From: Paenibacillus taichungensis
Lineage (GTDB): Bacteria; Bacillota; Bacilli; Paenibacillales; Paenibacillaceae
Length of the DNA: 64,000 nucleotides
Assembly (NCBI RefSeq): GCF_003287275.1
Contig: NZ_QEVW01000006.1
Coordinates: 372,001 to 436,000, forward strand
Direction: 5' to 3'
Made by a program: the position numbers and the translations under genes. How positions within the stretch are numbered: the first letter of the stretch is position 1; each line of letters begins with the position of its first letter. The notes beneath the pieces were generated by a model. It did not search any database and was not told the DNA's origin. It saw only the letters and a list, made by a program, of their open reading frames with translations. Positions 1-64,000 of the stretch are shown here, piece by piece.

Positions 1-794
1 ATAACCGAGTTCGCAGATTGATATGCATATTCGCCGCCTTCAAATCCACCCGTATAGATCAGATGGGAGATGGACTGTGTTGCCCGTCCCGGTCCACCAT
101 TGGTCAAGGCTACGATCTGGTCAAAGACCATCAGTGAGTTTTTCATCGCCAGCACCATATTAATCGTGAAGAACGGAGCAATGAGTGGAAACGTAATGCT
201 CCAGAATTCACGCCATTTGCCGGCGCCGTCCAGATTCGATGCTTCATACAATGTCGTAGGGATCGTCTGCAATCCCGCCAAATACAGAATCGTATTCAAC
301 GCGACTGATTGCCATACCGCGACAATCACGATCCCAATCCACGCGAGGCTTTCGCTACCCAGAATGTTCGTCGATAGGGCGTTGATCCCCAGGTTTTGCC
401 CCCAGATTGGGAATACGTTGGAGAACAGGTAGTTAAATATGTAACCTACGATCAATACACTCAGGATATTCGGGAGAAAGTAGATGCCCCGGAAAAAGTT
501 ACGGAACTTGATCTTGGCATTCAGCCCGAGTGCAATGAGCAGGCTCAGAATATTCGTCAGGATCGTTACAACGATCGCAAACTTGAAGGTGAACCAGTAG
601 GCGTTGCCTACATTATCATCCTGAAACAGATTGAAATAGTTTTTGAATCCAACAAAGTCATAACCTTTACCGAATCCGTTGTAGTTCGTAAATGAATAAT
701 AGATCCCCTGAAGGGCCGGCAGCGTCATAAACACGAAGAACAATACTACCGCCGGAACCGTCATCCAGTAATAAGGCGCGATGCGCTTGTTCAT
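1..794 (-). CDS. Sugar ABC transporter permease, MalF type (3' end cut by window)
   Basis: Inner-membrane permease of a carbohydrate ABC importer; the C-terminus lies beyond the window edge. The start is ATG at 794 (MNKRIAPYYWM), preceded by a GGAGGATGG ribosome site. The translation has an N-terminal membrane helix, further hydrophobic segments and the cytoplasmic EAA loop near residue 185 (EASNLDGAGKWREFW), which docks the ATPase subunit. It follows the binding-protein gene at 820-2058 by 25 bases, so the two are one operon; a MalG-type partner probably lies just outside. Substrate cannot be told from the sequence. Confidence 0.93.
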   Translation of the reverse strand, partial: MNKRIAPYYWMTVPAVVLFFVFMTLPALQGIYYSFTNYNGFGKGYDFVGFKNYFNLFQDDNVGNAYWFTFKFAIVVTILTNILSLLIALGLNAKIKFRNFFRGIYFLPNILSVLIVGYIFNYLFSNVFPIWGQNLGINALSTNILGSESLAWIGIVIVAVWQSVALNTILYLAGLQTIPTTLYEASNLDGAGKWREFWSITFPLIAPFFTINMVLAMKNSLMVFDQIVALTNGGPGRATQSISHLIYTGGFEGGEYAYQSANSV

Positions 795-819
795 ACTCCA
801 TCCTCCTTTGGACAAGGCG

Positions 820-2058
820 TTATCGCCGATTCGCTACCTTGTCCCATTCTTTGTCGAGTGTATCCAGATAGTTGTCGATGTTCTTGTTCTGCAAAAAGGA
901 CTGTACGATGGAATTCAGCTGCACCGCAGCCGGAATATAGTGATCGGCGAAGTCGATAACCTTGCCCTGCTCAATGTAAGGTGTCAGTTCCTGTACAGCA
1001 GGATCATCTTGTTTTACACCTTCCACCGCAGAGAACAGCGTCTGTTCCTCAATGTATTTACCTATATTTTCAGGTTCCAGCAGAAACGCAATGAACTGCT
1101 CGGCCTGCTCCTTGTTCGGTGTATCCGCTGCAATGGTAAACAGGGAGTCGATTCCGTTCACCAGCTTGATCTTGCTCGGATCATTGCCTGTCGGGAATGG
1201 GAAGAAACCAATGTCCACATTCGGGTTCGCTTTGCGAATTTCGGAGATCGCCCAGGTACCCTGGATGTACATGTAAGCTTCGCCATTGGCAAAGGCACGG
1301 TTACCGTCCGAATACGCTTTACCGAAGTTGTCGCCGTGACCGTAATTCATCAGCTCCAACTGCTTCTCCGCAACCTCACGGTATTTCTCCTTGAAGGTCA
1401 CTTTGTTCTCGCGACGCTCCAGATAAAAATCAATACCAACCAAGTTAGGTCCGAGTGCATTGAACGGCAGATTCGTCTGCCAGTCATCCTTGTATGTGAA
1501 ATAAAACGGAATTTTACCCGCATCCTTAATTTTTTTGGCTGTAGCAATCAGCTCGTCCCAGGTCTTGGGTACGTCCAGACCCATTTCTTTAAATAACGTT
1601 TTGTTGTACATGATGCCGTTTGCATTTGTTGCGTAAGGAACACCTGTCACTTCATCCATGCCCGTGACATCCTTCAGCATCTTTATGTAGTTGGGATCGA
1701 TCGTTTTTAACAGTGGACTGTCTGTCAGATCGGCGAAAATATCACTCTGTGCAAGAATGGAATAGGTATCGGTTGCCCCCATCGCCATAATGTCTGGCAC
1801 ATCGTTCTTCACCACACGTGTCTTCAGCACCGTCTCCGCGTCAGGTGGATTCACCTGAGTGACCTGAATATCGGAGTGTTTGGCGTTGAATGTTTTGATT
1901 AATTCGTCAAAGGTTCCTTTGGCTTCGGGTTTATTCTGAAAAAATTCAACCTGCACCTTGCCATTGGCATTATTGCCACTGGTGCAGGAAGACAGAAGTA
2001 CAGCCGTTATTCCACAAAGCAGCATTAACCCGAGTGCCTTGGTAAGCGATCTTCTCAT
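820..2058 (-). CDS. Extracellular sugar-binding lipoprotein (family 1 SBP)
   Basis: Solute-binding component of a carbohydrate ABC importer, 412 aa. The N-terminus has a charged start, hydrophobic core and lipobox LSSC, with lipidated Cys near residue 25. The rest shows the usual family features: an early stretch on tracking targets of the type VEFFQNKPEAKG, and a mid-protein GEAYMYIQGTWAI block typical of family 1 binding proteins. First gene of an operon with the permease at 1-794. A perfect palindrome lies at 2113-2126 between the likely promoter and this start. Substrate unknown. Confidence 0.93.
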   Translation of the reverse strand: MRRSLTKALGLMLLCGITAVLLSSCTSGNNANGKVQVEFFQNKPEAKGTFDELIKTFNAKHSDIQVTQVNPPDAETVLKTRVVKNDVPDIMAMGATDTYSILAQSDIFADLTDSPLLKTIDPNYIKMLKDVTGMDEVTGVPYATNANGIMYNKTLFKEMGLDVPKTWDELIATAKKIKDAGKIPFYFTYKDDWQTNLPFNALGPNLVGIDFYLERRENKVTFKEKYREVAEKQLELMNYGHGDNFGKAYSDGNRAFANGEAYMYIQGTWAISEIRKANPNVDIGFFPFPTGNDPSKIKLVNGIDSLFTIAADTPNKEQAEQFIAFLLEPENIGKYIEEQTLFSAVEGVKQDDPAVQELTPYIEQGKVIDFADHYIPAAVQLNSIVQSFLQNKNIDNYLDTLDKEWDKVANRR

Positions 2059-2112
2059 GTTGTACCTCCCTCAGCTTATATACGTAAAGATTTACCCATT
2101 AAATTAGTGAAG

Positions 2113-2126
2113 TAACCACGTGGTTA
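2113..2126. promoter_or_regulatory. Perfect 14-bp palindrome, probable operator of the sugar ABC operon
   Basis: TAACCACGTGGTTA is its own reverse complement and lies 55-68 bases upstream of the binding-protein start at 2058. A TATAAA-like -10 on the minus strand lies slightly further upstream (near 2148), so the palindrome would sit just after the start of transcription. A second imperfect CG-centred site, AAAACGGTTTCGA at 2182-2194, could be a LacI or CcpA target. The bound regulator is not in this window, as far as I can tell. Confidence 0.45.
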
Positions 2127-2242
2127 ATCCTTCCACCGTTTTATACTTAGAGCGTTGACTATAATGTGTCCTATTATTCCTAAAACGGTTTCGATAAAAT
2201 TGAAACACTCACACTGAGTGCGAGTCCGCTCATCGACATAAC

Positions 2243-2274
2243 AAAAAAAAGACATCGGAATATATCCAATGTCC
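2243..2274 (-). terminator. Rho-independent terminator after lspA
   Basis: On the minus strand GACATTGGA and its partner TTCCGATGTC form a hairpin with a TATA loop, followed by eight T. It lies about 50 bases after the lspA stop and upstream of the sugar operon, so it separates the two units. Confidence 0.8.
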
Positions 2275-2325
2275 CTCATGTATACAGTTACGGTTGCTTA
2301 CATCAAAGCTGTTATTAACGCTTTA

Positions 2326-2814
2326 TCAACGCTCTATTTTCGGCAAAGCATTACGTAAACGCTTGGTTCGGTAACTGCGAAATGCACGGATCAGCATGCC
2401 GATGACCAGCATAACCACACCAACATTTATCGCTACATCCGCCAAATTGAGAATACCACGTCCCGACGGAAATACGAGAAAATCCGTTACGCGCGCGTAG
2501 ATAAAACGATCGATTGCATTACCCAAGGCACCCCCGACCATGAAACCGGCACCTGCCTGCATCCAGAAACCGCGAATTTCACCTTTTCTCCGATAATACA
2601 TCATGCCCGCCACGAACAGAATGGCGACCACACCGAACAGACGCGCATTCCCTTGAAATAGGCTGCCTGCCATTCCGCTGTTCTCATAATGCTGCAATTG
2701 CATGCCCGAATCGCCAAGTCTCATGGTGTCGCCAACTTCCATATACATCCTCACCGCCATCTTGGTTCCCTGATCAACCAAGGTAACCAGCAGTGCTACA
2801 AAATAAAATAACAT
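2326..2814 (-). CDS. lspA: Lipoprotein signal peptidase (signal peptidase II)
   Basis: Membrane aspartic peptidase that cleaves the signal peptide of prolipoproteins after lipidation. At 162 aa it has the usual family length. Four hydrophobic segments are visible, and the two catalytic aspartates sit in their conserved settings: GNAIDR (D102) and NLADVAIN (D126). The VDQGTK motif near the start also fits. Start ATG at 2814 follows a GGAGTGG ribosome site. It stands alone with its own terminator at 2243-2274. Many substrates are encoded nearby, such as the SBP lipoproteins. Confidence 0.96.
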   Translation of the reverse strand: MLFYFVALLVTLVDQGTKMAVRMYMEVGDTMRLGDSGMQLQHYENSGMAGSLFQGNARLFGVVAILFVAGMMYYRRKGEIRGFWMQAGAGFMVGGALGNAIDRFIYARVTDFLVFPSGRGILNLADVAINVGVVMLVIGMLIRAFRSYRTKRLRNALPKIER

Positions 2815-2937
2815 GTTCCACTCCTCCTGCCGGACGCTCCAAAGTTAAACTAAAGGGTCTCTGCTGTAACATTTCCTTCACTTTAACACACCCAAAGCGC
2901 AGTCACCAAGTGGGTAGAGCACGCGCTTGGCACATAC

Positions 2938-3915
2938 TCAGGAGTGATTCTTCCGCTTTAATATATGATAGGTATTGCTGAACATACCGAATAGCACACC
3001 TGTAATTGGGAATATGGCCCAATTAACGTCCCATCGCTGGTATACAAAGCCCGTGAACAGAAACAGCGCCGTAGCCAAAGGCCATACGATAGCCCCCACT
3101 GCTCCTACCATTCTTTGCTGCTCCTTCTTATCAGCACTAAAGTGTGGCTCCTCCAGCAATTTCGTGTAAGCCCCCTGGATATTGCCGTAATAAATGAATA
3201 GGAACACGCCTACCGCTGCCATTAACATAAAGAGAGAGACACCGTAAGATGCGTAGTCATCGTTAATATATGCACCCGCGAAAATAAAAACGGGTGACAG
3301 CACGCACAGGCCGACGCCCGTAATGATTGAAACGCGGTACGTCAGCGCGAAATGGGCCTGACTGCGTTGAAGTGACATCTTGAGCGCATAAGGCAACTGA
3401 AATCCCTTCTCCATATACTTGAAACGATCAAGCTTCATCCCGCTGTGAATAAACATGCCGACTGCAAAGGCGATGAGTACAAACATCCCGATGAGCCCCA
3501 GCAGGCTGCCCGTTTCCATCGACCCTGTCATGGACTTGATATTGTTCTGTTCAAAAAATGTATCAAGGAATATCAGGAAGGCCACCCCGGATGCACAAAG
3601 AAAAACACCAAGTCCTGTCCACAGACCCACACTGCGTTTAACAGCAGCATAATCGTGAGCCTCTTCCTCCGTCAGCACAGGTACTGCTTCCTCGATCCCG
3701 GCTGGTTGAATACCGAGCTCAGCTGTTAACTCCTCGATATTGCCAAATTCCGAAATCACAATACCGATTGCCTCATTCTCCGACTTGCCTTCCCGCTTCA
3801 ATTCCAAGTATTTATCTTCCATTCCCGAGAGAAGCTCCTGTTTCAAATGCTCCACCTCGGAGGTCTTCGGCAGACCAGCGAACATGTTTTCCAGATACAC
3901 CATAATCGTCTCCAT
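2938..3915 (-). CDS. HAAS domain membrane protein (DUF1700 type)
   Basis: 325-aa membrane protein. The N-terminal 70 residues are a HAAS-type helical domain (LPKTSEVEHLKQELLSGMED then EAIGIVISEFGN), the domain that pairs genetically with PadR regulators. The rest has about six to seven hydrophobic segments with no enzyme motif. It begins 6 bases after the padR stop, so it is translated from the same message. By family precedent such proteins are controlled by the adjacent PadR; the biochemical role is not known. Confidence 0.85.
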   Translation of the reverse strand: METIMVYLENMFAGLPKTSEVEHLKQELLSGMEDKYLELKREGKSENEAIGIVISEFGNIEELTAELGIQPAGIEEAVPVLTEEEAHDYAAVKRSVGLWTGLGVFLCASGVAFLIFLDTFFEQNNIKSMTGSMETGSLLGLIGMFVLIAFAVGMFIHSGMKLDRFKYMEKGFQLPYALKMSLQRSQAHFALTYRVSIITGVGLCVLSPVFIFAGAYINDDYASYGVSLFMLMAAVGVFLFIYYGNIQGAYTKLLEEPHFSADKKEQQRMVGAVGAIVWPLATALFLFTGFVYQRWDVNWAIFPITGVLFGMFSNTYHILKRKNHS

Positions 3916-3921
3916 GCTCCG

Positions 3922-4248
3922 TCACCACTCCCTGATAAATAGATTCACAACCTCCTGCGTAACCTTCCATTCCTCACATTTTTCCTTGTAATAATCGAGG
4001 CCGGGCGGCGTGATCCGGTAATACGTACGCCGCTTCCCGAGACTCTCATCCCGGTAAAATGATTCAATGTACCCGTTCTTCTCCAATCGGGTGAAGGCAG
4101 AGTATAGTGTCGTCTCTTTCATCACATACTTCTCATCTGTCAGCTGCCTGATGTTTTTGGAAATCTCGTATCCGTACGACTCCCCTTCCAGCAGCATATA
4201 GAGAATTAGCGTATCGTTGTAGCCGCGTATAACGTCACTGCTGATCAC
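3922..4248 (-). CDS. PadR family transcriptional regulator
   Basis: 108-aa winged-helix repressor of the PadR family: DTLILYMLLEGESYGYEI is the classic PadR opening, followed by KETTLYSAFTRLEKNGYIES (recognition helix and wing) and the GKRRTYYRITPPG wing motif. The start is GTG at 4246-4248 with GGAGGAGG ten bases upstream; no better ATG exists. It heads a two-gene operon with the HAAS protein and probably represses itself through the inverted repeat at 4271-4323. Confidence 0.93.
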   Translation of the reverse strand: MISSDVIRGYNDTLILYMLLEGESYGYEISKNIRQLTDEKYVMKETTLYSAFTRLEKNGYIESFYRDESLGKRRTYYRITPPGLDYYKEKCEEWKVTQEVVNLFIREW

Positions 4249-4270
4249 AAAAGATAATCCTCCTCCGTTA

Positions 4271-4323
4271 CTTCATCTGTCGTAGTAGTTGAAGTATATC
4301 ACAGTTTACTACGACAGGTGAAG
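4271..4323 (-). promoter_or_regulatory. padR promoter inside a 17-bp inverted repeat (operator)
   Basis: Arms CTTCATCTGTCGTAGTA (4271-4287) and TACTACGACAGGTGAAG (4307-4323) are reverse complements with one mismatch in 17, separated by 19 bases. On the minus strand a TATACT -10 (4293-4298) lies in the spacer and a weak -35 (TTCACC) lies in the upstream arm, so a dimer on both arms would cover the promoter. Autorepression by the PadR protein is the natural inference. Confidence 0.75.
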
Positions 4324-4343
4324 TAGTCGGACTTAAAATAGGC

Positions 4344-4376
4344 AAAAAAAATCCGTGCCTGGAATAGGTACGGATC
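4344..4376 (-). terminator. Terminator after the nucleoside hydrolase gene
   Basis: Minus-strand hairpin ATCCGTACC / GGCACGGAT with a short loop, followed by eight T. It lies about 85 bases beyond the stop at 4459 and ends the operon that runs from 8092. Confidence 0.75.
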
Positions 4377-4458
4377 GTTTTACTGAGCTTTGACTTTAAT
4401 GAATACTTACGTACAAGACTTGCAGAGCTAATGCGATGCTCGGGCACATCTCTTGGAA

Positions 4459-5406
4459 TTATTGTATAGCAGAGAGCACATCCAGCAGCATGGATTTGAA
4501 TCTCGGACGGTCAATGGCCTCACAGACGCGTACATTTGGCTCTTTGCCGAAACGTCCATTGATATCCACAACGCTATATCCGCGTGTTAACTCGCCTGCC
4601 GCTTCTACATCCACATAATACTGACCGGATTTGGTCATGAGCGACTCATCTGCGGCAACAGCCATCAGCAACGTATCCGGATGAGTTGTGCCATTCAGTT
4701 TATGTACCGATTTGTTGAACTGCATAACCACTTTATTGATGGCTGTGAAGAAATCGGCACCCGATGTACCCAGCGCAGCAATTTCAGCGTGATCATCATC
4801 ATCCATAACAGAATATTGAGTACACATCTCCCAACCAACCATAGTGGTCGGAATGCCTGCGTGCAATACAATTTTGGCTGCTTCCGGATCTACATAGAAG
4901 TTATACTCCGCGGCTGGTGTGATATTACCCAGTGCATTATTCGTTCCACCCATGATGTAGAGGTGAGCAATCTCCGGAATAATGGTTGGGTCCTTCTGGA
5001 TTGCCATCGCAATGTTGGTCAGGGGTGCAATGGCCAGAAGCGAGATTTCGCCCGGATGTGCGTGTACCTTCTCAATGATAAAATCAACCGCATGCCCTGC
5101 CTCTGGACGCTGGTCCGCTTTCGGGAAATGGGCTCCGCCCATACCGTCATCGCCATGTACGTCTTCCACCGTGCGGTGCTGGGCCTTGCCATAGGCCATC
5201 AATGGGCGTTCGCAGCCTTTGTACACAGGCACCTTGCCGCCATGTCCAGCAACCTGTACCGTGTACAGGGCATTTTCAACCTCCTGGTCAAACTGTACGT
5301 TCCCGCCTGTAATCGTAATGCCCTCCACCTGGAAATGGTGCAGTGCCGTCAGGATCGCAATCGTATCGTCTCCTGCTGTATCAGTATCGATGATGACTTT
5401 TCTCAT
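4459..5406 (-). CDS. Inosine-uridine preferring nucleoside hydrolase family protein
   Basis: Hydrolyses N-glycosidic bonds of ribonucleosides to base and ribose; cytosolic, Ca2+-dependent by family. The start is ATG at 5406 (MRKVIIDTDTAGDD), because AAGGAG lies nine bases before it; an in-frame ATG further upstream has no such site. The Asp-rich N-terminal motif is DTDTAGDD, with Thr where the family usually has Pro. Other landmarks are LLAIAPLTNIA, MGGTNN and the late THPDTLLMA segment carrying the conserved His-Asp. 315 aa, normal length. It follows the DUF350 gene by 60 bases and likely shares its transcript; the exact nucleoside is unknown. Confidence 0.9.
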   Translation of the reverse strand: MRKVIIDTDTAGDDTIAILTALHHFQVEGITITGGNVQFDQEVENALYTVQVAGHGGKVPVYKGCERPLMAYGKAQHRTVEDVHGDDGMGGAHFPKADQRPEAGHAVDFIIEKVHAHPGEISLLAIAPLTNIAMAIQKDPTIIPEIAHLYIMGGTNNALGNITPAAEYNFYVDPEAAKIVLHAGIPTTMVGWEMCTQYSVMDDDDHAEIAALGTSGADFFTAINKVVMQFNKSVHKLNGTTHPDTLLMAVAADESLMTKSGQYYVDVEAAGELTRGYSVVDINGRFGKEPNVRVCEAIDRPRFKSMLLDVLSAIQ

Positions 5407-5466
5407 GATGCCGCGCTCCTTCTTCGTTGAATTGATATTCATTCCAAATAAACACTAGGGTTTATT

Positions 5467-5871
5467 TTACATCAAAAACGTACCGATGACGATGGAAACG
5501 CCGATGATAATGGAACGCAGCAGCTGTGCTACAGCCATATTGCCTCGTGCGATCTCGTCACATACCCGCATCTTGGGGATAAGGAAGTCAAATATAATAT
5601 AGACCAGACATAAAATAATGATTCCCAGCGCTGACCAGAGCAGCATATCCAGCCATGAATGCGTGGAGAAGGACACCATGCCCACAATGATACACAGGCC
5701 CAACAATTTGCTGCCCATATACATGCCTGCCGCCTCGTTGCCTTTCGCAATTTCCTCGCTATCGTTATACCGGGTCAATTGGCTAAAAGCGAAATACCCA
5801 CATACCAATACGACCAGCAAAATGCCTACACCTACCGCTACATTCAGCAGGTTTAATCCCAAATTGTTCAT
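5467..5871 (-). CDS. DUF350 membrane protein (YjfL-like)
   Basis: 134-aa integral membrane protein with four hydrophobic segments arranged as two similar halves: each half carries an acidic-to-Gly motif, SEEIAKGNEAAG near residue 38 and CDEIARGNMAVA near residue 103, the internal-repeat hallmark of DUF350. The start ATG overlaps the stop of the ATP-grasp gene (ATGA), so translation is coupled. In enterobacteria the DUF350 protein YjfL is encoded beside the glutathionylspermidine-synthase homologue YjfC, as here. No biochemical function is established. Confidence 0.88.
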   Translation of the reverse strand: MNNLGLNLLNVAVGVGILLVVLVCGYFAFSQLTRYNDSEEIAKGNEAAGMYMGSKLLGLCIIVGMVSFSTHSWLDMLLWSALGIIILCLVYIIFDFLIPKMRVCDEIARGNMAVAQLLRSIIIGVSIVIGTFLM

Positions 5872-7250
5872 TCCTTCTCCTCCTCTTCATCCATCCGTTC
5901 ATTGACCACAGCCGCACAATAATAGGCCATATCTCCGGTTACCTTCTCCCCGATCCGGGGCAGCACACCGGCAAAACGTCCACCGATGACAAACACCCCT
6001 GTAAGCAAATAACCGCTGTATTCGCCATCCTCTGTCTGAATCACGGCCTGTTCCATAGGTACCAGCTGCTGATATATTTTAGGCTGATTATGATAATAGG
6101 CTGCGATCTGCTCATCTTCTTGCTGTTCAGCTATTGTGTTGGAGTTCGTAGGGGCGTGCAGCTGATGAGAAGCAGCCGTTTGGCCCCCATGATGATCCGA
6201 CTCCTCACCCAGCAGCGATGTGCCTCTCCCTTCGCGGCCCCAATAGCTTTTGGCCACGTAAGGCATTGCGCTCCATTCGAATGGCCCGGCTTCGAAATAA
6301 GTTGGTAGCAGATACCGTGAAATGGAAGCTAACTCCGCATCATTAAACAGCCGAAATCCGCAATATTCCGGGGTTTGTTCATTACGTTCATAGAGTGACC
6401 AGATCGCCGCCATGAAGCCCTTGCTCTGCATCAGTACATGCTGTGCAGGATTCATCAGGCCCAGACGGCCATCCTGAACCAATTCAAGCAGCGCTGCGCC
6501 GATGTCCACGCCGGTCGTTTCATCTCGATCATCGATTAGATATTCCAGGGGGTAGAGGCGGTACAACAGGTTGATCTCGCGTCCTTCATGGTAGAGCGCC
6601 TCCCCTGGAATAATCTCCAGCTCCTCCAGTGGAGCGTAGAACGTTTCATACCCCGCCTCCTGGCACAGCTTCATCAGATACTCCGTATTGGTCCGATCCT
6701 CCACATGCTCCCCAAATGAAGTAAAAGTCACCGGGCCCAGCAAACCCTGCTGTGCGTAAGCATTCAGCCAGCGGCGAAAGCATTCCCGGATACATTCATC
6801 CATTCCTTTGGATGGAGCATGGAACAATGTTTTTTCAGCCATCTCCACCAAAATACCTTCCAATGCAGCTACTTCAGGTATGCCGGTTGGGGTATCGGTG
6901 TTATTTTCAATACATTTAGGCCCGGCTTCTCCAATAATCCAGTCCTGCCGAGTGATCCCGCCTGTCACCATCTCCATACGCGCCGCCGGAATCAGGCCGG
7001 GATGAATGCCCAACTGCTGCTCCAGAAATGAGTCGGGCATGTATTGCTGAATAAAACGCATCACCTTACAGTAGATTCCGTCTACAGCCTCAACTGCTGT
7101 CCCCAATTCCTGTATCTCCACAGGGGAATAAACCGTCAACGCAGGCACGCAATATTGCTTGCCATACATGCGATGGTAAGGAACCTGCTGCCCCGTTTTG
7201 CCCCTGAAAACTTCTTCATGACTGAATGGCAGTTGGTATATATGCCTCAT
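5868..7250 (-). CDS. Glutathionylspermidine synthase-like ATP-grasp ligase (YjfC-like)
   Basis: 460-aa ATP-grasp enzyme of the glutathionylspermidine synthase C-terminal family, which forms an amide from a carboxylate and an amine using ATP. Visible motifs: RMEMVTGG near 91, ENNTDTPTGIPE (115-126), and the late YVAKSYWGREGRGTSLL nucleotide-binding segment. A hydrophilic insert follows that segment (roughly residues 355-385). No amidase domain is present, unlike the E. coli bifunctional enzyme. The gene starts 6 bases after the lipoprotein stop, whose region supplies GGGAGG as ribosome site, and overlaps the DUF350 gene. Substrate unknown; the adjacent lipoprotein ends in Gly-Gly and could be the carboxylate donor, which is inference. 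Confidence 0.88.
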   Translation of the reverse strand: MRHIYQLPFSHEEVFRGKTGQQVPYHRMYGKQYCVPALTVYSPVEIQELGTAVEAVDGIYCKVMRFIQQYMPDSFLEQQLGIHPGLIPAARMEMVTGGITRQDWIIGEAGPKCIENNTDTPTGIPEVAALEGILVEMAEKTLFHAPSKGMDECIRECFRRWLNAYAQQGLLGPVTFTSFGEHVEDRTNTEYLMKLCQEAGYETFYAPLEELEIIPGEALYHEGREINLLYRLYPLEYLIDDRDETTGVDIGAALLELVQDGRLGLMNPAQHVLMQSKGFMAAIWSLYERNEQTPEYCGFRLFNDAELASISRYLLPTYFEAGPFEWSAMPYVAKSYWGREGRGTSLLGEESDHHGGQTAASHQLHAPTNSNTIAEQQEDEQIAAYYHNQPKIYQQLVPMEQAVIQTEDGEYSGYLLTGVFVIGGRFAGVLPRIGEKVTGDMAYYCAAVVNERMDEEEEKE

Positions 7251-7256
7251 CAGGTT

Positions 7257-7544
7257 CTAACCTCCCGAACTGTGGAAGAAGCTTCCAAATCCGCTCGATT
7301 TTGAACTGGACTTGCTGTAGGAGCCGCTGTCCTTATTGCTCCGATAGGACGATCCGCCACCGTAGTAATAGTGTCCACTGCTGGAGTCATATTCGCATCC
7401 GGTATCGTATTCCGGGTCACACTCGTCGCTATTGCTGCTACAACCGGATAATACAGCTGGAACCGCAAGCATTAGCGAGAAGGCAACCAGCTTGGCGCGT
7501 GATCCGGGTTTGGGATTGGAATTGGAATTGGGATTTTCGGCCAT
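7257..7544 (-). CDS. Small Ser/Gly/Tyr-rich lipoprotein ending in Gly-Gly
   Basis: 95-aa secreted lipoprotein. Residues 17-35 are hydrophobic and end in the lipobox LSGC, so the mature protein starts at that Cys. The mature part is low in complexity: acidic segment DECDPEYDTGCEYD, then repeats of SSGHYYYGGGSSY and SKSSSKSSGFGSFFHSSGG, finishing with Gly-Gly. The start ATG overlaps the upstream stop by one base (TAATG), and the ATP-grasp ligase begins 6 bases downstream. The tight coupling suggests a substrate or scaffold for that ligase. No named family recognised. Confidence 0.8.
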   Translation of the reverse strand: MAENPNSNSNPKPGSRAKLVAFSLMLAVPAVLSGCSSNSDECDPEYDTGCEYDSSSGHYYYGGGSSYRSNKDSGSYSKSSSKSSGFGSFFHSSGG

Positions 7545-8092
7545 TACAGATCCACCTCCTTCATCAAAAACAACACTTTCTTGCGATCCGCATCCAGCAC
7601 GGAATACACAAATTCATAGGTCTTACTGCCCCGGACCATGTAATGGTCCAGCAGTTGCTCGGCAAGCTCCATCGTGTACGTGGAGGATTCTGCCAAGTCC
7701 AATTCCTGAAATGAACTCCCATTCCAAAGCATATATTCCGCACTATACATGGAGGACATTTTACACATTGCCAGTGCAGCGTCCGCAATCGCTGTACCGT
7801 ATTCTGCAGGTTTTTGATTGTCATACTCGGTCACGTAAACTGCATGCTCCCGACGATCCTCGCATTCATTGGACAGATGCGCCCAGAGCTTATTTTTCAT
7901 CAGGGTTGCATCGACCAGTTTGCGCATGAACAGCTCATCGCGAGTAACCGATACCTGCTCCAGTACCCCCGTCTCCACCTGTCGGTCATCCGACCAGTTC
8001 CGATAAGTCAATGAATAATAAATAACGATAACCTGCCTTTCTGTGAGCTCTAAGAGGAGCCGTTTCCATACACACAAACGTATTAAACGCAT
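7544..8092 (-). CDS. Uncharacterised soluble protein, first gene of the ATP-grasp operon
   Basis: Open frame of up to 182 aa with no signal peptide, membrane span or motif I recognise; rich in Glu, Tyr and Met in the second half (YSAEYMLWNGSSFQELDLAE). Its stop overlaps the lipoprotein start (TAATG), so it belongs to the operon. The 5' end is uncertain: the ATG at 8092 has no ribosome site, while AAAGGCAGG near 8030-8040 could serve a non-ATG start near VIVIYYSLTYRNW. The conserved body probably begins around there. Its position suggests a role in the same membrane or envelope process as its neighbours. Confidence 0.65.
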   Translation of the reverse strand: MRLIRLCVWKRLLLELTERQVIVIYYSLTYRNWSDDRQVETGVLEQVSVTRDELFMRKLVDATLMKNKLWAHLSNECEDRREHAVYVTEYDNQKPAEYGTAIADAALAMCKMSSMYSAEYMLWNGSSFQELDLAESSTYTMELAEQLLDHYMVRGSKTYEFVYSVLDADRKKVLFLMKEVDL

Positions 8093-8217
8093 GAGAAGGA
8101 AAAAAGTTACACTATTCCCGATGACATGTAAAAAAGAACAGGGCTATCAATCTCGTTCACAGAGTACGGGCCGGATACTTGAATCCGTCAAAGCATTGCT
8201 AGTCGTCCCCGAAACGC

Positions 8218-8258
8218 AAAAAAACTGTCCCAAAGCCAATGCATGACTTATGAGACAG
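8218..8258 (-). terminator. Terminator after the ABC-F gene
   Basis: Minus strand: CTGTCTCA and TGGGACAG pair (one G-U), followed by seven T at 8218-8224. The loop side carries TCTCATAAGTCAT, which recurs in the hairpins at 44931-44982 and 58016-58063. It lies 85 bases after the ABC-F stop. Confidence 0.7.
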
Positions 8259-8342
8259 CCTCCTTGCTTGTTCAAGCTGCTGCTAGCTTCTTTAGAAATT
8301 GATATTTCTGTTGCCAATGCCCTTCCAACTTACACGTATGGC

Positions 8343-10334
8343 TTATAATTCGGCCCACTGGGCGAGCAGTTCATTGTACTCCGCCGACAATCGCTCTCGC
8401 TCGTTCCACATCTGTTCCAAAGCAGGCGGATCATTCGCCACCGTTTCTAGCTGTTGATCCAGTTCCCGGAGCCGGGTTTCCAAGTGTGCCATGACCTGCT
8501 CCAGCTTCTCCGCAGTACGCTCACTGTCACGACTCTTTCCAGTATTGCCAGACTGGAAAATGGATGAGTTGTTCAGCTTGCCTGATCCCGCTGTAGCCGC
8601 AGTCCCGTGAGAAGAACCCCCTGCCCCTCTCCCAACGGCAGTACCTCGTGGTGACGTCTTCGCTCCTGCTATATGCTGATTTGCCGCGGCTGCGCGGGCT
8701 TGCAAATCCAGCTTCTTCTCGCGATAGGCTTCATAGTCCCCCAGATAAGCGGTCATCCGCCCATTCTCCAGTTCCCACACGCGGGAAGCGAGTCGATTGA
8801 CGAAGTAACGGTCATGCGAGATGGCAAGCACCGTTCCTTCGAAATCAACCAGGGATTCTTCGAGCGCTTCCCTTGAAGCGATATCCAGATGGTTGGTTGG
8901 TTCATCCAGCAAAAGCACATTCGGCTTGCGCTGAACCAGCAGAGCCAGCCTTAGCCGCGTCCATTCCCCACCAGACAACTGTCCTACCGAGCGAAATACA
9001 TCTGTTCCATAGAATAGATAACGAGCCAAAATGCCGCGTGCCTCTCCTTCTTCCACGCCCGCTTCCAGACGGAAGTACTCCAACACATTCAGTTTCGGAT
9101 TGGAAGGCTCCTCCTGTTGAGCCAGATAACCAACATCTACACGTGCACCCCACTCCAGGTTACCTGCACTTGGTTTTTCCTCGCCCAACAGCAGCTTGAA
9201 CAACGTTGTTTTGCCTGAACCATTGCGTCCAATAAGAGCAATTTTGTCGCCATATTCGAGTAATCCCGATACACCGCGCAGAATCTGACGTTCTCCATAA
9301 GCCTTTTCAACCTGTTCCATAACGGCCACACGTTTTCCCGTACGGTCCGTAGGACGAACATCGAAGTCGGCGTTACGGCGCTCCAATACCGGGCGCTTCA
9401 CCTGTTCCATCCGTTCGATTGCTTTACGCATCGAAGCCGCGCGACGGAAGAACTTTTCATTCCCCCCGACTCGGCCCCATTCTTCCAGTTGGCGGATCGT
9501 TTCTTTCATTTTTTTGATCACCTTCTGCTGCTCCTTGAACTCCTCGAATTGCTGCAGCAGTCGTTGTTCCTTCACTTTCATATATTCCGTATAACCACCG
9601 GCTGACGTCTGTGCTTCTCCATCCTCCAGCTCTAATGTCCGGGATGCTACACGGTCCAAAAAGTAGCGATCATGTGAGATCAGGATAATCGTACCTGTGT
9701 ACTCACGCAAAAACCCTTCCAGCCATTCCACCCGCTCCAGATCAAGATGGTTGGTGGGCTCATCCAGCAATAACAGATCAGGTTTTACAATCAGCTGTGA
9801 AGCCAACACAACCCGGGTCTGTTCACCACCAGACAACGAACCAAACCGCCATCCGTAATGCTCCTTCGCAATATCCAGACCGTCCGCCACCTGATCGATC
9901 CGGGCATCCATTTCATATCCACCCTCGCGCTCAAACTGGTCCTGCAAGCCCGCGTACCGCTTCAACAGTCGCTCCAATTGGTTCGGATCGGATGCACAGT
10001 CCGGATCGGACATCTGCTGCTCCATTTCCTTCATTTGACTCCTGCACGCCATAAGCTCCCTGAATCCAAGACTCAGCACATCCAGCACTGTGTAATCGTC
10101 CATTCCTTCCGGCACCTGAGCGACGTAACCGATACGTGTATCCTTCTTGATCATCAATTGTCCTTCATCCGGCTGGCTCAGTCGTGCCAACAGACGCATC
10201 AATGTCGTTTTACCGCTTCCGTTGCGGCCGATCAGGGCGACCTTGTCGCCTTCCATAATTTCAAATGTAATGCCGTCCAGCACCAGATGTGCTCCATGGT
10301 ATTGGGTCAGTTGTTGTGTGCTAATAATCATCAT
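8343..10334 (-). CDS. ABC-F family ATPase, probable ribosome-protection protein
   Basis: 663-aa soluble protein with two ABC nucleotide-binding domains and no membrane segments, the ABC-F layout. Walker A GRNGSGKTT occurs at about residues 36-44 and again in the second domain. Signatures are LSGGEQTRV and LSGGEWTRL, with LLLDEPTNHLD twice. The interdomain linker is long and basic (EEFKEQQKVIKKMKETIRQ to RKAIERMEQVKRP), the part that reaches towards ribosomal P-site tRNA in this family. A C-terminal Gly/Ser linker leads to a coiled coil. Start ATG at 10334 follows AGGAGGAAC. The upstream peptide and terminator at 10376-10594 imply drug-inducible attenuation; the resistance spectrum is unknown. 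Confidence 0.92.
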   Translation of the reverse strand: MMIISTQQLTQYHGAHLVLDGITFEIMEGDKVALIGRNGSGKTTLMRLLARLSQPDEGQLMIKKDTRIGYVAQVPEGMDDYTVLDVLSLGFRELMACRSQMKEMEQQMSDPDCASDPNQLERLLKRYAGLQDQFEREGGYEMDARIDQVADGLDIAKEHYGWRFGSLSGGEQTRVVLASQLIVKPDLLLLDEPTNHLDLERVEWLEGFLREYTGTIILISHDRYFLDRVASRTLELEDGEAQTSAGGYTEYMKVKEQRLLQQFEEFKEQQKVIKKMKETIRQLEEWGRVGGNEKFFRRAASMRKAIERMEQVKRPVLERRNADFDVRPTDRTGKRVAVMEQVEKAYGERQILRGVSGLLEYGDKIALIGRNGSGKTTLFKLLLGEEKPSAGNLEWGARVDVGYLAQQEEPSNPKLNVLEYFRLEAGVEEGEARGILARYLFYGTDVFRSVGQLSGGEWTRLRLALLVQRKPNVLLLDEPTNHLDIASREALEESLVDFEGTVLAISHDRYFVNRLASRVWELENGRMTAYLGDYEAYREKKLDLQARAAAANQHIAGAKTSPRGTAVGRGAGGSSHGTAATAGSGKLNNSSIFQSGNTGKSRDSERTAEKLEQVMAHLETRLRELDQQLETVANDPPALEQMWNERERLSAEYNELLAQWAEL

Positions 10335-10375
10335 AATAAGGTTCCTCCTATGGATTGGAAGATCCTGACCGCAAC

Positions 10376-10411
10376 ACAAAAAGAGCCGCAGGAGGTTAGC
10401 TCCGCGGCCCT
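10376..10411 (-). terminator. Attenuator terminator in the ABC-F leader
   Basis: Minus-strand hairpin AGGGCCGC (10404-10411) with GCGGCTCT (10382-10389), extended by inner GGAG/CTCC pairing, then a T run. It lies between the leader ORF (stop at 10433) and the ABC-F ribosome site at 10342-10349, so transcription must read through it to reach the gene. The right arm contains CCTCCT, which could alternatively pair with the AGGAGG of the ABC-F ribosome site. Confidence 0.8.
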
Positions 10412-10432
10412 TCAGAATTCAAGCAGTATCGC

Positions 10433-10594
10433 TTATCGTCCGAATGAGGTCAAGGCAGGCATCTTCTCGCAAATGTTAACTTCCGTATATTCAAAATTGG
10501 ACAGACTTCTCCCGTTGGTCAGAAAAGTATGAACAATGCCAGCCATAGCAATCGGCAGCTGGCTAATACGGTTGTTAGGCATTTCGTGATTCAC
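10433..10594 (-). CDS. 53-aa leader peptide upstream of the ABC-F gene
   Basis: Starts at GTG 10592-10594 (V-N-H-E-M-P-N-N-R) with a strong GGGAGGTG seven bases upstream, and ends in TAA 22 bases before the attenuator hairpin. The end of the peptide reads ICEKMPALTSFGR. No homologue recognised. By precedent of inducible ABC-F and erm genes, a ribosome stalled by an antibiotic on this ORF would alter folding of the downstream hairpin and permit read-through. The role is inferred from position; the ORF and ribosome site are directly visible. Confidence 0.7.
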   Translation of the reverse strand: MNHEMPNNRISQLPIAMAGIVHTFLTNGRSLSNFEYTEVNICEKMPALTSFGR

Positions 10595-10626
10595 CTGTCT
10601 TCACCTCCCTTGTCATAATTAATGTC

Positions 10627-10656
10627 AATATATCACAGACGAATGCATTCCTGCAA
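10627..10656 (-). promoter_or_regulatory. Promoter of the ABC-F leader transcript
   Basis: Minus-strand TTGCAG (10651-10656), 18-base spacer, TATATT (10627-10632) with a TG one base upstream of the -10 (extended -10). Transcription would begin near 10620, about 26 bases before the leader GTG. Confidence 0.6.
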
Positions 10657-10705
10657 CCGTCCGATCGTCCAATTTACTCTTACTTTACAGCAGTTTACCC
10701 TCCGG

Positions 10706-10990
10706 TTAATTCCTTCTCCGACGCCGAAACACCATATCCGTGACCGCCACCGTAATTAATGTCAACATTCCCGCTGTACCCAGCGATACGCCAAGCAAGG
10801 CATAACCGATGCCGTTCCACCCGCCAATATCGATGCTGATCATGATCACAACGGCTCCGCCAAGCAAGGCCACACAGGGCAGTATATATTGAACCCCGGT
10901 CATTCGACGTCCCTGCAACCGATAGATGAGCCATTCGATCAGCAACTGCACTGCCCACATGCCAAGTGTCCACAGGATGAGTACTTCCAT
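10706..10990 (-). CDS. Small three-helix membrane protein, unknown function
   Basis: 94-aa hydrophobic protein with three membrane segments (about residues 3-22, 33-52 and 58-82) and a basic tail RRRRRN. An AAGGAGGAGG ribosome site precedes the ATG at 10990. It lies 53 bases after the glycosyltransferase-like gene on the same strand and may be the last gene of that unit. No family recognised. Confidence 0.7.
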   Translation of the reverse strand: MEVLILWTLGMWAVQLLIEWLIYRLQGRRMTGVQYILPCVALLGGAVVIMISIDIGGWNGIGYALLGVSLGTAGMLTLITVAVTDMVFRRRRRN

Positions 10991-11043
10991 AAGGTCCTCC
11001 TCCTTCTTGCTGAATGGTTAGAGCCTTCATTACAAACCTCTCA

Positions 11044-12042
11044 TTACTTCAACCAGTTTGCAAAGAACTCCCGGTATCCCTCTTTCATGATCGTGCGCGA
11101 AAAAGCACCAAACGCATACTCCCGGTTGTCTTCCGATACACTGCGCGGCGCAGCCGCAGCCATGTTCACCAATTCAAACCAGTTATCCTCGTTGCCTGCA
11201 AATGCATGCGTGGAACGGATGTGGCCGTAGCAGGCATGCTCCGGCTTCACGACCATTTTGCCCATCGCCATAGCTTCAGTCAGCGGCATAGCAAACGTAT
11301 CAAAGGCCGAACAGCTCCAATACACCTTGGTTGAGTTCATAAGGGTAAATACTTCATCCTGTGTCAGCGCGAATTGCAATTTTACGTTGTCTGGAATGTT
11401 GTATTTCTTCATGCTTTCCTCATAGCGGCGACCGCCGAATACCATGTATACTTCCTTGTCCGGGTTCTGCCTGGCGTATTCCAGCACCAGATCCGGGCGA
11501 CGATTCGCTTCATCCCGACCGATCCAGAGCACACGATTATGCACAACCTGACTCGGGTCGTAATGGCGATGCGCCAGCTCTTCGTTGAAGCCGATCGGGA
11601 TGACGTTCACGTCATGTACACCGAAATTGCGGCCCAGTTCTGTTTTCAGAAATTCCGTCTGCACAATTGCTTTATCCACCATCGTATAAAATGGCTTCAT
11701 CATCTCATACCCTGTCAGCGCCGGGTCGGGAAAGCTGTGCGGGAACAACACACTCTTCGGAAGAAACATCTTCAGGAACGTAAACCCGGATACGGTGTAG
11801 ATGACATGCTCTATATTTTGGCTATAGATCTGGTCCAATACGATATCATAGTTCACCAGGTCGCCTTTCTCATGCTCATACCCTGGCAACCAGTCATACC
11901 CGCTGACATGGCGCTCCGGCGAGATGAACACAATCTCCACGCCCAGCTCCAGCCCAATCTGCTTCAACCGATCCGCAAATACGCGTGGGCCCTGGGCCTC
12001 CGTGAATTGAATTTTACGCATTACGAGTCCTACTTTACGCAT
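11044..12042 (-). CDS. Glycosyltransferase family 4-like protein
   Basis: About 332 aa, two-domain GT-B style protein. The C-terminal half carries the donor-site pattern: RVLWIGRDEANRRPDLVLEYA, VYMVFGGRRYEES, then WSCSAFDTFAMPLTEAMAMG, where the Glu of PLTEAMAMG is the usual nucleotide-sugar contact. The ATG at 12042 is preferred over the GTG at 12051 because GAGGGG lies eight bases before it. It follows the kinase-like gene at 12061 by 18 bases and forms an operon with it. Acceptor and sugar are unknown; a role in surface or spore-coat glycan is possible but unproven. Confidence 0.8.
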   Translation of the reverse strand: MRKVGLVMRKIQFTEAQGPRVFADRLKQIGLELGVEIVFISPERHVSGYDWLPGYEHEKGDLVNYDIVLDQIYSQNIEHVIYTVSGFTFLKMFLPKSVLFPHSFPDPALTGYEMMKPFYTMVDKAIVQTEFLKTELGRNFGVHDVNVIPIGFNEELAHRHYDPSQVVHNRVLWIGRDEANRRPDLVLEYARQNPDKEVYMVFGGRRYEESMKKYNIPDNVKLQFALTQDEVFTLMNSTKVYWSCSAFDTFAMPLTEAMAMGKMVVKPEHACYGHIRSTHAFAGNEDNWFELVNMAAAAPRSVSEDNREYAFGAFSRTIMKEGYREFFANWLK

Positions 12043-12060
12043 GTTCTGCACCCCTCATTT

Positions 12061-13044
12061 CTATTCCCTACAACACTGCTTCATGCACTGTTTCAACGTC
12101 ATTGTTGTCTCGTGCCACTGGTTCCGCAGCTGTTCCTCGGGCCATACACAGTCTGCACTTCTCAGATCCCCATCAATCAGACGCAGCATCCAGAGCGAGA
12201 ATACAATGGCATATGCATGGTACCACCTTTTAAAAGAAACCCGGTCAACCTGAACGCTATGGCGCTCCAGCCCGTCCAGATAAACATCAATAATTCGCTC
12301 CCGCAACTCAGGCGTAACAGTTCTTGGGAACAGCGGATGCGATAGATCCACCAGATGATACACGTCCCAAAGAGCCGTATTCAGATGCGCATGCTCCCAA
12401 TCGATAATTACCAGCCTGCCATTCACATCGGCCATGTTGCCGGGATGAAGATCTCCGTGACACAAAACACGAGGTAACTCCTCCTCTGCCGTATGGATTA
12501 GCGCTACGATGTTGTGCCAATCCGATGGTGACAGCGAGACCTCCAGCTTGGACAACAAATCAGCAGTGGATTCCTTTTGCCCAAGCAGATCATCCAGTAT
12601 GTCCCGAATTGGCGGTTTCTGACCCACCCGTGGCAGCTCACCCCAACCAGCAACAGATAACGAGTGCCACCCTGCCATATGTTCAGCAGCAGCCAGCATC
12701 GTCTCTTCCCGCGAATCATGCACCAGTTCACCCAGATCCTCATAGATGATCCAGCTCTGTTCCGCGTTAATTTCACGGTCTGATGCAGCAATTAGCGCTG
12801 GATATATAGGGGGTAATACTGAGAGCACATGCCTCGACATCCATTGTTCACGTCCATGTTGTGCAGGATTGGTCAGCGGTTTGAAAATATAACTTTCCCC
12901 GGTACGAACAGTGAAACGCTCCACATATTTACCATTCATCCCTTTGTAGAGCCGTTGCCTGCTTGTTATATATTGTTCATTCAACGTCCCTTCGGGAGTC
13001 ACCCAGCGATGCGCCTGCACGTCTTCATTCACGCCATTCACCAT
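12061..13044 (-). CDS. Aminoglycoside phosphotransferase (APH) fold kinase-like protein
   Basis: 327-aa cytosolic protein of the APH/choline-kinase superfamily, which phosphorylates small molecules or sugars. The Brenner loop VLCHGDLHPGNM (catalytic Asp) and VIIDWEHAHLNTALWD (metal-binding Asp) are intact. An SWIIYEDLGELV hinge precedes them. The start is weakly determined: ATG at 13044 with GGGGAA upstream. It is first in an operon with the glycosyltransferase-like gene; such kinase/glycosyltransferase pairs include CotS/CotSA of the Bacillus spore coat, but no specific resemblance beyond fold can be claimed. An antibiotic resistance role is not implied. Confidence 0.8.
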   Translation of the reverse strand: MVNGVNEDVQAHRWVTPEGTLNEQYITSRQRLYKGMNGKYVERFTVRTGESYIFKPLTNPAQHGREQWMSRHVLSVLPPIYPALIAASDREINAEQSWIIYEDLGELVHDSREETMLAAAEHMAGWHSLSVAGWGELPRVGQKPPIRDILDDLLGQKESTADLLSKLEVSLSPSDWHNIVALIHTAEEELPRVLCHGDLHPGNMADVNGRLVIIDWEHAHLNTALWDVYHLVDLSHPLFPRTVTPELRERIIDVYLDGLERHSVQVDRVSFKRWYHAYAIVFSLWMLRLIDGDLRSADCVWPEEQLRNQWHETTMTLKQCMKQCCRE

Positions 13045-13240
13045 CCATTTCGTTCCCCAGACCAGGAGCTGGCGCCGCTGATGTTTGCCTTTGCAGCCCT
13101 ACTTCTGCCCATGCTCCGTGCCCGCTTATCCGTTATTATTTCTATCCATCATACGTTGCCGTTCACAAGCCTGCAAGCTTTGAGCGAAAGCACTTTCCTA
13201 GCATTAAATAAGAGATTTCGAAATGGCAGTTGCAATTTAG

Positions 13241-13258
13241 TTAGTAATCACTTACTAT
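13241..13258. promoter_or_regulatory. TetR operator in front of its own gene
   Basis: TTAGTAATCACTTACTAT contains the perfect arms TAGTAA and TTACTA around TCAC and ends seven bases before the tetR ATG at 13265. The sequence TTAGT-N8-ACTA with central TCA recurs at 14019-14036 in front of the reductase gene. Two matching sites in the same small locus mark this as the binding site of the TetR protein. Confidence 0.7.
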
Positions 13259-13264
13259 ACAATC

Positions 13265-13861
13265 ATGAAGAACAAACCTCATGTAGACAGCAAAAAGAAA
13301 GACATCCTACAAGCGGCGATGCGCTTGTTTGCAACCAAAGGCGTTGACGGCATTTCCGTCAAAGAGATCGGTGACGCCGCCGGAGTAACAGATGCGGCGA
13401 TTTACAAACATTTTAAAAACAAAGATGCCGTTGCCCTTGAGGCCTTCACCCAATATTGCGCGGACTATACTGCATTAATTGACGGGTATGTTCGCCAGGA
13501 TGGCCCGGTGCTCGAACGCTTTCGGCAATTGATTACCGAAGTTCTCCACCTGCATGATGAAGACCCATACGGACTGCTGCTGATTTCACAAAATCATGAG
13601 ATTTTTATTGAAGCTGGAAGCAGCGAGGATTACCGCCAACCGCTGGATGCGTTGATTGATCTAATCGATCAGGGGATTATGCGAGGCGAACTGCCAGATC
13701 AGGATTCTCGGCTCACAGCCGTTCTGGTCATTGGTGCCATTACGCGCCTGGCCGTATCCAGTATGCAAGGTGAACTGCCGGAGATGCTTGTTCCATACAC
13801 CGGGGAAACCGTTCACCGACTTGCGTTGATGTTGGGCCAGGTAACAGCTAAGCTCGGATAA
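13265..13861 (+). CDS. TetR/AcrR family transcriptional regulator
   Basis: 198-aa repressor. The N-terminal helix-turn-helix is clear: ILQAAMRLFATKGVDGISVKE, then AAGVTDAAIYKHFKNKDA with the YKHF recognition end at about residues 45-49. The C-terminal two thirds form the usual helical ligand domain. It is transcribed towards the NAD(P)H oxidoreductase at 14060 and shares an operator motif with it, so the reductase is its likely target. A terminator at 13984-14008 separates the genes. The inducer is unknown; electrophiles or quinones would fit the target. Confidence 0.92.
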   Translation: MKNKPHVDSKKKDILQAAMRLFATKGVDGISVKEIGDAAGVTDAAIYKHFKNKDAVALEAFTQYCADYTALIDGYVRQDGPVLERFRQLITEVLHLHDEDPYGLLLISQNHEIFIEAGSSEDYRQPLDALIDLIDQGIMRGELPDQDSRLTAVLVIGAITRLAVSSMQGELPEMLVPYTGETVHRLALMLGQVTAKLG

Positions 13862-13983
13862 GCCCCGATGGATTGCATCCTCGAATTCGTTCCGATCAGA
13901 TCAGGCGATGATCATTGGCATAAGTATTCGCCTATATACAAGACCAGCTTCATCCGACTTCAGGATATTCCTGAATGTTTACC

Positions 13984-14008
13984 AGGTCATTCGTGACCTT
14001 TTCTTTTT
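13984..14008 (+). terminator. Terminator after tetR
   Basis: AGGTCA, a TTCG tetraloop and TGACCT form a compact perfect hairpin, followed by TTTCTTTTT. It ends the tetR message before the reductase promoter region. Confidence 0.85.
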
Positions 14009-14018
14009 GCACATGAGG

Positions 14019-14036
14019 TTAGTGTTCATTAACTAA
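14019..14036. promoter_or_regulatory. Second TetR operator, in front of the reductase
   Basis: TTAGTGTTCATTAACTAA has perfect outer arms TTAGT/ACTAA with an 8-base centre, and aligns base for base with 13241-13258 at TTAGT, TCA and ACTA. It lies 24 bases before the ATG at 14060, right after the tetR terminator. Confidence 0.7.
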
Positions 14037-14059
14037 AATAGTCAGGACGTGTCATCATT

Positions 14060-14638
14060 ATGAAGAAAATATTAATCATCCAAGGCAACCCCGTCTCCCC
14101 AAGTTACAATGGCGCAATCGCCGAAGCTTATCGTAAAGGTGCTGTGCAGGCAGGTGCCGAGGTTCGTATGATCACCCTAAACGAGTTGGAATTCAACATG
14201 AATTTAGCAGGTGGATACCGCAATAAACTTCCGCTTGAACCCGATTTGCTGGAAGCCCAGGAGGCGATTAAATGGGCAGAGCATCTCGTATGGGTATTTC
14301 CGATTTGGTGGGGAGGACCACCAGCTTTGTTCAAAGGATTCATCGACCGCATCTTCATGCCAGGCTATGCCTTCAAGTATCACAAAGGTAAACTTTTCCC
14401 GGATCAGCTGCTCAAAGGTCGCACCGCACGCATGATCACCACCATGGACGGGCCGAACTGGTACTACAAATGGTTTCAGGGTGAACCTGCACACAAAATG
14501 ATGAAGATCTCCACCTTTGCTCTGACAGGCATCAAACCTGTGCGCATAACACCTGTAGATCTCGTGGGCAAACAGTCCGAGGAACAGAGAAAGAAATGGT
14601 TGGAGAAAATTGAGCAGCTTGGAGGGAAGATGGGGTAA
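14060..14638 (+). CDS. NAD(P)H-dependent flavodoxin-fold oxidoreductase (quinone reductase type)
   Basis: 192-aa cytosolic FMN/FAD protein of the NAD(P)H dehydrogenase (quinone)/MdaB/KefF family. The N-terminus KKILIIQGNPVSPSYN is the phosphate-binding loop of the flavodoxin fold. VWVFPIWWGGPPALFKGFIDR (about residues 77-97) is the family signature, followed by the YAF and TTMDGPNWYYKW segments near the active site. Probably reduces quinones or electrophiles by two electrons. It has its own operator (14019-14036) shared with the TetR gene upstream. Confidence 0.92.
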   Translation: MKKILIIQGNPVSPSYNGAIAEAYRKGAVQAGAEVRMITLNELEFNMNLAGGYRNKLPLEPDLLEAQEAIKWAEHLVWVFPIWWGGPPALFKGFIDRIFMPGYAFKYHKGKLFPDQLLKGRTARMITTMDGPNWYYKWFQGEPAHKMMKISTFALTGIKPVRITPVDLVGKQSEEQRKKWLEKIEQLGGKMG

Positions 14639-14653
14639 AAAAATTAAAACTCA

Positions 14654-14693
14654 CCAAAAAAGATACTGCGTGTATAAGCACGGCAGTATCTTT
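14654..14693 (-). terminator. Terminator between convergent reductase and GH113 genes
   Basis: AAAGATACTGC and GCAGTATCTTT pair perfectly over 11 bases. On the minus strand six T follow, so it ends the mannan operon; on the plus strand only TTT follows, so it may serve the reductase weakly. Confidence 0.8.
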
Positions 14694-14743
14694 GTCCATA
14701 AAGCGCTATTTAAGTGGATGGGATAACTCAACCTCAAGGCAGA

Positions 14744-15694
14744 CTAAGCCTCCACCGCAATACCTTCATAAAATTGACGAATGACCTTCTCTGCTGGTTT
14801 ACCGTATACTCCGTATCCATCATCGCTCAGAGCATCCTTCTCTTGGTGCAGCAGATGCGCGCTCCAGTCCCACAGACCAAATCCGCGTACCCACTCCCGG
14901 TTGCTTGCATGACGGAACATGGCTTCATAGAACTGCTCCTGTTCTTCCACACTGACCGCACCTTCTAACCCCCAGTCATTCGGCACCTGTGCCGATCCAC
15001 TGCGGCTAGGACAACCCGCTTCTGCGAAGAAAAAAGGTTTGCCGTAGGGTGCAATGACCCGTTCAATCCGATCGAGTTCCGCTTCCCAGTCTCCAATGGG
15101 GTAATATCCGCTCGACGAGATGACGTCCACGGCATCCCACCATTTCACATGCCCTTCCTGATACTTGTCGGTGTTGTAGGATACTAGCCCGGAATACACT
15201 TCACGCACTCCCGCGATGACCTCGCGCCATTCCTCGCTCCGACGCTCAGACTGCACCATCTCACAACCCACAATAAACATCTCGCATTTTTCACGCTCTG
15301 CAATGGCCGCGTAGTGCTTCTGATACGCAGTATAACTGCGGAACCAGTCCTGCCATTTCGGCTCACACGGCACATCAATATCAAAAAAGTTAATATGTGC
15401 ACGCCATGTGCCATCCGTGCAATTGACGGTTGGTTTCAGAATGACCCGCAGTCCGAGCGTACGGGCATAACGGATCATATCCACCAACTCATCGTCTTCG
15501 ACCATATGTTTACCTTTATATTTGACCTCTACAGCCTGCGGATGATCCTGATGTGCCGCCAGTGCAAAAATAACATGCGAGCTACCAGTGCGTTCAGCCA
15601 TCAGGCGCAAGGATTCTTTCGCTTCCGGCTTGCGGAAGTCCTCCCTGCCACTCATCCAGCCAAATGTAAATCCCTTGATGTATTCCATATGCAT
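14744..15694 (-). CDS. GH113 family beta-1,4-mannan hydrolase
   Basis: 316-aa (beta/alpha)8 glycosidase without signal peptide, so it acts inside the cell on imported oligosaccharides. It begins GFTFGWMSGR as GH113 enzymes do. The two catalytic glutamates fit: IVGCEMVQSE (E145, acid/base) and FFFAEAGCPS (E225, nucleophile). Length matches the Alicyclobacillus GH113 mannanase (about 320 aa). Last gene of the manno-oligosaccharide operon, 235 bases after the GH130 gene and followed by a terminator. It probably shortens manno-oligosaccharides to mannobiose or mannose. The start could also be the third codon. Confidence 0.88.
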   Translation of the reverse strand: MHMEYIKGFTFGWMSGREDFRKPEAKESLRLMAERTGSSHVIFALAAHQDHPQAVEVKYKGKHMVEDDELVDMIRYARTLGLRVILKPTVNCTDGTWRAHINFFDIDVPCEPKWQDWFRSYTAYQKHYAAIAEREKCEMFIVGCEMVQSERRSEEWREVIAGVREVYSGLVSYNTDKYQEGHVKWWDAVDVISSSGYYPIGDWEAELDRIERVIAPYGKPFFFAEAGCPSRSGSAQVPNDWGLEGAVSVEEQEQFYEAMFRHASNREWVRGFGLWDWSAHLLHQEKDALSDDGYGVYGKPAEKVIRQFYEGIAVEA

Positions 15695-15929
15695 TATTCC
15701 GCAATGCCCCTTTTCACTTAATATAAAATGAATGACCGAATGTATACACGTCCCACTACGATTGCAGGACCATCTCCGATCGCCGTTATCCCCAGATTTT
15801 ATTGAATCCCTTATGAAGGAAAAAATCCGAGGATAAATGCGAACACTTCGTTTCTTCTTTCTTCAGATCGGTTCTGCACTCTCCGTTATTGTGTAAATTT
15901 CAGCTTAATTTAAAATTGTTTCACTTCAA

Positions 15930-16967
15930 TTACAATTTGCCTTCTTCCCGATCTCCGGCGATGATTTCGTCGGTCTCGATGACGTAGTTAACGATGTCCT
16001 CAATGGTGGTATAAGCTAATCCAACGTATGTGTCGGCTGCACCATAATAGATGGCGATTCGCCCTGTCTCCGCATCATGCAATGTGGCGCAAGGGAAGAT
16101 AACATTGTCCACAAAGCCCTGCTCCTCGTACCATTTTTCCGGTGTCAGCACAAAGTTGGAGGAGCGATATTTTACTTTCGATGGTTCATCCAGATCCAGA
16201 ATGACTGCGCCCATACTATAAACAAAACCATTGCACGTTCCGGTCACGCCGTGATAGAACATTAGCCAGCCTGCGGACGTTTCAATCGGAGCAGGACCGC
16301 CGCCAATTTTGACCGATTGCCACCAGCCCTGACCGCCTTTGCTCATGACATGACGATGTTTGCCCCAGTACACCAGATCCGGGCTTTCGCTCAGAAAAAT
16401 GTCCCCGAACGGTGTATGTCCGCTGTCGCTTGGTCTGGACAACATCACATAGTTATCATTGATTTTGCGTGGAAACAACACGCCATTGCGGTTGAATGGA
16501 AGCATTGGATTTTCGAGACGGACAAACGTTTTGAAATCATCTGTTTTGGCCAATCCCAGCGCAGCACCATAGAAATCGGTACACCAGATGATGTAATACG
16601 TATCTTCGACTTTAACCAGACGTGGGTCATATGCATAGTTCGGCATGAAAGGATCACCGTTTTCATCCACAAAGGCAATCCGTTCCTCTTCAATATTCCA
16701 TGCCAGCCCATTCTCACTCGACCCCATGTGCAGGTGCGGACGTCCGTTAATCGTTTCTGCGCGAAATACGCCGATGAATTTCCCTTCATAAGGAACAACT
16801 GCACTGTTGAAAATACGGGCAACGCCCTTAACCGGATTACGCGGCACAACCGGATTGGCGGAGTGTCTCCATACCGGCCCCTCGGTCCCTTCCGGTTTAT
16901 CCTCCCAAGGCATATTCGGCAATGCTTCCCCGACAATGTGTACATTTTTCGTATCCAAAACTGTCAT
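15930..16967 (-). CDS. GH130 mannoside phosphorylase (mannooligosaccharide type)
   Basis: 345-aa five-bladed beta-propeller phosphorylase of family GH130, which cleaves beta-mannosides with phosphate to mannose-1-phosphate. The catalytic Asp is in NYAYDPRLVKV (D114). Family landmarks include FRAETINGRPHLHMGSSENG, KIGGGPAPIETSAGWLMFYHG and IYYGAADTYVGLA. It is shorter than and distinct from the second GH130 at 21681 and looks like the manno-oligosaccharide group (GH130_2-like). No signal peptide, so it is cytosolic. It follows the MalG-type permease by 23 bases with GGGAGAAATG as ribosome site, tying it to the importer. Confidence 0.9.
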   Translation of the reverse strand: MTVLDTKNVHIVGEALPNMPWEDKPEGTEGPVWRHSANPVVPRNPVKGVARIFNSAVVPYEGKFIGVFRAETINGRPHLHMGSSENGLAWNIEEERIAFVDENGDPFMPNYAYDPRLVKVEDTYYIIWCTDFYGAALGLAKTDDFKTFVRLENPMLPFNRNGVLFPRKINDNYVMLSRPSDSGHTPFGDIFLSESPDLVYWGKHRHVMSKGGQGWWQSVKIGGGPAPIETSAGWLMFYHGVTGTCNGFVYSMGAVILDLDEPSKVKYRSSNFVLTPEKWYEEQGFVDNVIFPCATLHDAETGRIAIYYGAADTYVGLAYTTIEDIVNYVIETDEIIAGDREEGKL

Positions 16968-16990
16968 CGTTTCATTTCTCCCTTCGTTTT

Positions 16991-17830
16991 TTATTTAACG
17001 GAGCCTTGTGCGAAGCCATTGTAGATGTACTTCTGTAGCAGCAGGAAAATAATCATCGTTGGAATGATGGCAATCATGATGCCTGCGCTGATAACCTCCC
17101 ACTGTGATCCGAATGGACCCTTGAATTTGAAAAGAGCCGTGGATATGACCTGCAAGTCTGTTTTGGGCATATACAGAAAAGGCGTGTAGAAGTCGTTGTA
17201 GATGTTGACACCTTTTACGATAATGACCGTTACAATCGCCGGTTTCAGCAGTGGCAAAATAATTCTCCAATAGATTGTGAAGTAGGAGGCACCATCCAGC
17301 ATGGCGGATTCATCCAGCGCATTTGAGATGGAACCCAGGAATTGCAGGAAAATATATACCGCGATGATATCTGTACCCAGGTACATGACGATAGCTGCCC
17401 AGCGGGTGTTGAACAGATCGAGGGCGTTAATGATCTGGAATGTGGCGACCTGCGTTGTCACACTCGGAATGAGGGTAGCAAGCAGAAAGGCTGCAACCAT
17501 GATTTTTTTGCCTTTGAATTTGAATCGATCCAGCACATACGCAATCATGGAACCCGTCAGGGTGGCGCCCACGATGGAGATGATCAGGATGATAATCGTA
17601 TTTTTGAAACCGACCAGCATGTTGCCGTCCACAAAAGCCTTGGTATAGTTCGCAAAGTTTAGCCAGTTGGCTGGTGGGGCAAGTGGACTGCTGGTCGCGT
17701 ACTCTGCGTTGGTTTTGAGTGATGCAAACAGCACCACTACAATGGGTACAAGCGCAATGAACGCTGCGATAATGAGTGAAGCATATTTAAATATGCTCGC
17801 AAGGGTATATTTGAATGGTTGCATGTTCAT
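16991..17830 (-). CDS. Carbohydrate ABC transporter permease, MalG type
   Basis: 279-aa permease with six hydrophobic segments. The C-terminal EAA-type loop ESAMLDGASYFTIYWRIILP contacts the ATPase, and the LASLKTNAEY region after helix 1 is typical of MalG/LacG proteins. The start overlaps the stop of the MalF-type gene by four bases. With the MalF protein and the binding protein at 18961 it forms the manno-oligosaccharide importer; no ATPase gene is present here, so a shared MsmX-like ATPase is likely. Confidence 0.94.
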   Translation of the reverse strand: MNMQPFKYTLASIFKYASLIIAAFIALVPIVVVLFASLKTNAEYATSSPLAPPANWLNFANYTKAFVDGNMLVGFKNTIIILIISIVGATLTGSMIAYVLDRFKFKGKKIMVAAFLLATLIPSVTTQVATFQIINALDLFNTRWAAIVMYLGTDIIAVYIFLQFLGSISNALDESAMLDGASYFTIYWRIILPLLKPAIVTVIIVKGVNIYNDFYTPFLYMPKTDLQVISTALFKFKGPFGSQWEVISAGIMIAIIPTMIIFLLLQKYIYNGFAQGSVK

Positions 17831-18714
17831 TCCTCCCCTTTCATGGTGACACGCTGAACCAGCGTAACAAGAATGACAATAAACAGCAGCACAACAGCCA
17901 TCGCTGATGCCAAGCCCAACTTGCCGTACTTAAATGCCAAGTGAACGGTCTGAATAACAAACGTCTCACTGCCGTTGGAACCATCGGTCATAATGTATGG
18001 AATATCGAACGCACTAATTGCGCCGCTAATCGCCAAAATCAGGTTGAGCTGCAGAATGCGTGTAATACTCGGCAGGATAATATGGCGGAACTGCTGCCAG
18101 CGATTGGCCCCGTCAATATCCGACGCTTCATAGACATCTTTTTGAATGGATGAGATTGCACCCAGGAAGATAATGAAGTTAAAGCCCATATATCTCCATA
18201 CCGATGCGCCTGCGAGCGACACGTTAATAATGTTCGGATTTCCAAGCCAGAGCTGGGTGTACTGTCCAAGCCCTACTGCCTGCATGAGTGTATCGAGGGT
18301 CCCGTCCGGTTTGAAGAAAAAGAGGAAGATAAATCCGATGGCTACGCCATTCAGCAGATAGGGGAAGAACAATATGCCTTTAAAAAAGTTTTTTCCGCGG
18401 AATATGAAGCTCAGAATCGTGGCAAAGTAGAGGGCCAGGCCCATTTGTACGAAGGTAGCCACAAAATAATACAGACTGACAATAAACACTTTAAAATACT
18501 CAGGGTCGCTGAATATCCGCGTGTAGTTTTCAAACCCCACATAGTCGAACCTTTTGCTGTATCCGTTCCAATCGGTGAAGCTGTATTTGAACATGTTAAT
18601 GACAGGTAAATAAGCAAACGTGAACAGTAGTGCCAGCGGAATGATCGAGAAGGCACAGATGATAAATATGCGTTGCGCTGAGTAGCCCCAATTCGAAATC
18701 TTCAAGTATTTCAT
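17827..18714 (-). CDS. Carbohydrate ABC transporter permease, MalF type
   Basis: 295-aa permease with six hydrophobic segments and the EAA loop YEASDIDGANRWQQFRHIILP. The start chosen is ATG at 18714 (MKYLKISNWGYSAQR), preceded by GGAGGTGTGGAG; a longer in-frame extension to 18777 lacks a ribosome site. It is the second gene of the mannan importer operon, translationally coupled to the MalG-type gene. The 246-base gap to the binding-protein gene carries a small hairpin at 18794-18806. Confidence 0.92.
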   Translation of the reverse strand: MKYLKISNWGYSAQRIFIICAFSIIPLALLFTFAYLPVINMFKYSFTDWNGYSKRFDYVGFENYTRIFSDPEYFKVFIVSLYYFVATFVQMGLALYFATILSFIFRGKNFFKGILFFPYLLNGVAIGFIFLFFFKPDGTLDTLMQAVGLGQYTQLWLGNPNIINVSLAGASVWRYMGFNFIIFLGAISSIQKDVYEASDIDGANRWQQFRHIILPSITRILQLNLILAISGAISAFDIPYIMTDGSNGSETFVIQTVHLAFKYGKLGLASAMAVVLLFIVILVTLVQRVTMKGEE

Positions 18715-18793
18715 GCTCTCCACACCTCCAAGCGGGTCTGCCGCTTTTATATCGAAAGACTCCCGTCCAAATAACAAATGCCTGAGTACTTAA

Positions 18794-18806
18794 CCACCGA
18801 AGGTGG
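18794..18806 (-). other. Small hairpin between binding-protein and permease genes
   Basis: CCACC and GGTGG pair around a three-base loop, with no T run after it, so it is not a terminator. Such elements after binding-protein genes can stabilise the upstream message and raise its level relative to the permeases. The rest of the gap 18715-18960 shows no gene. Confidence 0.35.
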
Positions 18807-18960
18807 CATTTCACATCCGATATGCTGCATCCAGATGCAAAATGCCGCAAGGGAATATACCCCCCTCTTTCCTTAGCCTCAGCAAAAGCAATCTGCCTCG
18901 CTGCATGGCAGCGGTGGTTGGGCACAGGTCTTTACAAATCGATGTAGCCCGGGAATTTGT

Positions 18961-20274
18961 TTATTTCGCGAGTTCTGCCCGCGCTTTCACCCATTTGTCA
19001 TTCAGGTCCTTCATGATGTCGTCATACGATTCGCTGCGGTTACCGATGGCAGCTTCGATAATGCGTTTCTTGAAGTCAGGCTGCCAGAGGCCAATCTCGC
19101 CTTCGTTGTCGATTTTGTCAACCAGACCTTCCTGTCCTTCTTTGGCAGGAGTCAGTGTGGAGAATGTTACGTCTTTGTATTGATCCAAAATCGGTGGCAA
19201 TTCCGCATTTTTGTCTGCGCTCATGCCTCCGCCTTGTTCAACCGCATAGTTTGATTTCGCGAGGAACCAATCGATCCAGGCTTTGGCAGCAGGTTTGTTC
19301 TCACTGTTCACGTTCATGCCGATGTTATAGTCTGCTGCGAGCGGAACAACCACGTCACTTGCATTCGTAGGGAATGGCAAGAATCCAATATTATCTGGTG
19401 TATCGGTCAAGCCTTGAATTTGGGTAATCGCCCATGATCCAAGCGCCATCGTTGCAATTTTCCCATTCGCCAGATCAGCCTTGGAGCTTTCCCAGTCGGT
19501 TGTGGTCGGGTCTTTCTCAATCAGGCCATTCTTGGCTGCATCATAAAGTACTTTGTACAATTCATAGTGCGGCTTGCCCGCCACAAAGTTTTCATCCGTG
19601 TTCGGTTGATCAATGTTTACGTAGTCCACACTGCCTGCAACCGTCGGCAGATCTGCTTCCCATTGTGTCAAAGCCCAGCCGGAGGCATAGTTGGTGTACA
19701 GTGGAATCGCGTCTGTATTGTCTTTCACCAGTTGGAGTGCAGCCTGGAATTGCTCAGGCGTTTTGGGAACTTCCGCAATGCCAGCCTCCTTGAACACTTG
19801 TTTGTTATAAATGATACCGGAGAACGTGATAACGGTTGGAATACCATATACCTGGCCGTCAACCATACGCTCTTCAATGGCTGTGTACTTATCTTTCAAC
19901 TCATCGTACGTGCCCAGCGGTTCGAAAAAGTCCGGAATGTCCGCAATCGGTACGCTGGTGGGGATCATTAGCACATCACCGTAATCTTTGGTACTCATAC
20001 GAATCTTCACTTGTCCTTCATAGTCGGCCAGTGCCTGGAAGTTTACTTTGACATCCGGGTATTCCTTATTGAACTCCGCAGCATAGTCTTTGAATACGGT
20101 ATCAACAATATCTGTACGTTGTGTAAGGACGGTAATCTCACCCTTGATATCTGCAGGATCTGTGCTGATTTCCTCTCCTGCCTGTGATGAGCCACCTCCA
20201 GAAGAGCATGCTGCGAGCAGAGAAGTGATGAGCAGCATGGTGAGCAGCAACATCCAACCTTTGTTTTTATTCAA
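18961..20274 (-). CDS. Manno-oligosaccharide-binding lipoprotein (family 1 SBP)
   Basis: 437-aa lipoprotein. Signal MNKNKGWMLLLTMLLITSLL ends in lipobox LAAC, with a Ser/Gly tether (SSGGGSS) after the Cys. The body shows the family 1 pattern, including MALGSWAITQIQG in the middle. First gene of the operon SBP, MalF, MalG, GH130, GH113, from a promoter at 20330-20358. Substrate is inferred as beta-1,4-manno-oligosaccharide from the downstream enzymes, not from the protein itself. Confidence 0.93.
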   Translation of the reverse strand: MNKNKGWMLLLTMLLITSLLAACSSGGGSSQAGEEISTDPADIKGEITVLTQRTDIVDTVFKDYAAEFNKEYPDVKVNFQALADYEGQVKIRMSTKDYGDVLMIPTSVPIADIPDFFEPLGTYDELKDKYTAIEERMVDGQVYGIPTVITFSGIIYNKQVFKEAGIAEVPKTPEQFQAALQLVKDNTDAIPLYTNYASGWALTQWEADLPTVAGSVDYVNIDQPNTDENFVAGKPHYELYKVLYDAAKNGLIEKDPTTTDWESSKADLANGKIATMALGSWAITQIQGLTDTPDNIGFLPFPTNASDVVVPLAADYNIGMNVNSENKPAAKAWIDWFLAKSNYAVEQGGGMSADKNAELPPILDQYKDVTFSTLTPAKEGQEGLVDKIDNEGEIGLWQPDFKKRIIEAAIGNRSESYDDIMKDLNDKWVKARAELAK

Positions 20275-20305
20275 TTGATTCGACCCCTTTCTTAAGTTAA
20301 TTTAA

Positions 20306-20317
20306 GTTATCGTTAAG
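20306..20317. promoter_or_regulatory. Putative LacI-type operator A (downstream of SBP promoter)
   Basis: GTTATCGTTAAG is an imperfect CG-centred palindrome resembling GTTAACGTTAAC at 20444-20455. It lies just after the predicted start of the minus-strand transcript, a repressing position. Confidence 0.45.
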
Positions 20318-20329
20318 GTTACAAAATGA

Positions 20330-20358
20330 ATTTTATTATGGTAACGCTTACCTGTCAA
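20330..20358 (-). promoter_or_regulatory. SBP operon promoter with operator B in its spacer
   Basis: Minus-strand TTGACA (20353-20358), exactly 17 bases, TAAAAT (20330-20335). The spacer holds GGTAACGCTTACC (20340-20352), an inverted repeat of GGTAA/TTACC around CGC. A regulator bound there would block polymerase directly. The site also resembles a CcpA cre sequence but with mismatches at key places. Confidence 0.75.
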
Positions 20359-20403
20359 TTAAATTATTTCTTACTTAACAAAAGGTTTTTATTCCGGGAC
20401 GCG

Positions 20404-20455
20404 TTGACAATGCTTTTATCCAATACTAAAATTACTTAATAAGGTTAACGTTAAC
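20404..20455 (+). promoter_or_regulatory. Epimerase operon promoter with perfect operator C
   Basis: TTGACA (20404-20409), 17 bases, TAAAAT (20427-20432): the same hexamers and spacing as the divergent SBP promoter. The 12-bp perfect palindrome GTTAACGTTAAC (20444-20455) begins about 12 bases after the -10, over the transcription start. Repression by the LacI protein encoded at 23052 is the natural reading. Confidence 0.78.
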
Positions 20456-20496
20456 TTAATTTATTTGCACCCTGTACTTTGAAGGAGCGCTCACTT

Positions 20497-21678
20497 ATGA
20501 CTCACATCAATGACATCAGAAATGAAATAAAAGAACACTGGGAAGGTCATATTTTGCCATTCTGGTCTGCCCTCAAAGATCATAACAACGGCGGATTCTA
20601 CGGTTGGGTCGGCAATGACCTTCAGGTTGATCCACTCGCTCCCAAGGGCGGAATCGCCACAGCAAGACAATTATGGTCTTTTGCAGCAGCCTACAGGGTA
20701 ACCGGAAATGAAATCTGGCGTGATCACGCTGAACATGCTTACCGTTTCCTTGTCGATCATGTGATGGATACGGAATACGGCGGCATGTATTGGATGGTCC
20801 ATGCCAATGGAGAACCGCTGGACACAAGCAAGCATGTTTATACGCAATCCTTCGGCGTTTACTCACTCAGTGAGTACTATCGTGCCACCGGGGATGCATC
20901 TGCTTTGGAACTTGCGAAAACGCTTTTTTCTCTCATTGAGAATCGAGGGTTGAATGCCGAACTACCTGCATATAAGGAACAATTTGATCGCTTTTGGAAT
21001 GAACAGCCCAATGAAATGCTGAGCGAGAATGGTGTGATTGCGGATTACACGATGAATACGCATATTCACGTGTTGGAGGCCTACACCACGCTCTACCGAG
21101 TGTGGCCAGATCAGCAGGTGAAGACGGCGCTGGAACGCCTGCTAGGCATCTTATATGAACGGGTGTATGACAAGGTCACGAAGTTTCTTGGGGTATTTTT
21201 CAACAAGGATTGGCAATCCATCATTGATCTGCGCTCATTCGGGCATGACATTGAAGCCAGCTGGCTGATCGACGAAACGTTGAAAGTGCTGGGCTTGGAC
21301 CAACACCCGGAGTATTCCGCGATGGTTACGGACATCGCCTATAACATTTCCAATGCTGCTGTACAGGCCGATGGCTCTCTAATGAATGAACAAGAGGGGG
21401 ACCACGTGGATGAAAAGCGGATATGGTGGGTTCAGGCCGAGGCGATGGTCGGCTTCTACAACGCCTATGAGCGTACAGGTGACCGTTTGTTTTTGGAGAG
21501 AGTAGAACGCTTGTGGACATATACGAAGGAACATATTTTCGATCACCGTGCTGGCGGGGAATGGTACTGGTCGGTAGACGGGAACGGCACACCGGATCAA
21601 AGTGAAATCGCCGGGCCGTGGAAATGCCCGTATCACAATAGCAGGTTTTGTATTGAACTGATTGAGAGGATGGGATAG
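20497..21678 (+). CDS. Cellobiose 2-epimerase
   Basis: 393-aa (alpha/alpha)6-barrel enzyme of the N-acylglucosamine 2-epimerase superfamily. It converts the reducing-end sugar of beta-1,4-disaccharides, here probably mannobiose to mannosyl-glucose. All signature residues are present: [23 protein letters not shown] (His and Glu), the IWWVQAEA tryptophan pair, and WKCPYHNSR with the second catalytic His. The ATG at 20497 follows GAAGGAG; an upstream TTG is less likely. Its stop (TAG 21676-21678) abuts the phosphorylase gene, so both are one unit. Confidence 0.93.
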
Positions 21679-21680
21679 TG

Positions 21681-22865
21681 ATGATACACCCCAAATACAA
21701 TGAATTGTTGGAGCAACAAGAACAGCTGCTTACACGCCAAAATGAAATTGATCCTTCATTCTACAACGGCGTATATGATCGGTACCGTTATCCGGTAATC
21801 ACACGCCATCATGTACCGCTGCACTGGAGATTTGATGTGGACGAAACGACAAATCCCCACTTCATGGAACGTCTGGGCATTAACGCTACGCTTAATCCGG
21901 GAGCCATCTATTTCAATGGCAAATACGTGATGGTCATCCGTACCGAAGGATTAGACCGCAAATCCATCTTCGCCCTAGCTGAGAGTGATAACGGCATCGA
22001 CGGATTTCGTTTCACAGGCAAACCTTTAGTGTGGGAAGATATTGATGCGGAAGAGACCAACCAGTATGATATGCGATTGGTTCAGCATGAAGATGGCTGG
22101 ATTTATGGTATCTACTGCTCAGAGCGCAAAGACCCCGAAGCTCCGGCATTCGATACATCCAGTGCCGTAGCCCAGGCCGGACTTGTCCGGACACGCGATC
22201 TGGTCAGCTGGGAGCGTCTACCCAACATCACCACCAACTCCCCTCAACAGCGAAATGTTGTATTGCACCCCGAATTTGTAGAGGGTAAATATGCGTTCTA
22301 TACACGGCCGCAAGACGGATTCATCTCCACAGGCAGCGGTGGCGGGATTGCCTTCGGTCTGTGCGATGACATTCTGAATCCTGTGATTGAGGAAGAGACG
22401 ATCATCGATGAACGAAAATACCATACCGTATATGAAGTGAAAAACGGCCAGGGCCCTGCTCCGATCAAAACGGATCGCGGCTGGATTCACCTTGCCCACG
22501 GGGTTCGCAACACGGCAGCGGGTCTTCGATATGTACTGTACACGTTCGCTACGGATCTAAATGATCCGGCACGCATCATCGCCAAGCCGGGCGGGCATTT
22601 CATTGCTCCTTATGACGACGAGCGTGTAGGCGATGTGTCCAATGTTATTTTCTGCAACGGTGCAGTGGTCAACGAACAGGGTGAGGTCTTCATTTATTAC
22701 GCATCCAGCGATACCCGCTGTCATGTGGCCACAACAACGCTGGAAAAACTGGTCGATTACACATTCAATACTCCTGCTGATCCTTACCGTTCTCTGGATT
22801 GTGCCAGCCAGCGCGGTGACCTGATCGAGCGGAATGAGAAGCTTCTCCAAAAGCAATTGTCTTAA
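21681..22865 (+). CDS. 4-O-beta-D-mannosyl-D-glucose phosphorylase (GH130)
   Basis: About 394 aa, cytosolic GH130 subfamily 1 enzyme that phosphorolyses mannosyl-glucose to mannose-1-phosphate and glucose. The resemblance to the Bacteroides fragilis enzyme is extensive: [20 protein letters not shown], the catalytic Asp in [52 protein letters not shown] and [13 protein letters not shown] 21681 is chosen; GTG at 21678 is an alternative, and both share the AGAGGA ribosome site. Encoded directly after the epimerase that makes its substrate. Confidence 0.93.
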
Positions 22866-23051
22866 AACCGGAAGAGCAGCCTTCAACGGAAAATGCAGCA
22901 TGCTGAAAAATTAGCGCAGTGCCAATCAGAATTTCTTTATTCCATGTGGGTAACGATGTATACTAATATGGATTGTTGTTATGTTTGAAGGAAGCGCTAA
23001 CCATAATGACAGCACATTGTACGTAAACCGGCTTGAAGGAGGCGACCAAAG

Positions 23052-24083
23052 CTGAAGAACAATATCACCATGCGGGATATCGCCGACAAGCTCGGAGTTA
23101 GCAGTGTGACGGTCTCGAAAGCATTAAATGATAAAGATGGCGTCAGTGGCGAATTGAAGGAAAAAATTAAAGTGCTTGCCGTTCAGATGGGCTATCGGTA
23201 TAACGCCGCGGCTCGTTCCATGAAGGAAGGCTTAACTCATAATATTGGTGTTATTATACCGGAGCGCTTTACCGGACCTACACAATCGTTCTATGTACGT
23301 GTATTCCAGCGCATCACCAAACATCTGGAGGATCAGGGGTACTACGGCATTCTGCATATTCTGAATGTGGAGGACGAAGAGGAATTAATCCTGCCAAAGC
23401 TCTATAGTGACAACAAAGTGGATGGTTTCATTGTGCTTGGACAAGTCAGCAAGGAATATATCGAGCTCGTCCAGTCGATGGACGTTCCCAAAATGTTTCT
23501 CGATTTCTACGATGAGCATTCTGATATCGACTCTGTCGTTACCGACAACTTCTACGCTGCTTATGAGCTGACAAACGTTCTGGTTCAACAGGGACACCGC
23601 CGCATCGCTTATGTGGGGAATCTCTATTCTACAAGCAGCATTCAGGACCGATTCCTCGGTTATTACAAATCATTGCTGGAACATCGGTTACCGATGAATC
23701 CGGATCTCGTGCTTAATGACCGCGATGAGCGAGGTACGTTTATTGAAATTGATTTGCCAGCTCAGCTGCCTACGGCTTTTGTATGCAACTGTGATCAGGT
23801 GGCCCATCTGCTCGTTCAGAAACTGACTTCACTGGGTATTCAGGTGCCTGCACAATGCTCTGTGGTTGGGTTCGATAATGATATCTATGCCACACTCTCC
23901 GATCCCAAGTTAACTACGGTTGAGGTCGATGTGGAACAGATGGCGCGTACTGCGGTTCATTCCATGCTCAAAAAGATTGATAACCCGAGTCGCAGCTTCG
24001 GCCGTGTACACGTGAAGGGCAATATCATTTATCGTGATTCGGTGAGTGCTGCACCTGCCCTTTCGGATGACGAATCTAACTAA
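23052..24083 (+). CDS. LacI family regulator of the mannan locus (probable CTG start)
   Basis: About 343 aa: helix-turn-helix MRDIADKLGVSSVTVSKALN, hinge RYNAAARSMKEG, then a periplasmic-binding-type ligand domain (VDGFIVLG, FLDFYDEH, GHRRIAYVGN, VVGFDND). LacI proteins of this kind usually start a few residues before TMRDIA. Here AAGGAGG (23036-23042) is followed nine bases later by CTG (23052) encoding L-K-N-N-I-T-M-R-D, whereas the ATG at 23070 is 27 bases from it. CTG initiation is therefore proposed. It likely represses the operators at 20306-20455 and is relieved by a manno-oligosaccharide. Confidence 0.88.
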   Translation: MKNNITMRDIADKLGVSSVTVSKALNDKDGVSGELKEKIKVLAVQMGYRYNAAARSMKEGLTHNIGVIIPERFTGPTQSFYVRVFQRITKHLEDQGYYGILHILNVEDEEELILPKLYSDNKVDGFIVLGQVSKEYIELVQSMDVPKMFLDFYDEHSDIDSVVTDNFYAAYELTNVLVQQGHRRIAYVGNLYSTSSIQDRFLGYYKSLLEHRLPMNPDLVLNDRDERGTFIEIDLPAQLPTAFVCNCDQVAHLLVQKLTSLGIQVPAQCSVVGFDNDIYATLSDPKLTTVEVDVEQMARTAVHSMLKKIDNPSRSFGRVHVKGNIIYRDSVSAAPALSDDESN

Positions 24084-24108
24084 TAAGGAACGAAGACTCC
24101 CTGTTCCA

Positions 24109-24152
24109 CAAAAAGAGTGCTCCCGGCCACTACGGCTGCAGGAGCACTCTTT
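24109..24152. terminator. Bidirectional terminator between lacI and pectate lyase
   Basis: AAAGAGTGCTCC (24112-24123) and GGAGCACTCTTT (24141-24152) pair perfectly over 12 bases, with A's on the left and T's on the right. It can serve lacI on the plus strand and the pectate lyase gene on the minus strand. Confidence 0.85.
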
Positions 24153-24241
24153 GCTTATGAAAAAAAGAGGAAATGGTCAGGAACCACTGTAGATTACGGC
24201 CATTCTCCACTCGATTCAAAATACCTAACTCCTGTTACAAC

Positions 24242-25669
24242 CTAGTAACTCGTTTTCAGCCAGTTGTCTTTGGACCAGGTTAACTTGCCTGCACCTGCTC
24301 CGCTTGAACCGGTGAGACGTGCATTCAGCGTCGCTGGATCATCAGTAGTGTAGCTGTAAGGAAGTGACGAGAATCCGTTCCAGGAGAACGCTTTTACCGC
24401 AGCCGGAACCGGGCTGAGCGGACTGCCCGATGTATCACTGTTTCCACGAAATGAGCTTCCATCCAGAGAATACATCGTGTCAGTCACCTTAATTTTACCG
24501 GTATACGTTGCATCGGCCGGGTCCGTCTGGTTATTGCGGACTGGGAACAGTACGTCTTTGATCACCGATTTTTCGACCAGCACTGCACCATCTTCAGTGG
24601 AAATAGCTCCGTTGCCGATGATATCAAAATGATATCCTTTGGACGAAATCGCCGTTGCCATCGCAGATGTGATTCTGGATTTGGCCGCACGTGCCCCTGT
24701 CGCATCCATCACAATATTGTAGGCATGCGCATTGCCTCCGCGCAGACGCGGCATGCGATCCTGGATATCCTTGTACAAGTTATGGTGCAGGGTCATGGAC
24801 AGATTGGCATTGGCCGATTCGAAGCTGGTCGAACCAACCAGATGACCTTTTTTCTGAGGAGATGAAATGGCAATGATATCTGCTTTGCTGAGCCCAACCG
24901 CGCTGCTGCGCAGGTAGTTGTACATCGGATAGGAAGCCTTGTTTGCTTCCAACTCGTTCATCTGCTGGGTAACCCAGCTGTTCGAGCTGCCGTCATCCCC
25001 TTTGAAGAGGGACCAGGAAATGGTCACGCCGCTCGTTCCTTTTTTCGAATCGACAAGCCCGTCATAGGCTTTATTAAAGGTACAGTGATCAATCCAAACG
25101 TTGCTGTTCTCTTCAAGAGTGATGTAATCCCAGTCGTTTTTGTCATAGTCGCCTTTGGTCGCTTCATCCCATTCCCATAACTCATCGAATTCGAGGTTGC
25201 GGATGATGACGTTGGAGCTGCGTTTGACACTGATGGCTCCATGCTTGATCTTGGCCCCATTTGCTGAGAAAATGGTCAGGCCATTGAAGCTGTCGATCGT
25301 CAGCTTACTGACACCCGTCTGTTTCAATACAGGATGAGTCAGCGCATCATTATGCTTGGCAAAAGGAGATGTCTGAGCAGCGCTCGGAATTTCATTCCAT
25401 CCCAAATTCAGGTCGTTCATAATCTCAACGACTTTGACACCAGAGTTCTTTTTCAGCGCCGCAGCGAGATCCGTTGCATTGTATACTTTCTTATACTTGG
25501 TCGTATCCGACTCGCTGATGGTACCTCCACCCGTATTCCCTTGGGAGAAACCTGTGAGATTGTAATCTGCATTGCCTGCTGCCTGTACACTTGTCGGTCC
25601 AGACAATAGAGTAAAGCCCAACGCCAGAGCCAGTGCGGCACTGCACCATGTTCGAATTTTGCTTTTCAT
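24242..25669 (-). CDS. Secreted pectate lyase, polysaccharide lyase family 1
   Basis: 475-aa extracellular enzyme that cleaves polygalacturonate by beta-elimination with Ca2+. The Sec signal peptide covers about residues 1-31 (basic start, hydrophobic core, VQA-A cleavage). The parallel beta-helix carries the PL1 motifs NVWIDHCTF, LDSK/DGLVDSKKG for Ca2+ binding, and the active-site arginine segment DRMPRLRGGNAHAYN. Length is slightly above the family norm of about 400. Monocistronic, with a perfect cre site at 25757-25770, indicating CcpA-type control. Confidence 0.95.
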   Translation of the reverse strand: MKSKIRTWCSAALALALGFTLLSGPTSVQAAGNADYNLTGFSQGNTGGGTISESDTTKYKKVYNATDLAAALKKNSGVKVVEIMNDLNLGWNEIPSAAQTSPFAKHNDALTHPVLKQTGVSKLTIDSFNGLTIFSANGAKIKHGAISVKRSSNVIIRNLEFDELWEWDEATKGDYDKNDWDYITLEENSNVWIDHCTFNKAYDGLVDSKKGTSGVTISWSLFKGDDGSSNSWVTQQMNELEANKASYPMYNYLRSSAVGLSKADIIAISSPQKKGHLVGSTSFESANANLSMTLHHNLYKDIQDRMPRLRGGNAHAYNIVMDATGARAAKSRITSAMATAISSKGYHFDIIGNGAISTEDGAVLVEKSVIKDVLFPVRNNQTDPADATYTGKIKVTDTMYSLDGSSFRGNSDTSGSPLSPVPAAVKAFSWNGFSSLPYSYTTDDPATLNARLTGSSGAGAGKLTWSKDNWLKTSY

Positions 25670-25756
25670 AAAACCATTCCTCCCTAATGATAATGATTAC
25701 GTCCGTCCATCTCTGCCACCCGCATGTCACGAAGGACTTGTCCTCAATGTAAATGT

Positions 25757-25770
25757 TGGAAGCGATTACA
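25757..25770. promoter_or_regulatory. Catabolite-responsive element (cre) of the pectate lyase gene
   Basis: TGGAAGCGATTACA fits the CcpA consensus TGNAANCGNWNNCA at every fixed position. It lies 88 bases upstream of the pectate lyase ATG. Glucose-type catabolite repression of a pectinase is expected. The rest of 25670-25868 shows no other gene. Confidence 0.7.
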
Positions 25771-25868
25771 ACAATAATCCTTATCTCAGATCGTTTTGGG
25801 ATCTTCACATCAGCCGATAAACAATACCCGATTTAACCGGGAGCATTCCCATTTCAACTTATAGACAT

Positions 25869-25890
25869 GAAAAAAAGCCCCCGTAGAGGC
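25869..25890 (-). terminator. Terminator after the UPF0316 gene
   Basis: Minus-strand AGCC, eight-base loop, GGCT, then seven T. It lies 27 bases after the stop at 25917; the stem can extend by further C-G pairs. Confidence 0.65.
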
Positions 25891-25916
25891 TCACTATTAT
25901 CTCGAATATTCCTAAT

Positions 25917-26432
25917 TTATCTTTTGATGGAACGTGTCCAGAACCCGCCATGGAACTGTTTGGGCTCAACGGTGATGACAAATGCTTTGGGATCAAGCTC
26001 CAGAATCGTCTGATACAGCAGTTTCTGGTTTTTTCGTTTCGCCAGAATCTCCATAACCAGCCGATCTCCATCTCGTCCACTACCAACCCAAGCAGTAACG
26101 CCGTATCCTTTATCCCGCAAGGCATTCGCTACATCCCCGCCCATCTGGTTACAAATAACCTTAACGGTAACGTAACCGAGGGCAATCTTCTCTTCGATCC
26201 AGGCACCCAGCAATACCCCCAGCCCATAACCAACGGCATATACAATTAACGCAGATGGCTGGGTCAGATATTTGAGTACCAGATTCAGACCGAGTACGTA
26301 GATCACAATTTCGCCCATACTGATGAGCGCAGCAATATATTTCTGTCCTTTGAGCGTCAGAATCATCCGAAGTGTATACGCAGATACATACACAATTTGG
26401 ATCAAAAAGATAAATACCAATATTTTAAACAA
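25917..26432 (-). CDS. UPF0316/DUF2179 membrane protein (YebE-like)
   Basis: About 171 aa, two parts: three hydrophobic helices (residues about 1-75, containing RMILTLKGQKYIAALISMGEIVIYVLGL) and a soluble DUF2179 domain with VICNQMGGDVANALRDKGYGVT and VEPKQFHGGFW. Resembles Bacillus YebE. The start is uncertain. A TTG at 26432 has AGAGGG seven to eight bases upstream and gives the usual family length. The in-frame ATG at 26507 has no ribosome site and adds a charged 25-residue leader. Function unknown; DUF2179 domains also occur in YitT proteins. Confidence 0.8.
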   Translation of the reverse strand: MFKILVFIFLIQIVYVSAYTLRMILTLKGQKYIAALISMGEIVIYVLGLNLVLKYLTQPSALIVYAVGYGLGVLLGAWIEEKIALGYVTVKVICNQMGGDVANALRDKGYGVTAWVGSGRDGDRLVMEILAKRKNQKLLYQTILELDPKAFVITVEPKQFHGGFWTRSIKR

Positions 26433-26764
26433 TCGCAATCCCTCTTTCCTGACTTTCACAACGGAATGGGCCGTTTGTTGCGCGCCTTCTTTCCGCTTCC
26501 TCTGCATGTCATTTACGCTTCTCTGTATTTACTCTATCTCCATCATTGGACGTTATGCGGTCATTTTAAACGGTGGAACGTAAATCGGACTGCAGTTCCT
26601 TGCCGGAACTGCCATTATAGAGCCCTTTCTGCGCATTATCAACCCAGCCTGAGACCCAGGGGCGAAAATCGGCTTGACTGAATATGCTGAACCAACAGCA
26701 GGTAGATTGAGGCGTACAGGCAAACAGGTTCGGGAAACGACGGCTACCAAAAGGGGGAACTGTC
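26433..26764. other. Intergenic stretch between divergent UPF0316 and leucine dehydrogenase-like genes
   Basis: Holds the possible 5' extension of the UPF0316 frame (to 26507) and the ribosome site GGGGGAACTGTC of the downstream gene. I see no convincing hexamer pair, operator or RNA element. Confidence 0.5.
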
Positions 26765-27982
26765 ATGCAGTTGTGGCACGAGATGCAGCGGGAAGGCATG
26801 GAAGAACTCATATTTTGCCATGATCCACGCAGCGGGCTTAAAGCCGTCATCGCCATCCATAGTACAGTACTGGGTCCCGCACTTGGGGGATGCCGCTGCT
26901 GGACGTATGCATCGGAGGAAGAAGCGATTCGGGATGCCATCAAACTCGCGAAGGGCATGACCTACAAGTCGGCAGTCTCCGGCCTGCCATATGGCGGGGG
27001 CAAAGCTGTGGTATGGGATGTGCCCGCAGAACTGGCCACCCAACGGGGCGTAGCCAGCCCAGACAACCATCTGAATCCCGGAAAAAACAAACAGGAAGTC
27101 GGGCCCCATACAAACACCATTAAAGGCAAGGGTTCATCGGACGGATTAGATAAGGGATTAGTTAGAGCATCGAAAAACAACCCGTTAGCTTTCCGGCGTG
27201 CCGAAACGTTCCGTTCACTAGGCCGCTATCTGGAACGACTGAACGGACGTTATGTAACGGGCCTGGATCTGGGCACTACGGCGGCAGATATGGACCAAAT
27301 CCGGCTGGAGACGGTACATGTGACAGATACGACTGGATCGCTTGGTGCACAGGATGATTTCACAGCCGAGATGACCGCCTACGGTGTATACACTGGCATC
27401 GGGACATCGCTGCGTCATCAAGGCATCGACGCCCTGCAGGGCATTTCCGTTGCCGTCCAGGGACTGGGCAAGGTCGGGTATGCCCTGTGCCGTTACCTGC
27501 ATGCAGCCGGGGCACGGCTCATCGTGGCAGACGTTGTACCGGAACGTGTACAACGTGCCCTTGTGCAGTTCACCGGCGCCATTTCGGCCGATCCGGCCCA
27601 TATTCACGCCGCTGACTGCAAGGTGTTCGCCCCCTGTGCCCTAGGGGGCGTATTGACCCTGGCAACGGTGGAGGAGCTGCGCTGCTCCATCGTTGCCGGG
27701 GCCGCGAACAACCAGCTCAGCCATCGGGAGCTGGTTGTTCGCGGCATGCAGGCGCGCGGCATCCTGTACGCGCCTGACTATGTGCTCAACGCAGGCGGAA
27801 TCATCAGCACCGCCTACGAGCTGGAGGGCGCAGGGCCCGACCTGATCCGCCAAAAGGTGGCGGGGATTGCGGGCACGCTGTCCAAGGTCTATGCGATAGC
27901 AGAGCAATCTGCCCTCTCCACGGCGGATGCAGCCGACCAGCTGGCAGAAGCAGCCCTGCAAAGCGAAAACCCCCATGCTTAA
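26765..27982 (+). CDS. Leucine/phenylalanine dehydrogenase-like protein with an internal insertion
   Basis: 405 aa, Glu/Leu/Phe/Val dehydrogenase family; NAD-dependent oxidative deamination of branched-chain or aromatic amino acids would be expected. LGPALGGCRCWTY, MTYKSA (K68) and PYGGGK (K80) match the substrate and catalytic lysines of leucine dehydrogenase, and VQGLGKVGYALCRYL is the NAD-binding turn. TGLDLGTT retains the Asp (D168). Between GGGK and FRSLGRY about 53 extra hydrophilic residues are inserted (about 89-141), next to the catalytic lysine. The 3' half is GC-rich and holds a perfect 18-bp inverted repeat. Activity is therefore uncertain. Confidence 0.85.
   Translation: MQLWHEMQREGMEELIFCHDPRSGLKAVIAIHSTVLGPALGGCRCWTYASEEEAIRDAIKLAKGMTYKSAVSGLPYGGGKAVVWDVPAELATQRGVASPDNHLNPGKNKQEVGPHTNTIKGKGSSDGLDKGLVRASKNNPLAFRRAETFRSLGRYLERLNGRYVTGLDLGTTAADMDQIRLETVHVTDTTGSLGAQDDFTAEMTAYGVYTGIGTSLRHQGIDALQGISVAVQGLGKVGYALCRYLHAAGARLIVADVVPERVQRALVQFTGAISADPAHIHAADCKVFAPCALGGVLTLATVEELRCSIVAGAANNQLSHRELVVRGMQARGILYAPDYVLNAGGIISTAYELEGAGPDLIRQKVAGIAGTLSKVYAIAEQSALSTADAADQLAEAALQSENPHA
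27701..27745. repeat. Perfect 18-bp inverted repeat inside the dehydrogenase gene
   Basis: GCCGCGAACAACCAGCTC (27701-27718) and its exact reverse complement (27728-27745) flank 9 bases. The left arm encodes the conserved AANNQL of the family; the right arm encodes ELVVRG, where relatives vary. No T run follows and the gene continues, so it is not a terminator. Confidence 0.85.
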
Positions 27983-28125
27983 CCTACCGATACCGATTTA
28001 ACACACTAATTCAATGTCCCGATCGTTTAAATGCTCCAGAATCGAGATTACCGTTACAGTTCGCCATATCATTTATTTTCTCCATCTTTAAAATTCAGCG
28101 CATCACATAAAGAATTAGAATAACG

Positions 28126-28170
28126 CAAAAAAGCCAATCCGGGTCATCGAAAACGGATTGGCTTTAATCA
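28126..28170. terminator. Bidirectional terminator between dehydrogenase and ABC exporter genes
   Basis: AAGCCAATCCG (28131-28141) and CGGATTGGCTT (28154-28164) pair perfectly, with six A to the left. It suits the minus-strand exporter operon best and can also end the plus-strand gene. The remainder of 27983-28233 shows nothing else. Confidence 0.8.
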
Positions 28171-28233
28171 ATTTTTCTTCAGGATTGCATCTGCTAAACT
28201 TCATCAGGCAACCTCAACCTGCTACCGCCCACC

Positions 28234-29895
28234 TTAAACTTCAACCGTTACAGAGGCCCGCTTCACTCGATGCAGCATCGTCCAGAACAGCATATTAATC
28301 ACGATCAGTAGCGCTACATAGATCCAGATGCCTGCTGGTATGGTACGGATGAATACATGGAGTCCCCATAACAATGCCATGAGCGGAAAGAAGGCAAAGA
28401 CGAGCCAGCCGTCACTCTGCCCGGCCACACTAAAGGATTGGGAGAACGGTGGTTTTCGCATCAACCACTTTCCAGACAGCGGAATAAGTGCAGTTGCTAC
28501 CAAAAATATTACGATCAGATCAGGAAGAATTCTTAACCCAAAGGTCCACACAAATATGATAGCGTTCAATATAAATACGGGTAGAAACATATTGCATAAG
28601 AAGGCCTTCAGCGCTCCACTATATAGCACATTCTCGTTGGCCAGAGGGGCTGCCCGGAAGGTCCAAAACGCCTTGTATTGCCCGGAATACTTCAGCATGG
28701 TCACAACAGACACAATCAGCAAGAGCACAATATATAGCGTATAAAAGAAGGAGCTTCCCCTGAATTCTGCCCACGAAGAACTCTGCAATTGCGTGAACCA
28801 GAATACATAGGGCAAAACAAAAGATAAACCCATCGACGGGTATACCTTCAGCTTGAACTCTCTTTCACTTCGCATCATACTGGCAGACAAACGAAAGCAC
28901 GCCTGCTCTTCTCTCGAACGAGAGAATACCTTCGCCATGATGCGATCCCAACCCCCACGTCTTCGTCCAGAGGCCTGACCTGCGTATGCCATTTTCTCCA
29001 AATACAATTCAAAGGAAGGCATCAGCTTCACATACACCAACAGACTGACCAGCGGAACGATCACAGCAAGCGCCGAGAAAGTATACAGCCAGGCATCTCC
29101 CCCGCCGCTGAACAGCAGCTCAAATGCCGCTGCATACCACACCGGAGGCAGCAGTAACTGCCACCAGGCAGGTGTGAATACCATATTAAAGTCGATGATG
29201 CTGAACGAACGTATGACCAGCTGATAACCTACGGCAATCCCGATGGATAGCAGGATTTGCATCATATTGATCATGTCCTTCAGCTTCTCGCCATCCAGAA
29301 ACCTCATCATGAATAGATAGATCAGGGACGTGGTCACCAGAATTAACATATTAATCATCACCAGTTCCACCAGAAAAAGCAGGAAAAAGCCGATCCCGTG
29401 GGCAACCAGTCCGGCTACCAGCGGCGCAGCCGTCAGAGAGCCTGTCAGAAGCAGCAAATAAACCCCTGCGTGAATGGCCCGAGCCAAACCAACAGTGCGT
29501 CCATTTATCGGTTTGGTCATGATGATGTTACGATCCCGAATATCAAGCAATACCGAAGAAAAGTCGGAAATCATGGATGTCATGATCATAAACATCAGCA
29601 TGGCGGTTACTAGTCCCATCTGGAGCATAAAGTGTCCCGTATCCCAGACAACAAAAGGAACCATAATCAGCCCCATCAGTGCATACAACCAGAGGGAACG
29701 CAGATACAGATTGCCTTCTTTCTGCTCCTTATTGCCATTGCGCGCTGACAATACCGTCGGCACCCTGCGCTGATCCATCTGAAACTTCACTCTTAGAATC
29801 AAACGCAGTACATCATAATCAGCCCCTGTTTTGGCGATGATAGGCCGAAAACGGTCCAGAATCTTCAGCGTGCGGAAGTCAGAAGTTTCCGCCAT
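28234..29895 (-). CDS. ABC exporter membrane subunit (large permease)
   Basis: 553-aa membrane protein with about a dozen hydrophobic segments, paired with the ATPase gene upstream. ATG 29895 (MAETSDFRTLKILDRF) follows GGAGG by nine bases and begins one base after the ATPase stop, so translation is coupled. The size and order resemble Bacillus exporters of the YthP/YthQ type; this is by layout only. The exported substrate is not evident. Confidence 0.8.
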   Translation of the reverse strand: MAETSDFRTLKILDRFRPIIAKTGADYDVLRLILRVKFQMDQRRVPTVLSARNGNKEQKEGNLYLRSLWLYALMGLIMVPFVVWDTGHFMLQMGLVTAMLMFMIMTSMISDFSSVLLDIRDRNIIMTKPINGRTVGLARAIHAGVYLLLLTGSLTAAPLVAGLVAHGIGFFLLFLVELVMINMLILVTTSLIYLFMMRFLDGEKLKDMINMMQILLSIGIAVGYQLVIRSFSIIDFNMVFTPAWWQLLLPPVWYAAAFELLFSGGGDAWLYTFSALAVIVPLVSLLVYVKLMPSFELYLEKMAYAGQASGRRRGGWDRIMAKVFSRSREEQACFRLSASMMRSEREFKLKVYPSMGLSFVLPYVFWFTQLQSSSWAEFRGSSFFYTLYIVLLLIVSVVTMLKYSGQYKAFWTFRAAPLANENVLYSGALKAFLCNMFLPVFILNAIIFVWTFGLRILPDLIVIFLVATALIPLSGKWLMRKPPFSQSFSVAGQSDGWLVFAFFPLMALLWGLHVFIRTIPAGIWIYVALLIVINMLFWTMLHRVKRASVTVEV

Positions 29896-29896
29896 A

Positions 29897-30682
29897 TCAG
29901 TACACCTCCTGCACGATGGACACAAAACGTTCGGCAATTGCCCGATGCTCATTGAAGCCCGTCAGTTGGTTGAATACTTCCTCTAGTGTGCCTTCCATGG
30001 ATTGCTGCTGGAGCTGCCTGAACGTACCATCCGCCATCACACGCCCTTCGGCAATCAGAACGATTCGACTGCTGATCTTCTCCACCACATCCATGATATG
30101 TGACGAATAGAATATCGTCGTGCCTTTGGCCGACAGCTGTGTCAAAATCTCCTTTACCACCATTACACTGTTGGCGTCCAGACCGCTGAGCGGTTCATCC
30201 AGGAACAACAGATCCGGGTCATGCAGCAGCGCGGAGATCAGCAGCACTTTCTGACGCATGCCTTTGGAGAAGGAAGCAATGCGGGAATGATATGATTTTT
30301 CCAGTCCAAAACAATCCATCAACTGCTTCGCCTTATAATCGGCATCTTCATAGGACAACCCGTACAATTCTCCTATAAAGGTCAGATACTCTGCCGGGGT
30401 TAATTGCTCGTATAGCTCCGCGACTTCCGGCACATAACCGATTCTGCGCTTATATTCCGCGTCACCATCCGCGATATCCTTGCCAAAGATGCGGACCGTA
30501 CCCACATATCCCTCAACTAGTCCGAGCAAAATCTTGACCGTCGTGCTTTTACCCGCACCGTTCGGACCAATGTATCCGATCATCTCGCCCCGATTCACTT
30601 CCAGATCAATCCCATTGAGCACATAACGCCCGTTATACCGCATACGCAAGCCTTCAATTGACAGTACTTGTTTTTCACTCAC
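29897..30682 (-). CDS. ABC exporter ATPase subunit
   Basis: About 261-aa ATPase of the ABC-2 exporter class: Walker A GPNGAGKST, signature FSKGMRQKV (an atypical LSGGQ in this class), Walker B LLFLDEPLSGLD and the H-loop YSSHIMDVVE. GTG at 30682 is chosen with AGGGG upstream; a TTG at 30706 is an alternative start. Works with the permease at 28234. Confidence 0.88.
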   Translation of the reverse strand: MSEKQVLSIEGLRMRYNGRYVLNGIDLEVNRGEMIGYIGPNGAGKSTTVKILLGLVEGYVGTVRIFGKDIADGDAEYKRRIGYVPEVAELYEQLTPAEYLTFIGELYGLSYEDADYKAKQLMDCFGLEKSYHSRIASFSKGMRQKVLLISALLHDPDLLFLDEPLSGLDANSVMVVKEILTQLSAKGTTIFYSSHIMDVVEKISSRIVLIAEGRVMADGTFRQLQQQSMEGTLEEVFNQLTGFNEHRAIAERFVSIVQEVY

Positions 30683-30764
30683 TTCGTTATCCAGCCCCTG
30701 TCTCAACTATTTCTACAATTCTACTAGTTTACCACAGATTGGATTAACAGAGAGGGATAAAGAA

Positions 30765-30812
30765 AAATTAAAAGACCTTTGCTCTGCATAAAGAAATGCA
30801 TAACAAAGGTCC
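30765..30812 (-). terminator. Terminator after the GH43 galactanase
   Basis: Minus-strand GACCTTTG and CAAAGGTC pair, with an inner ATGCAT/ATGCAG stem, followed by TTTTAATTTTTC. It lies 55 bases after the stop at 30867. Confidence 0.75.
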
Positions 30813-30866
30813 AAAATGTATATAGCTTAATATTTTTCATGATGATTAACTGACCAACAATAATCC

Positions 30867-32369
30867 TTATTGAACCTTAACAATCTGGAATTGCTGATTC
30901 GTACCACCATTATCTGTCCACTGAATTGCAGCTGCCCCATCTGCCAGGGATTGTCCCGAAATATCAAGCACCTTGCCTGTGCTGCGGTTTTTCAATTTAT
31001 AATAACCACCGCCCACACTAACCAACTGCCATTGCTGACTGGCCCAGCCGCCATCGTTCCACTGTTCAATAACAGCTCCATCTGCTGTAGAGCCATTTTC
31101 CACACCAATCAGCTTGCCGCTGGATCGGTTGATGATTTTGACATAACCACCACCTGCATCCGTGATCTGCCACTGTTGACTGGTTGTGCCACTGTCTGCC
31201 CGCTGCTCCAGATCGGCACCATTATCCGCAGAACCACCGATGACATTAAGCAATTTATTGCTTTTACGACTAATCAACTGATACGATGCATTCGGGTCCC
31301 ATACGTTAGTGGTATCCACTCCGGTGACGGAACCCGTGGCTGCATCGATGGTAACCGTGCTTGCCCAGTTCATCGCCAGACTGGTTGCACTAGGGAAAGA
31401 CAACGGTAACCACACATACTTGGAATCCTGCACTGGCCCGCTCCAGGCGCCAGCCCAGCGGTCACCCATATAGAGATATGATGTTGTCTGTGAGCCTTCC
31501 ACCGGAAGCACGTATGCGGATTGGGAACCATAGGTTGTACTATCTCCAAAGTTGCTCAGGCCGCTCCATGTGCCCGTTATGCTGGTAGCAGTCGCATATT
31601 TGGCCTGATTGGGATTCCAGCCCGTAGCCCCAGATGTAATCAGGAAGTAGACGCCACCCTTTTTGAACATGGCAGGTGCTTCACGATATTGCCCTGGCCA
31701 CAGCGTCGTTACCAGCGATTCCACACCCAGAAAGTCTGGAGTCAGCTTGTAGATATTCAGGTCGGCATTCACTTTGGTCGCCGAGATGAGATAAGCCGTT
31801 CCGTTGTCGTTGTAAACCGTCATGTCTCTCGAATCATAGCCAAGCGGCCGATAGCTGCCCACATACGAATAATTGCCATCCACTGTACTTGAGGTCGCTA
31901 CCGCAACTCTGGCTTCACCGTAGTCGACCCCGTTTTCCTTATGCATCCAAAGAACATACTTGCCTGTTGCACTGTTATAGATCACTTTCGGGCGTTCGAT
32001 ATTGGAAATGTTCAACTCGGCAGCCGAGTTGCTGGTGAGCACATCATTGCGATACTCCCAGTTTTTCAGATCTGCTGAACGATATACGGAAACCGCCTTA
32101 AACGTTCCATTGGGATTGCGATTCTCCCCAAACCAGTAATAATACCCGTTAGCCTTGATCATCCCGCCCCCATGGGCATGAATGACATTGCCATTCGTAT
32201 CCTTGAACTGTACCCCGTTGGTCACACTGAGGGGAGCAGCGGAGGCCTGTTGTCCTGGAGCAACCAGCATGCCTAGCGATTGTAGCGCCAAGATTAGAGC
32301 AAGCAGATAACATAGACGACGAGTGAAACGATGAGAATTTGTTTTCTTTTTCAACCAACCCTCATTCAT
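30867..32369 (-). CDS. Secreted GH43 exo-beta-1,3-galactanase-like enzyme with ricin-type lectin domain
   Basis: 500 aa. Long signal peptide (about 1-45, ending ASA-AP), a GH43 five-bladed propeller (about 46-350) and a ricin B/CBM13 trefoil (about 362-500) with three QxW repeats (QQWQI, QQWQL, QQFQI). The layout matches GH43 subfamily 24 galactanases. Residues E125 (IERPKV), D182 (SRDMTVY), E230 (YREAPAMF) and Q283 (YGSQSAYV) fall at the spacing of the fungal exo-beta-1,3-galactanase active site, where a Gln replaces the usual catalytic base. Probably attacks arabinogalactan side chains. GGAGGTG precedes the ATG. Confidence 0.87.
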   Translation of the reverse strand: MNEGWLKKKTNSHRFTRRLCYLLALILALQSLGMLVAPGQQASAAPLSVTNGVQFKDTNGNVIHAHGGGMIKANGYYYWFGENRNPNGTFKAVSVYRSADLKNWEYRNDVLTSNSAAELNISNIERPKVIYNSATGKYVLWMHKENGVDYGEARVAVATSSTVDGNYSYVGSYRPLGYDSRDMTVYNDNGTAYLISATKVNADLNIYKLTPDFLGVESLVTTLWPGQYREAPAMFKKGGVYFLITSGATGWNPNQAKYATATSITGTWSGLSNFGDSTTYGSQSAYVLPVEGSQTTSYLYMGDRWAGAWSGPVQDSKYVWLPLSFPSATSLAMNWASTVTIDAATGSVTGVDTTNVWDPNASYQLISRKSNKLLNVIGGSADNGADLEQRADSGTTSQQWQITDAGGGYVKIINRSSGKLIGVENGSTADGAVIEQWNDGGWASQQWQLVSVGGGYYKLKNRSTGKVLDISGQSLADGAAAIQWTDNGGTNQQFQIVKVQ

Positions 32370-32396
32370 AAAACACTACACCTCCGTAATTTATTT

Positions 32397-32410
32397 ATAA
32401 AGCGCTTACA
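32397..32410. promoter_or_regulatory. Possible cre site upstream of the galactanase
   Basis: Read on the minus strand, TGTAAGCGCTTTAT matches the CcpA consensus except at the final two positions. It lies 28-41 bases upstream of the ATG. The rest of 32370-32588 holds no convincing gene. Confidence 0.4.
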
Positions 32411-32588
32411 TAAAATCGATACGTCTCTTCTTCCTCCGATCGATGATGCATTTCATAGATTACCCGTTTCTCAGACTGGCTCGGCACTCACCTCCTGATT
32501 ACGATTGTATCCGCCATGACTCTGCTCGAATAGTGAACAATGCGGCGGAACATGTACGATTACACACTGAACTTATGGAACGGACAGC

Positions 32589-32613
32589 AAAAAGACGCTT
32601 CATCCGAAGCGTC
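32589..32613 (-). terminator. Terminator after the first PepSY gene
   Basis: Minus-strand GACGCTTC, loop GGAT, GAAGCGTC, then five T: a perfect 8-bp stem. It lies 45 bases after the stop at 32658. Confidence 0.85.
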
Positions 32614-32657
32614 CTCTGTTATACACAAGCCAAATCCCTATAAATAAACGTTTATTT

Positions 32658-33290
32658 CTAATCTTCGTCGTCAAAATCCTGGTCAAACGAAAGTACTTTG
32701 CCTGTATTGGCATCGACGTCAACATCGGCTTCACCGTTTGCTGTTCTCAGTTCCACTTCATAAACATAACGGCCGTTATCATGATCCAGTTCGATTTCGG
32801 TTACTTTTCCGCCTGTCACCTGTTTCAGGGCAATGTTCGAAGCTTGTGCCTCCGTCAGTTTAACCTGTTTTGAAGCAGCTTGATTGGAAGACGTACCTGC
32901 CACAGTGCCATTATAATCATCGTCGTCATCGTAATCTTCATCATCGACTACTGCAAGGATTTTACCTGTGTAGGCATCCAAACGAACGACAACGTCATTG
33001 CTTCCTTTTTTGTCGATTTCAACTTCATAGAACGTTTGGCCGTTTCTGCGCTCCAGATCCACATCATCCACTTTACCATCAGTTGCTTTCAAGGCTGCTT
33101 CTTTTGCCTGTGCGACCGTCAGCAGTGTACCTGTGTTCTGAGTCTGTGTTACTGATTGTGTAGTGGACGTTTGCGTAGGCTGTACCGATTGCCCGTTGAC
33201 ACTCCCACTAGCCAGAGCGGCTGATCCTCCGAGCAGCACCGCTGCCGACAAGCTACCGATCCATAGTTTATGTTTGTTCATCATCATCAT
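32658..33290 (-). CDS. Secreted protein with two PepSY domains
   Basis: 210-aa exported protein. Signal peptide about residues 1-28 (MNKHKLWIGSLSAAVLLGG, cleavage near ALASG), a Thr/Gln-rich linker, then two PepSY domains: TVAQAKEAALKATDGKVDDVD...YEVEID...LDAYTGKILAV and LTEAQASNIALKQVTGGKVTEIE...YEVELR...VDANTGKVLSF. An acidic DDEDYDDDDDY stretch separates them. PepSY domains are thought to inhibit or shield proteases. A separate promoter with phased repeats lies at 33326-33397; the two-component system at 34302-36424 is the likely controller. GAGGAGATG precedes the Met cluster, so the exact start may vary by three codons. Confidence 0.9.
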   Translation of the reverse strand: MMMMNKHKLWIGSLSAAVLLGGSAALASGSVNGQSVQPTQTSTTQSVTQTQNTGTLLTVAQAKEAALKATDGKVDDVDLERRNGQTFYEVEIDKKGSNDVVVRLDAYTGKILAVVDDEDYDDDDDYNGTVAGTSSNQAASKQVKLTEAQASNIALKQVTGGKVTEIELDHDNGRYVYEVELRTANGEADVDVDANTGKVLSFDQDFDDED

Positions 33291-33325
33291 TCATCTCCTC
33301 GTTGTTGTTCTCGTTCTCGTCTACA

Positions 33326-33397
33326 GTTATAGATTAACCTGTACGAATGAGAGTTCAGCGAGAGTCAGATTAGAATTTGATGAGAAAATGAGTGAGA
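33326..33397 (-). promoter_or_regulatory. Promoter with five phased TCTCAT-type direct repeats
   Basis: Read on the minus strand the hexamers TCTCAC, TCTCAT, TCTAAT, TCTCGC and TCTCAT begin 12, 11, 11 and 11 bases apart (plus-strand positions 33392-33397, 33380-33385, 33369-33374, 33358-33363, 33347-33352). TATAAC (33326-33331) then serves as -10, with the last repeat over the -35 region. Tandem repeats of one helical turn in front of a poor -35 are typical of activation by OmpR-family response regulators. Confidence 0.7.
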
Positions 33398-33422
33398 TTC
33401 TCACAGAATCGCTTCTATACGT

Positions 33423-34226
33423 TTAATCTTCTTCATCATCCCAAGTGACCGAACGAATCGCGCCCGAAATGGCATTGACCTGCACAATGGCCTCACGACC
33501 GTCATCCAGGTCAATTTCAACCAGATAATACGGATTGCCACTATTCGTTCCACGGAGTTCGATATCATCCACTTCACCAGGAACCTTAGCAAGTGCCTTC
33601 TGCCCTGCTTCTTTCTCGCTCAGAAATGAAGTCTTGGTGCCTTCCCCTTTTGTTGGGTCAGGGTCGGGTGAAGATGCTTCCAGCGTCTTGGAGGATTGTT
33701 TCTCTCCGTTATAAGGATCAATGGTCCATTGCTCCCGGCCTTTGTCCTTCATCTTGAATACCGCCAGATACACCGGGCTCCCCTGCTGCTCGACGAGTTC
33801 GAGCGACACCAGTTCGGCATCCGTTTGTTTCAGCAATTCCGTCTTGACCTGTTCCCGGCTCCATAACGTCTTCTCCTCCGCTTGCGGATTGGACTCCAGC
33901 CGTTTAATGGAATTCACGGTCGCCGTAACCGCATCAACTTGTACGTCATACAGTCCGGTTTCTGAGCGGAGCTGCATGATATAGGTTCCGTCTTTCAATG
34001 TGGAATTCACGATTTCTCCTGGATATTGATCCAAGACCGATTGGGCCGCTGCATCCGCTGTTAACATCACGCGATCTGATTGCCACGGCTTCCACCACAT
34101 GACTGCTATAACGACAAGGAAAGCCAGGAGCCCCGCACCCCACCAAAATGAACGCCTTGGCTTCTTCCATCCTTTGCGTGGTTGTTCCCGTTTCATTTCC
34201 GGACGCCCCTCATGCTCTTCCATCAT
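33423..34226 (-). CDS. Membrane-anchored protein with PepSY-type domains
   Basis: 267 aa: basic cytoplasmic tail (1-25), one membrane helix (about 27-45, FWWGAGLLAFLVVIAVMWW) and an extracytoplasmic part with three PepSY-like units (about 57-110, 118-180 and 205-265), the last ending VNAISGAIRSVTWDDEED. It lies directly after the histidine kinase gene but has its own promoter overlapping the kinase 3' end (34277-34309). It probably senses or limits protease activity at the membrane, feeding back on the two-component system; this is inference from context. AAGGGGGAACC precedes ATG. Confidence 0.87.
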   Translation of the reverse strand: MMEEHEGRPEMKREQPRKGWKKPRRSFWWGAGLLAFLVVIAVMWWKPWQSDRVMLTADAAAQSVLDQYPGEIVNSTLKDGTYIMQLRSETGLYDVQVDAVTATVNSIKRLESNPQAEEKTLWSREQVKTELLKQTDAELVSLELVEQQGSPVYLAVFKMKDKGREQWTIDPYNGEKQSSKTLEASSPDPDPTKGEGTKTSFLSEKEAGQKALAKVPGEVDDIELRGTNSGNPYYLVEIDLDDGREAIVQVNAISGAIRSVTWDDEED

Positions 34227-34276
34227 GGTTCCCCCTTATGCACTCTCTTATGATCCGAAATTGTACCGTGTGTATC

Positions 34277-34309
34277 AGTATATAAGAGAAGAATGAGATT
34301 TTCATGAGA
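34277..34309 (-). promoter_or_regulatory. Promoter with three 11-bp-phased repeats before the PepSY membrane gene
   Basis: Minus strand: TCTCAT (34304-34309), TCTCAT (34293-34298) and TCTTAT (34282-34287) begin exactly 11 bases apart and run into the -10 TATACT (34277-34282). The same hexamer and period occur at 33347-33397. The element overlaps the stop of the kinase gene (34302-34304), giving the PepSY gene expression beyond the operon. Confidence 0.7.
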
Positions 34310-35678
34310 GTGACCCGTTCTGTACAGATGTGGGCAAAATAATCAAAGCCTCGGTTCCCCTGCCCTCGTTGCTGCTCAGTTCAATACGTGCCCCCACGGC
34401 CTCGGCAATATCTTTCGCAAGGGACAGTCCCAAGCCCGAACCGCTTGCTCCGCCGCTGCGTGTTCTGGCCTGATCTACGCGATAGAAACGGTCAAACACC
34501 TTGGACAATTCCTCTTCCCGCATGCCGATTCCCTTATCCACAATACGTATCCGACATTCCTGCTCCTTTGCCTCCAGCCGGACTTCAATGGCATCCTCAC
34601 TATACTTGCGAGCATTATCCAGCAAAATAAAAAGTAGCTGCTTCAGCTTGCTCACATCGCTAATCGCCCATATCTTGCCTGGATCGTCGCAGTGGACTTC
34701 CCGATGATAGGCTTCGCGAAATGCACGTGTGGAATCCAGCGCAAGCCGGGTAATATCCACCCGCTCCAGCTGTACATTCCACTGCTCTGGCTGCTTCGCC
34801 AGCAATAGCAGCTGCTCGGTCATCTCCCTCATGCGCACGGATTCGGACAGAATAGCTTCTACCGCCTCGTCGAATACTTCCGGTCGTTCCTTGCCCCTTC
34901 GTTGCAGCAGACTGGCATAACTTTCAATAATGGTAAGTGGCGTTTTCAGTTCATGAGAAGCATCAGAAACAAAGCGCTCCTGCCGCTCGAAGTTGGATTC
35001 GAGCAGATCCATCATACGGTTGAACGTCTGCCCCATCGTTTTCAGCTCGTCCTTGGATTTTTCGTCGAGCGGAAGCCGCTTGAATTGGCCACTCGACTGG
35101 ATATCACTCATCGTACGTGTCATCTGCTGGATCGGCCGTGTCATCCGGTTCGCCAGAATACGGCTGGAGATAATGGCCGGAATCAGCGCGATGATAGTTA
35201 CGGCAACAAGAACTGTACGAAGCACAGACAAGCGATTCTCGGTATCTTCAATGCTCTCGGTGACTTGTAGATTCACCACTTCTCCGTCCGGCCAGATCAC
35301 GGGAACAGAGACCCAGACATAACCGATTTGCTCAACTTGGGTATACTCAGATTTTTTTTCGCTTTCGTATTTGTAAGATAGCTTGCTCAGCTGCTCCTCT
35401 GCCGATGTCGTCACAGGCGGGGAGCTGGTGCCGTCTTCATTGACGATCCGCAGCATGCCGTCCAGCGGCGCGTAGGCCCGGAGCAAGTCGTCCGGCGGAA
35501 TGGAGCCGGCAGACTGGCGCACTCCTTTTACAATAGACTCGGCCTCAGCTTCTACCCGCTTGATCTCGTTATCGATTGACATTCGTTCAAACACGATGTA
35601 AACCGAAAGGTTGACGGCAATTAGCAGCACGGCGAATAATACGGACGAGTATCCGTAGATTTTGCTACGCAGACTCAT
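34302..35678 (-). CDS. Sensor histidine kinase, HAMP type
   Basis: 458 aa: two membrane helices (about 8-30 and 152-172) around a 120-residue extracytoplasmic sensor, HAMP region (about 173-230), phosphoacceptor SHELKTPLTI (H242), N box LLDNARKYS, G boxes DKGIGMREEE and GSGLGLSLAKDIA. It overlaps the response regulator stop by four bases (ATGA). The two nearby PepSY proteins suggest it senses cell-surface protein stress or protease imbalance; the signal itself is not identifiable. Confidence 0.95.
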   Translation of the reverse strand: MSLRSKIYGYSSVLFAVLLIAVNLSVYIVFERMSIDNEIKRVEAEAESIVKGVRQSAGSIPPDDLLRAYAPLDGMLRIVNEDGTSSPPVTTSAEEQLSKLSYKYESEKKSEYTQVEQIGYVWVSVPVIWPDGEVVNLQVTESIEDTENRLSVLRTVLVAVTIIALIPAIISSRILANRMTRPIQQMTRTMSDIQSSGQFKRLPLDEKSKDELKTMGQTFNRMMDLLESNFERQERFVSDASHELKTPLTIIESYASLLQRRGKERPEVFDEAVEAILSESVRMREMTEQLLLLAKQPEQWNVQLERVDITRLALDSTRAFREAYHREVHCDDPGKIWAISDVSKLKQLLFILLDNARKYSEDAIEVRLEAKEQECRIRIVDKGIGMREEELSKVFDRFYRVDQARTRSGGASGSGLGLSLAKDIAEAVGARIELSSNEGRGTEALIILPTSVQNGSLS

Positions 35679-36424
35679 AGTTGCTCCTTCAGGACGTAAC
35701 CAACACCCCGAACAGTATGTATTAAGGGTGGTGTGAATCCGTTATCGACTTTTTTGCGAACATAACGGATATACACATCCACCACATTGGTATCTCCATA
35801 ATAATCGTATCCCCAGACGGCCTGAACAATCTGATCCCGGCTCAGCACCTGGCGCTGGTTTTGCAGCAGATACACCAATAGATCGAACTCACGCGGGGTA
35901 AGCTCAATCGATTGACCATCCCTGAATACCTCACGGGTTCCTTCATTCAGCTTCAATCCGCCTGCGGTGAGCCAGCCTGTCTCATTTTCCGCCGTGTGCT
36001 CCGATGATTGCGCCGTGTCCCGTGGGACCGAAGTGGAAGAATGAGCAGAAGCCGATGCAGCACTCAGGCGCAGTGCAGCACGTACTCTTGCAAGCAGTTC
36101 TTCGATCCGAAACGGTTTGGTAATGTAATCGTTGGCTCCGAGATCGAGTCCCGAGACTTTATCTTCCACAGAGTCTTTGGCTGTGAGCATCAGAATGGGC
36201 ACCGTTGCATCTTTGGCACGTATCCGCCGCAGCACTTCAATGCCACTCAGACCCGGCAGCATAATATCCAGTAGAATCAGATCCCATTGACCGTCCCCAT
36301 ACATCTCCAACCCTTCCGTCCCGCTGCCTGCCTTGCCTACCTGATACCCCTCATACTGTAATTCCAGTTCAAGCAGGCGTGCAATTTTGGGCTCATCTTC
36401 GATCACCAGCACGGCTTCATTCAT
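35675..36424 (-). CDS. OmpR-family response regulator
   Basis: 249 aa: receiver domain (1-115) with acidic pocket VIEDEPK, phosphoacceptor D53 in LILLDIMLPG and K in YITKPF; an unusually long Ser/Thr/Glu-rich linker (about 117-148); winged-helix DNA-binding domain (150-249) with REFDLLVYLLQN and TVRGVGYVL. First gene of the operon with the kinase. The phased repeats at 33347-33397 and 34282-34309 are its probable targets. Confidence 0.95.
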   Translation of the reverse strand: MNEAVLVIEDEPKIARLLELELQYEGYQVGKAGSGTEGLEMYGDGQWDLILLDIMLPGLSGIEVLRRIRAKDATVPILMLTAKDSVEDKVSGLDLGANDYITKPFRIEELLARVRAALRLSAASASAHSSTSVPRDTAQSSEHTAENETGWLTAGGLKLNEGTREVFRDGQSIELTPREFDLLVYLLQNQRQVLSRDQIVQAVWGYDYYGDTNVVDVYIRYVRKKVDNGFTPPLIHTVRGVGYVLKEQL

Positions 36425-36478
36425 GCAGAGCTCCCCCTTATTCCGTCATTCCATTCTCCCGTTATATTACAATATGAA

Positions 36479-37123
36479 TTACAATTTACCTAAGGCATCC
36501 TCAACCAATTCATCCCCAGCGATAAGATCAAAAGCCATTCGGTACGTCTTCTCCTCCTGGAGGGAAGCAGCGATTACACGAGCCACATCTTCACGTGGGA
36601 TACTTCCCGGTTTCAGATCTGTTCCTACAGAGATTTTGCCGGTGCCAGGCTCATTTTTCAAACCACCAGGACGGATAATGGTGTAATTCAGATCACTTGC
36701 GAACAACGCCCGATCGGCGTAATGCTTCGCCACGTAATAAGGCTTAATGGCATCCGACCATTTCTCCCGCTGATCTGCCCCAAACGCACTGACCAAAATA
36801 TATCTGGTAATTCCGTGCTGCTGTGCCGCCTCCATTGTTTTCACTGCACCATCGAGATCAATGAGCAATGTTTTGTCTTCACCCGTAGATCCACCGGAAC
36901 CCGCTGTAAATACAATTGCATTGTGATCTTTCATTGCCTCGGCCAGATCATCCACACTGCCTTCCAAATTGCCAATTACGACATTGGCACCAAGCTGCTT
37001 CAGTGCATCTGCCTGCTCCGGTTTGCGAATCATCGCGGTAACCTGATGTTTCCCTTCCCGTGCCAGTTGCTGCACCAGGAATTTGCCGATTTGTCCGTTC
37101 GCTCCAATTACTAATACGTTCAT
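36479..37123 (-). CDS. NAD(P)-binding Rossmann-fold protein (YhfK-like)
   Basis: 214-aa short atypical dehydrogenase-like protein: GANGQIGKFL (8-17) is the nucleotide-binding Gly motif, IVFTAGSGGSTG and YILVSAFGAD follow the expected strands, YYVAKHYADRAL holds the Tyr-xxx-Lys pair, and YTIIRPGGL closes the core. Resembles Bacillus YhfK. GGAG lies before the ATG at 37123. Substrate unknown; standing alone after a leader with two hairpins. Confidence 0.9.
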   Translation of the reverse strand: MNVLVIGANGQIGKFLVQQLAREGKHQVTAMIRKPEQADALKQLGANVVIGNLEGSVDDLAEAMKDHNAIVFTAGSGGSTGEDKTLLIDLDGAVKTMEAAQQHGITRYILVSAFGADQREKWSDAIKPYYVAKHYADRALFASDLNYTIIRPGGLKNEPGTGKISVGTDLKPGSIPREDVARVIAASLQEEKTYRMAFDLIAGDELVEDALGKL

Positions 37124-37404
37124 ATGTCATTCTCCTCTCAGTTTTCCTTTTTATAAGCTAGCTTTTATAAAACGCACTTGTCTTTAATTTAAACGAAAGC
37201 CGACGCTTCTAAGCGCCGGCTGCTATGTATTACTACCGTTCAGCGCATCTGGCAAGATGCGGAAAACACGTCTTTCCTTTAATATACCATACACCCTATA
37301 CGGTTATACCGAGCACTTTTCTCTTCAAAACATCTCTGATAACAATGGTTATAATTCAGTATTCACTTCATGAAACTTAGCCCTATGCTAAACGGATGCT
37401 GGTT
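37124..37404 (-). other. Leader region of the YhfK-like gene with two hairpins
   Basis: AGCCGACGCTT (37198-37208) and AAGCGCCGGCT (37211-37221) form an 11-bp stem with one G-U; on the minus strand it is followed by a T-rich tract (TTTCGTTTAAATT). A second stem, GCGCATCT/AGATGCG, lies near 37235-37254. Promoter-like TATA-rich sequence is at 37280-37310. The first hairpin could be a terminator or attenuator inside the leader. No gene is seen. Confidence 0.45.
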
Positions 37405-37439
37405 AAAAATAAAAAAGGCACCCCAAGTGGGGTGCCTTT
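37405..37439 (-). terminator. Terminator after the NADH dehydrogenase gene
   Basis: GGCACCCC, loop AAGT, GGGGTGCC: a perfect 8-bp stem extended by A-T pairs, with a long minus-strand T tract (37405-37416). It lies 22 bases after the stop at 37461. Confidence 0.9.
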
Positions 37440-37460
37440 CTGCTGCATGGCGTACAGGTA

Positions 37461-38642
37461 TTAGTAAGCCAGTGCAAACAAACCGTGAATGTGAGCAAGG
37501 TAACGGATGTTACTTGCTTCTTTCATCATGGTTGCTGGCAGACCTTTCAGACGAGTCTGGTTGCCACCGATCATGCCGACAGCATCCTTACGACCCAGAC
37601 TTCCCAGTGTACCGGAGAATACTGGTGTGAAGGATTCCATTGCGCCACCTTTGAACATTACGCCCAAGTTGTGACCAATGGTTTCACCCATTTGCCAAGC
37701 CAATTGTGCTGTTGGAGGGTATGGACGAGCGCCTTCGCTAGGGAAGACCACTGCGCTGTCACCAGCAACAAACACGTCTTTATGGGATGTGGATTGCAGT
37801 ACTTCCGTAACTTTCGCACGGCCACGATCCACTTCAATTCCGCTGTTGGCAACAACTGCATTACCTTGAACGCCGCCTGTCCATACGAGTGTATTCGTAG
37901 GAATCGAGCTTCCGTCTTTCAGCAGAACTTCATTTTCTTTCATTTCGGTAATCGCTACGCCAACGATGAAGTTAACGCCACGTTTTTCCAGACTCGATTT
38001 AGCACGCTCAACCAGTTCTGGCGGGAATCCTGCCAGGATGGAAGGACCTGCTTCAACCGTGTACAGGGAAACTTCTTTGAAGTCGATACCTTTTTCTTGG
38101 CACACAGCCGGAAGAAGGTCAGCGAATTCACCAACAAGCTCGATACCTGTCAAACCACCGCCACCGATAACAAACGTAGCGTCTGCTTTGTTGCCGGATT
38201 GTTTGTAAGCATCCAAACGAGCTTCCACGTGTGCACGAATGCGGTTAGCATCGCTAACCGATTTCAGCGTGAAGCTGTACTCCTGCAATCCCGGAATTCC
38301 GAAGAATGCCGTTTCACTGCCCAAGGCAACAACGAGTGCATCGTAAGAGTAAGTAGAACCGCTGGTCATGAGAACTTTTTTCTCGTCCGGCTTGATTGTA
38401 TCCACCGTATCGATTTTCAAGTTCACATTTTTACCACTCAGCAATTTTTCGAGTGGAAGAGCAACTGCTTTTTCAGCAATGCTTCCTGCTGCAAGACGGT
38501 GCAGTTCCGTAATAATTTGGTGCGTAGGGTAACGGTTCACAACTGTAATAGTCGCTTCTTCCGGTGTCAGGTATTGACGCGCAGTCAGCGCAGTCAACAG
38601 ACCACCGTAACCTCCGCCCAAGATCAAAATTTGCTTCGACAT
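37461..38642 (-). CDS. ndh: Type II NADH dehydrogenase (NDH-2)
   Basis: 393-aa membrane-associated flavoprotein passing electrons from NADH to quinone without proton pumping. N-terminal FAD motif QILILGGGYGGLLTA, second dinucleotide motif FVIGGGGLTGIELVGEFA (about 158-175), NTLVWTGGVQG, and DVFVAGDSAVV (FAD ribityl Asp). The C-terminal membrane-anchoring part is shorter and less hydrophobic than in some NDH-2. ATG 38642 (MSKQ) follows GGAGG by six bases. Encoded 23 bases after the DUF1641 gene; a Rex-type operator lies on the operon promoter. Confidence 0.92.
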   Translation of the reverse strand: MSKQILILGGGYGGLLTALTARQYLTPEEATITVVNRYPTHQIITELHRLAAGSIAEKAVALPLEKLLSGKNVNLKIDTVDTIKPDEKKVLMTSGSTYSYDALVVALGSETAFFGIPGLQEYSFTLKSVSDANRIRAHVEARLDAYKQSGNKADATFVIGGGGLTGIELVGEFADLLPAVCQEKGIDFKEVSLYTVEAGPSILAGFPPELVERAKSSLEKRGVNFIVGVAITEMKENEVLLKDGSSIPTNTLVWTGGVQGNAVVANSGIEVDRGRAKVTEVLQSTSHKDVFVAGDSAVVFPSEGARPYPPTAQLAWQMGETIGHNLGVMFKGGAMESFTPVFSGTLGSLGRKDAVGMIGGNQTRLKGLPATMMKEASNIRYLAHIHGLFALAY

Positions 38643-38665
38643 ATACATCCTCCGTTCTTCTAATC

Positions 38666-39112
38666 TTAACGTTGCTGTTGCCCACGCTCGTTCAGGATGC
38701 TCAGGAATGATTGAGCAAAACGCAGCGTTTGTTGTACGTTTGGATCTTTAAGCATTTTGAGCATAGCGAACAAACCAACCGAAGTTTGCTCGGCTTGCGC
38801 ACGATCACTTGCTTCGATGGCAGCAGAAGCTACACCTTTAGCTTTGTCTACAACAGGTTTAGCAAACTCGCCCATTGCGCTCATTGTGTCGCTGATCAGA
38901 ACTTTGTCTGTAGCTACGCTTTGTGCAAAGTCATAAGCTTTGGTCATTGCAGTGACCATTTCAGCCAGTTTAGGCAGGTTCTCCACCAGAACGGTCAGAG
39001 ACTCCTGTACCTCAGGCTTCATCAGTTGATCCAGTACGTCCAAGGACTGGCGTTGGGAAACGTCGGCACCTTCTGTAACCGGCACCTCTTGTTGAGTAGG
39101 CGATTGTGACAT
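38666..39112 (-). CDS. DUF1641 family protein
   Basis: 148-aa soluble helical protein: LDQLMKPEVQESLTVLVENL, AMTKAYDFAQSVATDKVL and the Gly-containing VGLFAMLKMLKDPNVQQTLRFA end, the DUF1641 pattern. ATG 39112 is preferred (AGGAGG ten bases upstream); a longer frame upstream has no site. DUF1641 proteins are often encoded next to NADH or formate dehydrogenases, as here with ndh, and may be an accessory factor. Precise function is not established. Confidence 0.87.
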   Translation of the reverse strand: MSQSPTQQEVPVTEGADVSQRQSLDVLDQLMKPEVQESLTVLVENLPKLAEMVTAMTKAYDFAQSVATDKVLISDTMSAMGEFAKPVVDKAKGVASAAIEASDRAQAEQTSVGLFAMLKMLKDPNVQQTLRFAQSFLSILNERGQQQR

Positions 39113-39401
39113 AAGAGAAAGTCCTCCTTTACTTTGGGATAGAAGTCCGCGACTTTCATGATGCCTGTCAAGCAGAGCCGAACCACAAATACATCCAATA
39201 CAACTAAATGTACCAAATTTCACACAATAGAATGAGCATAGCCCAAGGACCGCTCCCACATCGTGTATTGTATCTTGGGTCTATTGCGGACAACATGTGT
39301 TGACGCAAAACGACAAGCAGGCCGAAACCGAACTCTATACCCCTATATTACACCTCTTACACATGAACATGAAAAAGAAATTTTTTACACTTGTGAAGAT
39401 A

Positions 39402-39437
39402 TTGTGAACATTGTAACAAAATCGATTTTTTTGTCAA
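39402..39437 (-). promoter_or_regulatory. ndh operon promoter overlapped by a Rex-type operator
   Basis: Minus strand: TTGACA (39432-39437), 16 bases, TACAAT (39410-39415). Overlapping the -10 is TTGTTACAATGTTCACAA (39402-39419), which matches the Rex consensus TTGTGAANNNNTTCACAA in 12 of its 14 fixed positions. Rex would repress when NADH is low and release when NADH is high. The transcript would have a leader of about 290 bases before the DUF1641 start; I see no defined RNA structure in it. Confidence 0.65.
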
Positions 39438-39797
39438 GCTTTGCGGTCGGGTTAAAATCGATTATTCTCCTGTCCCAGATCCGTAATCCTACCACATGTG
39501 GTATGAAGACAAGATCACATATGACCATATGTGCGATATGTACACAAGGAAGGATTTTTTCAACTGAATTTTTTAGGAATTGTTTTCCAAAACCATGAAT
39601 TTCATGCAACGAAATTGGTCACTGTCGTTATTATGCAGCTAGGGGTGCAGCCTTATTCCTGAAATGACATCATTTCTTGTTCAAGTATGAACCTATCCTG
39701 GCATGAAAGCAAAAAAGACTGAAAGAAGGCCTGACGGATTGTCCTGCCTCCCTGATATTTGCTTCACTGTAAGCCTGATCTGATTGTTACATTTAGG
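39438..39797. other. Intergenic stretch with two palindromes
   Basis: Between the ndh promoter and the stop of the sigma-factor gene there is no convincing gene. It holds TACCACATGTGGTA (39490-39503), a perfect 14-bp palindrome, and CACATATG-AC-CATATGTG (39516-39533), a perfect 8-bp inverted repeat; both share CACAT/ATGTG. They lie 50-100 bases upstream of the ndh -35. A weak hairpin with T's near 39709-39750 may end the sigma-factor message. Confidence 0.5.
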
Positions 39798-41597
39798 TCA
39801 GACCATACCTATTTCTGGGGAATGCTGATTCATTTCTTCAAGCAACGCTATTATTGCAACGACAGCAGCTCGCTCCAATTCCTCCATCTCCAGAAGTATC
39901 AAGATAGCTTGATCGGCCTGAAGCTTCTCGTTTGGCTTTCCGCCTTCAGGAAAAGGAAAACGCTGCTTGAGCATGTTTAACCTTTGGGACATATTTCGAT
40001 ATAACTCTTCCGCCTGAAGACAGAATGGAATCAAGCTGGAATAGCGGGGAATCGAAGCCCACTTTACAGAAAGTTCCCTGAAAAACTCACCGGCATAACG
40101 TCTTGCATCCCACAAAACCGCAATGTTATAGGCATGACCGTTCGGTTCTACCCGTCTATACTCTAGAGCTTCTCTCCATACCGAATAGGCAGCCAGACCA
40201 CTGACCGTGTTCGGCAAGGTATACGGATCCTCCCCACCATAATGAGCCAAAACAGCTGTCAATGCTGCACGCAGGTCCATTTCTCGTATCATGCCATTGG
40301 ATTCCGCTGCCAGTACAAATACTTCCTGATTCACACCACGGCCTACATGATCATAGGGAATTGTTCCTGATTTAATGAAATCTGTACCGTATAAGGTTCG
40401 AACTGCATCATCATAGCCGTAGATCAATCCGAATTCGGGAATATTCAGATCCCATACTACGGCCGGAATTCCCCGATGAATGGAGTAACGAATCAGGGAG
40501 AGGGCCCGAACCAGCCTTGGATTTAGCAACCTTCTCCCTTTCGCTTTCTCCGCTAGCATCGAAGGATCGACCAGATTGGCATTGACCCCCGCTTCACTAG
40601 CCAAAGCCTCAACCGCATGGGAACGATAACCCATATGCTGCAATCCTCGGGTAAGCACCTCTTTGAAGTTATAGGCGGTGGGTCCAGCGATATGTATGTC
40701 CTGAGGCAGGATGGTCAGACGAAAAGAAAGTCCGCTCATCCCCATAACCATGGGGAGAGATGGAGATGAACCGATATAACCTAACATCTCGTGAATGGAT
40801 GCTGCTGCCGAGTTCCAGGTTTGGGGAGTTCGAAACGAACGGGGTTCCTCCAGAATCACTCGATTTTGCCCAAGTGAATTCCACTCTGCCAGCATTTCTT
40901 CTACAGATAAATGAATATGAAGCTGCGACACTTTTTTACGTGAACGTGATAGAATTTGATACACATTAGCACTTGTTAGATTGAATTTGCAGGCAATTTC
41001 TTGCGGCGACAGCTGCTCCATCCAATACGATGTAAAGACCTGTTGCTCTCTCTCGTTCAGACAACCTAGCAGCTTGTGGAGATTGTTCCTCATTTCCTGC
41101 TGAGCAACAGCTTGATATGGATCATAGCCTGTTTCCTGCGATCTCCGCTCGGTGTCATTCAAAAGATAGTTCAGTGTCATGTCGAGCGAGTCTTGATCGC
41201 TCCATGAGGCACCATCAGCTCCAAACCCAAATGCAAAGTACGAAGAAAAGTGTTGTTCGCGCTGCTGCTCTCGGCGTTGCATATGTGAATACGCCTGATT
41301 ACGCACAATGCGCTGCATCCAGGCCATAAAACGGTCAGCATTCTGAAGCTGTCTCATATGAATGAATGCACGAATAATCCCATCCTGTAAAATGTCTTCT
41401 GCGAGATAAGAATCATGTGTAAGTGCTCGCACATAACGGAACAATTGTCCGCGGTAACGGTGAATCAACTCACCAAAGGCCTCTGTATCCCCAGTTTGGG
41501 CTCGTTGGATAAGCGCAATATCCGACTCCTTTTGCCGATTCTCGAATGTTTCATCTTTCCCTGAGCTGATATGGCGATTGACAGTTAATTCATCCAT
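39798..41597 (-). CDS. ECF sigma factor fused to a C39/BtrH-like domain
   Basis: 599 aa. Residues about 28-110 are sigma region 2 (DTEAFGELIHRYRGQLFRYV, AEDILQDGIIRAF, RFMAWMQRIVRNQA). Residues 170-226 are region 4 with the helix-turn-helix LSPQEIACKFNLTSANVYQI. About 260-430 resembles the papain-like domain of the adjacent hydrolase (GIPAVVWDLNIPEFGLIYGYDDAVRTLYGTDF), but where the hydrolase has its active Cys this protein has GMSGLSF. A helical tail (about 440-590) includes ARRYAGEFFREL, echoed by ARRAHDYGLFF in the neighbour. No anti-sigma gene is adjacent. Probably a transcription factor sensing a ligand through its C-terminal domain. Confidence 0.85.
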   Translation of the reverse strand: MDELTVNRHISSGKDETFENRQKESDIALIQRAQTGDTEAFGELIHRYRGQLFRYVRALTHDSYLAEDILQDGIIRAFIHMRQLQNADRFMAWMQRIVRNQAYSHMQRREQQREQHFSSYFAFGFGADGASWSDQDSLDMTLNYLLNDTERRSQETGYDPYQAVAQQEMRNNLHKLLGCLNEREQQVFTSYWMEQLSPQEIACKFNLTSANVYQILSRSRKKVSQLHIHLSVEEMLAEWNSLGQNRVILEEPRSFRTPQTWNSAAASIHEMLGYIGSSPSLPMVMGMSGLSFRLTILPQDIHIAGPTAYNFKEVLTRGLQHMGYRSHAVEALASEAGVNANLVDPSMLAEKAKGRRLLNPRLVRALSLIRYSIHRGIPAVVWDLNIPEFGLIYGYDDAVRTLYGTDFIKSGTIPYDHVGRGVNQEVFVLAAESNGMIREMDLRAALTAVLAHYGGEDPYTLPNTVSGLAAYSVWREALEYRRVEPNGHAYNIAVLWDARRYAGEFFRELSVKWASIPRYSSLIPFCLQAEELYRNMSQRLNMLKQRFPFPEGGKPNEKLQADQAILILLEMEELERAAVVAIIALLEEMNQHSPEIGMV

Positions 41598-41634
41598 GTG
41601 TATTTTCCTTTCTCATAGCCTAGCTTCACTTCCA

Positions 41635-42564
41635 TTACTCCATCTTCAAAATAGCAGCTTCGATCATGGCTTCCGTCTCCGCAAGCGCCTCCATGATTGT
41701 CGCAGCAGCCTCCCAGTTGCGGGATACAAGACGGGATTGGCATTCTCCGAATTGGCGGGATTGTGTGTATTTCAAAGCAGAAAGGTCAGGATGAATTGTT
41801 TTAAAAAACAAGCCATAATCATGGGCACGACGCGCGCCTACTGGCAGAGCAAAATACACATAATGAGCCCACTCATTACCATCGATTGCTCCAGCACGAA
41901 CCTGTTCCGCCTTATGCAGAATCGCTGAAGCTCCTGTTCGTCCTTCCTGAGCAATTTCATGGAGCTGTTCTGTAAGGCTTGATTTGAACCAAGTAAAAGC
42001 GCGGCGGTTAATCTCCTCCAGATCAGGCTGTTCCATGCGTTCAGGACTCCACCATCGTCGATACACACCGCTACTCCACGGGAATTCAGACTTCCATGCT
42101 TCCTCAAGTTTATCCAATGTCAGGAAGACATTCGGGAATCCAGCAGGGTCATGCAGACATATTTCATCGCCTTCCATGCTCAGTGCCACTACATAATGAT
42201 CACAACCACCCAGGTTAGGAGAGTTGGGATTGTAGACGAGTTTGCCCATATCAAGCGGCCCCATCATCACAGGACCCTGCTTCAAAGTCTCTCTTAGCTC
42301 ATCTACAGGCATCTCTGTATCCCGTGATTGCACACTTTCACGCACACTAAACCCCAGAATGCTCATCGCCTTGCTGATGGCCAGATCAGGACTGGAGGCA
42401 CAGTTATCAAAAAAGAGAAGGTCTTCCTGCGTGCGGAAAGCTCCCAGGGAAAAGCCACCGACCGTTTCAAGCAGACCGGGGTCAACCTTTTCTCCAATGG
42501 ACGACAGCAGCATTGAAGCTGAATTAGCGTAGCAATATGCACCATTTCCAATATAATTGCTCAT
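41635..42564 (-). CDS. BtrH/C39-like cysteine hydrolase or acyltransferase
   Basis: 309 aa from ATG 42564 (MSNYIGNGAYCYANS), with AGAGGATG upstream. The N-terminal half has a papain-like triad: C11 in AYCYANSASMLL, H123 in GGCDHYVVAL, D139 in LHDPAGFPNVF. The C-terminal half is helical (ARRAHDYGLFFKTI and a final coiled part). The layout resembles BtrH-like acyltransferases and relatives; peptide or acyl substrate is unknown. It is the first gene, 37 bases before the sigma-fusion gene, whose C-terminal domain appears to be a Cys-less relative. Confidence 0.75.
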   Translation of the reverse strand: MSNYIGNGAYCYANSASMLLSSIGEKVDPGLLETVGGFSLGAFRTQEDLLFFDNCASSPDLAISKAMSILGFSVRESVQSRDTEMPVDELRETLKQGPVMMGPLDMGKLVYNPNSPNLGGCDHYVVALSMEGDEICLHDPAGFPNVFLTLDKLEEAWKSEFPWSSGVYRRWWSPERMEQPDLEEINRRAFTWFKSSLTEQLHEIAQEGRTGASAILHKAEQVRAGAIDGNEWAHYVYFALPVGARRAHDYGLFFKTIHPDLSALKYTQSRQFGECQSRLVSRNWEAAATIMEALAETEAMIEAAILKME

Positions 42565-42693
42565 ATCATAACATCCTCTCATTTCTTTAATGAAGCACGC
42601 TGCTTGCAATGCCTATACTTATTCTGACTCTTCGTAAAGATCATTTCTGACAGAATATCCAGAACAAATTTCTGCCCGCATGAACTAGGGAAC

Positions 42694-42719
42694 GTTTAGA
42701 ATGCGGACATCCCGGTTAA
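42694..42719 (+). promoter_or_regulatory. Possible stress-type promoter of csbD-like gene
   Basis: GTTTAG, 14 bases, GGTTAA resembles the GTTTAA/GGGTAT spacing of general-stress promoters. CsbD genes are stress-induced in Bacillus. Whether this organism has the matching sigma factor cannot be seen here; a product of the adjacent sigma gene is another possibility. Confidence 0.3.
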
Positions 42720-42754
42720 TAAGGACTACACCAGAAACGAAGGAGATGTTCGAT

Positions 42755-42928
42755 ATGAGTAATTCAACTAGCGATAAAATCAAAGCAGGCGTAAACAAGG
42801 CCAAAGGCGAAGTGAAGGATCAGATCGGTAATGCGACTAACAACAGATCCCTTCAGGCTGAGGGTAAAAAAGACAAAGCCAAAGGTGCTGTGCAGGACAA
42901 AATTGCTGATGTAAAAAAACATCACTAG
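42755..42928 (+). CDS. CsbD-like stress protein
   Basis: 57-aa very hydrophilic protein, KAKGEVKDQIGNATNNRSLQAEGK and KAKGAVQDKIADVKKH, the CsbD repeat pattern of Lys/Asp/Gly-rich helices. ATG 42755 (MSNSTSDKIK) follows AAGGAGATG; a longer frame from 42701 has no site. Cytosolic, function unknown, commonly stress-induced. Divergent from the hydrolase-sigma operon. Confidence 0.9.
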   Translation: MSNSTSDKIKAGVNKAKGEVKDQIGNATNNRSLQAEGKKDKAKGAVQDKIADVKKHH

Positions 42929-43031
42929 ATCGATTCGTTTAAACGTGAACACGCACGACGATTCGTGCAGTAAATATAGGAACTTTGCCCGACGTCCATA
43001 CCGGTTGAAAACCGGGATTCGACGGGGGCGC

Positions 43032-43082
43032 AAAAAAGCCAAGGAAGGTGTTATTCACTACACCCTTCCCTGGCTTTTTTTG
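43032..43082. terminator. Bidirectional terminator between CsbD and epimerase genes
   Basis: GCCAAGGAAGGTGT and ACACCCTTCCCTGGC pair with one bulge, flanked by six A on the left and seven T on the right. Confidence 0.9.
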
Positions 43083-43088
43083 TCCTGT

Positions 43089-44090
43089 TTAGATAGCCGG
43101 AACTGCATATCTTGCCATATCGATAATAAAACTGCGTGCTTCTCTTGTCGTGTGGTATTCACGGCTGAATTGTCTTACCCATTCGGGATGTTCCTGATAC
43201 CATCGAAAGGTCTGCTCCAGTCCCTGCTCCAGCGTCGTCTGAGGGAACCATCCGGTCTCTGACCGTAACTTTCCAGAGTGAACGACCAGACTCGAACCTC
43301 TGGACTGGGTGGGCTCCTGCTCCCGAATCTCCGCCATTCTATTAGAAGTATGCAATTGTTGCAAATGATCTCCGATCTCTTGCATGGTTGTTCCTTGCCC
43401 TGTCGATATGTTATAGATCTGCTGATCTTGTCCATTCAGCATAATCTGTTCAATCGCTCGCAGCGCATCATCCACATACAGAAAATCACGTACAGCTGAT
43501 CCCTGAATATCCAGAGGAAGGCCGTCCATCATTCGGCCAAAATTACGCGGGATAATCCGGTCCGGCAACTGCCAAGGACCATAGAGATTGGTTAAACGAA
43601 ATATTTTTACAGGAAGCTGGTAACATTGAGCGTAGGATCTTGCGAGCATCTCACTGGCTACTTTGGAAGCGGAATAAGGGGATACAGGAGCATATTCATC
43701 GGATTCGTGATACACTCTGCCCATCTCCCCTCCGTATACCTCAACGGATGAAGCCAGCACCACGGGAATATGGTGATCGGAAGCGTATTGCAGAATGGCC
43801 TGTGTACTGAGGGTGTTGTTACGAAACACTTCTCCGGGGTGATGATACGAATAGTCTACGTGCGGCATCGCTGCCAGATGAATAATATAGTCTGTTTCGT
43901 GCGGCAAGCTGAATCTGTCCTTCGCGAGATCACAACAGATAAAGGCCATCTCATGAAGTGGAGAGCTGTGAACAAGCCTCTGACAATAATCATCCTGATC
44001 CACCAGGGTGATTCGATGTCCCTTTTGGGCCAAATACTGAGAAAGGTTAAATCCTACAAATCCAGAAGCCCCTGTAATGACAATATTCAA
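43089..44090 (-). CDS. NAD-dependent epimerase/dehydratase
   Basis: About 333-aa extended short-chain dehydrogenase acting on nucleotide sugars. NAD-binding IVITGASGFVGFNL, YIIHLAAMPHVDYS, catalytic SSVEVYGG and YSASKVASEML (Tyr-xxx-Lys), and RLTNLYGPWQ. The TTG at 44090 is the likely start: AAGGGGG lies seven bases before it and gives M-N-I-V-I-T-G; the in-frame ATG two codons upstream almost touches the ribosome site. Probably UDP-sugar epimerase or dehydratase; exact sugar unknown. Confidence 0.87.
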   Translation of the reverse strand: MNIVITGASGFVGFNLSQYLAQKGHRITLVDQDDYCQRLVHSSPLHEMAFICCDLAKDRFSLPHETDYIIHLAAMPHVDYSYHHPGEVFRNNTLSTQAILQYASDHHIPVVLASSVEVYGGEMGRVYHESDEYAPVSPYSASKVASEMLARSYAQCYQLPVKIFRLTNLYGPWQLPDRIIPRNFGRMMDGLPLDIQGSAVRDFLYVDDALRAIEQIMLNGQDQQIYNISTGQGTTMQEIGDHLQQLHTSNRMAEIREQEPTQSRGSSLVVHSGKLRSETGWFPQTTLEQGLEQTFRWYQEHPEWVRQFSREYHTTREARSFIIDMARYAVPAI

Positions 44091-44245
44091 GCACATTCCC
44101 CCTTGGGATTAATACAACAAGTTCACTGAAGAGAGTTTATGTTCTGATTATAACCTTATAGTGATACATTTTGTATCATTTTACAATTGTTTTTTGTTCT
44201 TCTCCAGAAATAAACGGGTAATGCCATAGAGAGGTGATATTTACG

Positions 44246-44761
44246 ATGAAAGAGGACATGAACAATGTACAGACGATGTTATTCCATGACGATGGTTTGG
44301 TCCCCAATCATCCGAGTCTGCCTGTACTTCTGTATAAGGGAATTTGGGCAACAGATTCCTCTCGTGCGGAGTCGTTGCTGAACCTAAATGGATGGGGAAA
44401 CAGCTGGATTAACGGAGTGTTTGATTATCATCATTATCACAGCAATGCTCATGAAGTACTTGCGGTGGTAAGCGGTTGGGTTGAGCTCATTCTTGGTGGG
44501 GAACATGGGAAGGTTGTGCGCCTTCAGGCAGGAGATGTCGTCGTATTACCTGCGGGAACCGGACATAAGCGGCGGAGTGCGAGCCTTGATTTTCGCATAG
44601 CCGGCGCCTATCCGGGTGGCATGAGTTACAATACCCGAACTGGCGAGCCGGGAGAACGTCCCAAAGTGCTGCGTGAAATTCAGGAGGTTCCCGTCCCGGA
44701 TACCGATCCGGTCTATGGGCAAGAGGGGCCACTATTGGAGTTATGGAATCAGAATAAATGA
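44246..44761 (+). CDS. Cupin protein (YjlB-like)
   Basis: 171-aa single-cupin protein close to Bacillus YjlB: WGNSWINGVFDYHHYHSNAHEVLAVVSG contains cupin motif 1 with three histidines and Glu for metal binding, GDVVVLPAGTGHKR is motif 2, and AYPGGMSYN and VPVPDTDPVYG complete the YjlB pattern. ATG 44246 follows AGAGGTG by nine bases. No enzymatic role established. Confidence 0.9.
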   Translation: MKEDMNNVQTMLFHDDGLVPNHPSLPVLLYKGIWATDSSRAESLLNLNGWGNSWINGVFDYHHYHSNAHEVLAVVSGWVELILGGEHGKVVRLQAGDVVVLPAGTGHKRRSASLDFRIAGAYPGGMSYNTRTGEPGERPKVLREIQEVPVPDTDPVYGQEGPLLELWNQNK

Positions 44762-44930
44762 ATATCATCAATGTATCATCAGAATCAGAATGAAAAATAA
44801 TTACATCAATAAGGTTATCTCGCAGGGATCTCCTATCCCTTTTATGGCTAACTCCGTGATTCGTTACATCTCAGAACGATGCAAATGGGAGCGAATAGCG
44901 TGTACTAGGTTCATTAGACCAATATATCTC

Positions 44931-44982
44931 GAAAAAGGGGCGTCCCCCGTCATCCAATGACTTATGGGAAAGCACCTTTTTC
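44931..44982. terminator. Bidirectional terminator between cupin and DUF1835 genes
   Basis: GAAAAAGG and CCTTTTTC form the outer stem; inside are GGGG/CCCC and GTCAT-CCA-ATGAC. The inner strand reads ATGACTTATGGGA, the same motif as in hairpins at 8218-8258 and 58016-58063. Confidence 0.7.
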
Positions 44983-44984
44983 GG

Positions 44985-46058
44985 TTATTGGGGGAGCCTC
45001 ACACTGTAGAATCGCATGGCATGTGGCTTCCCTTCCATCTCAAGCCGTCCTTGTATGATCAACTGTCGAACACGATATTCAATGAATGCGTCTCCGACAG
45101 CTTGTTCGAGATGGCCCAGCACCTCACCTACGACGCGGGCTGATTTTATAAACTCGCCAGGCTGTCGGGTTAACGTAACCTCTCTAACCTTCTGCATAAT
45201 ATATTCATCTATCGCGTCTTCAGGCACGCTCTGAATCTCGCCATCCTTCATTAATCGCAGAAGTCCAGGCTGTACAGCCAAATTCACCCACTCTTGATCC
45301 ATGTGTTTGCGTTTCTCCAGAGACAACGGTTCAGCATTCACACAGTGTTGCCACATCGCTAACAACTTCTCAGAAAAAATTTCACCTGTTCTAAGAACAT
45401 CATGCTGAACTCCAGAAGGGTTGAATAATTCCTGATATAATGCACTTGTCTCGATCAAATAGATCGGTCCCAGCCTGTTACGCAGCAAATGCATGGCATA
45501 TAAAAGCCCCGTTCTCTCATGCGCATTATTCGCATACCAGATAGTGATTCGCGTATCTTCATCAATCGAACTCAACATGTTATTTAATTGAAGCAGCTTA
45601 TCCATGCCTTGGACGGCATAACTTCCATGTTCACTCAAATAAAGTTTCTCAAGTAGCCAGAGATGCCTGCGGTGTAAATCCACCTTGTTCGTCAAATCAC
45701 CCAATGGACCGATGGCATAGTAGTCATTCATAGAGAGAAACCGCCGCTCCGAGCGGCCAGGAACCCTGCCCATCGCAACCTTAATGCTGCCTAGCGGCGA
45801 TTCACCAATCGCTATATGAATTTCACGTGGTTTCTGTGCGTTTAATGCCTGTTGCTCGGTTTTCTCCCGGTTCCGATTCTCATCCAATGTATTAAATATC
45901 GACTGAATTTCCGTTGCAAAATGATCAGAATGTTCTTCCGCCGACTGAACACTGACTGCCATATCTACGCTGAGATAGAGCGTACGCAATAACGAACGCA
46001 GCTCATCCTCATTCATAAGATGCAGCTCCTTTTCAAAATCAAAGACATTGTCAATCAT
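44985..46058 (-). CDS. DUF1835 domain-containing protein
   Basis: 357-aa cytosolic protein. After an N-terminal helical extension (1-75), the DUF1835 core runs from about 78 (EIHIAIGESPLGSIKVAM, then DYYAIGPLGDL and ITIWYANNAHERTGLLY), followed by a C-terminal DUF3658-like part (LARTxx-type QLIIQGRLEMEGK end). No catalytic motif recognised. The AGGGGGA-type site precedes ATG 46058. It follows the TVP38 gene by 90 bases. Confidence 0.85.
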   Translation of the reverse strand: MIDNVFDFEKELHLMNEDELRSLLRTLYLSVDMAVSVQSAEEHSDHFATEIQSIFNTLDENRNREKTEQQALNAQKPREIHIAIGESPLGSIKVAMGRVPGRSERRFLSMNDYYAIGPLGDLTNKVDLHRRHLWLLEKLYLSEHGSYAVQGMDKLLQLNNMLSSIDEDTRITIWYANNAHERTGLLYAMHLLRNRLGPIYLIETSALYQELFNPSGVQHDVLRTGEIFSEKLLAMWQHCVNAEPLSLEKRKHMDQEWVNLAVQPGLLRLMKDGEIQSVPEDAIDEYIMQKVREVTLTRQPGEFIKSARVVGEVLGHLEQAVGDAFIEYRVRQLIIQGRLEMEGKPHAMRFYSVRLPQ

Positions 46059-46147
46059 GCTTATCCCCCTCTAAACAGTCTAAACAGTTGGTCATCTCCG
46101 ATTAAAATCATTCAAAATCGAACGTACGTATGTGTATCTTCGTAAGT

Positions 46148-46807
46148 TTATGACGAAATAGACTTTCCAGAGGAGTGACTCAGATCATTCATTTCCTCAC
46201 GATTGGATGACGAACGGGTGAAGTGACGCTCCAACTTCCGACTTGCCCACAGGGATGCAGCAATAAACAACAAAACGCCGCCCCACCGCACAGGGTGTTC
46301 CATAAACTGAGCTACATTGGAACCAATATACGTCACACAGAAGATCATAATGGCTTTACCAAAACTCACAGCAAGCAGGAAAGACGTTAATCTCATCCGC
46401 GCGATACCTGCCGCAACATTGATAATTACGAACGGTCCCACTGGAAATATACTCAGCAAAAACACATAACTAAATGCATTCCGCCGAATCCATACCATAC
46501 TGCGCTGCACACGTGGTTTATTGGCCCAACGTTCCACAAAAGCCGATTTCCCAATCTCCCGTACAATCAGGAACGTAACGGTACAGCCAAGTACCATCCC
46601 GATCCATGAATATAAAAAACCTGCCCATAGCCCGTACACCGCTCCGTTAACCCCAACTATGAGCAGTGTAGGCAGCGGAGGCACGAATGATTTCATAAAG
46701 GTAAGCAAAATTCCCGGTAAAGGGCCCAGGGAGCGAAACTTCTCCAGCCAAAAACGAATATTCTCTTCCGTAATATAGGACATGACGTCCAAAGATGCCG
46801 GGTTCAT
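46148..46807 (-). CDS. TVP38/TMEM64 (VTT domain) membrane protein
   Basis: 219-aa membrane protein of the SNARE-associated/DedA-like VTT group: FVPPLPTLLIVGVNGAVYGLWAGFLYSWIGMVLG, the reentrant-loop segment with Pro and Gly, then FLLSIFPVGPFVIINVAAGIARM. About five hydrophobic segments and a Ser-rich hydrophilic tail. Members of this superfamily are linked to lipid scrambling or flipping; the specific role is unknown. GGAGGGAAG precedes the ATG. Confidence 0.9.
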   Translation of the reverse strand: MNPASLDVMSYITEENIRFWLEKFRSLGPLPGILLTFMKSFVPPLPTLLIVGVNGAVYGLWAGFLYSWIGMVLGCTVTFLIVREIGKSAFVERWANKPRVQRSMVWIRRNAFSYVFLLSIFPVGPFVIINVAAGIARMRLTSFLLAVSFGKAIMIFCVTYIGSNVAQFMEHPVRWGGVLLFIAASLWASRKLERHFTRSSSNREEMNDLSHSSGKSISS

Positions 46808-46974
46808 CTGCTTCCCTCCAATCTATACAGTTCAAATTTTCTAAAGATGTGGTGCCCATTATAAATACATCTGGTAAACCGATGTGAAGTTTCACTACTC
46901 ACTTCTCCCCAGTATAACGTACATATGAGCGCTGTACCGTTGTCAATTTGAAGAAATTTCACCAGCGACGCTGA

Positions 46975-47017
46975 AAAACAAAAAAGCACACCCGGACCTG
47001 TTCAGTCTTGGTGTGCT
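46975..47017 (-). terminator. Terminator after the HNH gene
   Basis: Minus-strand AGCACACC and GGTGTGCT pair perfectly, followed by TTTTTTGTTTTT. It lies 65 bases after the stop at 47083. Confidence 0.85.
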
Positions 47018-47082
47018 CCATGTATCCAATCCCGCTTGAAACCATTGGTGAACATGCTTAGGGCAGTATTTCGCTTGACCGT

Positions 47083-48702
47083 TTATTCTAGCTGGGCTTC
47101 CTGTATTGCCAATTCATTCAGCTCTTCCTGATGTGCAGCATTCCACTCGGGAATACCGGAACGCATGAATTCTTCGGCATCCATCGCTGCTTTGGACTGG
47201 TTGCACAGATTGCAGGCGCAGACACAGTTAAGTGGGGTGGTATGCCCCCCTTTGGCTCGCGGCAGAAGATGGTCAATCGTGTCTCCATACGATCCACAGA
47301 AGTAGCAAGTATAGTTATCCCGGGTTAAAATAAACCGCTTGAAATCCTTGTTACTAAACAATCGGCGGATCGTGTACCGATTAACCACAACAGCGGCTTT
47401 CTCCTTGACGAGCGTGACCGCCAGCTCCATATCCACTTCCTGATGCCAGCGCCGCCCTTTGTCCGTCTTACCGCGCATGCGCACCATGCCCTGACGGTTC
47501 GTCCGGAGCGATGCCGGATCTTCCGGGTCAATCGCTACGGGCACCGCCGGAGTATGACGGCGGGGACGGCTTTCCGTTCCAGCCCCGTGGCTGCGGCTGG
47601 AATGTGCTGGCGCCCGCTGCCCGGATGATCCGGCGCGGGCTGTGTCTTCGCCGCCCGCCTTAGGCGCACGCTCCTTGCGTGCCGGGCGCGTCTTCGACCC
47701 GGGCGAGCCTGGCTGGCGCACGGGTGCAGGAGGCGCAGCCTCCATGGCTGTGCCCGGCGCTTGGCCGGGCGCGGGCTTTGCAGCAGCGGCTGGCTGTGCG
47801 GCCGCTGCTGGGGGTCCGGCGACCGAGGCATCGCCACGGTCGCTTGGGCTCGGCGCACTGGCCTCAGCTATGCTGCGGGCCTGTCCTGCGCCGGACGGTA
47901 GCGCGGCAGCACGTTTGCGGCGCCGCTTGCGTTTGCGTTTGGCTGCGGTCGGCTGATCCGCAGCCCCTGGCTCTGCTGCCGGGCCTTGCGGCTTGCCTGG
48001 CAGCAGAGCCTTGGCCGCCGCAATCTCCTGCTCGGCGGCATGATCCGTGCCAGCGGCTGTACGCGCGCGGACACGCTTCGCAGATGGAGCAGCATTCGCT
48101 GTATTCACCTGCGAATCCCTGTCTTGCTGATCAGCCCGCGTCTGAGGCTGATCTACAGTCTCGCTCTCCTCATCAGTTCGGGAGAGCGATTCCGGTTGCT
48201 CTATACCCGACTGAAGCTCGGGACGCTTTGCTTTTCTCCTCCTCCTTCTCCTCTTCTTGCGGTTGCCCGAAGACGAAGAGACAGTTGAAGAAGCAACGAG
48301 TTCAGCCGCTTCACCTTCCATCATCGAAGAAGATGAACCTACGGACGGCTTTGACTCCCCATATCTTTCTGAAGTAGAAGCAACAGAAGGCGTATCATTT
48401 GTATCGACGATCCGTTCTCCTGTATGACTTGCAGATGCAGATGGCGCGGGAGCCCCAGTACCTTTATGACTCTTTACCGCCTCATCCGTAGGCCGGAGTG
48501 AGTTGTTATCGTTATCCGCTTGTCCACCGAGCTGACGACAGTAGCGACAAGCGCCACGTCTGGCCCCAGGGCCAGCCCGCTTTCCGGTTCTTCGTCGGAA
48601 TTCGGACAAAGGTCGCTTTTGCCCGCAGTACATACATGTCTTGGTCAGTTGCGCTTCATGTTCCGTCATTTCCTGCCGGAAAGGGGCCGAGCCCATCTCC
48701 AT
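47083..48702 (-). CDS. HNH endonuclease-domain protein with zinc ribbon and long disordered middle
   Basis: 539 aa in three parts. N-terminal four-Cys zinc ribbon (CMYCGQ, C23/C26; CRYC, C52/C55). Then about 330 residues of low complexity, rich in Ala, Pro, Ser, Lys and Arg, with basic tracts such as KKRRRRRRKAKR and KRKRKRRRKR. The C-terminal HNH nuclease has YTCYFCGSYGDTIDHLLPRAKGG and NCVCACNLCNQSK: both zinc CxxC pairs, the DH catalytic pair and the conserved N are intact. Sequence 47540-48060 is strikingly GC-rich. The 49-aa zinc-ribbon gene lies 44 bases upstream. DNA target and biological role unknown. Confidence 0.82.
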   Translation of the reverse strand: MEMGSAPFRQEMTEHEAQLTKTCMYCGQKRPLSEFRRRTGKRAGPGARRGACRYCRQLGGQADNDNNSLRPTDEAVKSHKGTGAPAPSASASHTGERIVDTNDTPSVASTSERYGESKPSVGSSSSMMEGEAAELVASSTVSSSSGNRKKRRRRRRKAKRPELQSGIEQPESLSRTDEESETVDQPQTRADQQDRDSQVNTANAAPSAKRVRARTAAGTDHAAEQEIAAAKALLPGKPQGPAAEPGAADQPTAAKRKRKRRRKRAAALPSGAGQARSIAEASAPSPSDRGDASVAGPPAAAAQPAAAAKPAPGQAPGTAMEAAPPAPVRQPGSPGSKTRPARKERAPKAGGEDTARAGSSGQRAPAHSSRSHGAGTESRPRRHTPAVPVAIDPEDPASLRTNRQGMVRMRGKTDKGRRWHQEVDMELAVTLVKEKAAVVVNRYTIRRLFSNKDFKRFILTRDNYTCYFCGSYGDTIDHLLPRAKGGHTTPLNCVCACNLCNQSKAAMDAEEFMRSGIPEWNAAHQEELNELAIQEAQLE

Positions 48703-48746
48703 GTTGTCACCTCGGTTCCGTATGAATCCGGTTTCTTTCTATTGTA

Positions 48747-48896
48747 TCACATCTGCTCGCCAACACACTCATAGCCAGATGTCCCATAATCTTTTGTCTT
48801 ATACTCCTGCGTCTGCCCCGCACATTCGTGAAGGATGTGTTCCACATATTCCAATATATCTTGCATCGGTTTCCCGCATTGTTCACATGTTGTCAT
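48747..48896 (-). CDS. 49-aa zinc-ribbon-like small protein
   Basis: Starts at ATG 48894-48896 with AAGGTGAG upstream: M-T-T-C-E-Q-C-G-K-P-M; ends at TGA 48747-48749. It has one CxxC pair (C4, C7) and single Cys at 25 and 44, enough to bind one zinc. It is 44 bases before the HNH gene on the same strand, so both are probably one message. No family recognised. Confidence 0.65.
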   Translation of the reverse strand: MTTCEQCGKPMQDILEYVEHILHECAGQTQEYKTKDYGTSGYECVGEQM

Positions 48897-49021
48897 TGTT
48901 CTCACCTTAATCCTGTTCTTAAAGTTCTCTGCTTATAAAAAAATTGTGTTCCGCCTTCTCATTACCCTTCGCGTATGAAAAAGAAACATCCGTTCCCCAT
49001 ATATGAATCAAATCGGCAATC

Positions 49022-49072
49022 AAAAAAAACCGTTTCCCGCTCAACCCTAATGGTCGACCAAGAAACGGTTTA
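49022..49072 (-). terminator. Terminator after the acyltransferase gene
   Basis: AAACCGTTTC and GAAACGGTTT are perfect 10-bp arms; on the minus strand eight T follow. It lies 26 bases after the stop at 49098. Nothing else is seen in 48897-49021. Confidence 0.85.
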
Positions 49073-49097
49073 TTATTCCTGTAGTGGCGTAAATCTT

Positions 49098-50273
49098 TTA
49101 ACGAACGTCGAGTTGTCCCGAGTTTTGTTGTGGGACCAGACGTGGCTTTGGTTTTGGCAAATTGCCGAAAATCACCCATGCAAATGGAACGAATCTTGCA
49201 GTGAGTCCAACCACAATCCACGATGCGATCAACGCCACACCAAAACCTCCGGCGTACCACAGGTGAATCAGCCAGGAAACCCCGGTTTGTGGTGGATAAT
49301 TCCGATAGACCAAGAGGAAGAAGGGATGAATCAGATAAATACCGAAGGACAGTGCCCCAAGCCGATTGAGCGGCTTAACGATCAGGGATGGTCCTTTACG
49401 ATAGAGCAGGTATGCAATCTGAATCAGCACCAGCGCACAGGCGAACGTGTGCAGATTCCAGAAAAACTCGTACCATAGCGTGTTATACGTCGCGATTTTC
49501 AAGCGCAACAGATAATAAATGTATACATGGCCGAGTCCGGCAAAAATCCAAACCGCCCACAGCACAATCCATGAAACTACACGAGCTTTGGTTGCATTTT
49601 CCCGACTAATGACAAACCATTGTTTAATCTTCGGAAAATATACCCCGATAAAAGCACCCAGCATGAAATAGGAAAAGTAAGAGAACGCCCAACTTCCCTT
49701 GTTCGGCACCTGGAAGCCATATTTGTTACTTACGATAAATGCCCACTGAATGAGCAGCCCAATCGGTACCGACCATTTGACGACTGAGGGATATTTCTTG
49801 AGCAGCCACAATACCAACGGGAATAACAGATAAAATTGCATGTTGATAAATACAAAGTACAGATGCGTATACGCCTTGCCCGTGAACAGTTTCGTAATGA
49901 AACTTACCGCTGATTCACCAAACGGACGACCCTGATAATGCGTGAAGTGCAGGATGACAAAATACATTAATGAAAACAGGAAATACGGCAGCAAAATGTA
50001 AACAAATCTTTTTTTGTAAAAGTTGCTGACCAGCTTCTTATCGAGCGGGCGAGAATAATAGTTATAGAACAGTACAAAACTGCTCATGAAAATAAATGTG
50101 GGTGTACCATATTTCATAAAAATATTAATAAAATTGTACAGCCAGTAATACCCTGAACCTGTCATGTCCACCGTCGCGTATGAAGTGGAATGCACACACA
50201 GCACACCGATGATAGCCATTGCCCGTACGAGATTCAGCTCTGGGATTCGCTCTCTTTTGATTGTTTCACTCAT
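49098..50273 (-). CDS. Acyltransferase family 3 membrane protein
   Basis: 391-aa membrane protein with about ten helices of the acyltransferase 3 family, which transfers acyl groups to cell-surface or secreted glycans. ELNLVRAMAIIGVLCVHSTSY contains the conserved R..A...V..H motif of helix 1 (His in VHS), and GTPTFIFMSSFVLFYNY matches the second conserved block. No extracellular SGNH domain. AAGGAGAAACG precedes the ATG. Acceptor unknown. Confidence 0.9.
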   Translation of the reverse strand: MSETIKRERIPELNLVRAMAIIGVLCVHSTSYATVDMTGSGYYWLYNFINIFMKYGTPTFIFMSSFVLFYNYYSRPLDKKLVSNFYKKRFVYILLPYFLFSLMYFVILHFTHYQGRPFGESAVSFITKLFTGKAYTHLYFVFINMQFYLLFPLVLWLLKKYPSVVKWSVPIGLLIQWAFIVSNKYGFQVPNKGSWAFSYFSYFMLGAFIGVYFPKIKQWFVISRENATKARVVSWIVLWAVWIFAGLGHVYIYYLLRLKIATYNTLWYEFFWNLHTFACALVLIQIAYLLYRKGPSLIVKPLNRLGALSFGIYLIHPFFLLVYRNYPPQTGVSWLIHLWYAGGFGVALIASWIVVGLTARFVPFAWVIFGNLPKPKPRLVPQQNSGQLDVR

Positions 50274-50436
50274 AATTAGCGTTTCTCCTTAATATGTTTC
50301 GTTGATATGTCTAAGATGACTTAATATGATAAGCTCACTATCTATTAAAAAGCATAAAGCTTAAGATGGGTAGTCCAAATTCTTAAAAGTTCCTAAATTT
50401 TCAACATGTTTCACCATATTTTCATGTCTATATATG

Positions 50437-50462
50437 TAAAAAAAGACCGCTATGACGCGGCC
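50437..50462 (-). terminator. Terminator after the photolyase gene
   Basis: Minus-strand GGCCGC, loop GTCATA, GCGGTC, then eight T. It closes the unit hybrid kinase, regulator, photolyase. The rest of 50274-50524 holds nothing recognisable. Confidence 0.8.
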
Positions 50463-50524
50463 TGTGAGCATGTTTCGTATCTGTCCAAAATATTGCTGGT
50501 TCACTGGGATGAAAATGGTAAACT

Positions 50525-51871
50525 TCACTGCTGACGACTGGCCAGAATTTGTTTATAGATCTCAATAGCCGATTGTCTTGAGGCTTTCAGATCAACAATT
50601 GCATCCTGACGTGGCTGATGAATCTCTTTGCTATGCAAATCCTTCAGGTCAGGCAGCCATTTGCGGATATAATCCCCTTGGGGATCATACTTCTCTGACT
50701 GTGTCACCGGATTGTTCACCCGAAAGTATGGAGCTGCATTCTCGCCAAGTGATGCACACCATAGCCAGTTGCCCCGGTTTTGAATATTATCATAGTCACG
50801 AAGCTTGCGTCTGAAATACGCTTCACCCAGTGTAAACGAGCATTGCAGATTTTTGGTAAGGAACATCGCGGTCAGAATACGAAGCCGATTCGGCATATGT
50901 CCAGTCTCATTCAGTTCCGTCATGGCTGCGTCGATAATCGGAATGCCCGTTTCGGCCTTGCACCACCGTTCGAAGTGGACCTCGCTGAGCGCCGACAGAT
51001 CATAAACTTTTTCATATGTAAAATAATGACTCTCATATACGGCCCGATACAGATAGAAGTCGCGGAAGCACAATTGTCTGATCCATTCATCCGAATGCTC
51101 TGTGCGTTTTGCAGCATCATACATCTTGCGGATGGATACAGCCCCCACAGCAACATAAGAACTGAGCCGACTCGATTCATAAGCTTCATATTCATCCCGA
51201 TGGTCTCCGTAATCAGCAATTCTGTCAGATAAAAAGCCATCCAACAATTGATGAGGTTCCTTCAAATCCGATACATCACATGCCAGCAATTGAGGTGGTA
51301 CCTGCAAGGTCTCTGGCCATTCTATCTGCTGATCACTGACCTGCACATCCGCAACCGAAGTAGTTGAAGCTGGATTAGGATATTCGTTCATGAATTCCAC
51401 CCAGCGTCGGTGGAAGGCCGCAAATACTTTGTAAGGCTCGGACTTGCCCGTAAAATCTGCAAACCCCTTCAGATCCATCAGCAGATGATCCGTCAGCTGT
51501 GTAAATGTGACTTCTCGTTCCTCGGTTACCTTACGTATTCCACGATCACGTTCGATTGCATATGGGGTCATATCCCGATGAACGATGACTTCATCTATAC
51601 CACTTTGCATCCAATCGAGGATATATTCAATCACCTCAGCTGGTTTGCCATAAGCGACGTGCAGCTTGCGGCCTGACTCGCGGTACCGCTTACTAAGCTC
51701 AGCAGCATGCTGTAGAAAATTCACTCCGCTATGTTCCTCTTCGCGACCTTGCCGCAGCAGAAACGGATCATAGATGAGCACATGCAGACTCTCTGCATCC
51801 TGGTTCCGCAAATAATCGAATGCGACTAGATCATCTGTGCGCAAATCTTTGCGATGTATGAATAATTTCAT
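50525..51871 (-). CDS. phr: Deoxyribodipyrimidine photolyase (cryptochrome/photolyase family)
   Basis: 448-aa flavoprotein repairing UV-induced cyclobutane pyrimidine dimers with light. N-terminal antenna-binding domain (KLFIHRKDLRTDDLVAFDYL) and C-terminal FAD domain: RLSSYVAVGAVSIRKMY, WIRQLCFRDFYLYRAVY, FERWCKAETGIPIIDAAM, NRLRILTAMFLTKNLQ and NRGNWLWCASLG. These match class I CPD photolyases. The start is ATG 51871 after GGAGGATGAAGC, only 26 bases behind the response-regulator gene, which suggests cotranscription with it. Confidence 0.94.
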   Translation of the reverse strand: MKLFIHRKDLRTDDLVAFDYLRNQDAESLHVLIYDPFLLRQGREEEHSGVNFLQHAAELSKRYRESGRKLHVAYGKPAEVIEYILDWMQSGIDEVIVHRDMTPYAIERDRGIRKVTEEREVTFTQLTDHLLMDLKGFADFTGKSEPYKVFAAFHRRWVEFMNEYPNPASTTSVADVQVSDQQIEWPETLQVPPQLLACDVSDLKEPHQLLDGFLSDRIADYGDHRDEYEAYESSRLSSYVAVGAVSIRKMYDAAKRTEHSDEWIRQLCFRDFYLYRAVYESHYFTYEKVYDLSALSEVHFERWCKAETGIPIIDAAMTELNETGHMPNRLRILTAMFLTKNLQCSFTLGEAYFRRKLRDYDNIQNRGNWLWCASLGENAAPYFRVNNPVTQSEKYDPQGDYIRKWLPDLKDLHSKEIHQPRQDAIVDLKASRQSAIEIYKQILASRQQ

Positions 51872-51897
51872 GCTTCATCCTCCTGCTGAACTTCTAC

Positions 51898-53058
51898 TTA
51901 CTTTGCCGTTAAATCTTCATACAGCCTGATTGTCTCCTGCTCCGGTTGATGTCCCAGTTCTTCAAGCAGGGTCAGCGTGAATGAATGATATATTCTGAGT
52001 ATGGCTTGTTGATCACCCATGGATGCACATACTCTCATCATTAAGCGGCAGATCTCTTCGGCATATGGCTCCCGTTCCTGTAGTTCGTTCAACTGCTCCA
52101 TGGCTTCCTTACCCCGTCCATGCTCCATATCCCATTCGGCGATATCCATAACCAGTCCTACATATTTACTTCTCAGTTCTCTGGCTTTGGCTTGAGCCCA
52201 GCGATAATCATGCTCCTCCAGATAATCACCACGGTAGAGCGGGACGATATCCCGCAGTTGATCGACATTGTCTGAGTTAACGGTATCATATGCCATACCT
52301 TGCTCGAATTGCTCTACATCACTCACCAGATTACCCGATAACAAACGATAGCGGTTCATGTTGTATTCCAGCTTGCCCGTCATATTCCATTCCTTCAACA
52401 GTTTGCGTATCTGATAAACGGAAGTATGCAGATGCGTTAGCCCCTTCTCTTGTGAGACATCCGCCCACAGCTTATCGAGCAGAATCTCTTTGCTTACCCA
52501 ATCCCCTCTATGGTGAAACAAAAAAGCAAACAGTTCTTGCGATTTGGCTGTACGCCATTTGTGCTTCTGTGCTTCCTGATCCAGGCTTCGGTAGATATCC
52601 AGATGTTTAAAAGTAAGCAATCCAGGCACACGGGTATCCAACTCCGCAGCCTCAGATTCCAGAACCTCAGCAGTTGCAGCAACCTGAGGGGATGAGGCTA
52701 TCATCCCTGCGGCAATACGATCGATCGTTTTGCCAAGCCTCGCTGAACTTACCGGCTTCAGCACATAATCCAGCGCCTGAAGCTCAAAGGCTTCAACCGC
52801 ATGATCCGCGTAAGCCGTTATAAATATAATGTGAATACTGCTGTCCAATTGCTGTATATATTCAGCCGCTTCCAGTCCATTCATTTCGGGCATGCCAATG
52901 TCCAGAAACACTACGTCCACACGCTCTTTTGCCAGAAAATCCAGACCGGCACGGGCTGTTGAAAAACACTGCACGGGTCTAATCCGCCCATCCGATCGTA
53001 ACAGGCGCTCCAGATGAAGCTGTGCCGGTTTCTCATCATCGATTACAATGGCTTTCAT
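51898..53058 (-). CDS. Response regulator with winged helix and BTAD (SARP-like) domain
   Basis: 386 aa from ATG 53058 (MKAIVIDDEKPAQLHLERLL), after AGGAGG. Receiver domain (1-120) with D53 in VVFLDIGMPEMNG and K in YVLKPVS; winged-helix DNA-binding part (about 165-245, ELFAFLFHHRGDWVSKEILLDKLW); C-terminal bacterial transcriptional activator domain (about 250-386, FEQGMAY, YRGDYLEEHDYRWAQ, EEICRLMMRVCASMGD). The order receiver-wHTH-BTAD is known in some Bacillales. It is 99 bases after the hybrid kinase, its likely partner. Confidence 0.92.
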   Translation of the reverse strand: MKAIVIDDEKPAQLHLERLLRSDGRIRPVQCFSTARAGLDFLAKERVDVVFLDIGMPEMNGLEAAEYIQQLDSSIHIIFITAYADHAVEAFELQALDYVLKPVSSARLGKTIDRIAAGMIASSPQVAATAEVLESEAAELDTRVPGLLTFKHLDIYRSLDQEAQKHKWRTAKSQELFAFLFHHRGDWVSKEILLDKLWADVSQEKGLTHLHTSVYQIRKLLKEWNMTGKLEYNMNRYRLLSGNLVSDVEQFEQGMAYDTVNSDNVDQLRDIVPLYRGDYLEEHDYRWAQAKARELRSKYVGLVMDIAEWDMEHGRGKEAMEQLNELQEREPYAEEICRLMMRVCASMGDQQAILRIYHSFTLTLLEELGHQPEQETIRLYEDLTAK

Positions 53059-53157
53059 CGTTCTTCCAGCCTCCTGCCGTGAATTATTCAATGGAAATAC
53101 CGGTTATCTTGGCATCTGCTTAATAGTCTGTTAACCAAATCCGCCCAAAACATCCCA

Positions 53158-56100
53158 TTATTTAGAACTATCTCTATTCTCCATAGGTATGTGAAACCGT
53201 ATTAGCGTTCCTTTCCCCGTATGACTCTGAATCTCCAGCCCTTGCCCATATAAGGACAACAGGCGTCGATTAATATTCTGTAGACCTACACCTCCAGGAC
53301 CTTCAGTTCGCCCTGAATTTACCTGAGCCAAACGCTCAGGAGGTATGCCTACACCATCATCCTGTACCACAATGACAATATGCTCATTTTCCCTGGTAAT
53401 ACCAAGGTTAACCGTGCCGCCTGCAGCACGCTCCATTACTCCGTGACGAATGGCATTCTCCACAAGCGGTTGAATGCTGAGTGGTGGCAAGTAAAGACGC
53501 ACATCGGGGTCAATATCATAATGGACCACCAAACGTTCCTCAAACCGCGCTTGTTCCAGATGTACATAGGACTCCACTAACTCCAATTCCTTCGCGAGCG
53601 GAACCAGTTGGTCGCGGTTCTGGAAGTCAAAACTTCCCCGCAGATAGTGACTCAGTTCAATAAGCAGATCGGTCGCTTTGTCCGGATTGACGGAACACGT
53701 AGCAATAATGACGTTGAGCGCGTTATATAGAAAGTGCGGTTTGATCTGGGCCTGCAAGAAAGCCATTTCCGTACGAATAACTTCCTGTACCGAGGTACGC
53801 ATCTCAATTAACGTCCTTACCCGGGCACGCAGTTCACCTGCATCCACAGGTTTGCTCAGAAAATCATTTGCTCCCGCCTGAAAGCCCATTTTGATGTCCT
53901 CAGGCAGCCCCCGAGCTGTCAACATCAGAATTGGCAGTTCAGACAAGGAACTGTTCTCACGCAGTTTGCGACACAACTCAAGCCCGGACATTCGCGGCAT
54001 CATCCAGTCTGTAATGACAAGATCAATAGATGGGTGCTCTTCACGAAGCTTCAGTGCTGCTGCCCCACTATCCGCTACAATGACACGGTAACGTTCCGTT
54101 GATAACAGATTGAACAACACTTGTCGATTCACGGGATCATCGTCCACAATCAGAATTGTATGCTCTGCTTCCAGAATATCATCTGTCTCATCCCAATCCA
54201 TTGCTGCTGTCGTATCCTGTGCTCTTGTTTCTTGGGTACATACATATCGGGCTGCAACAGGCCTCGAACTCGCTTGCAGCAAAGGAAACTGCACAATAGG
54301 CAGGGTAAAATGAAATGTCGAACCTTCACCTGGCTCTGATTCTACCCAGATGGTCCCTCCCCCAAGCTCGACCAGTTTGCGAGTGATACTCAGCCCAAGA
54401 CCAGTTCCTCCGTTAACCCTCTCACTTGTTCCATTGCCCTGTTCGTAAGACTGAAATATGTCTTCCAGTTTATCTGGAGTGATACCAACACCTGTATCGG
54501 CGACAGATACCGTCACCAGAGCTCCATCCACACGGGCATAGAGTCGAATCTCTCCCTGCTTCGTATACTTATATGCATTGCCCAGCAGATTGTACAGAAT
54601 CTGTCTCAGGCGATCCTCGTCCGCTTCAACCAACGGCAACGATGGTGGCCATTGCTGAATCAGCACAATCGGTTTATCTTCAAAGGTAAAACCAGAGACT
54701 TCAACAACCGTTCGGGCAACGGACTCGAGGTCCACAGCACTCCGTTTTAATTCAATTTCACCATTTTTGAGCTTGGAAAAATCCAAAATATCGTTTACCA
54801 GCAGTGAAAGCCGCTTTCCAGTTGAGGTGATCATGGACAGATTTTTGGCCTGCTTGGGTGTGACCGCCCCAGCCGCCCCTTCCAGCATCGATTGAGCAAT
54901 ATTAATAATGCCATGTAGGGGAGTTCTCAGTTCATGTGACGTATTGGCCATAAACTCATCCTTGAGAATGTCAATGGCAAGCAAACGTTCAGACAACGCT
55001 TCAACTTCACGGAATGATTGCGCGAACCGGGTCGCTGTTAGGATCATCTGTGCAAAGACGAATAACAGAAGCTCATACAGCGCAAGAAATGTCGTATCCA
55101 CGGTGGTGAAAGCACCAACGGTGTGCAGCACAACCACCATAAATATACTCATCATGCTCATTAGGACAAAATGACCGTCATTCGGTTGCTTTTTCAGCCA
55201 ATGAAGCATGGCTCGCAGTGTGTAACCAATCACCACAAGTGAAATCAGCAGCATGGGCAGCTCCAACAATGAGAATAGAACAGGAGACAATGTAAGGCCT
55301 ACCATGCATTGGACAATTACCAGAACCACACCCAAGCGAACAAACCATTGATGTACCGCTCCAGGTACAAGTGCATCCATATAACGTAACAAGTAATAAT
55401 ACGCAAGAGCCGCGCTGAGTAATTGAAGCCGCAGTATTTCATTATTCGATAAAAACGGTAACAAGGTTCCCAGTAACTTCTCTCCATGTGTCAATGCGTA
55501 CATCGCACCGGACAGGCTGAATAATCCCAGATACCGAAGCTCTTTTTCACTGCGCCGCAACCGGAAGAGCATCAGGAAGAAGGCCGCTGGCAGAATAAAC
55601 CCGAACAGTGTCATCAGATCCTTGAGCCAGTCCTGCTGTTGGCCTTTCAGAATGCTGTGCTCGTCTCCGAACAAAATGGATGCAACAATGCCTCCAGACG
55701 AGTAGCTGTAATTGGATACCTGAATGATAATATCTGCAACGTCGCCTTCTATGGAAGTAAATCCCGTAAAAGGCAAATTGAGCTGAATGTCGGTATTTCG
55801 TGTTGTACCTGGCAGCCCTTTGCCGCCAATCTCTTTGCCATCTATAAATAAACGATGAGCCATACGGATATTTTGAGTGCGGATTCCATAATCGTTCTTC
55901 TCTGCTCTAGGGGGAATTCGAACACGTAAATGATAGGTCCCATACCCGTGCGCCTCTCCAAGAGTCCCATTCCACCGGGATGGGACATGGATAGGGACAG
56001 GCTTGGAAAGTGGCTTTCGTCCGGATACATCCGCCTCAAAATCAACGGGCGTCAACAATTGGCCCGGATAGAAATCCCAAGTACCATTCAGGGATGCAGC

Positions 56101-56256
56101 CCCATGCCTGTCGAAGTTCCAGCTGGTCAGGTCCATGACCCCATCCCTTGCATGAGGGTTGCCGCGCTCGATAATTAACGTTTGTATAATGGATCCCAGA
56201 GGAAAGACAACAATACATATAAAGCTAATGGTGAGCATAATCCAGTGTTTTCTCAT
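53158..56256 (-). CDS. Hybrid sensor kinase with 7TMR-DISM, two kinase modules and a receiver
   Basis: 1032 aa. Membrane anchor (6-28); extracytoplasmic galactose-binding-like domain (about 45-200); seven helices (about 212-408, 7TMR-DISM type); HisKA with H441 in SHELRTPLHG; ATPase domain with N box LLGNAYKYT (N560) and GTGLGLSI; receiver (698-815) with D750 in DLVITDWMMPRMSG; then a second, LytS-type His_kinase module with H841 in IKPHFLYNALN and a second ATPase domain (N934 in LVENAIRHG, DDGVGIPPE, GVGLQNINRRL). So one chain can autophosphorylate at two sites. Partner is the SARP-like regulator downstream. Signal unknown, perhaps a carbohydrate. Confidence 0.93.
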   Translation of the reverse strand: MRKHWIMLTISFICIVVFPLGSIIQTLIIERGNPHARDGVMDLTSWNFDRHGAASLNGTWDFYPGQLLTPVDFEADVSGRKPLSKPVPIHVPSRWNGTLGEAHGYGTYHLRVRIPPRAEKNDYGIRTQNIRMAHRLFIDGKEIGGKGLPGTTRNTDIQLNLPFTGFTSIEGDVADIIIQVSNYSYSSGGIVASILFGDEHSILKGQQQDWLKDLMTLFGFILPAAFFLMLFRLRRSEKELRYLGLFSLSGAMYALTHGEKLLGTLLPFLSNNEILRLQLLSAALAYYYLLRYMDALVPGAVHQWFVRLGVVLVIVQCMVGLTLSPVLFSLLELPMLLISLVVIGYTLRAMLHWLKKQPNDGHFVLMSMMSIFMVVVLHTVGAFTTVDTTFLALYELLLFVFAQMILTATRFAQSFREVEALSERLLAIDILKDEFMANTSHELRTPLHGIINIAQSMLEGAAGAVTPKQAKNLSMITSTGKRLSLLVNDILDFSKLKNGEIELKRSAVDLESVARTVVEVSGFTFEDKPIVLIQQWPPSLPLVEADEDRLRQILYNLLGNAYKYTKQGEIRLYARVDGALVTVSVADTGVGITPDKLEDIFQSYEQGNGTSERVNGGTGLGLSITRKLVELGGGTIWVESEPGEGSTFHFTLPIVQFPLLQASSRPVAARYVCTQETRAQDTTAAMDWDETDDILEAEHTILIVDDDPVNRQVLFNLLSTERYRVIVADSGAAALKLREEHPSIDLVITDWMMPRMSGLELCRKLRENSSLSELPILMLTARGLPEDIKMGFQAGANDFLSKPVDAGELRARVRTLIEMRTSVQEVIRTEMAFLQAQIKPHFLYNALNVIIATCSVNPDKATDLLIELSHYLRGSFDFQNRDQLVPLAKELELVESYVHLEQARFEERLVVHYDIDPDVRLYLPPLSIQPLVENAIRHGVMERAAGGTVNLGITRENEHIVIVVQDDGVGIPPERLAQVNSGRTEGPGGVGLQNINRRLLSLYGQGLEIQSHTGKGTLIRFHIPMENRDSSK

Positions 56257-56375
56257 CTATGTAATCCTTCCGCCCCCATGGCGAGAGACGTCTAATTTTG
56301 TCGTTTTATACCTATAACTCCATGTTACACGTTTCTGTTGCTGACGGAAATAGTTCTTACATGATATTTTAACGC

Positions 56376-56435
56376 CAAAAAAGCCACAGGCTCAGCTACC
56401 GGAATGCAGACCGGAGTATGACCTGTGACTTTTTG
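56376..56435. terminator. Terminator after the START-domain gene
   Basis: GCCACAGG (56383-56390) and CCTGTGAC (56422-56429) pair, with inner CCGG segments, flanked by A6 on the left and T5 on the right. It best serves the minus-strand gene ending at 56470. Confidence 0.75.
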
Positions 56436-56469
56436 AATTTGTTGACTATGTGTTTTCTTTCTCGTTTCC

Positions 56470-56892
56470 TTAAGCTTTTCCAACGACCTGAGCCAGTTTC
56501 TGCACGATGCCAGCCCAACCCTGCTCCATCCGTTCACGAACCATGGCATGAGCTTGTCCAAATTCAGTCAGTTTGTCCGCGTCCCAACCACTGTGAATCA
56601 ATGTAAAGTCAGTGTCTTGTCCTTGCTCCGTCAGTTCAAACGTCAGCGTCCAATCCTTACCCCATTGGAATGACAGCTTGTGTGGCGGCTGAACTTCCGT
56701 GACTTTGCACGGTGATTTTCCAAAGGGTCCTGCTTCCAATATAAATTCATGCCCTTCCACCGGCTCCAGATTACTTGGCATAAACCAAGATTCCAACCCC
56801 TTCGACGTGGATACAATCGCCCATACTTTCTCTACAGGTGCGTGAAGTATTAGTTGTTCCCGAATATCTGGTAATGCACTTGAAGATTCCAT
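56470..56892 (-). CDS. SRPBCC/AHSA1-type START domain protein
   Basis: 140-aa soluble protein of the Aha1-like helix-grip family: REQLILHAPVEKVWAIVSTSKGLESWF is the standard opening, PHKLSFQWGKDWTLTFELTEQG the middle strands and GWAGIVQKLAQVV the closing helix. ATG 56892 follows GAAGGAGAG. Binds small hydrophobic molecules by fold; no specific ligand is known. Confidence 0.9.
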   Translation of the reverse strand: MESSSALPDIREQLILHAPVEKVWAIVSTSKGLESWFMPSNLEPVEGHEFILEAGPFGKSPCKVTEVQPPHKLSFQWGKDWTLTFELTEQGQDTDFTLIHSGWDADKLTEFGQAHAMVRERMEQGWAGIVQKLAQVVGKA

Positions 56893-57160
56893 GATATCTC
56901 TCCTTCTAAATGGATATAACTCATTGTTCAAGATTAGATGTTCTGTGTCAAATATATTCTGCTAACAACAGGTACTCTGTTGACCATCATTGAAGACAAA
57001 CCTATAATTGGAACATATTACATAAAAGGTGTGTGATTCCTTATGATAGTCTGCTCTGAAAATTTCAATTCCAACCGTTGCCGGAAGGGATAAACATTTC
57101 GTAGCTATTCCCTTCCACATTCACATTCTTATTCTAATTATGTTGTGGAGGAAACGTTAC

Positions 57161-57982
57161 ATGTCTTTTAGTTATTATGGTCCGTTATGTACCGAGGTTT
57201 ATAATGCCACCAAACCCGTTGGCCAATCCCTTGAAGGCGATATTGAATTTTACCGTGATTATCTGATGAACTGCAATGGACGCATCCTGGAAGCGATGTC
57301 CGGTTCAGGTCGAATGCTGATTCCATTACTTGAGGCTGGTTTGAATGTAGATGGTCTTGATTATTCAACGGATATGCTCGATTCATGCCGGGCTCTTTGC
57401 GCCAAGCGGGGATTGCCCATGCCTGAATTGTTCACTGCTGATCTGGAGACGCTTCATCTTCCTTATCGGTATGAAGTCATTATCATCGCCGCAGGCTCAC
57501 TACTGCTTATTCAAGACAGACAGGCTTCCATAAAGGCCTTGCGTAATCTGTATCAACATCTGGAACCGGGAGGCCGACTTGTGCTGGACCTCTTTTTACC
57601 AGACGTAACGAATACGACTTCACACTACTCAGTTACCTCGACTGTTCAATTACCGGATGGCGATACGATTACAATGGAGAGCAAAGACATCGAAGTCAAT
57701 ATGCTTCAGCAGTACAAAGTAAGTCTGATTCGCTACGAAAAGTGGCGCCATGGCACCCTCATAGCCACAGAATTGCAACAGCTTGCATTACGTTGGTACG
57801 GTGTGGAGGAGCTGCGCATGATTCTGGAACAGATCGGTTTCATCGACGTTGTTGTATATGCCGACTTCGATCCCGACCAGGCACCCTCGCGTTCTGATCA
57901 GAAATATGTGTTTGAAGCGACACGAGGACTACCCTCGGAAGTGATTTCACTTTCCAATCAAGGCACTAATTGCAGCGAATAG
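57161..57982 (+). CDS. Class I SAM-dependent methyltransferase
   Basis: 273 aa from ATG 57161 (MSFSYYGPLCTEVYN), with GGAGG nine bases upstream. SAM motif I ILEAMSGSGRMLIPLLEAG (a variant of DxGxGxG), motif II VDGLDYSTDMLDSC, then YEVIIIAAGSLLLIQD and LEPGGRLVLDLFLPD. Substrate unknown; monocistronic, with a strong terminator after it. Confidence 0.9.
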   Translation: MSFSYYGPLCTEVYNATKPVGQSLEGDIEFYRDYLMNCNGRILEAMSGSGRMLIPLLEAGLNVDGLDYSTDMLDSCRALCAKRGLPMPELFTADLETLHLPYRYEVIIIAAGSLLLIQDRQASIKALRNLYQHLEPGGRLVLDLFLPDVTNTTSHYSVTSTVQLPDGDTITMESKDIEVNMLQQYKVSLIRYEKWRHGTLIATELQQLALRWYGVEELRMILEQIGFIDVVVYADFDPDQAPSRSDQKYVFEATRGLPSEVISLSNQGTNCSE

Positions 57983-58015
57983 CAGCTGCTCGGTTCGTTA
58001 GATTGTAATGACACC

Positions 58016-58063
58016 AAAAGGGATGTCCTCCGTCATGTTCATGACTTATGGGACATCCCTTTA
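58016..58063. terminator. Bidirectional terminator between methyltransferase and namA
   Basis: AAAGGGATGTCC (58017-58028) and GGACATCCCTTT (58051-58062) pair perfectly; an inner stem GTCATG-TT-CATGAC caps it. The descending strand reads ATGACTTATGGGAC, as in two other hairpins of this window. Confidence 0.9.
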
Positions 58064-58095
58064 TAATGACATTTATATAAATGTTCTAATTAAGA

Positions 58096-59130
58096 TCAGT
58101 ATCCACGGGAATATGGCTGTGCAATAGCCGCTTTATCTTTGCTAACACCCAGTTCCAGAGCTGCATGAGTCGCCCAGTAAGGATCGCGCAGCATGCCTCT
58201 GCCAACCGCGACCAGATCTGCATCACCGTTGCCTATAACTGCTTGAGCCAGAGCTGAATCCTCAAGCATGCCTACCGCAATGACAGGAACATTCAGTTCT
58301 TCACGGAAACGACGAGCAAAAGGCACTTGGTAACCAGGGTAGTTACCCGGTTTACGTTGTCCGGATGGTCCTTCGCCACCTGAGCTAATGTGGAACATAT
58401 CCACGCCTGCTGCCTGATAGGCACGGGAAATTTCAATGGTATGATCAATGTCATACCCGCCATCAGCGTATTCCACTGCTGAAATCCGCATAATCAGCGG
58501 CATATCTTCCGGCATTTCTTTTTTCACTGCACGAATAATTTCGACACCAAAACGGGAAAGATCCTGTCCATACTCATCCTCACGATGGTTCATCAGTGGA
58601 GAATGGAATTGGTGAATGAGGTAACCATGTGCACCATGCAGCTCAATGGCATCGACTCCGGCAGCTACTGCACGGCGTACACCGTCCGCAAACTTCTGTA
58701 CCATGGCTTGTGTTTCCTCAGTAGTTAAAGCGTGTGGTGTATTGTAGCTCTCTCCAGGGAAAGTAACTACCGATGGAGCTACAGGCTGCACCGCATCCTC
58801 CGCTTTACGTCCGGCATGCGCAATCTGGATGGCCACCTTGGAGCCATAAGCGTGAATGCCATCCACCAGCTTGGTAAAGGCAGGAATGTGTTCGTCTGAC
58901 CAGATGCCCAGATCATTGTCGGTAATGCGTCCGTCCGGATCAACATCCGTCATCTCGATCACGATCAACCCTGTACCCCCAACCGCACGACTTACATAGT
59001 GTACCTGATGCCAATCGTTCGGAATACCGTCTTTGGCAGTAACGGAATATTGGCACATCGGTGCCATGACGACACGGTTATTTAGTTGAAGTCCCTTGAA
59101 TTGATACGGGGAAAATAATTTCTCTGTCAT
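58096..59130 (-). CDS. namA: NADPH dehydrogenase, old yellow enzyme family (NamA/YqjM)
   Basis: 344-aa FMN enzyme reducing activated C=C bonds of enones, quinones and nitro compounds with NADPH. MAPMCQYS has the redox-tuning Cys26 and Tyr28 characteristic of YqjM; IQIAHAGRKA and ELHGAHGYLIHQFHSPLMNHREDEYG (His pair for substrate phenolate) and VGRGMLRDPYWATHAA complete the fold. AGGAGATG precedes the ATG. The perfect palindrome at 59275-59286 may be a stress-sensing operator. Confidence 0.95.
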   Translation of the reverse strand: MTEKLFSPYQFKGLQLNNRVVMAPMCQYSVTAKDGIPNDWHQVHYVSRAVGGTGLIVIEMTDVDPDGRITDNDLGIWSDEHIPAFTKLVDGIHAYGSKVAIQIAHAGRKAEDAVQPVAPSVVTFPGESYNTPHALTTEETQAMVQKFADGVRRAVAAGVDAIELHGAHGYLIHQFHSPLMNHREDEYGQDLSRFGVEIIRAVKKEMPEDMPLIMRISAVEYADGGYDIDHTIEISRAYQAAGVDMFHISSGGEGPSGQRKPGNYPGYQVPFARRFREELNVPVIAVGMLEDSALAQAVIGNGDADLVAVGRGMLRDPYWATHAALELGVSKDKAAIAQPYSRGY

Positions 59131-59445
59131 TTCAATTACATCTCCTATTCAATATGATGATATATGTTGAGGCAATTCCTTGTTTTCCAGATCGGAAAAC
59201 AGCTGCCCATGCTTGCCGCAGTTGTCCTGCTCCAAATCCTCAATAACCATTATGAACCTAACCTATAGAAATACAAGTACGTACTTTTTTGTGAGATAGT
59301 ACCCTTTTTTATACCTAGTTGACCCTTTCCTCTGATGCATTCACCACAACTCGAAATGACCCCAAAACATGATATGATAGCCATACAGACATACAGGTTA
59401 TACTATACCCAACTATATTAAACCGAGCCGAAGGAGCGATTACTG
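59131..59445. promoter_or_regulatory. Divergent namA-pepT control region with a 12-bp palindrome
   Basis: AAGTACGTACTT at 59275-59286 is a perfect palindrome; a further GTAC occurs 22 bases on (59298-59301 region), so GTAC half-sites recur. The position is about 145 bases upstream of namA, on the side of its promoter. Inducible OYE genes are often controlled by MarR/HxlR-type sensors with such sites. For pepT a TATACT -10 lies near 59399. No gene is seen in this stretch. Confidence 0.45.
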
Positions 59446-60684
59446 GTGAAAGATATTTTAATTCAAAGACTGACAACCTATGCTCAAATGGATACACAAT
59501 CCGATGAAAATAGTGAGACTTGCCCTTCCACACCAGGCCAGCTGGTCTTGGGTAAATACCTGGTTGAAGAATGCAAATCCATTGGATTGCAGGAAGTGAC
59601 CATGGATGATAACGGCTACGTAATGGCGACATTGCCATCCAACACAGACAAGGAGGTCCCAGTGATCGGTTTCCTCGCTCATCTGGATACCGCAACCGAC
59701 TTTACAGGCAAAGATGTCAAACCACAGGTCATTGACAACTATGATGGACAGGACATTGTTCTGAATCAGGAATTGGATGTGGTGTTATCCACCACTGATT
59801 TCCCGGAACTGCGTGAATATAAAGGCCACACTCTGATTACAACAGACGGCACAACACTGCTCGGTGCGGACAATAAAGCCGGCATTACCGAGATCATGAC
59901 GGCGATGGCCTACCTGATTGAACACCCCGAAATAAAACACGGAAAGATTCGTGTTGCTTTTACCCCGGATGAAGAGATTGGCCGTGGGCCGCATAAGTTC
60001 GATGTCCCTGTTTTTGGAGCCAAATATGCCTACACGGTGGACGGCGGCCCCCTTGGCGAACTGGAATACGAAAGTTTCAACGCGGCTGCTGCCAAAATCA
60101 CAGTACGGGGCACCAACGTGCACCCCGGCACAGCCAAAAACAAGATGGTCAATTCCGCTAAAATTGCAATGGAGTTGAATCGCCGATTGCCTGCGGAGGA
60201 AGCTCCCGAATTCACAGAAGGTTATGAAGGATTCTATCATTTGTTATCTATCGAGGGAGACGTCGAACTGACCAAGATGAGCTACATCATCAGGGACTTT
60301 GACCGGGAGAAGTTTGAGAAACGTAAAGCGTATTTGTTGGATGTCGTAAGCGAATTGAAAGGCAAATATGGTGAGAAAAGCATCTCCATTGAATTAAATG
60401 ATCAATACTATAACATGCGTGAAAAAATCGAACCTGTGCGCCAGATCGTCGATATTGCACACGAAGCGATGACTCGCCTTGATATCGAACCTGTCATTCG
60501 CCCAATTCGGGGAGGCACAGACGGTTCCCAGCTCTCGTACATGGGTATGCCTACACCCAATATCTTCACAGGCGGAGAGAACTATCACGGCAAATTCGAA
60601 TATGTATCGGTGGATAATATGGTTAAGGCCACACAGGTCATCGTGGAAATCGCTCAATTATTCGAACAGCGTGGAGATGTTTAA
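59446..60684 (+). CDS. pepT: Tripeptide aminopeptidase (peptidase T), M20B
   Basis: 412-aa cytosolic dizinc exopeptidase releasing the N-terminal residue of tripeptides. GTG start at 59446 with AAGGAGCG upstream. [11 protein letters not shown] (His and Asp ligands), [17 protein letters not shown] (bridging Asp), [11 protein letters not shown] (catalytic Glu pair), [19 protein letters not shown] and [28 protein letters not shown] are all intact. Length equals the family norm. Confidence 0.96.
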
Positions 60685-60712
60685 TCCGTATCTAGATCAA
60701 TAGAACGACAAA

Positions 60713-60741
60713 GAAAAAAACCTCCACCTGACAGGTGGAGG
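60713..60741 (-). terminator. Terminator after the Crp-like regulator
   Basis: CCTCCACCT and AGGTGGAGG pair around GAC; on the minus strand seven T follow. It faces the gene ending at 60828. Confidence 0.8.
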
Positions 60742-60746
60742 CAACG

Positions 60747-60786
60747 GACACCCCCTTGCCTGAAGAGAGGGTGTCTTTACATTTTT
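60747..60786 (+). terminator. Terminator after pepT
   Basis: GACACCC (60747-60753) and GGGTGTC (60769-60775) pair, then TTTACATTTTT. It stands back to back with the opposite-strand terminator at 60713-60741. Confidence 0.75.
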
Positions 60787-60827
60787 GCCGTACAACAGTT
60801 GTGAAAGCAATGCCATCTTAACCTTAT

Positions 60828-61520
60828 TTATTCGTACATATTACCTCCCGCAATTTCACGTAACTGCTCCAGATTGCAGATGACAATGTTGCGCTGTTCT
60901 TTGCGGATGATATCACGATCGCGGAGGTCATGAATGACCCGGTTCAAGTGTCTATAGCTCGTTCCCAGCATATCCGCCAGCTCTGTCAGTTTAGAGGTCT
61001 GGATTTCTTCCGTGATCTGCTCTCCTTGCTCCATCGTGGACAACAAATAGCTTGCAAAACGGCTCTCGACGGGATAGAGCAGGTTGAGACTCGACAGATT
61101 CGAGAAGGTATATAATTTGTGGGTCACATGGCTAAGCATAAAATGAAGAAACTTCGGGTTTTCAGCATATGTATTCTTGAGGTAGCGATAGCTTACACCG
61201 AGCAGTAAGCTTTTGTTGACGGATTCCACCGTGTTTTTGGCTTCCTTGCCATTGACCAGCTCCAGATCACCTACCAGCGCAGGCGGCATACTGAAACGAA
61301 GTAACAAGGACTTGCCATTGGGCAGTGTTGTATAAATCTTAAGTTTACCTTGGACGAGAAAATATAATCGTTCGGGACATTCACCTTTGGCACATATAAT
61401 CTCGCCTTTGGAAGCTTCGAGCAACCTTAATTCAGCAAGCGCAGGTTCGTCGAGCACCTGATCCAGGCCATGCTCACGCGCAAGCTGGCGCAGCAATTCA
61501 AAGTCCATAATTTCTCTCAT
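60828..61520 (-). CDS. Crp/Fnr family regulator (YeiL-like)
   Basis: 230 aa: cyclic-nucleotide-binding-type beta barrel (about 25-140, GEIICAKGECPERLYFLVQGKLKIY), long dimer helix and C-terminal winged helix with LTELADMLGTSYRHLNRVIHDLRD as recognition helix. No Fnr-type Cys cluster is evident, only scattered Cys (residues about 43, 47, 219). ATG 61520 follows GGGGG by eight bases. Ligand and targets unknown; the nearby divergent chemoreceptor could be one. Confidence 0.88.
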   Translation of the reverse strand: MREIMDFELLRQLAREHGLDQVLDEPALAELRLLEASKGEIICAKGECPERLYFLVQGKLKIYTTLPNGKSLLLRFSMPPALVGDLELVNGKEAKNTVESVNKSLLLGVSYRYLKNTYAENPKFLHFMLSHVTHKLYTFSNLSSLNLLYPVESRFASYLLSTMEQGEQITEEIQTSKLTELADMLGTSYRHLNRVIHDLRDRDIIRKEQRNIVICNLEQLREIAGGNMYE

Positions 61521-61805
61521 CTCGGATACCCCCTCTGTGTGAATCTACATATACAATGGACACATGTCCCATAAACGATATAGGTTCGTACAAATATCTT
61601 GATATAAAAATAGTTACAACTAGATTTTATATCCAATACATTCATTTAAATGGGAAATATTTTAAGATTCAGCCTTCAAAATGACAATATTTTATGAAAA
61701 AAGAAGTACATGATAGCGCACTCTTATCCGATGAAAGATAAAGCAATAAGCATAGTTACAACTGCTAATTAGAATTCAAATAATGAAAGGATGGTTCTAC
61801 CTGTT

Positions 61806-62645
61806 ATGAACGTTGTAGATGCTCTTTTGAAAGTAATGCCTTATATCCGAATGATTCTTAGAGAACCAGCCAGTCTAACGGTGTATGATCACGAGAAAGT
61901 ACTGTATTCTGTCTCCACTGATAAGTTCAATCTCGGATTCAACGAAGGCGATCCTCTCTTGGATGGATATAAGAACTTCACCGCTCTCACGAACGGAAAC
62001 GAAGCCTCCCTCACCCACCTGCCGGCAGAATACTACGGTATCGAACTGGATGTCCTTAATATTCCGATCTTTGATGATAATCATCAGGTCGTTGCTATTT
62101 TCTGCGTATCGTATGATCAATCGAACCAGAATCAGCTTGAAGCTATTATACAAGAAAACCAAACGATTAACGGAAACCTGGTTGAAATGGTCCAGCACGT
62201 TGCCGCTCATGCGGAAGAATTGCAGGCCACCAGCGAACAGATCCTGGAGAATACACGCCTGGCGGTAAAAAATTCGTCTCAGATCAACAAGGTTGCCGGG
62301 TTCATTCGTGAAATCTCGGAACAGACCAACTTGCTTGGGCTCAATGCCGCTATCGAAGCTGCGCGTGTAGGTGAAGCGGGGGCAGGCTTTGGTGTGGTCG
62401 CAACGGAAGTGCGCAAACTTTCTGTCGATGCCAAACAGGCTACCAGCGATATCGATATTAGCTTGAAAGATGTACAACAGGTGATCAAACAGATGGAAGT
62501 CGAAGTTTCTCAAATTGCCGCTTCTTCTCAGGAGCAAGCGACGCTTGTATCTTCCTTTACGGATGTCATCGAGAAGCTGAATGAAGCAGGGGAACGCATG
62601 AAAGCTCTGTCTGAGCAGCTCATCAGTTACTCTGTGAACGATTAA
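61806..62645 (+). CDS. Soluble methyl-accepting chemotaxis-type receptor
   Basis: About 279 aa, no membrane helix. N-terminal sensor of about 115 residues ([28 protein letters not shown]), then a short antiparallel coiled coil ending in the CheA/CheW-binding tip [39 protein letters not shown]. Resembles Bacillus YfmS-type soluble receptors. The start is uncertain: ATG 61806 or ATG 61791; the AAAGG site lies 15 or zero bases away respectively. A weak flagellar-type -10 (CCGATGAA) lies upstream near 61730. Confidence 0.88.
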
Positions 62646-62723
62646 GAAAACGTGCATCTCCCTATGGGAGGTTACCCTTTCCCTCAAAGATAGCTGAACA
62701 CTAACTACTTTATATGTAATAAA

Positions 62724-62785
62724 CAGGACTTAGAATCGCCGTCCCTGTGACGGACATTCCAAGTCCTGTTTCATTTGTCTTTTTA
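62724..62785. terminator. Terminator between chemoreceptor and symporter genes
   Basis: CAGGACTT and AAGTCCTG with inner GAAT/ATTC and CCGTC/GACGG form a long hairpin; TTTCATTTGTCTTTTT follows on the plus strand. It overlaps the symporter stop at 62783. Confidence 0.8.
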
Positions 62786-64000
62786 TCGTGGTGTACGTGG
62801 AGTTCCCACTACCTCGGCCTCCGACTCCCAGCATTCGACTTCGCCCGGAATGTGAATACGATCCCGAGTAAAGATCGGATCACGTCCTTCGGCCTTTTGT
62901 TTCTTGTAATCCTTCAGCGCATCGAATGTCACCTTGGACAGCATCAGGATGGCAATTAGATTCACCACAACCATCAGACCCATGAACAGGTCGGCCAGAT
63001 CCCATACCAGCTGTACCTTGGCAATAGCACCGAACAGTACCATCGCGATGACACACACACGGTATACCCACAGCCATACTTTATTGGATTTGATAAACTC
63101 AATATTGGTTTCCCCGTAGTAATAATTCCCGATGAGCGTACTAAAGGCAAACAGGAACACCATCACTGCCAAAAATCCGGACGCCCATGAACCTATATGC
63201 ACACTTAATGCCGCTTGAGTTAATTCAATCCCGCCCAGATTGGAACCTTTGTACACGCCTGATAACAAAATAATCATGGCCGTGCTTGTACAAATAACCA
63301 GGGTATCCGTCAACACGCCAAATGCCTGAATAAGACCTTGTTTAACCGGATGCGTTGTATCCGCCGTAGCGGCAGCATTCGGTGCACTACCCATACCCGC
63401 CTCATTGGAGAACAAACCACGTTTGACACCATTCATCAGCGCGGCTCCAAGTGTACCACCCGCGACCTGTTCAATGCCGAAGGCATTTTTCACAATCAGC
63501 GCAATCATGGCCGGAAGTTGTGTAATGTTCGACAGAACAACAAATGCAGCAACGCCAATGTACAGTACAGCAAGAACAACGACGATGTATTCGGACGCCT
63601 TTGCAATCCGTTTAACACCACCCATAATGATTCCTGCGAATACAACGGCCATAATTATGCCTACAGTCAACCGATCGATGCCGAAAGAATTTTTGAATGC
63701 GACTGTAATCGTGTTGGACTGCACAGCATTAAAGACCAAACCGAACGACAACGTAATGAGAATTGCGAACAATATCCCCATCCATCGTTTCCCGAGGCCA
63801 CGCTCCATATAATAAGCCGGCCCTCCGCGGAATCCGCCCTTATCTTTGATTTTATAAATTTGGGCAAGCGTACTCTCCACAAAACTCGAAGCCGCACCAA
63901 AAATTGCGATAACCCACATCCAGAATACAGCCCCTGGTCCCCCCAGTGCGATTGCCAGTGCTATACCGGTAATATTCCCGGTCCCCACGCGGGCTGCCAT
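62783..64000 (-). CDS. Sodium:alanine symporter family protein, AgcS (5' end cut by window)
   Basis: At least 405 aa of a multi-span amino-acid carrier that co-transports alanine or glycine with Na+. Signature blocks: ARVGTGNITGIALAIALGGPGAVFWMW, GGPAYYMERGLGKRW, GLFSNEAGMGSAPNAAATADTTHPVKQG and FSTLIGNYYYGE. The usual N-terminus (about 70-80 residues) lies beyond the window; the Met at the very edge is an internal residue of the conserved RVGTGNI segment, not the start. The C-terminus is hydrophilic. Confidence 0.93.
   Translation of the reverse strand: MAARVGTGNITGIALAIALGGPGAVFWMWVIAIFGAASSFVESTLAQIYKIKDKGGFRGGPAYYMERGLGKRWMGILFAILITLSFGLVFNAVQSNTITVAFKNSFGIDRLTVGIIMAVVFAGIIMGGVKRIAKASEYIVVVLAVLYIGVAAFVVLSNITQLPAMIALIVKNAFGIEQVAGGTLGAALMNGVKRGLFSNEAGMGSAPNAAATADTTHPVKQGLIQAFGVLTDTLVICTSTAMIILLSGVYKGSNLGGIELTQAALSVHIGSWASGFLAVMVFLFAFSTLIGNYYYGETNIEFIKSNKVWLWVYRVCVIAMVLFGAIAKVQLVWDLADLFMGLMVVVNLIAILMLSKVTFDALKDYKKQKAEGRDPIFTRDRIHIPGEVECWESEAEVVGTPRTPR

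Follow-up and report, generated by a model that had tools for sequence, protein, structure and literature searches.

The window, a 64,000-nucleotide stretch of DNA from the soil bacterium Paenibacillus taichungensis, encodes an ECF sigma factor joined to a C-terminal domain, termed D, which according to structural models is an inactivated relative of the BtrH-type acyltransferase fold, known from enzymes that tailor antibiotics. A hydrolase with that fold and an intact catalytic triad is encoded beside it. D probably serves as a small-molecule sensor built on a dead enzyme; it would control the sigma factor to which it is joined, and that factor would in turn induce the hydrolase. The sigma-D fusion is part of a widespread family of such switches.

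Both genes lie on the minus strand. The hydrolase gene (41635..42564, ATG start) comes first and encodes a BtrH/CcbD/CtaG-type papain-fold enzyme of 309 residues, with the triad C11-H123-D139 and a C-terminal helical bundle. After a gap of 37 bp follows the gene for the 599-residue sigma fusion (39798..41597), and the two likely form one operon. The original prediction had assigned the hydrolase an intact Cys-His-Asp triad, and none of the three residues varies in any of the 21 relatives aligned (the genus hydrolase alignment A1 covers 21 of 24 loci and alignment A2 20 of 23, with near-identical rows dropped). The hydrolase gene of one genome, G258, contains one in-frame stop. Against PF14399 (BtrH_N) the hydrolase scores 16.5 bits, under the curated cut-off of 29.7 bits; 20 of the 21 relatives match this family at E values up to 1, the best being 1.9e-6. 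No NCBIfam model matched the hydrolase, and searches with defence-system models gave no match for the three proteins tried. The closest solved folds, CcbD and BtrH, function in amine acylation rather than peptide cleavage.

The N-terminal part of the fusion is a sigma factor. Region 2 (residues 44–109; 41271..41468, minus strand) and region 4 (residues 171–222; 40932..41087, minus strand) both exceed the Pfam cut-offs, with 43.9 bits for PF04542 (E 2.1e-11) and 39.6 bits for PF08281 (E 4e-10). TIGR02937 scores 93.4 bits, and the best 25 of 102 NCBIfam models matching the fusion are all sigma models. Pfam detected no family in residues 255–599, which follow region 4. The five Pfam-annotated neighbour genes, a set outside which short frames in the gaps fall, encode an NAD epimerase, a cupin, a DUF1835/DUF3658 protein, a DUF1641 protein and a pyridine-nucleotide oxidoreductase; none resembles an anti-sigma gene, in agreement with the earlier claim that no such gene is adjacent. 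The fusion thus fits an ECF sigma factor with a regulatory C-terminal extension. The ECF41 and ECF56 types were ruled out, as Pfam found no SnoaL family at E up to 10 in the fusion, nor at E up to 1 in any of 55 D domains. The ECF42 type was likewise ruled out: a TPR model touched only one of the 55 D domains (E 0.24), and the predicted structure consists of a papain-like half and a helical bundle. Saccharibacillus, a member of the Paenibacillaceae, is the source of one further point of comparison. Its species S. sacchari provides the type protein of ECF264, which table 2 of PMC8999054 lists among ECFs with regulatory extensions under "Others"; sigma-D is a possible member of this group. The ECFs with C-terminal extensions described in PMC8999054 share with sigma-D the region 2 and 4 domains, the extension itself, the lack of an adjacent anti-sigma gene found and probable self-control. 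Sigma-D differs from them in its extension, which is predicted to be a papain-fold acyltransferase, catalytically dead and some 345 residues long, as opposed to a SnoaL, TPR or Cys-rich domain, and which in other loci is a protein of its own, encoded next to a sigma factor.

The D domain (residues 255–599, 345 residues; 39801..40835, minus strand) was claimed in the original prediction to match the hydrolase segment by segment. BLASTP found no match between the two, and a shallow profile comparison was suggestive only. A colinear hhalign alignment spans 213 columns (E 0.0056) with a faint HH probability of 6.5; its score of 28.9 compares with 21.4 for the best of 60 column-shuffled decoys and 14.3 for the reversed decoy. 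This alignment pairs GARRAHDYGLFF with DARRYAGEFF, which upholds the proposed common ARR..FF motif. Sequence-profile searches of solved structures returned no relative for D and, for the hydrolase, weak AziU3 rows only (E ~0.3), with an unrelated row at 0.12. The likeness is settled by the predicted structures. AlphaFold models of D and the hydrolase (pLDDT 92.9 and 88.7, respectively), compared via common third structures rather than against each other, share the same order of elements, and both match AziU3, CtaG and CcbD over nearly their full length. For D, the Z scores are 15.2–18.3 over 265–284 residues, with the next row, a designed helical bundle, at 11.0; for the hydrolase, they are 17.1–20.0 over 273–285 residues. 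This homology of fold is accompanied in D by loss of the Cys-His-Asp triad, a set that the hydrolase has in common with the BtrH, CcbD, CtaG and AziU3 enzymes. At the nucleophile position, where the fusion had been noted to lack Cys, D carries S263 (D-domain S9; codon 40809..40811, minus strand), where the first helix begins in each of the two models, and Ser (47) or Thr (22) occupies this site in 69 of 72 D sequences. The catalytic His is replaced by E388 (E134; codon 40434..40436, minus strand), at the start of the strand equivalent to that of H123, with Glu in 68 of 72. The site of the catalytic Asp is D406 (D152; codon 40380..40382, minus strand), with Asp in 45 and Glu in 21 of 72. All three codons were checked in the DNA. 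In the less redundant alignment A3, which leaves out L149 (badly set range, broken frame) and L159:6081-7190 (incomplete at the beginning), the first two substitutions occur in 53 of 55 and 52 of 55 sequences, respectively. A D relative at L239:7951-9039 was considered as an active form owing to the Cys in its "HRSCVGA" segment, and was rejected because the alignment places Ser at the nucleophile site. The cleft region around the former active site is strongly conserved (58 to 71 of the 72 sequences keep each of W128, D129, E134, F135, G136, Y139, G140, Y141, D142 and D143), as are R245 (72 of 72), Y279 (69 of 72) and FPFP.GG.PN in the helical bundle. The C39-like domain of HlyB-type transporters, represented by 3zua and 8dck in the hydrolase's match list, has a papain-like peptidase fold that was presumably also turned into a non-catalytic binding domain; it differs from D in being joined to an ABC transporter rather than a sigma factor and in lacking the helical half.

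D was found in 182 of 394 family genomes and is kept across a range of Bacilli. It occurs fused to sigma, as its own gene beside a sigma gene, in sigma-D-VOC fusions and beside a WYL regulator. Type strains of P. pabuli and P. taichungensis possess the operon of the window, and Paenibacillus harenae (L224) provides an example of a separate sigma and D pair. The separate form accounts for 36 of 127 D rows, with a 37th behind a fused sigma-D; since the split label was set by the presence of a neighbouring sigma gene, adjacency in these rows is no evidence in itself. Within the genus of the window, 23 of 75 genomes contain the fusion, and the hydrolase adjoins it in all 23. The expected co-occurrence of the two genes holds at this level. 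Outside that clade, a refuting condition named in the original prediction, that most homologues of the fusion lack a hydrolase neighbour, applies: among 53 genomes with a main-clade fusion (cut at E 2.5e-87, frame-broken G155 excluded), the hydrolase is adjacent in 24, elsewhere in 5 and not detected in 24, so it is not a universal output. Among the other main-clade neighbours, two families named from one or two representatives, EamA transporters at 15 and ABC exporters at 13 of 42 loci, were considered as a theme and not built on, because their positions are scattered and some genomes are counted twice.

A conserved predicted promoter connects the fusion to itself and to the hydrolase. In the window, a predicted ECF-type promoter, TGTCAGAA-N15-AGTC (42626..42652, minus strand), lies 61 bp before the hydrolase ATG; it was read directly in the sequence, conforms to the family motif and is the sole exact match in the genome. 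The main-clade motif, TGTCAG-N17-NGTC, is found at 57 of 71 fused loci, comprising 41 near the annotated start (0.045 in shuffles) and, from a wider, looser scan, 7 with a differently set start and 9 ahead of the hydrolase; its spacing is kept in 42 of 43 sites. Where a genome has a hydrolase gene together with a main-clade sigma-D, the motif precedes the hydrolase in 28 of 29 cases (all 23 genus operons, one hydrolase within a sigma-D operon, and four of the five unlinked hydrolases); it does so in none of the eight hydrolase-bearing genomes without a main-clade sigma-D. The four unlinked sites score 19.9–31.4, against a null 95th percentile of 2.8; only this percentile was used, since the null was drawn from random windows in loci chosen around sigma-D and its 99th percentile holds real sites. 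The hydrolases of L120 (5.0) and L129 (4.8), counted as motif-less, lie above 2.8 and far under the lowest accepted hydrolase site (17.6). The suggested search for a shared promoter thus marks the hydrolase as a predicted target of sigma-D that recurs in cis as well as in trans, and the sigma fusion appears to switch on both itself and the hydrolase. Such unlinked co-regulation softens, and does not remove, the objection posed by fusion loci without a hydrolase. Seven of the nine hydrolases not under the motif adjoin regulators of the AraC or MerR type that carry a GyrI-like ligand-binding domain, including six in the eight genomes without a main-clade sigma-D and that of G221, where both genes are present. 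The DNA-binding and ligand-binding domains of these regulators are unrelated to sigma-D, and they fill the slot that sigma-D holds at the window locus. A wider regulon was not supported in the window's genome, where the exact pattern gave one match versus four in the reversed control, and 35 versus 44 with two mismatches allowed. In 30 other genomes, 30 of 55 pattern matches lie at neither sigma-D nor the hydrolase and are mostly unexplained (the reversed control gave 18 matches altogether).

The split operons carry a motif of their own, GATAG-N15-[GT]GCATC, in 22 of 34 cases (0.01 in shuffles). They run into or precede genes for AadA, VOC, GyrI-like, pentapeptide and nucleotidyltransferase proteins; these genes were partly picked after their first residues had been seen, and the family counts are not free of selection. 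Anti-sigma factors are often encoded next to their sigma factors in self-activating operons. The original prediction envisaged control without an anti-sigma protein, which may perhaps miss the point, as the split-form D adjoins sigma in an apparently self-activating operon.

From these features we infer a self-contained switch in one protein. The N-terminal sigma factor would read TGTCAGAA-N15-AGTC-type promoters, and D, as a putative catalytically dead BtrH/CcbD-type acyltransferase with its binding cleft retained, would read a small molecule, probably one akin to what the living enzyme produces or to its amine-bearing acceptor. In the unliganded state, D would keep the sigma factor off. Upon ligand binding, the sigma factor would fire its own operon, yielding more sigma factor and active enzyme, and the enzyme might then modify or remove the ligand and so shut the loop down. 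In the sister operons, the separate D protein may play the equal role in trans, resembling a soluble anti-sigma factor.

A different function for D, which we regard as unlikely, is that of a protein-docking domain binding the hydrolase or an acyl carrier protein, with the free partner relieving or imposing inhibition of sigma. The pair is inseparable throughout the genus, and D retains the helical bundle with its conserved residues; CcbD docks its carrier protein through residues 312–324 (PMC12945683). Against docking stand the 24 main-clade genomes in which no hydrolase was detected, the location of much of the strongest D conservation around the former active site, and the occupation of the equal genomic slot by regulators bearing GyrI-like small-molecule domains. 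That D is alive with altered chemistry, for instance slow hydrolysis or self-cleavage freeing sigma through a Ser/Thr, Glu and Asp/Glu set, seems improbable. The conservation of the substituted sites (69, 68 and 66 of 72) would accord with it, and the Glu is also retained in D-like genes adjoining sigma-D in L158 and L239; on the other hand, no base equivalent to His is left, split forms free sigma without cleavage, and a Ser-Glu-Asp set is, so far as we know, without precedent among papain folds. Positive autoregulation alone can yield a switch, but it is very improbable that D is a passive remnant and sigma is set by its amount alone, given the retention of D over a range of Bacilli, its persistence as a separate gene beside sigma and its near-invariant cleft residues.

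The sensor reading can be extended, tentatively and as a possibility that we would not yet favour, to a view in which D founds a new class of cytoplasmic regulators of sigma factors: a dead acyltransferase acting as a ligand-released inhibitor, joined to sigma in one of the clades and, in the other, mostly a soluble protein in its own right that resembles an anti-sigma factor. The acidic and aromatic former active site of D might read amine-bearing antibiotics, for example aminosugars or aminoglycosides, the class to which the acceptors of BtrH and CcbD belong, with the outputs, namely the BtrH-like enzyme, AadA-type nucleotidyltransferase, VOC, GyrI-like and pentapeptide proteins, serving as answering defences. 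The spread and forms of D, the main-clade promoter, the unlinked hydrolase under that promoter and the alternative GyrI regulators are new here. If the sensor reading is true, it would add a new sensor principle for sigma factors, in which an enzyme fold emptied of chemistry reads what the living enzyme handles. It would also offer a route to ligands, as the D regulator recurs in many Bacilli, partly with recognisable outputs, and would provide small switches, possibly responsive to drugs, that act on very few targets. For Paenibacillus and its relatives, it would put a name to a likely small-molecule-response regulon.

The enzyme gene (309 aa; 41635–42564, minus strand), encoding a BtrH/CcbD/CtaG-type hydrolase with a C11–H123–D139 triad, is the first of a pair, and the sigma-D gene (599 aa; 39798–41597, minus strand) follows it after 37 bp. 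The window is part of a 7-Mb Paenibacillus-type genome, and the pair also occurs in named relatives, including P. taichungensis, P. pabuli, and P. xylanivorans. In sigma-D, sigma regions 2 and 4 are followed by 345 residues (255–599, denoted as the D domain) that no Pfam family covers, and the best 25 of its 102 NCBIfam matches are sigma models. A small conserved gene, which we take by eye to be CsbD-like with a sigma-B-like promoter, diverges from the enzyme gene (42701–42928, plus strand). The window itself also encodes a DUF1835/DUF3658 protein (44985–46058), and a second long fusion in this genome joins sigma regions to a DUF1835 domain (L002:184–1812, within G000:C6:160411–163680).

The original prediction described the C-terminal half of sigma-D as a Cys-less relative of the enzyme, and predicted folds bear this out, with weak agreement from profiles. 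Pairwise sequence comparison of the D domain with the enzyme found no similarity. Profile comparison yielded a weak but colinear match over 213 columns (E 0.0056, HH probability 6.5), whose score of 28.9 exceeds the best of 21.4 among 60 column-shuffled decoys. The predicted models (pLDDT 88.7 for the enzyme and 92.9 for D) present the main helices and strands in the same order, and the best solved matches common to both, over nearly the whole chain, are CtaG (closthioamide), AziU3 (azinomycin), and CcbD (celesticetin). These proteins match the enzyme model with Z-scores of 17.1–20.0 over 273–285 residues and the D model with 15.2–18.3 over 265–284 residues, the next match to D being a designed helical bundle at 11.0. 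Judged from the predicted structures, the C-terminal half of the fusion is related to the enzyme. CtaG, CcbD, and BtrH are cysteine-protease-fold enzymes in antibiotic assembly. According to PMC12945683, the Cys of CcbD takes a carrier-bound acyl group and hands it on to an amino-sugar; Asp114, Leu129, and the catalytic His recognize the amine region of this acceptor. BtrH is described, in PMC10318531, as an acyl carrier protein:aminoglycoside acyltransferase akin to the C39 and C70 families.

The catalytic triad is lost in the D domain. In an alignment of 72 D sequences, of which 20 are closely related to the window's own, and with residues assigned to the triad places from sequence and secondary structure alone, the nucleophile position holds Ser in 47 and Thr in 22, the His position Glu in 68, and the Asp position Asp or Glu in 66. 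The corresponding values in a less redundant set of 55 are 53 (Ser or Thr), 52, and 51. Surrounding these positions, Trp128, Asp129, Pro133, Glu134, Phe135, Gly136, Tyr139, Gly140, Tyr141, Asp142, and Asp143 are nearly invariant (each in 58–71 of the 72). A cleft whose walls are kept and whose chemistry is lost suggests a binding role, and its acidic and aromatic character would fit an amine ligand.

Of 75 genomes surveyed in the genus, 24 carry the enzyme and 23 the fusion, which adjoins an enzyme gene in 23/23. Among 394 genomes of the family survey, D was found in 182 and the enzyme in 39, two of the latter being a short fragment (G337) and a broken gene (G392). The named carriers of D, drawn from 80 of the 180 confirmed loci, include Paenibacillus, Brevibacillus, Salinibacillus, Filobacillus, Evansella, Melghirimyces, and Paenactinomyces. 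Architecture was counted for 127 D domains from 123 of 140 loci, with several genomes counted twice. Of these, 78 are fused to sigma (one, L106, without a Pfam sigma match), 37 lie beside a separate sigma gene (one, in L239, after a fused sigma-D), four belong to proteins of sigma-D-VOC length (VOC being seen by Pfam in the two scanned), and eight stand alone. The occurrence of one regulator in fused and split forms suggests that its two parts act together. Two further VOC (glyoxalase/bleomycin-resistance) stretches were seen in sigma-D proteins (L115:3288–5906 and L116:3075–5609), and L117 and L118 encode proteins of similar length in the same tree clade. In two operons (L239:5284–9039 and L158:2146–6005), sigma-D is followed by two more D-like genes, and Glu occupies the His position in all of them. 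In the window's own genome, the gene of a WYL regulator precedes a tandem pair of Cys-less D-like genes (L007:187–3165, contig G000:C9); many genus genomes contain frames of about 340 aa that match D weakly, the neighbors having been read for this copy.

A main motif, TTGTCAGAAAT-N12-[AC]GTC, lies upstream of the fused genes, and the spacing TGTCAG-N17-NGTC holds at 42 of 43 sites. Of 71 fused loci, 41 have it near the annotated start, against 0.045 in shuffles. A slightly looser scan over a wider range, without a control of its own, added seven loci with the start set differently and nine ahead of an operon-leading hydrolase, giving 57/71; the remaining 14 belong to a second tree clade. The search for a shared promoter, also proposed originally, placed this motif about 90 bp upstream of the enzyme in 23/23 genus operons. 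The exact motif has one site in the 7-Mb genome (42626–42652); the reversed control has four matches elsewhere, so that the proof lies in position and not in rarity. The split clade has a different motif, GATAG-N15-[GT]GCATC, which 22 of 34 loci carry, against 0.01 in shuffles. Two clades with two motifs, each before its own sigma gene, follow the pattern of autoregulated ECF sigma factors.

The enzyme is a predicted target even where it is not linked to sigma-D. Thirty further genomes carrying a main-clade fusion contain 55 matches to the strict pattern versus 18 to its reverse; 23 are the sigma-D promoter, two immediately precede enzyme genes remote from sigma-D (G252 and G319), and 30 are mostly unexplained. 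Seven genomes lacked a strict match at sigma-D: the six loci read (L134, L136, L140, L172, L174, and L173) show GGTC in five and TGTCAGAG in one (G266), and the seventh genome is G226. A weight-matrix scan added the motif before the enzyme genes of G266 and G258. The sigma-D promoter motif thereby precedes an unlinked enzyme in four of the five genomes that combine one with a main-clade sigma-D; in the fifth, G221, an AraC-GyrI gene stands there instead. Leaving out G337 and G392, and counting G258 despite one stop in the gene and G217 through its place in the sigma-D operon, the enzyme is under the motif in 28/29 genomes with a main-clade sigma-D versus 0/8 without. Seven of the nine enzymes not under the motif adjoin AraC- or MerR-type regulators with a GyrI-like small-molecule domain; no such partner was seen near those of G205 and G269. 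The enzyme is thus mostly wired to either sigma-D or a regulator that has a drug-sensing-type domain, which points to D as the part that reads the ligand. Beside the hydrolase, L124:5224–7154 (G252) and L127:5288–7218 (G269) contain a pair of genes whose lengths agree between the two genomes (260 and 381 aa), a DeoR-type regulator and an amidohydrolase in G252, with the amidohydrolase identified in G269. An oppF-like peptide-transporter gene also has the sigma-D motif at its 3′ end, directed antisense into the gene (L287:1501–1527 and L283:1501–1527); similar sites occur in G179, G187, G188, G221, and G226, with gene context from G188 and G221.

A same-strand gene follows D within 160 bp in 17 of 37 split cases. 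Pfam analysis of 11 of these genes, picked partly by their first residues, identified VOC (L216 and L224, and below the cut-off L231), GyrI-like (L206 and L209), pentapeptide (L212), pentapeptide plus GyrI (L223 and L227), and AadA (L207; PF13427, E 1e-23) proteins, and found no family in L226 and L239. The split motif has 32 matches across 20 genomes versus 0 for its reverse. Among 30 with the locus examined, 14 precede sigma genes and three precede nucleotidyltransferase-like genes (one by Pfam, two by eye), with a single match each before a D gene, a pentapeptide gene, and a VOC gene. These outputs have a small-molecule or antibiotic-response flavor, which is not proof of such a role.

sigma-D belongs with the ECF sigma factors that carry a regulatory extension. 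The extensions covered in the part of PMC8999054 used here are SnoaL, TPR, Cys-rich, membrane anti-sigma-like, or uncharacterized, and none is papain-like, unlike that of sigma-D. The group could be ECF264, whose type protein in table 2 of that source comes from Saccharibacillus without an assigned mechanism. Among the open-access titles and opening abstracts listed as matches, a scope outside which most subscription papers fall, none concerned such a fusion. The core of the original prediction stands, namely a Cys-less relative of the hydrolase, fused to a sigma factor, that would read a signal; the peptide or acyl nature it gave to that signal does not yet. An amine acceptor is proposed because of the substrates of BtrH and CcbD and the AadA-type output. 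D would bind a small molecule, sigma may be restrained by D until that molecule is bound, and the enzyme would close the regulatory loop. sigma-D is a real and coherent regulatory family.
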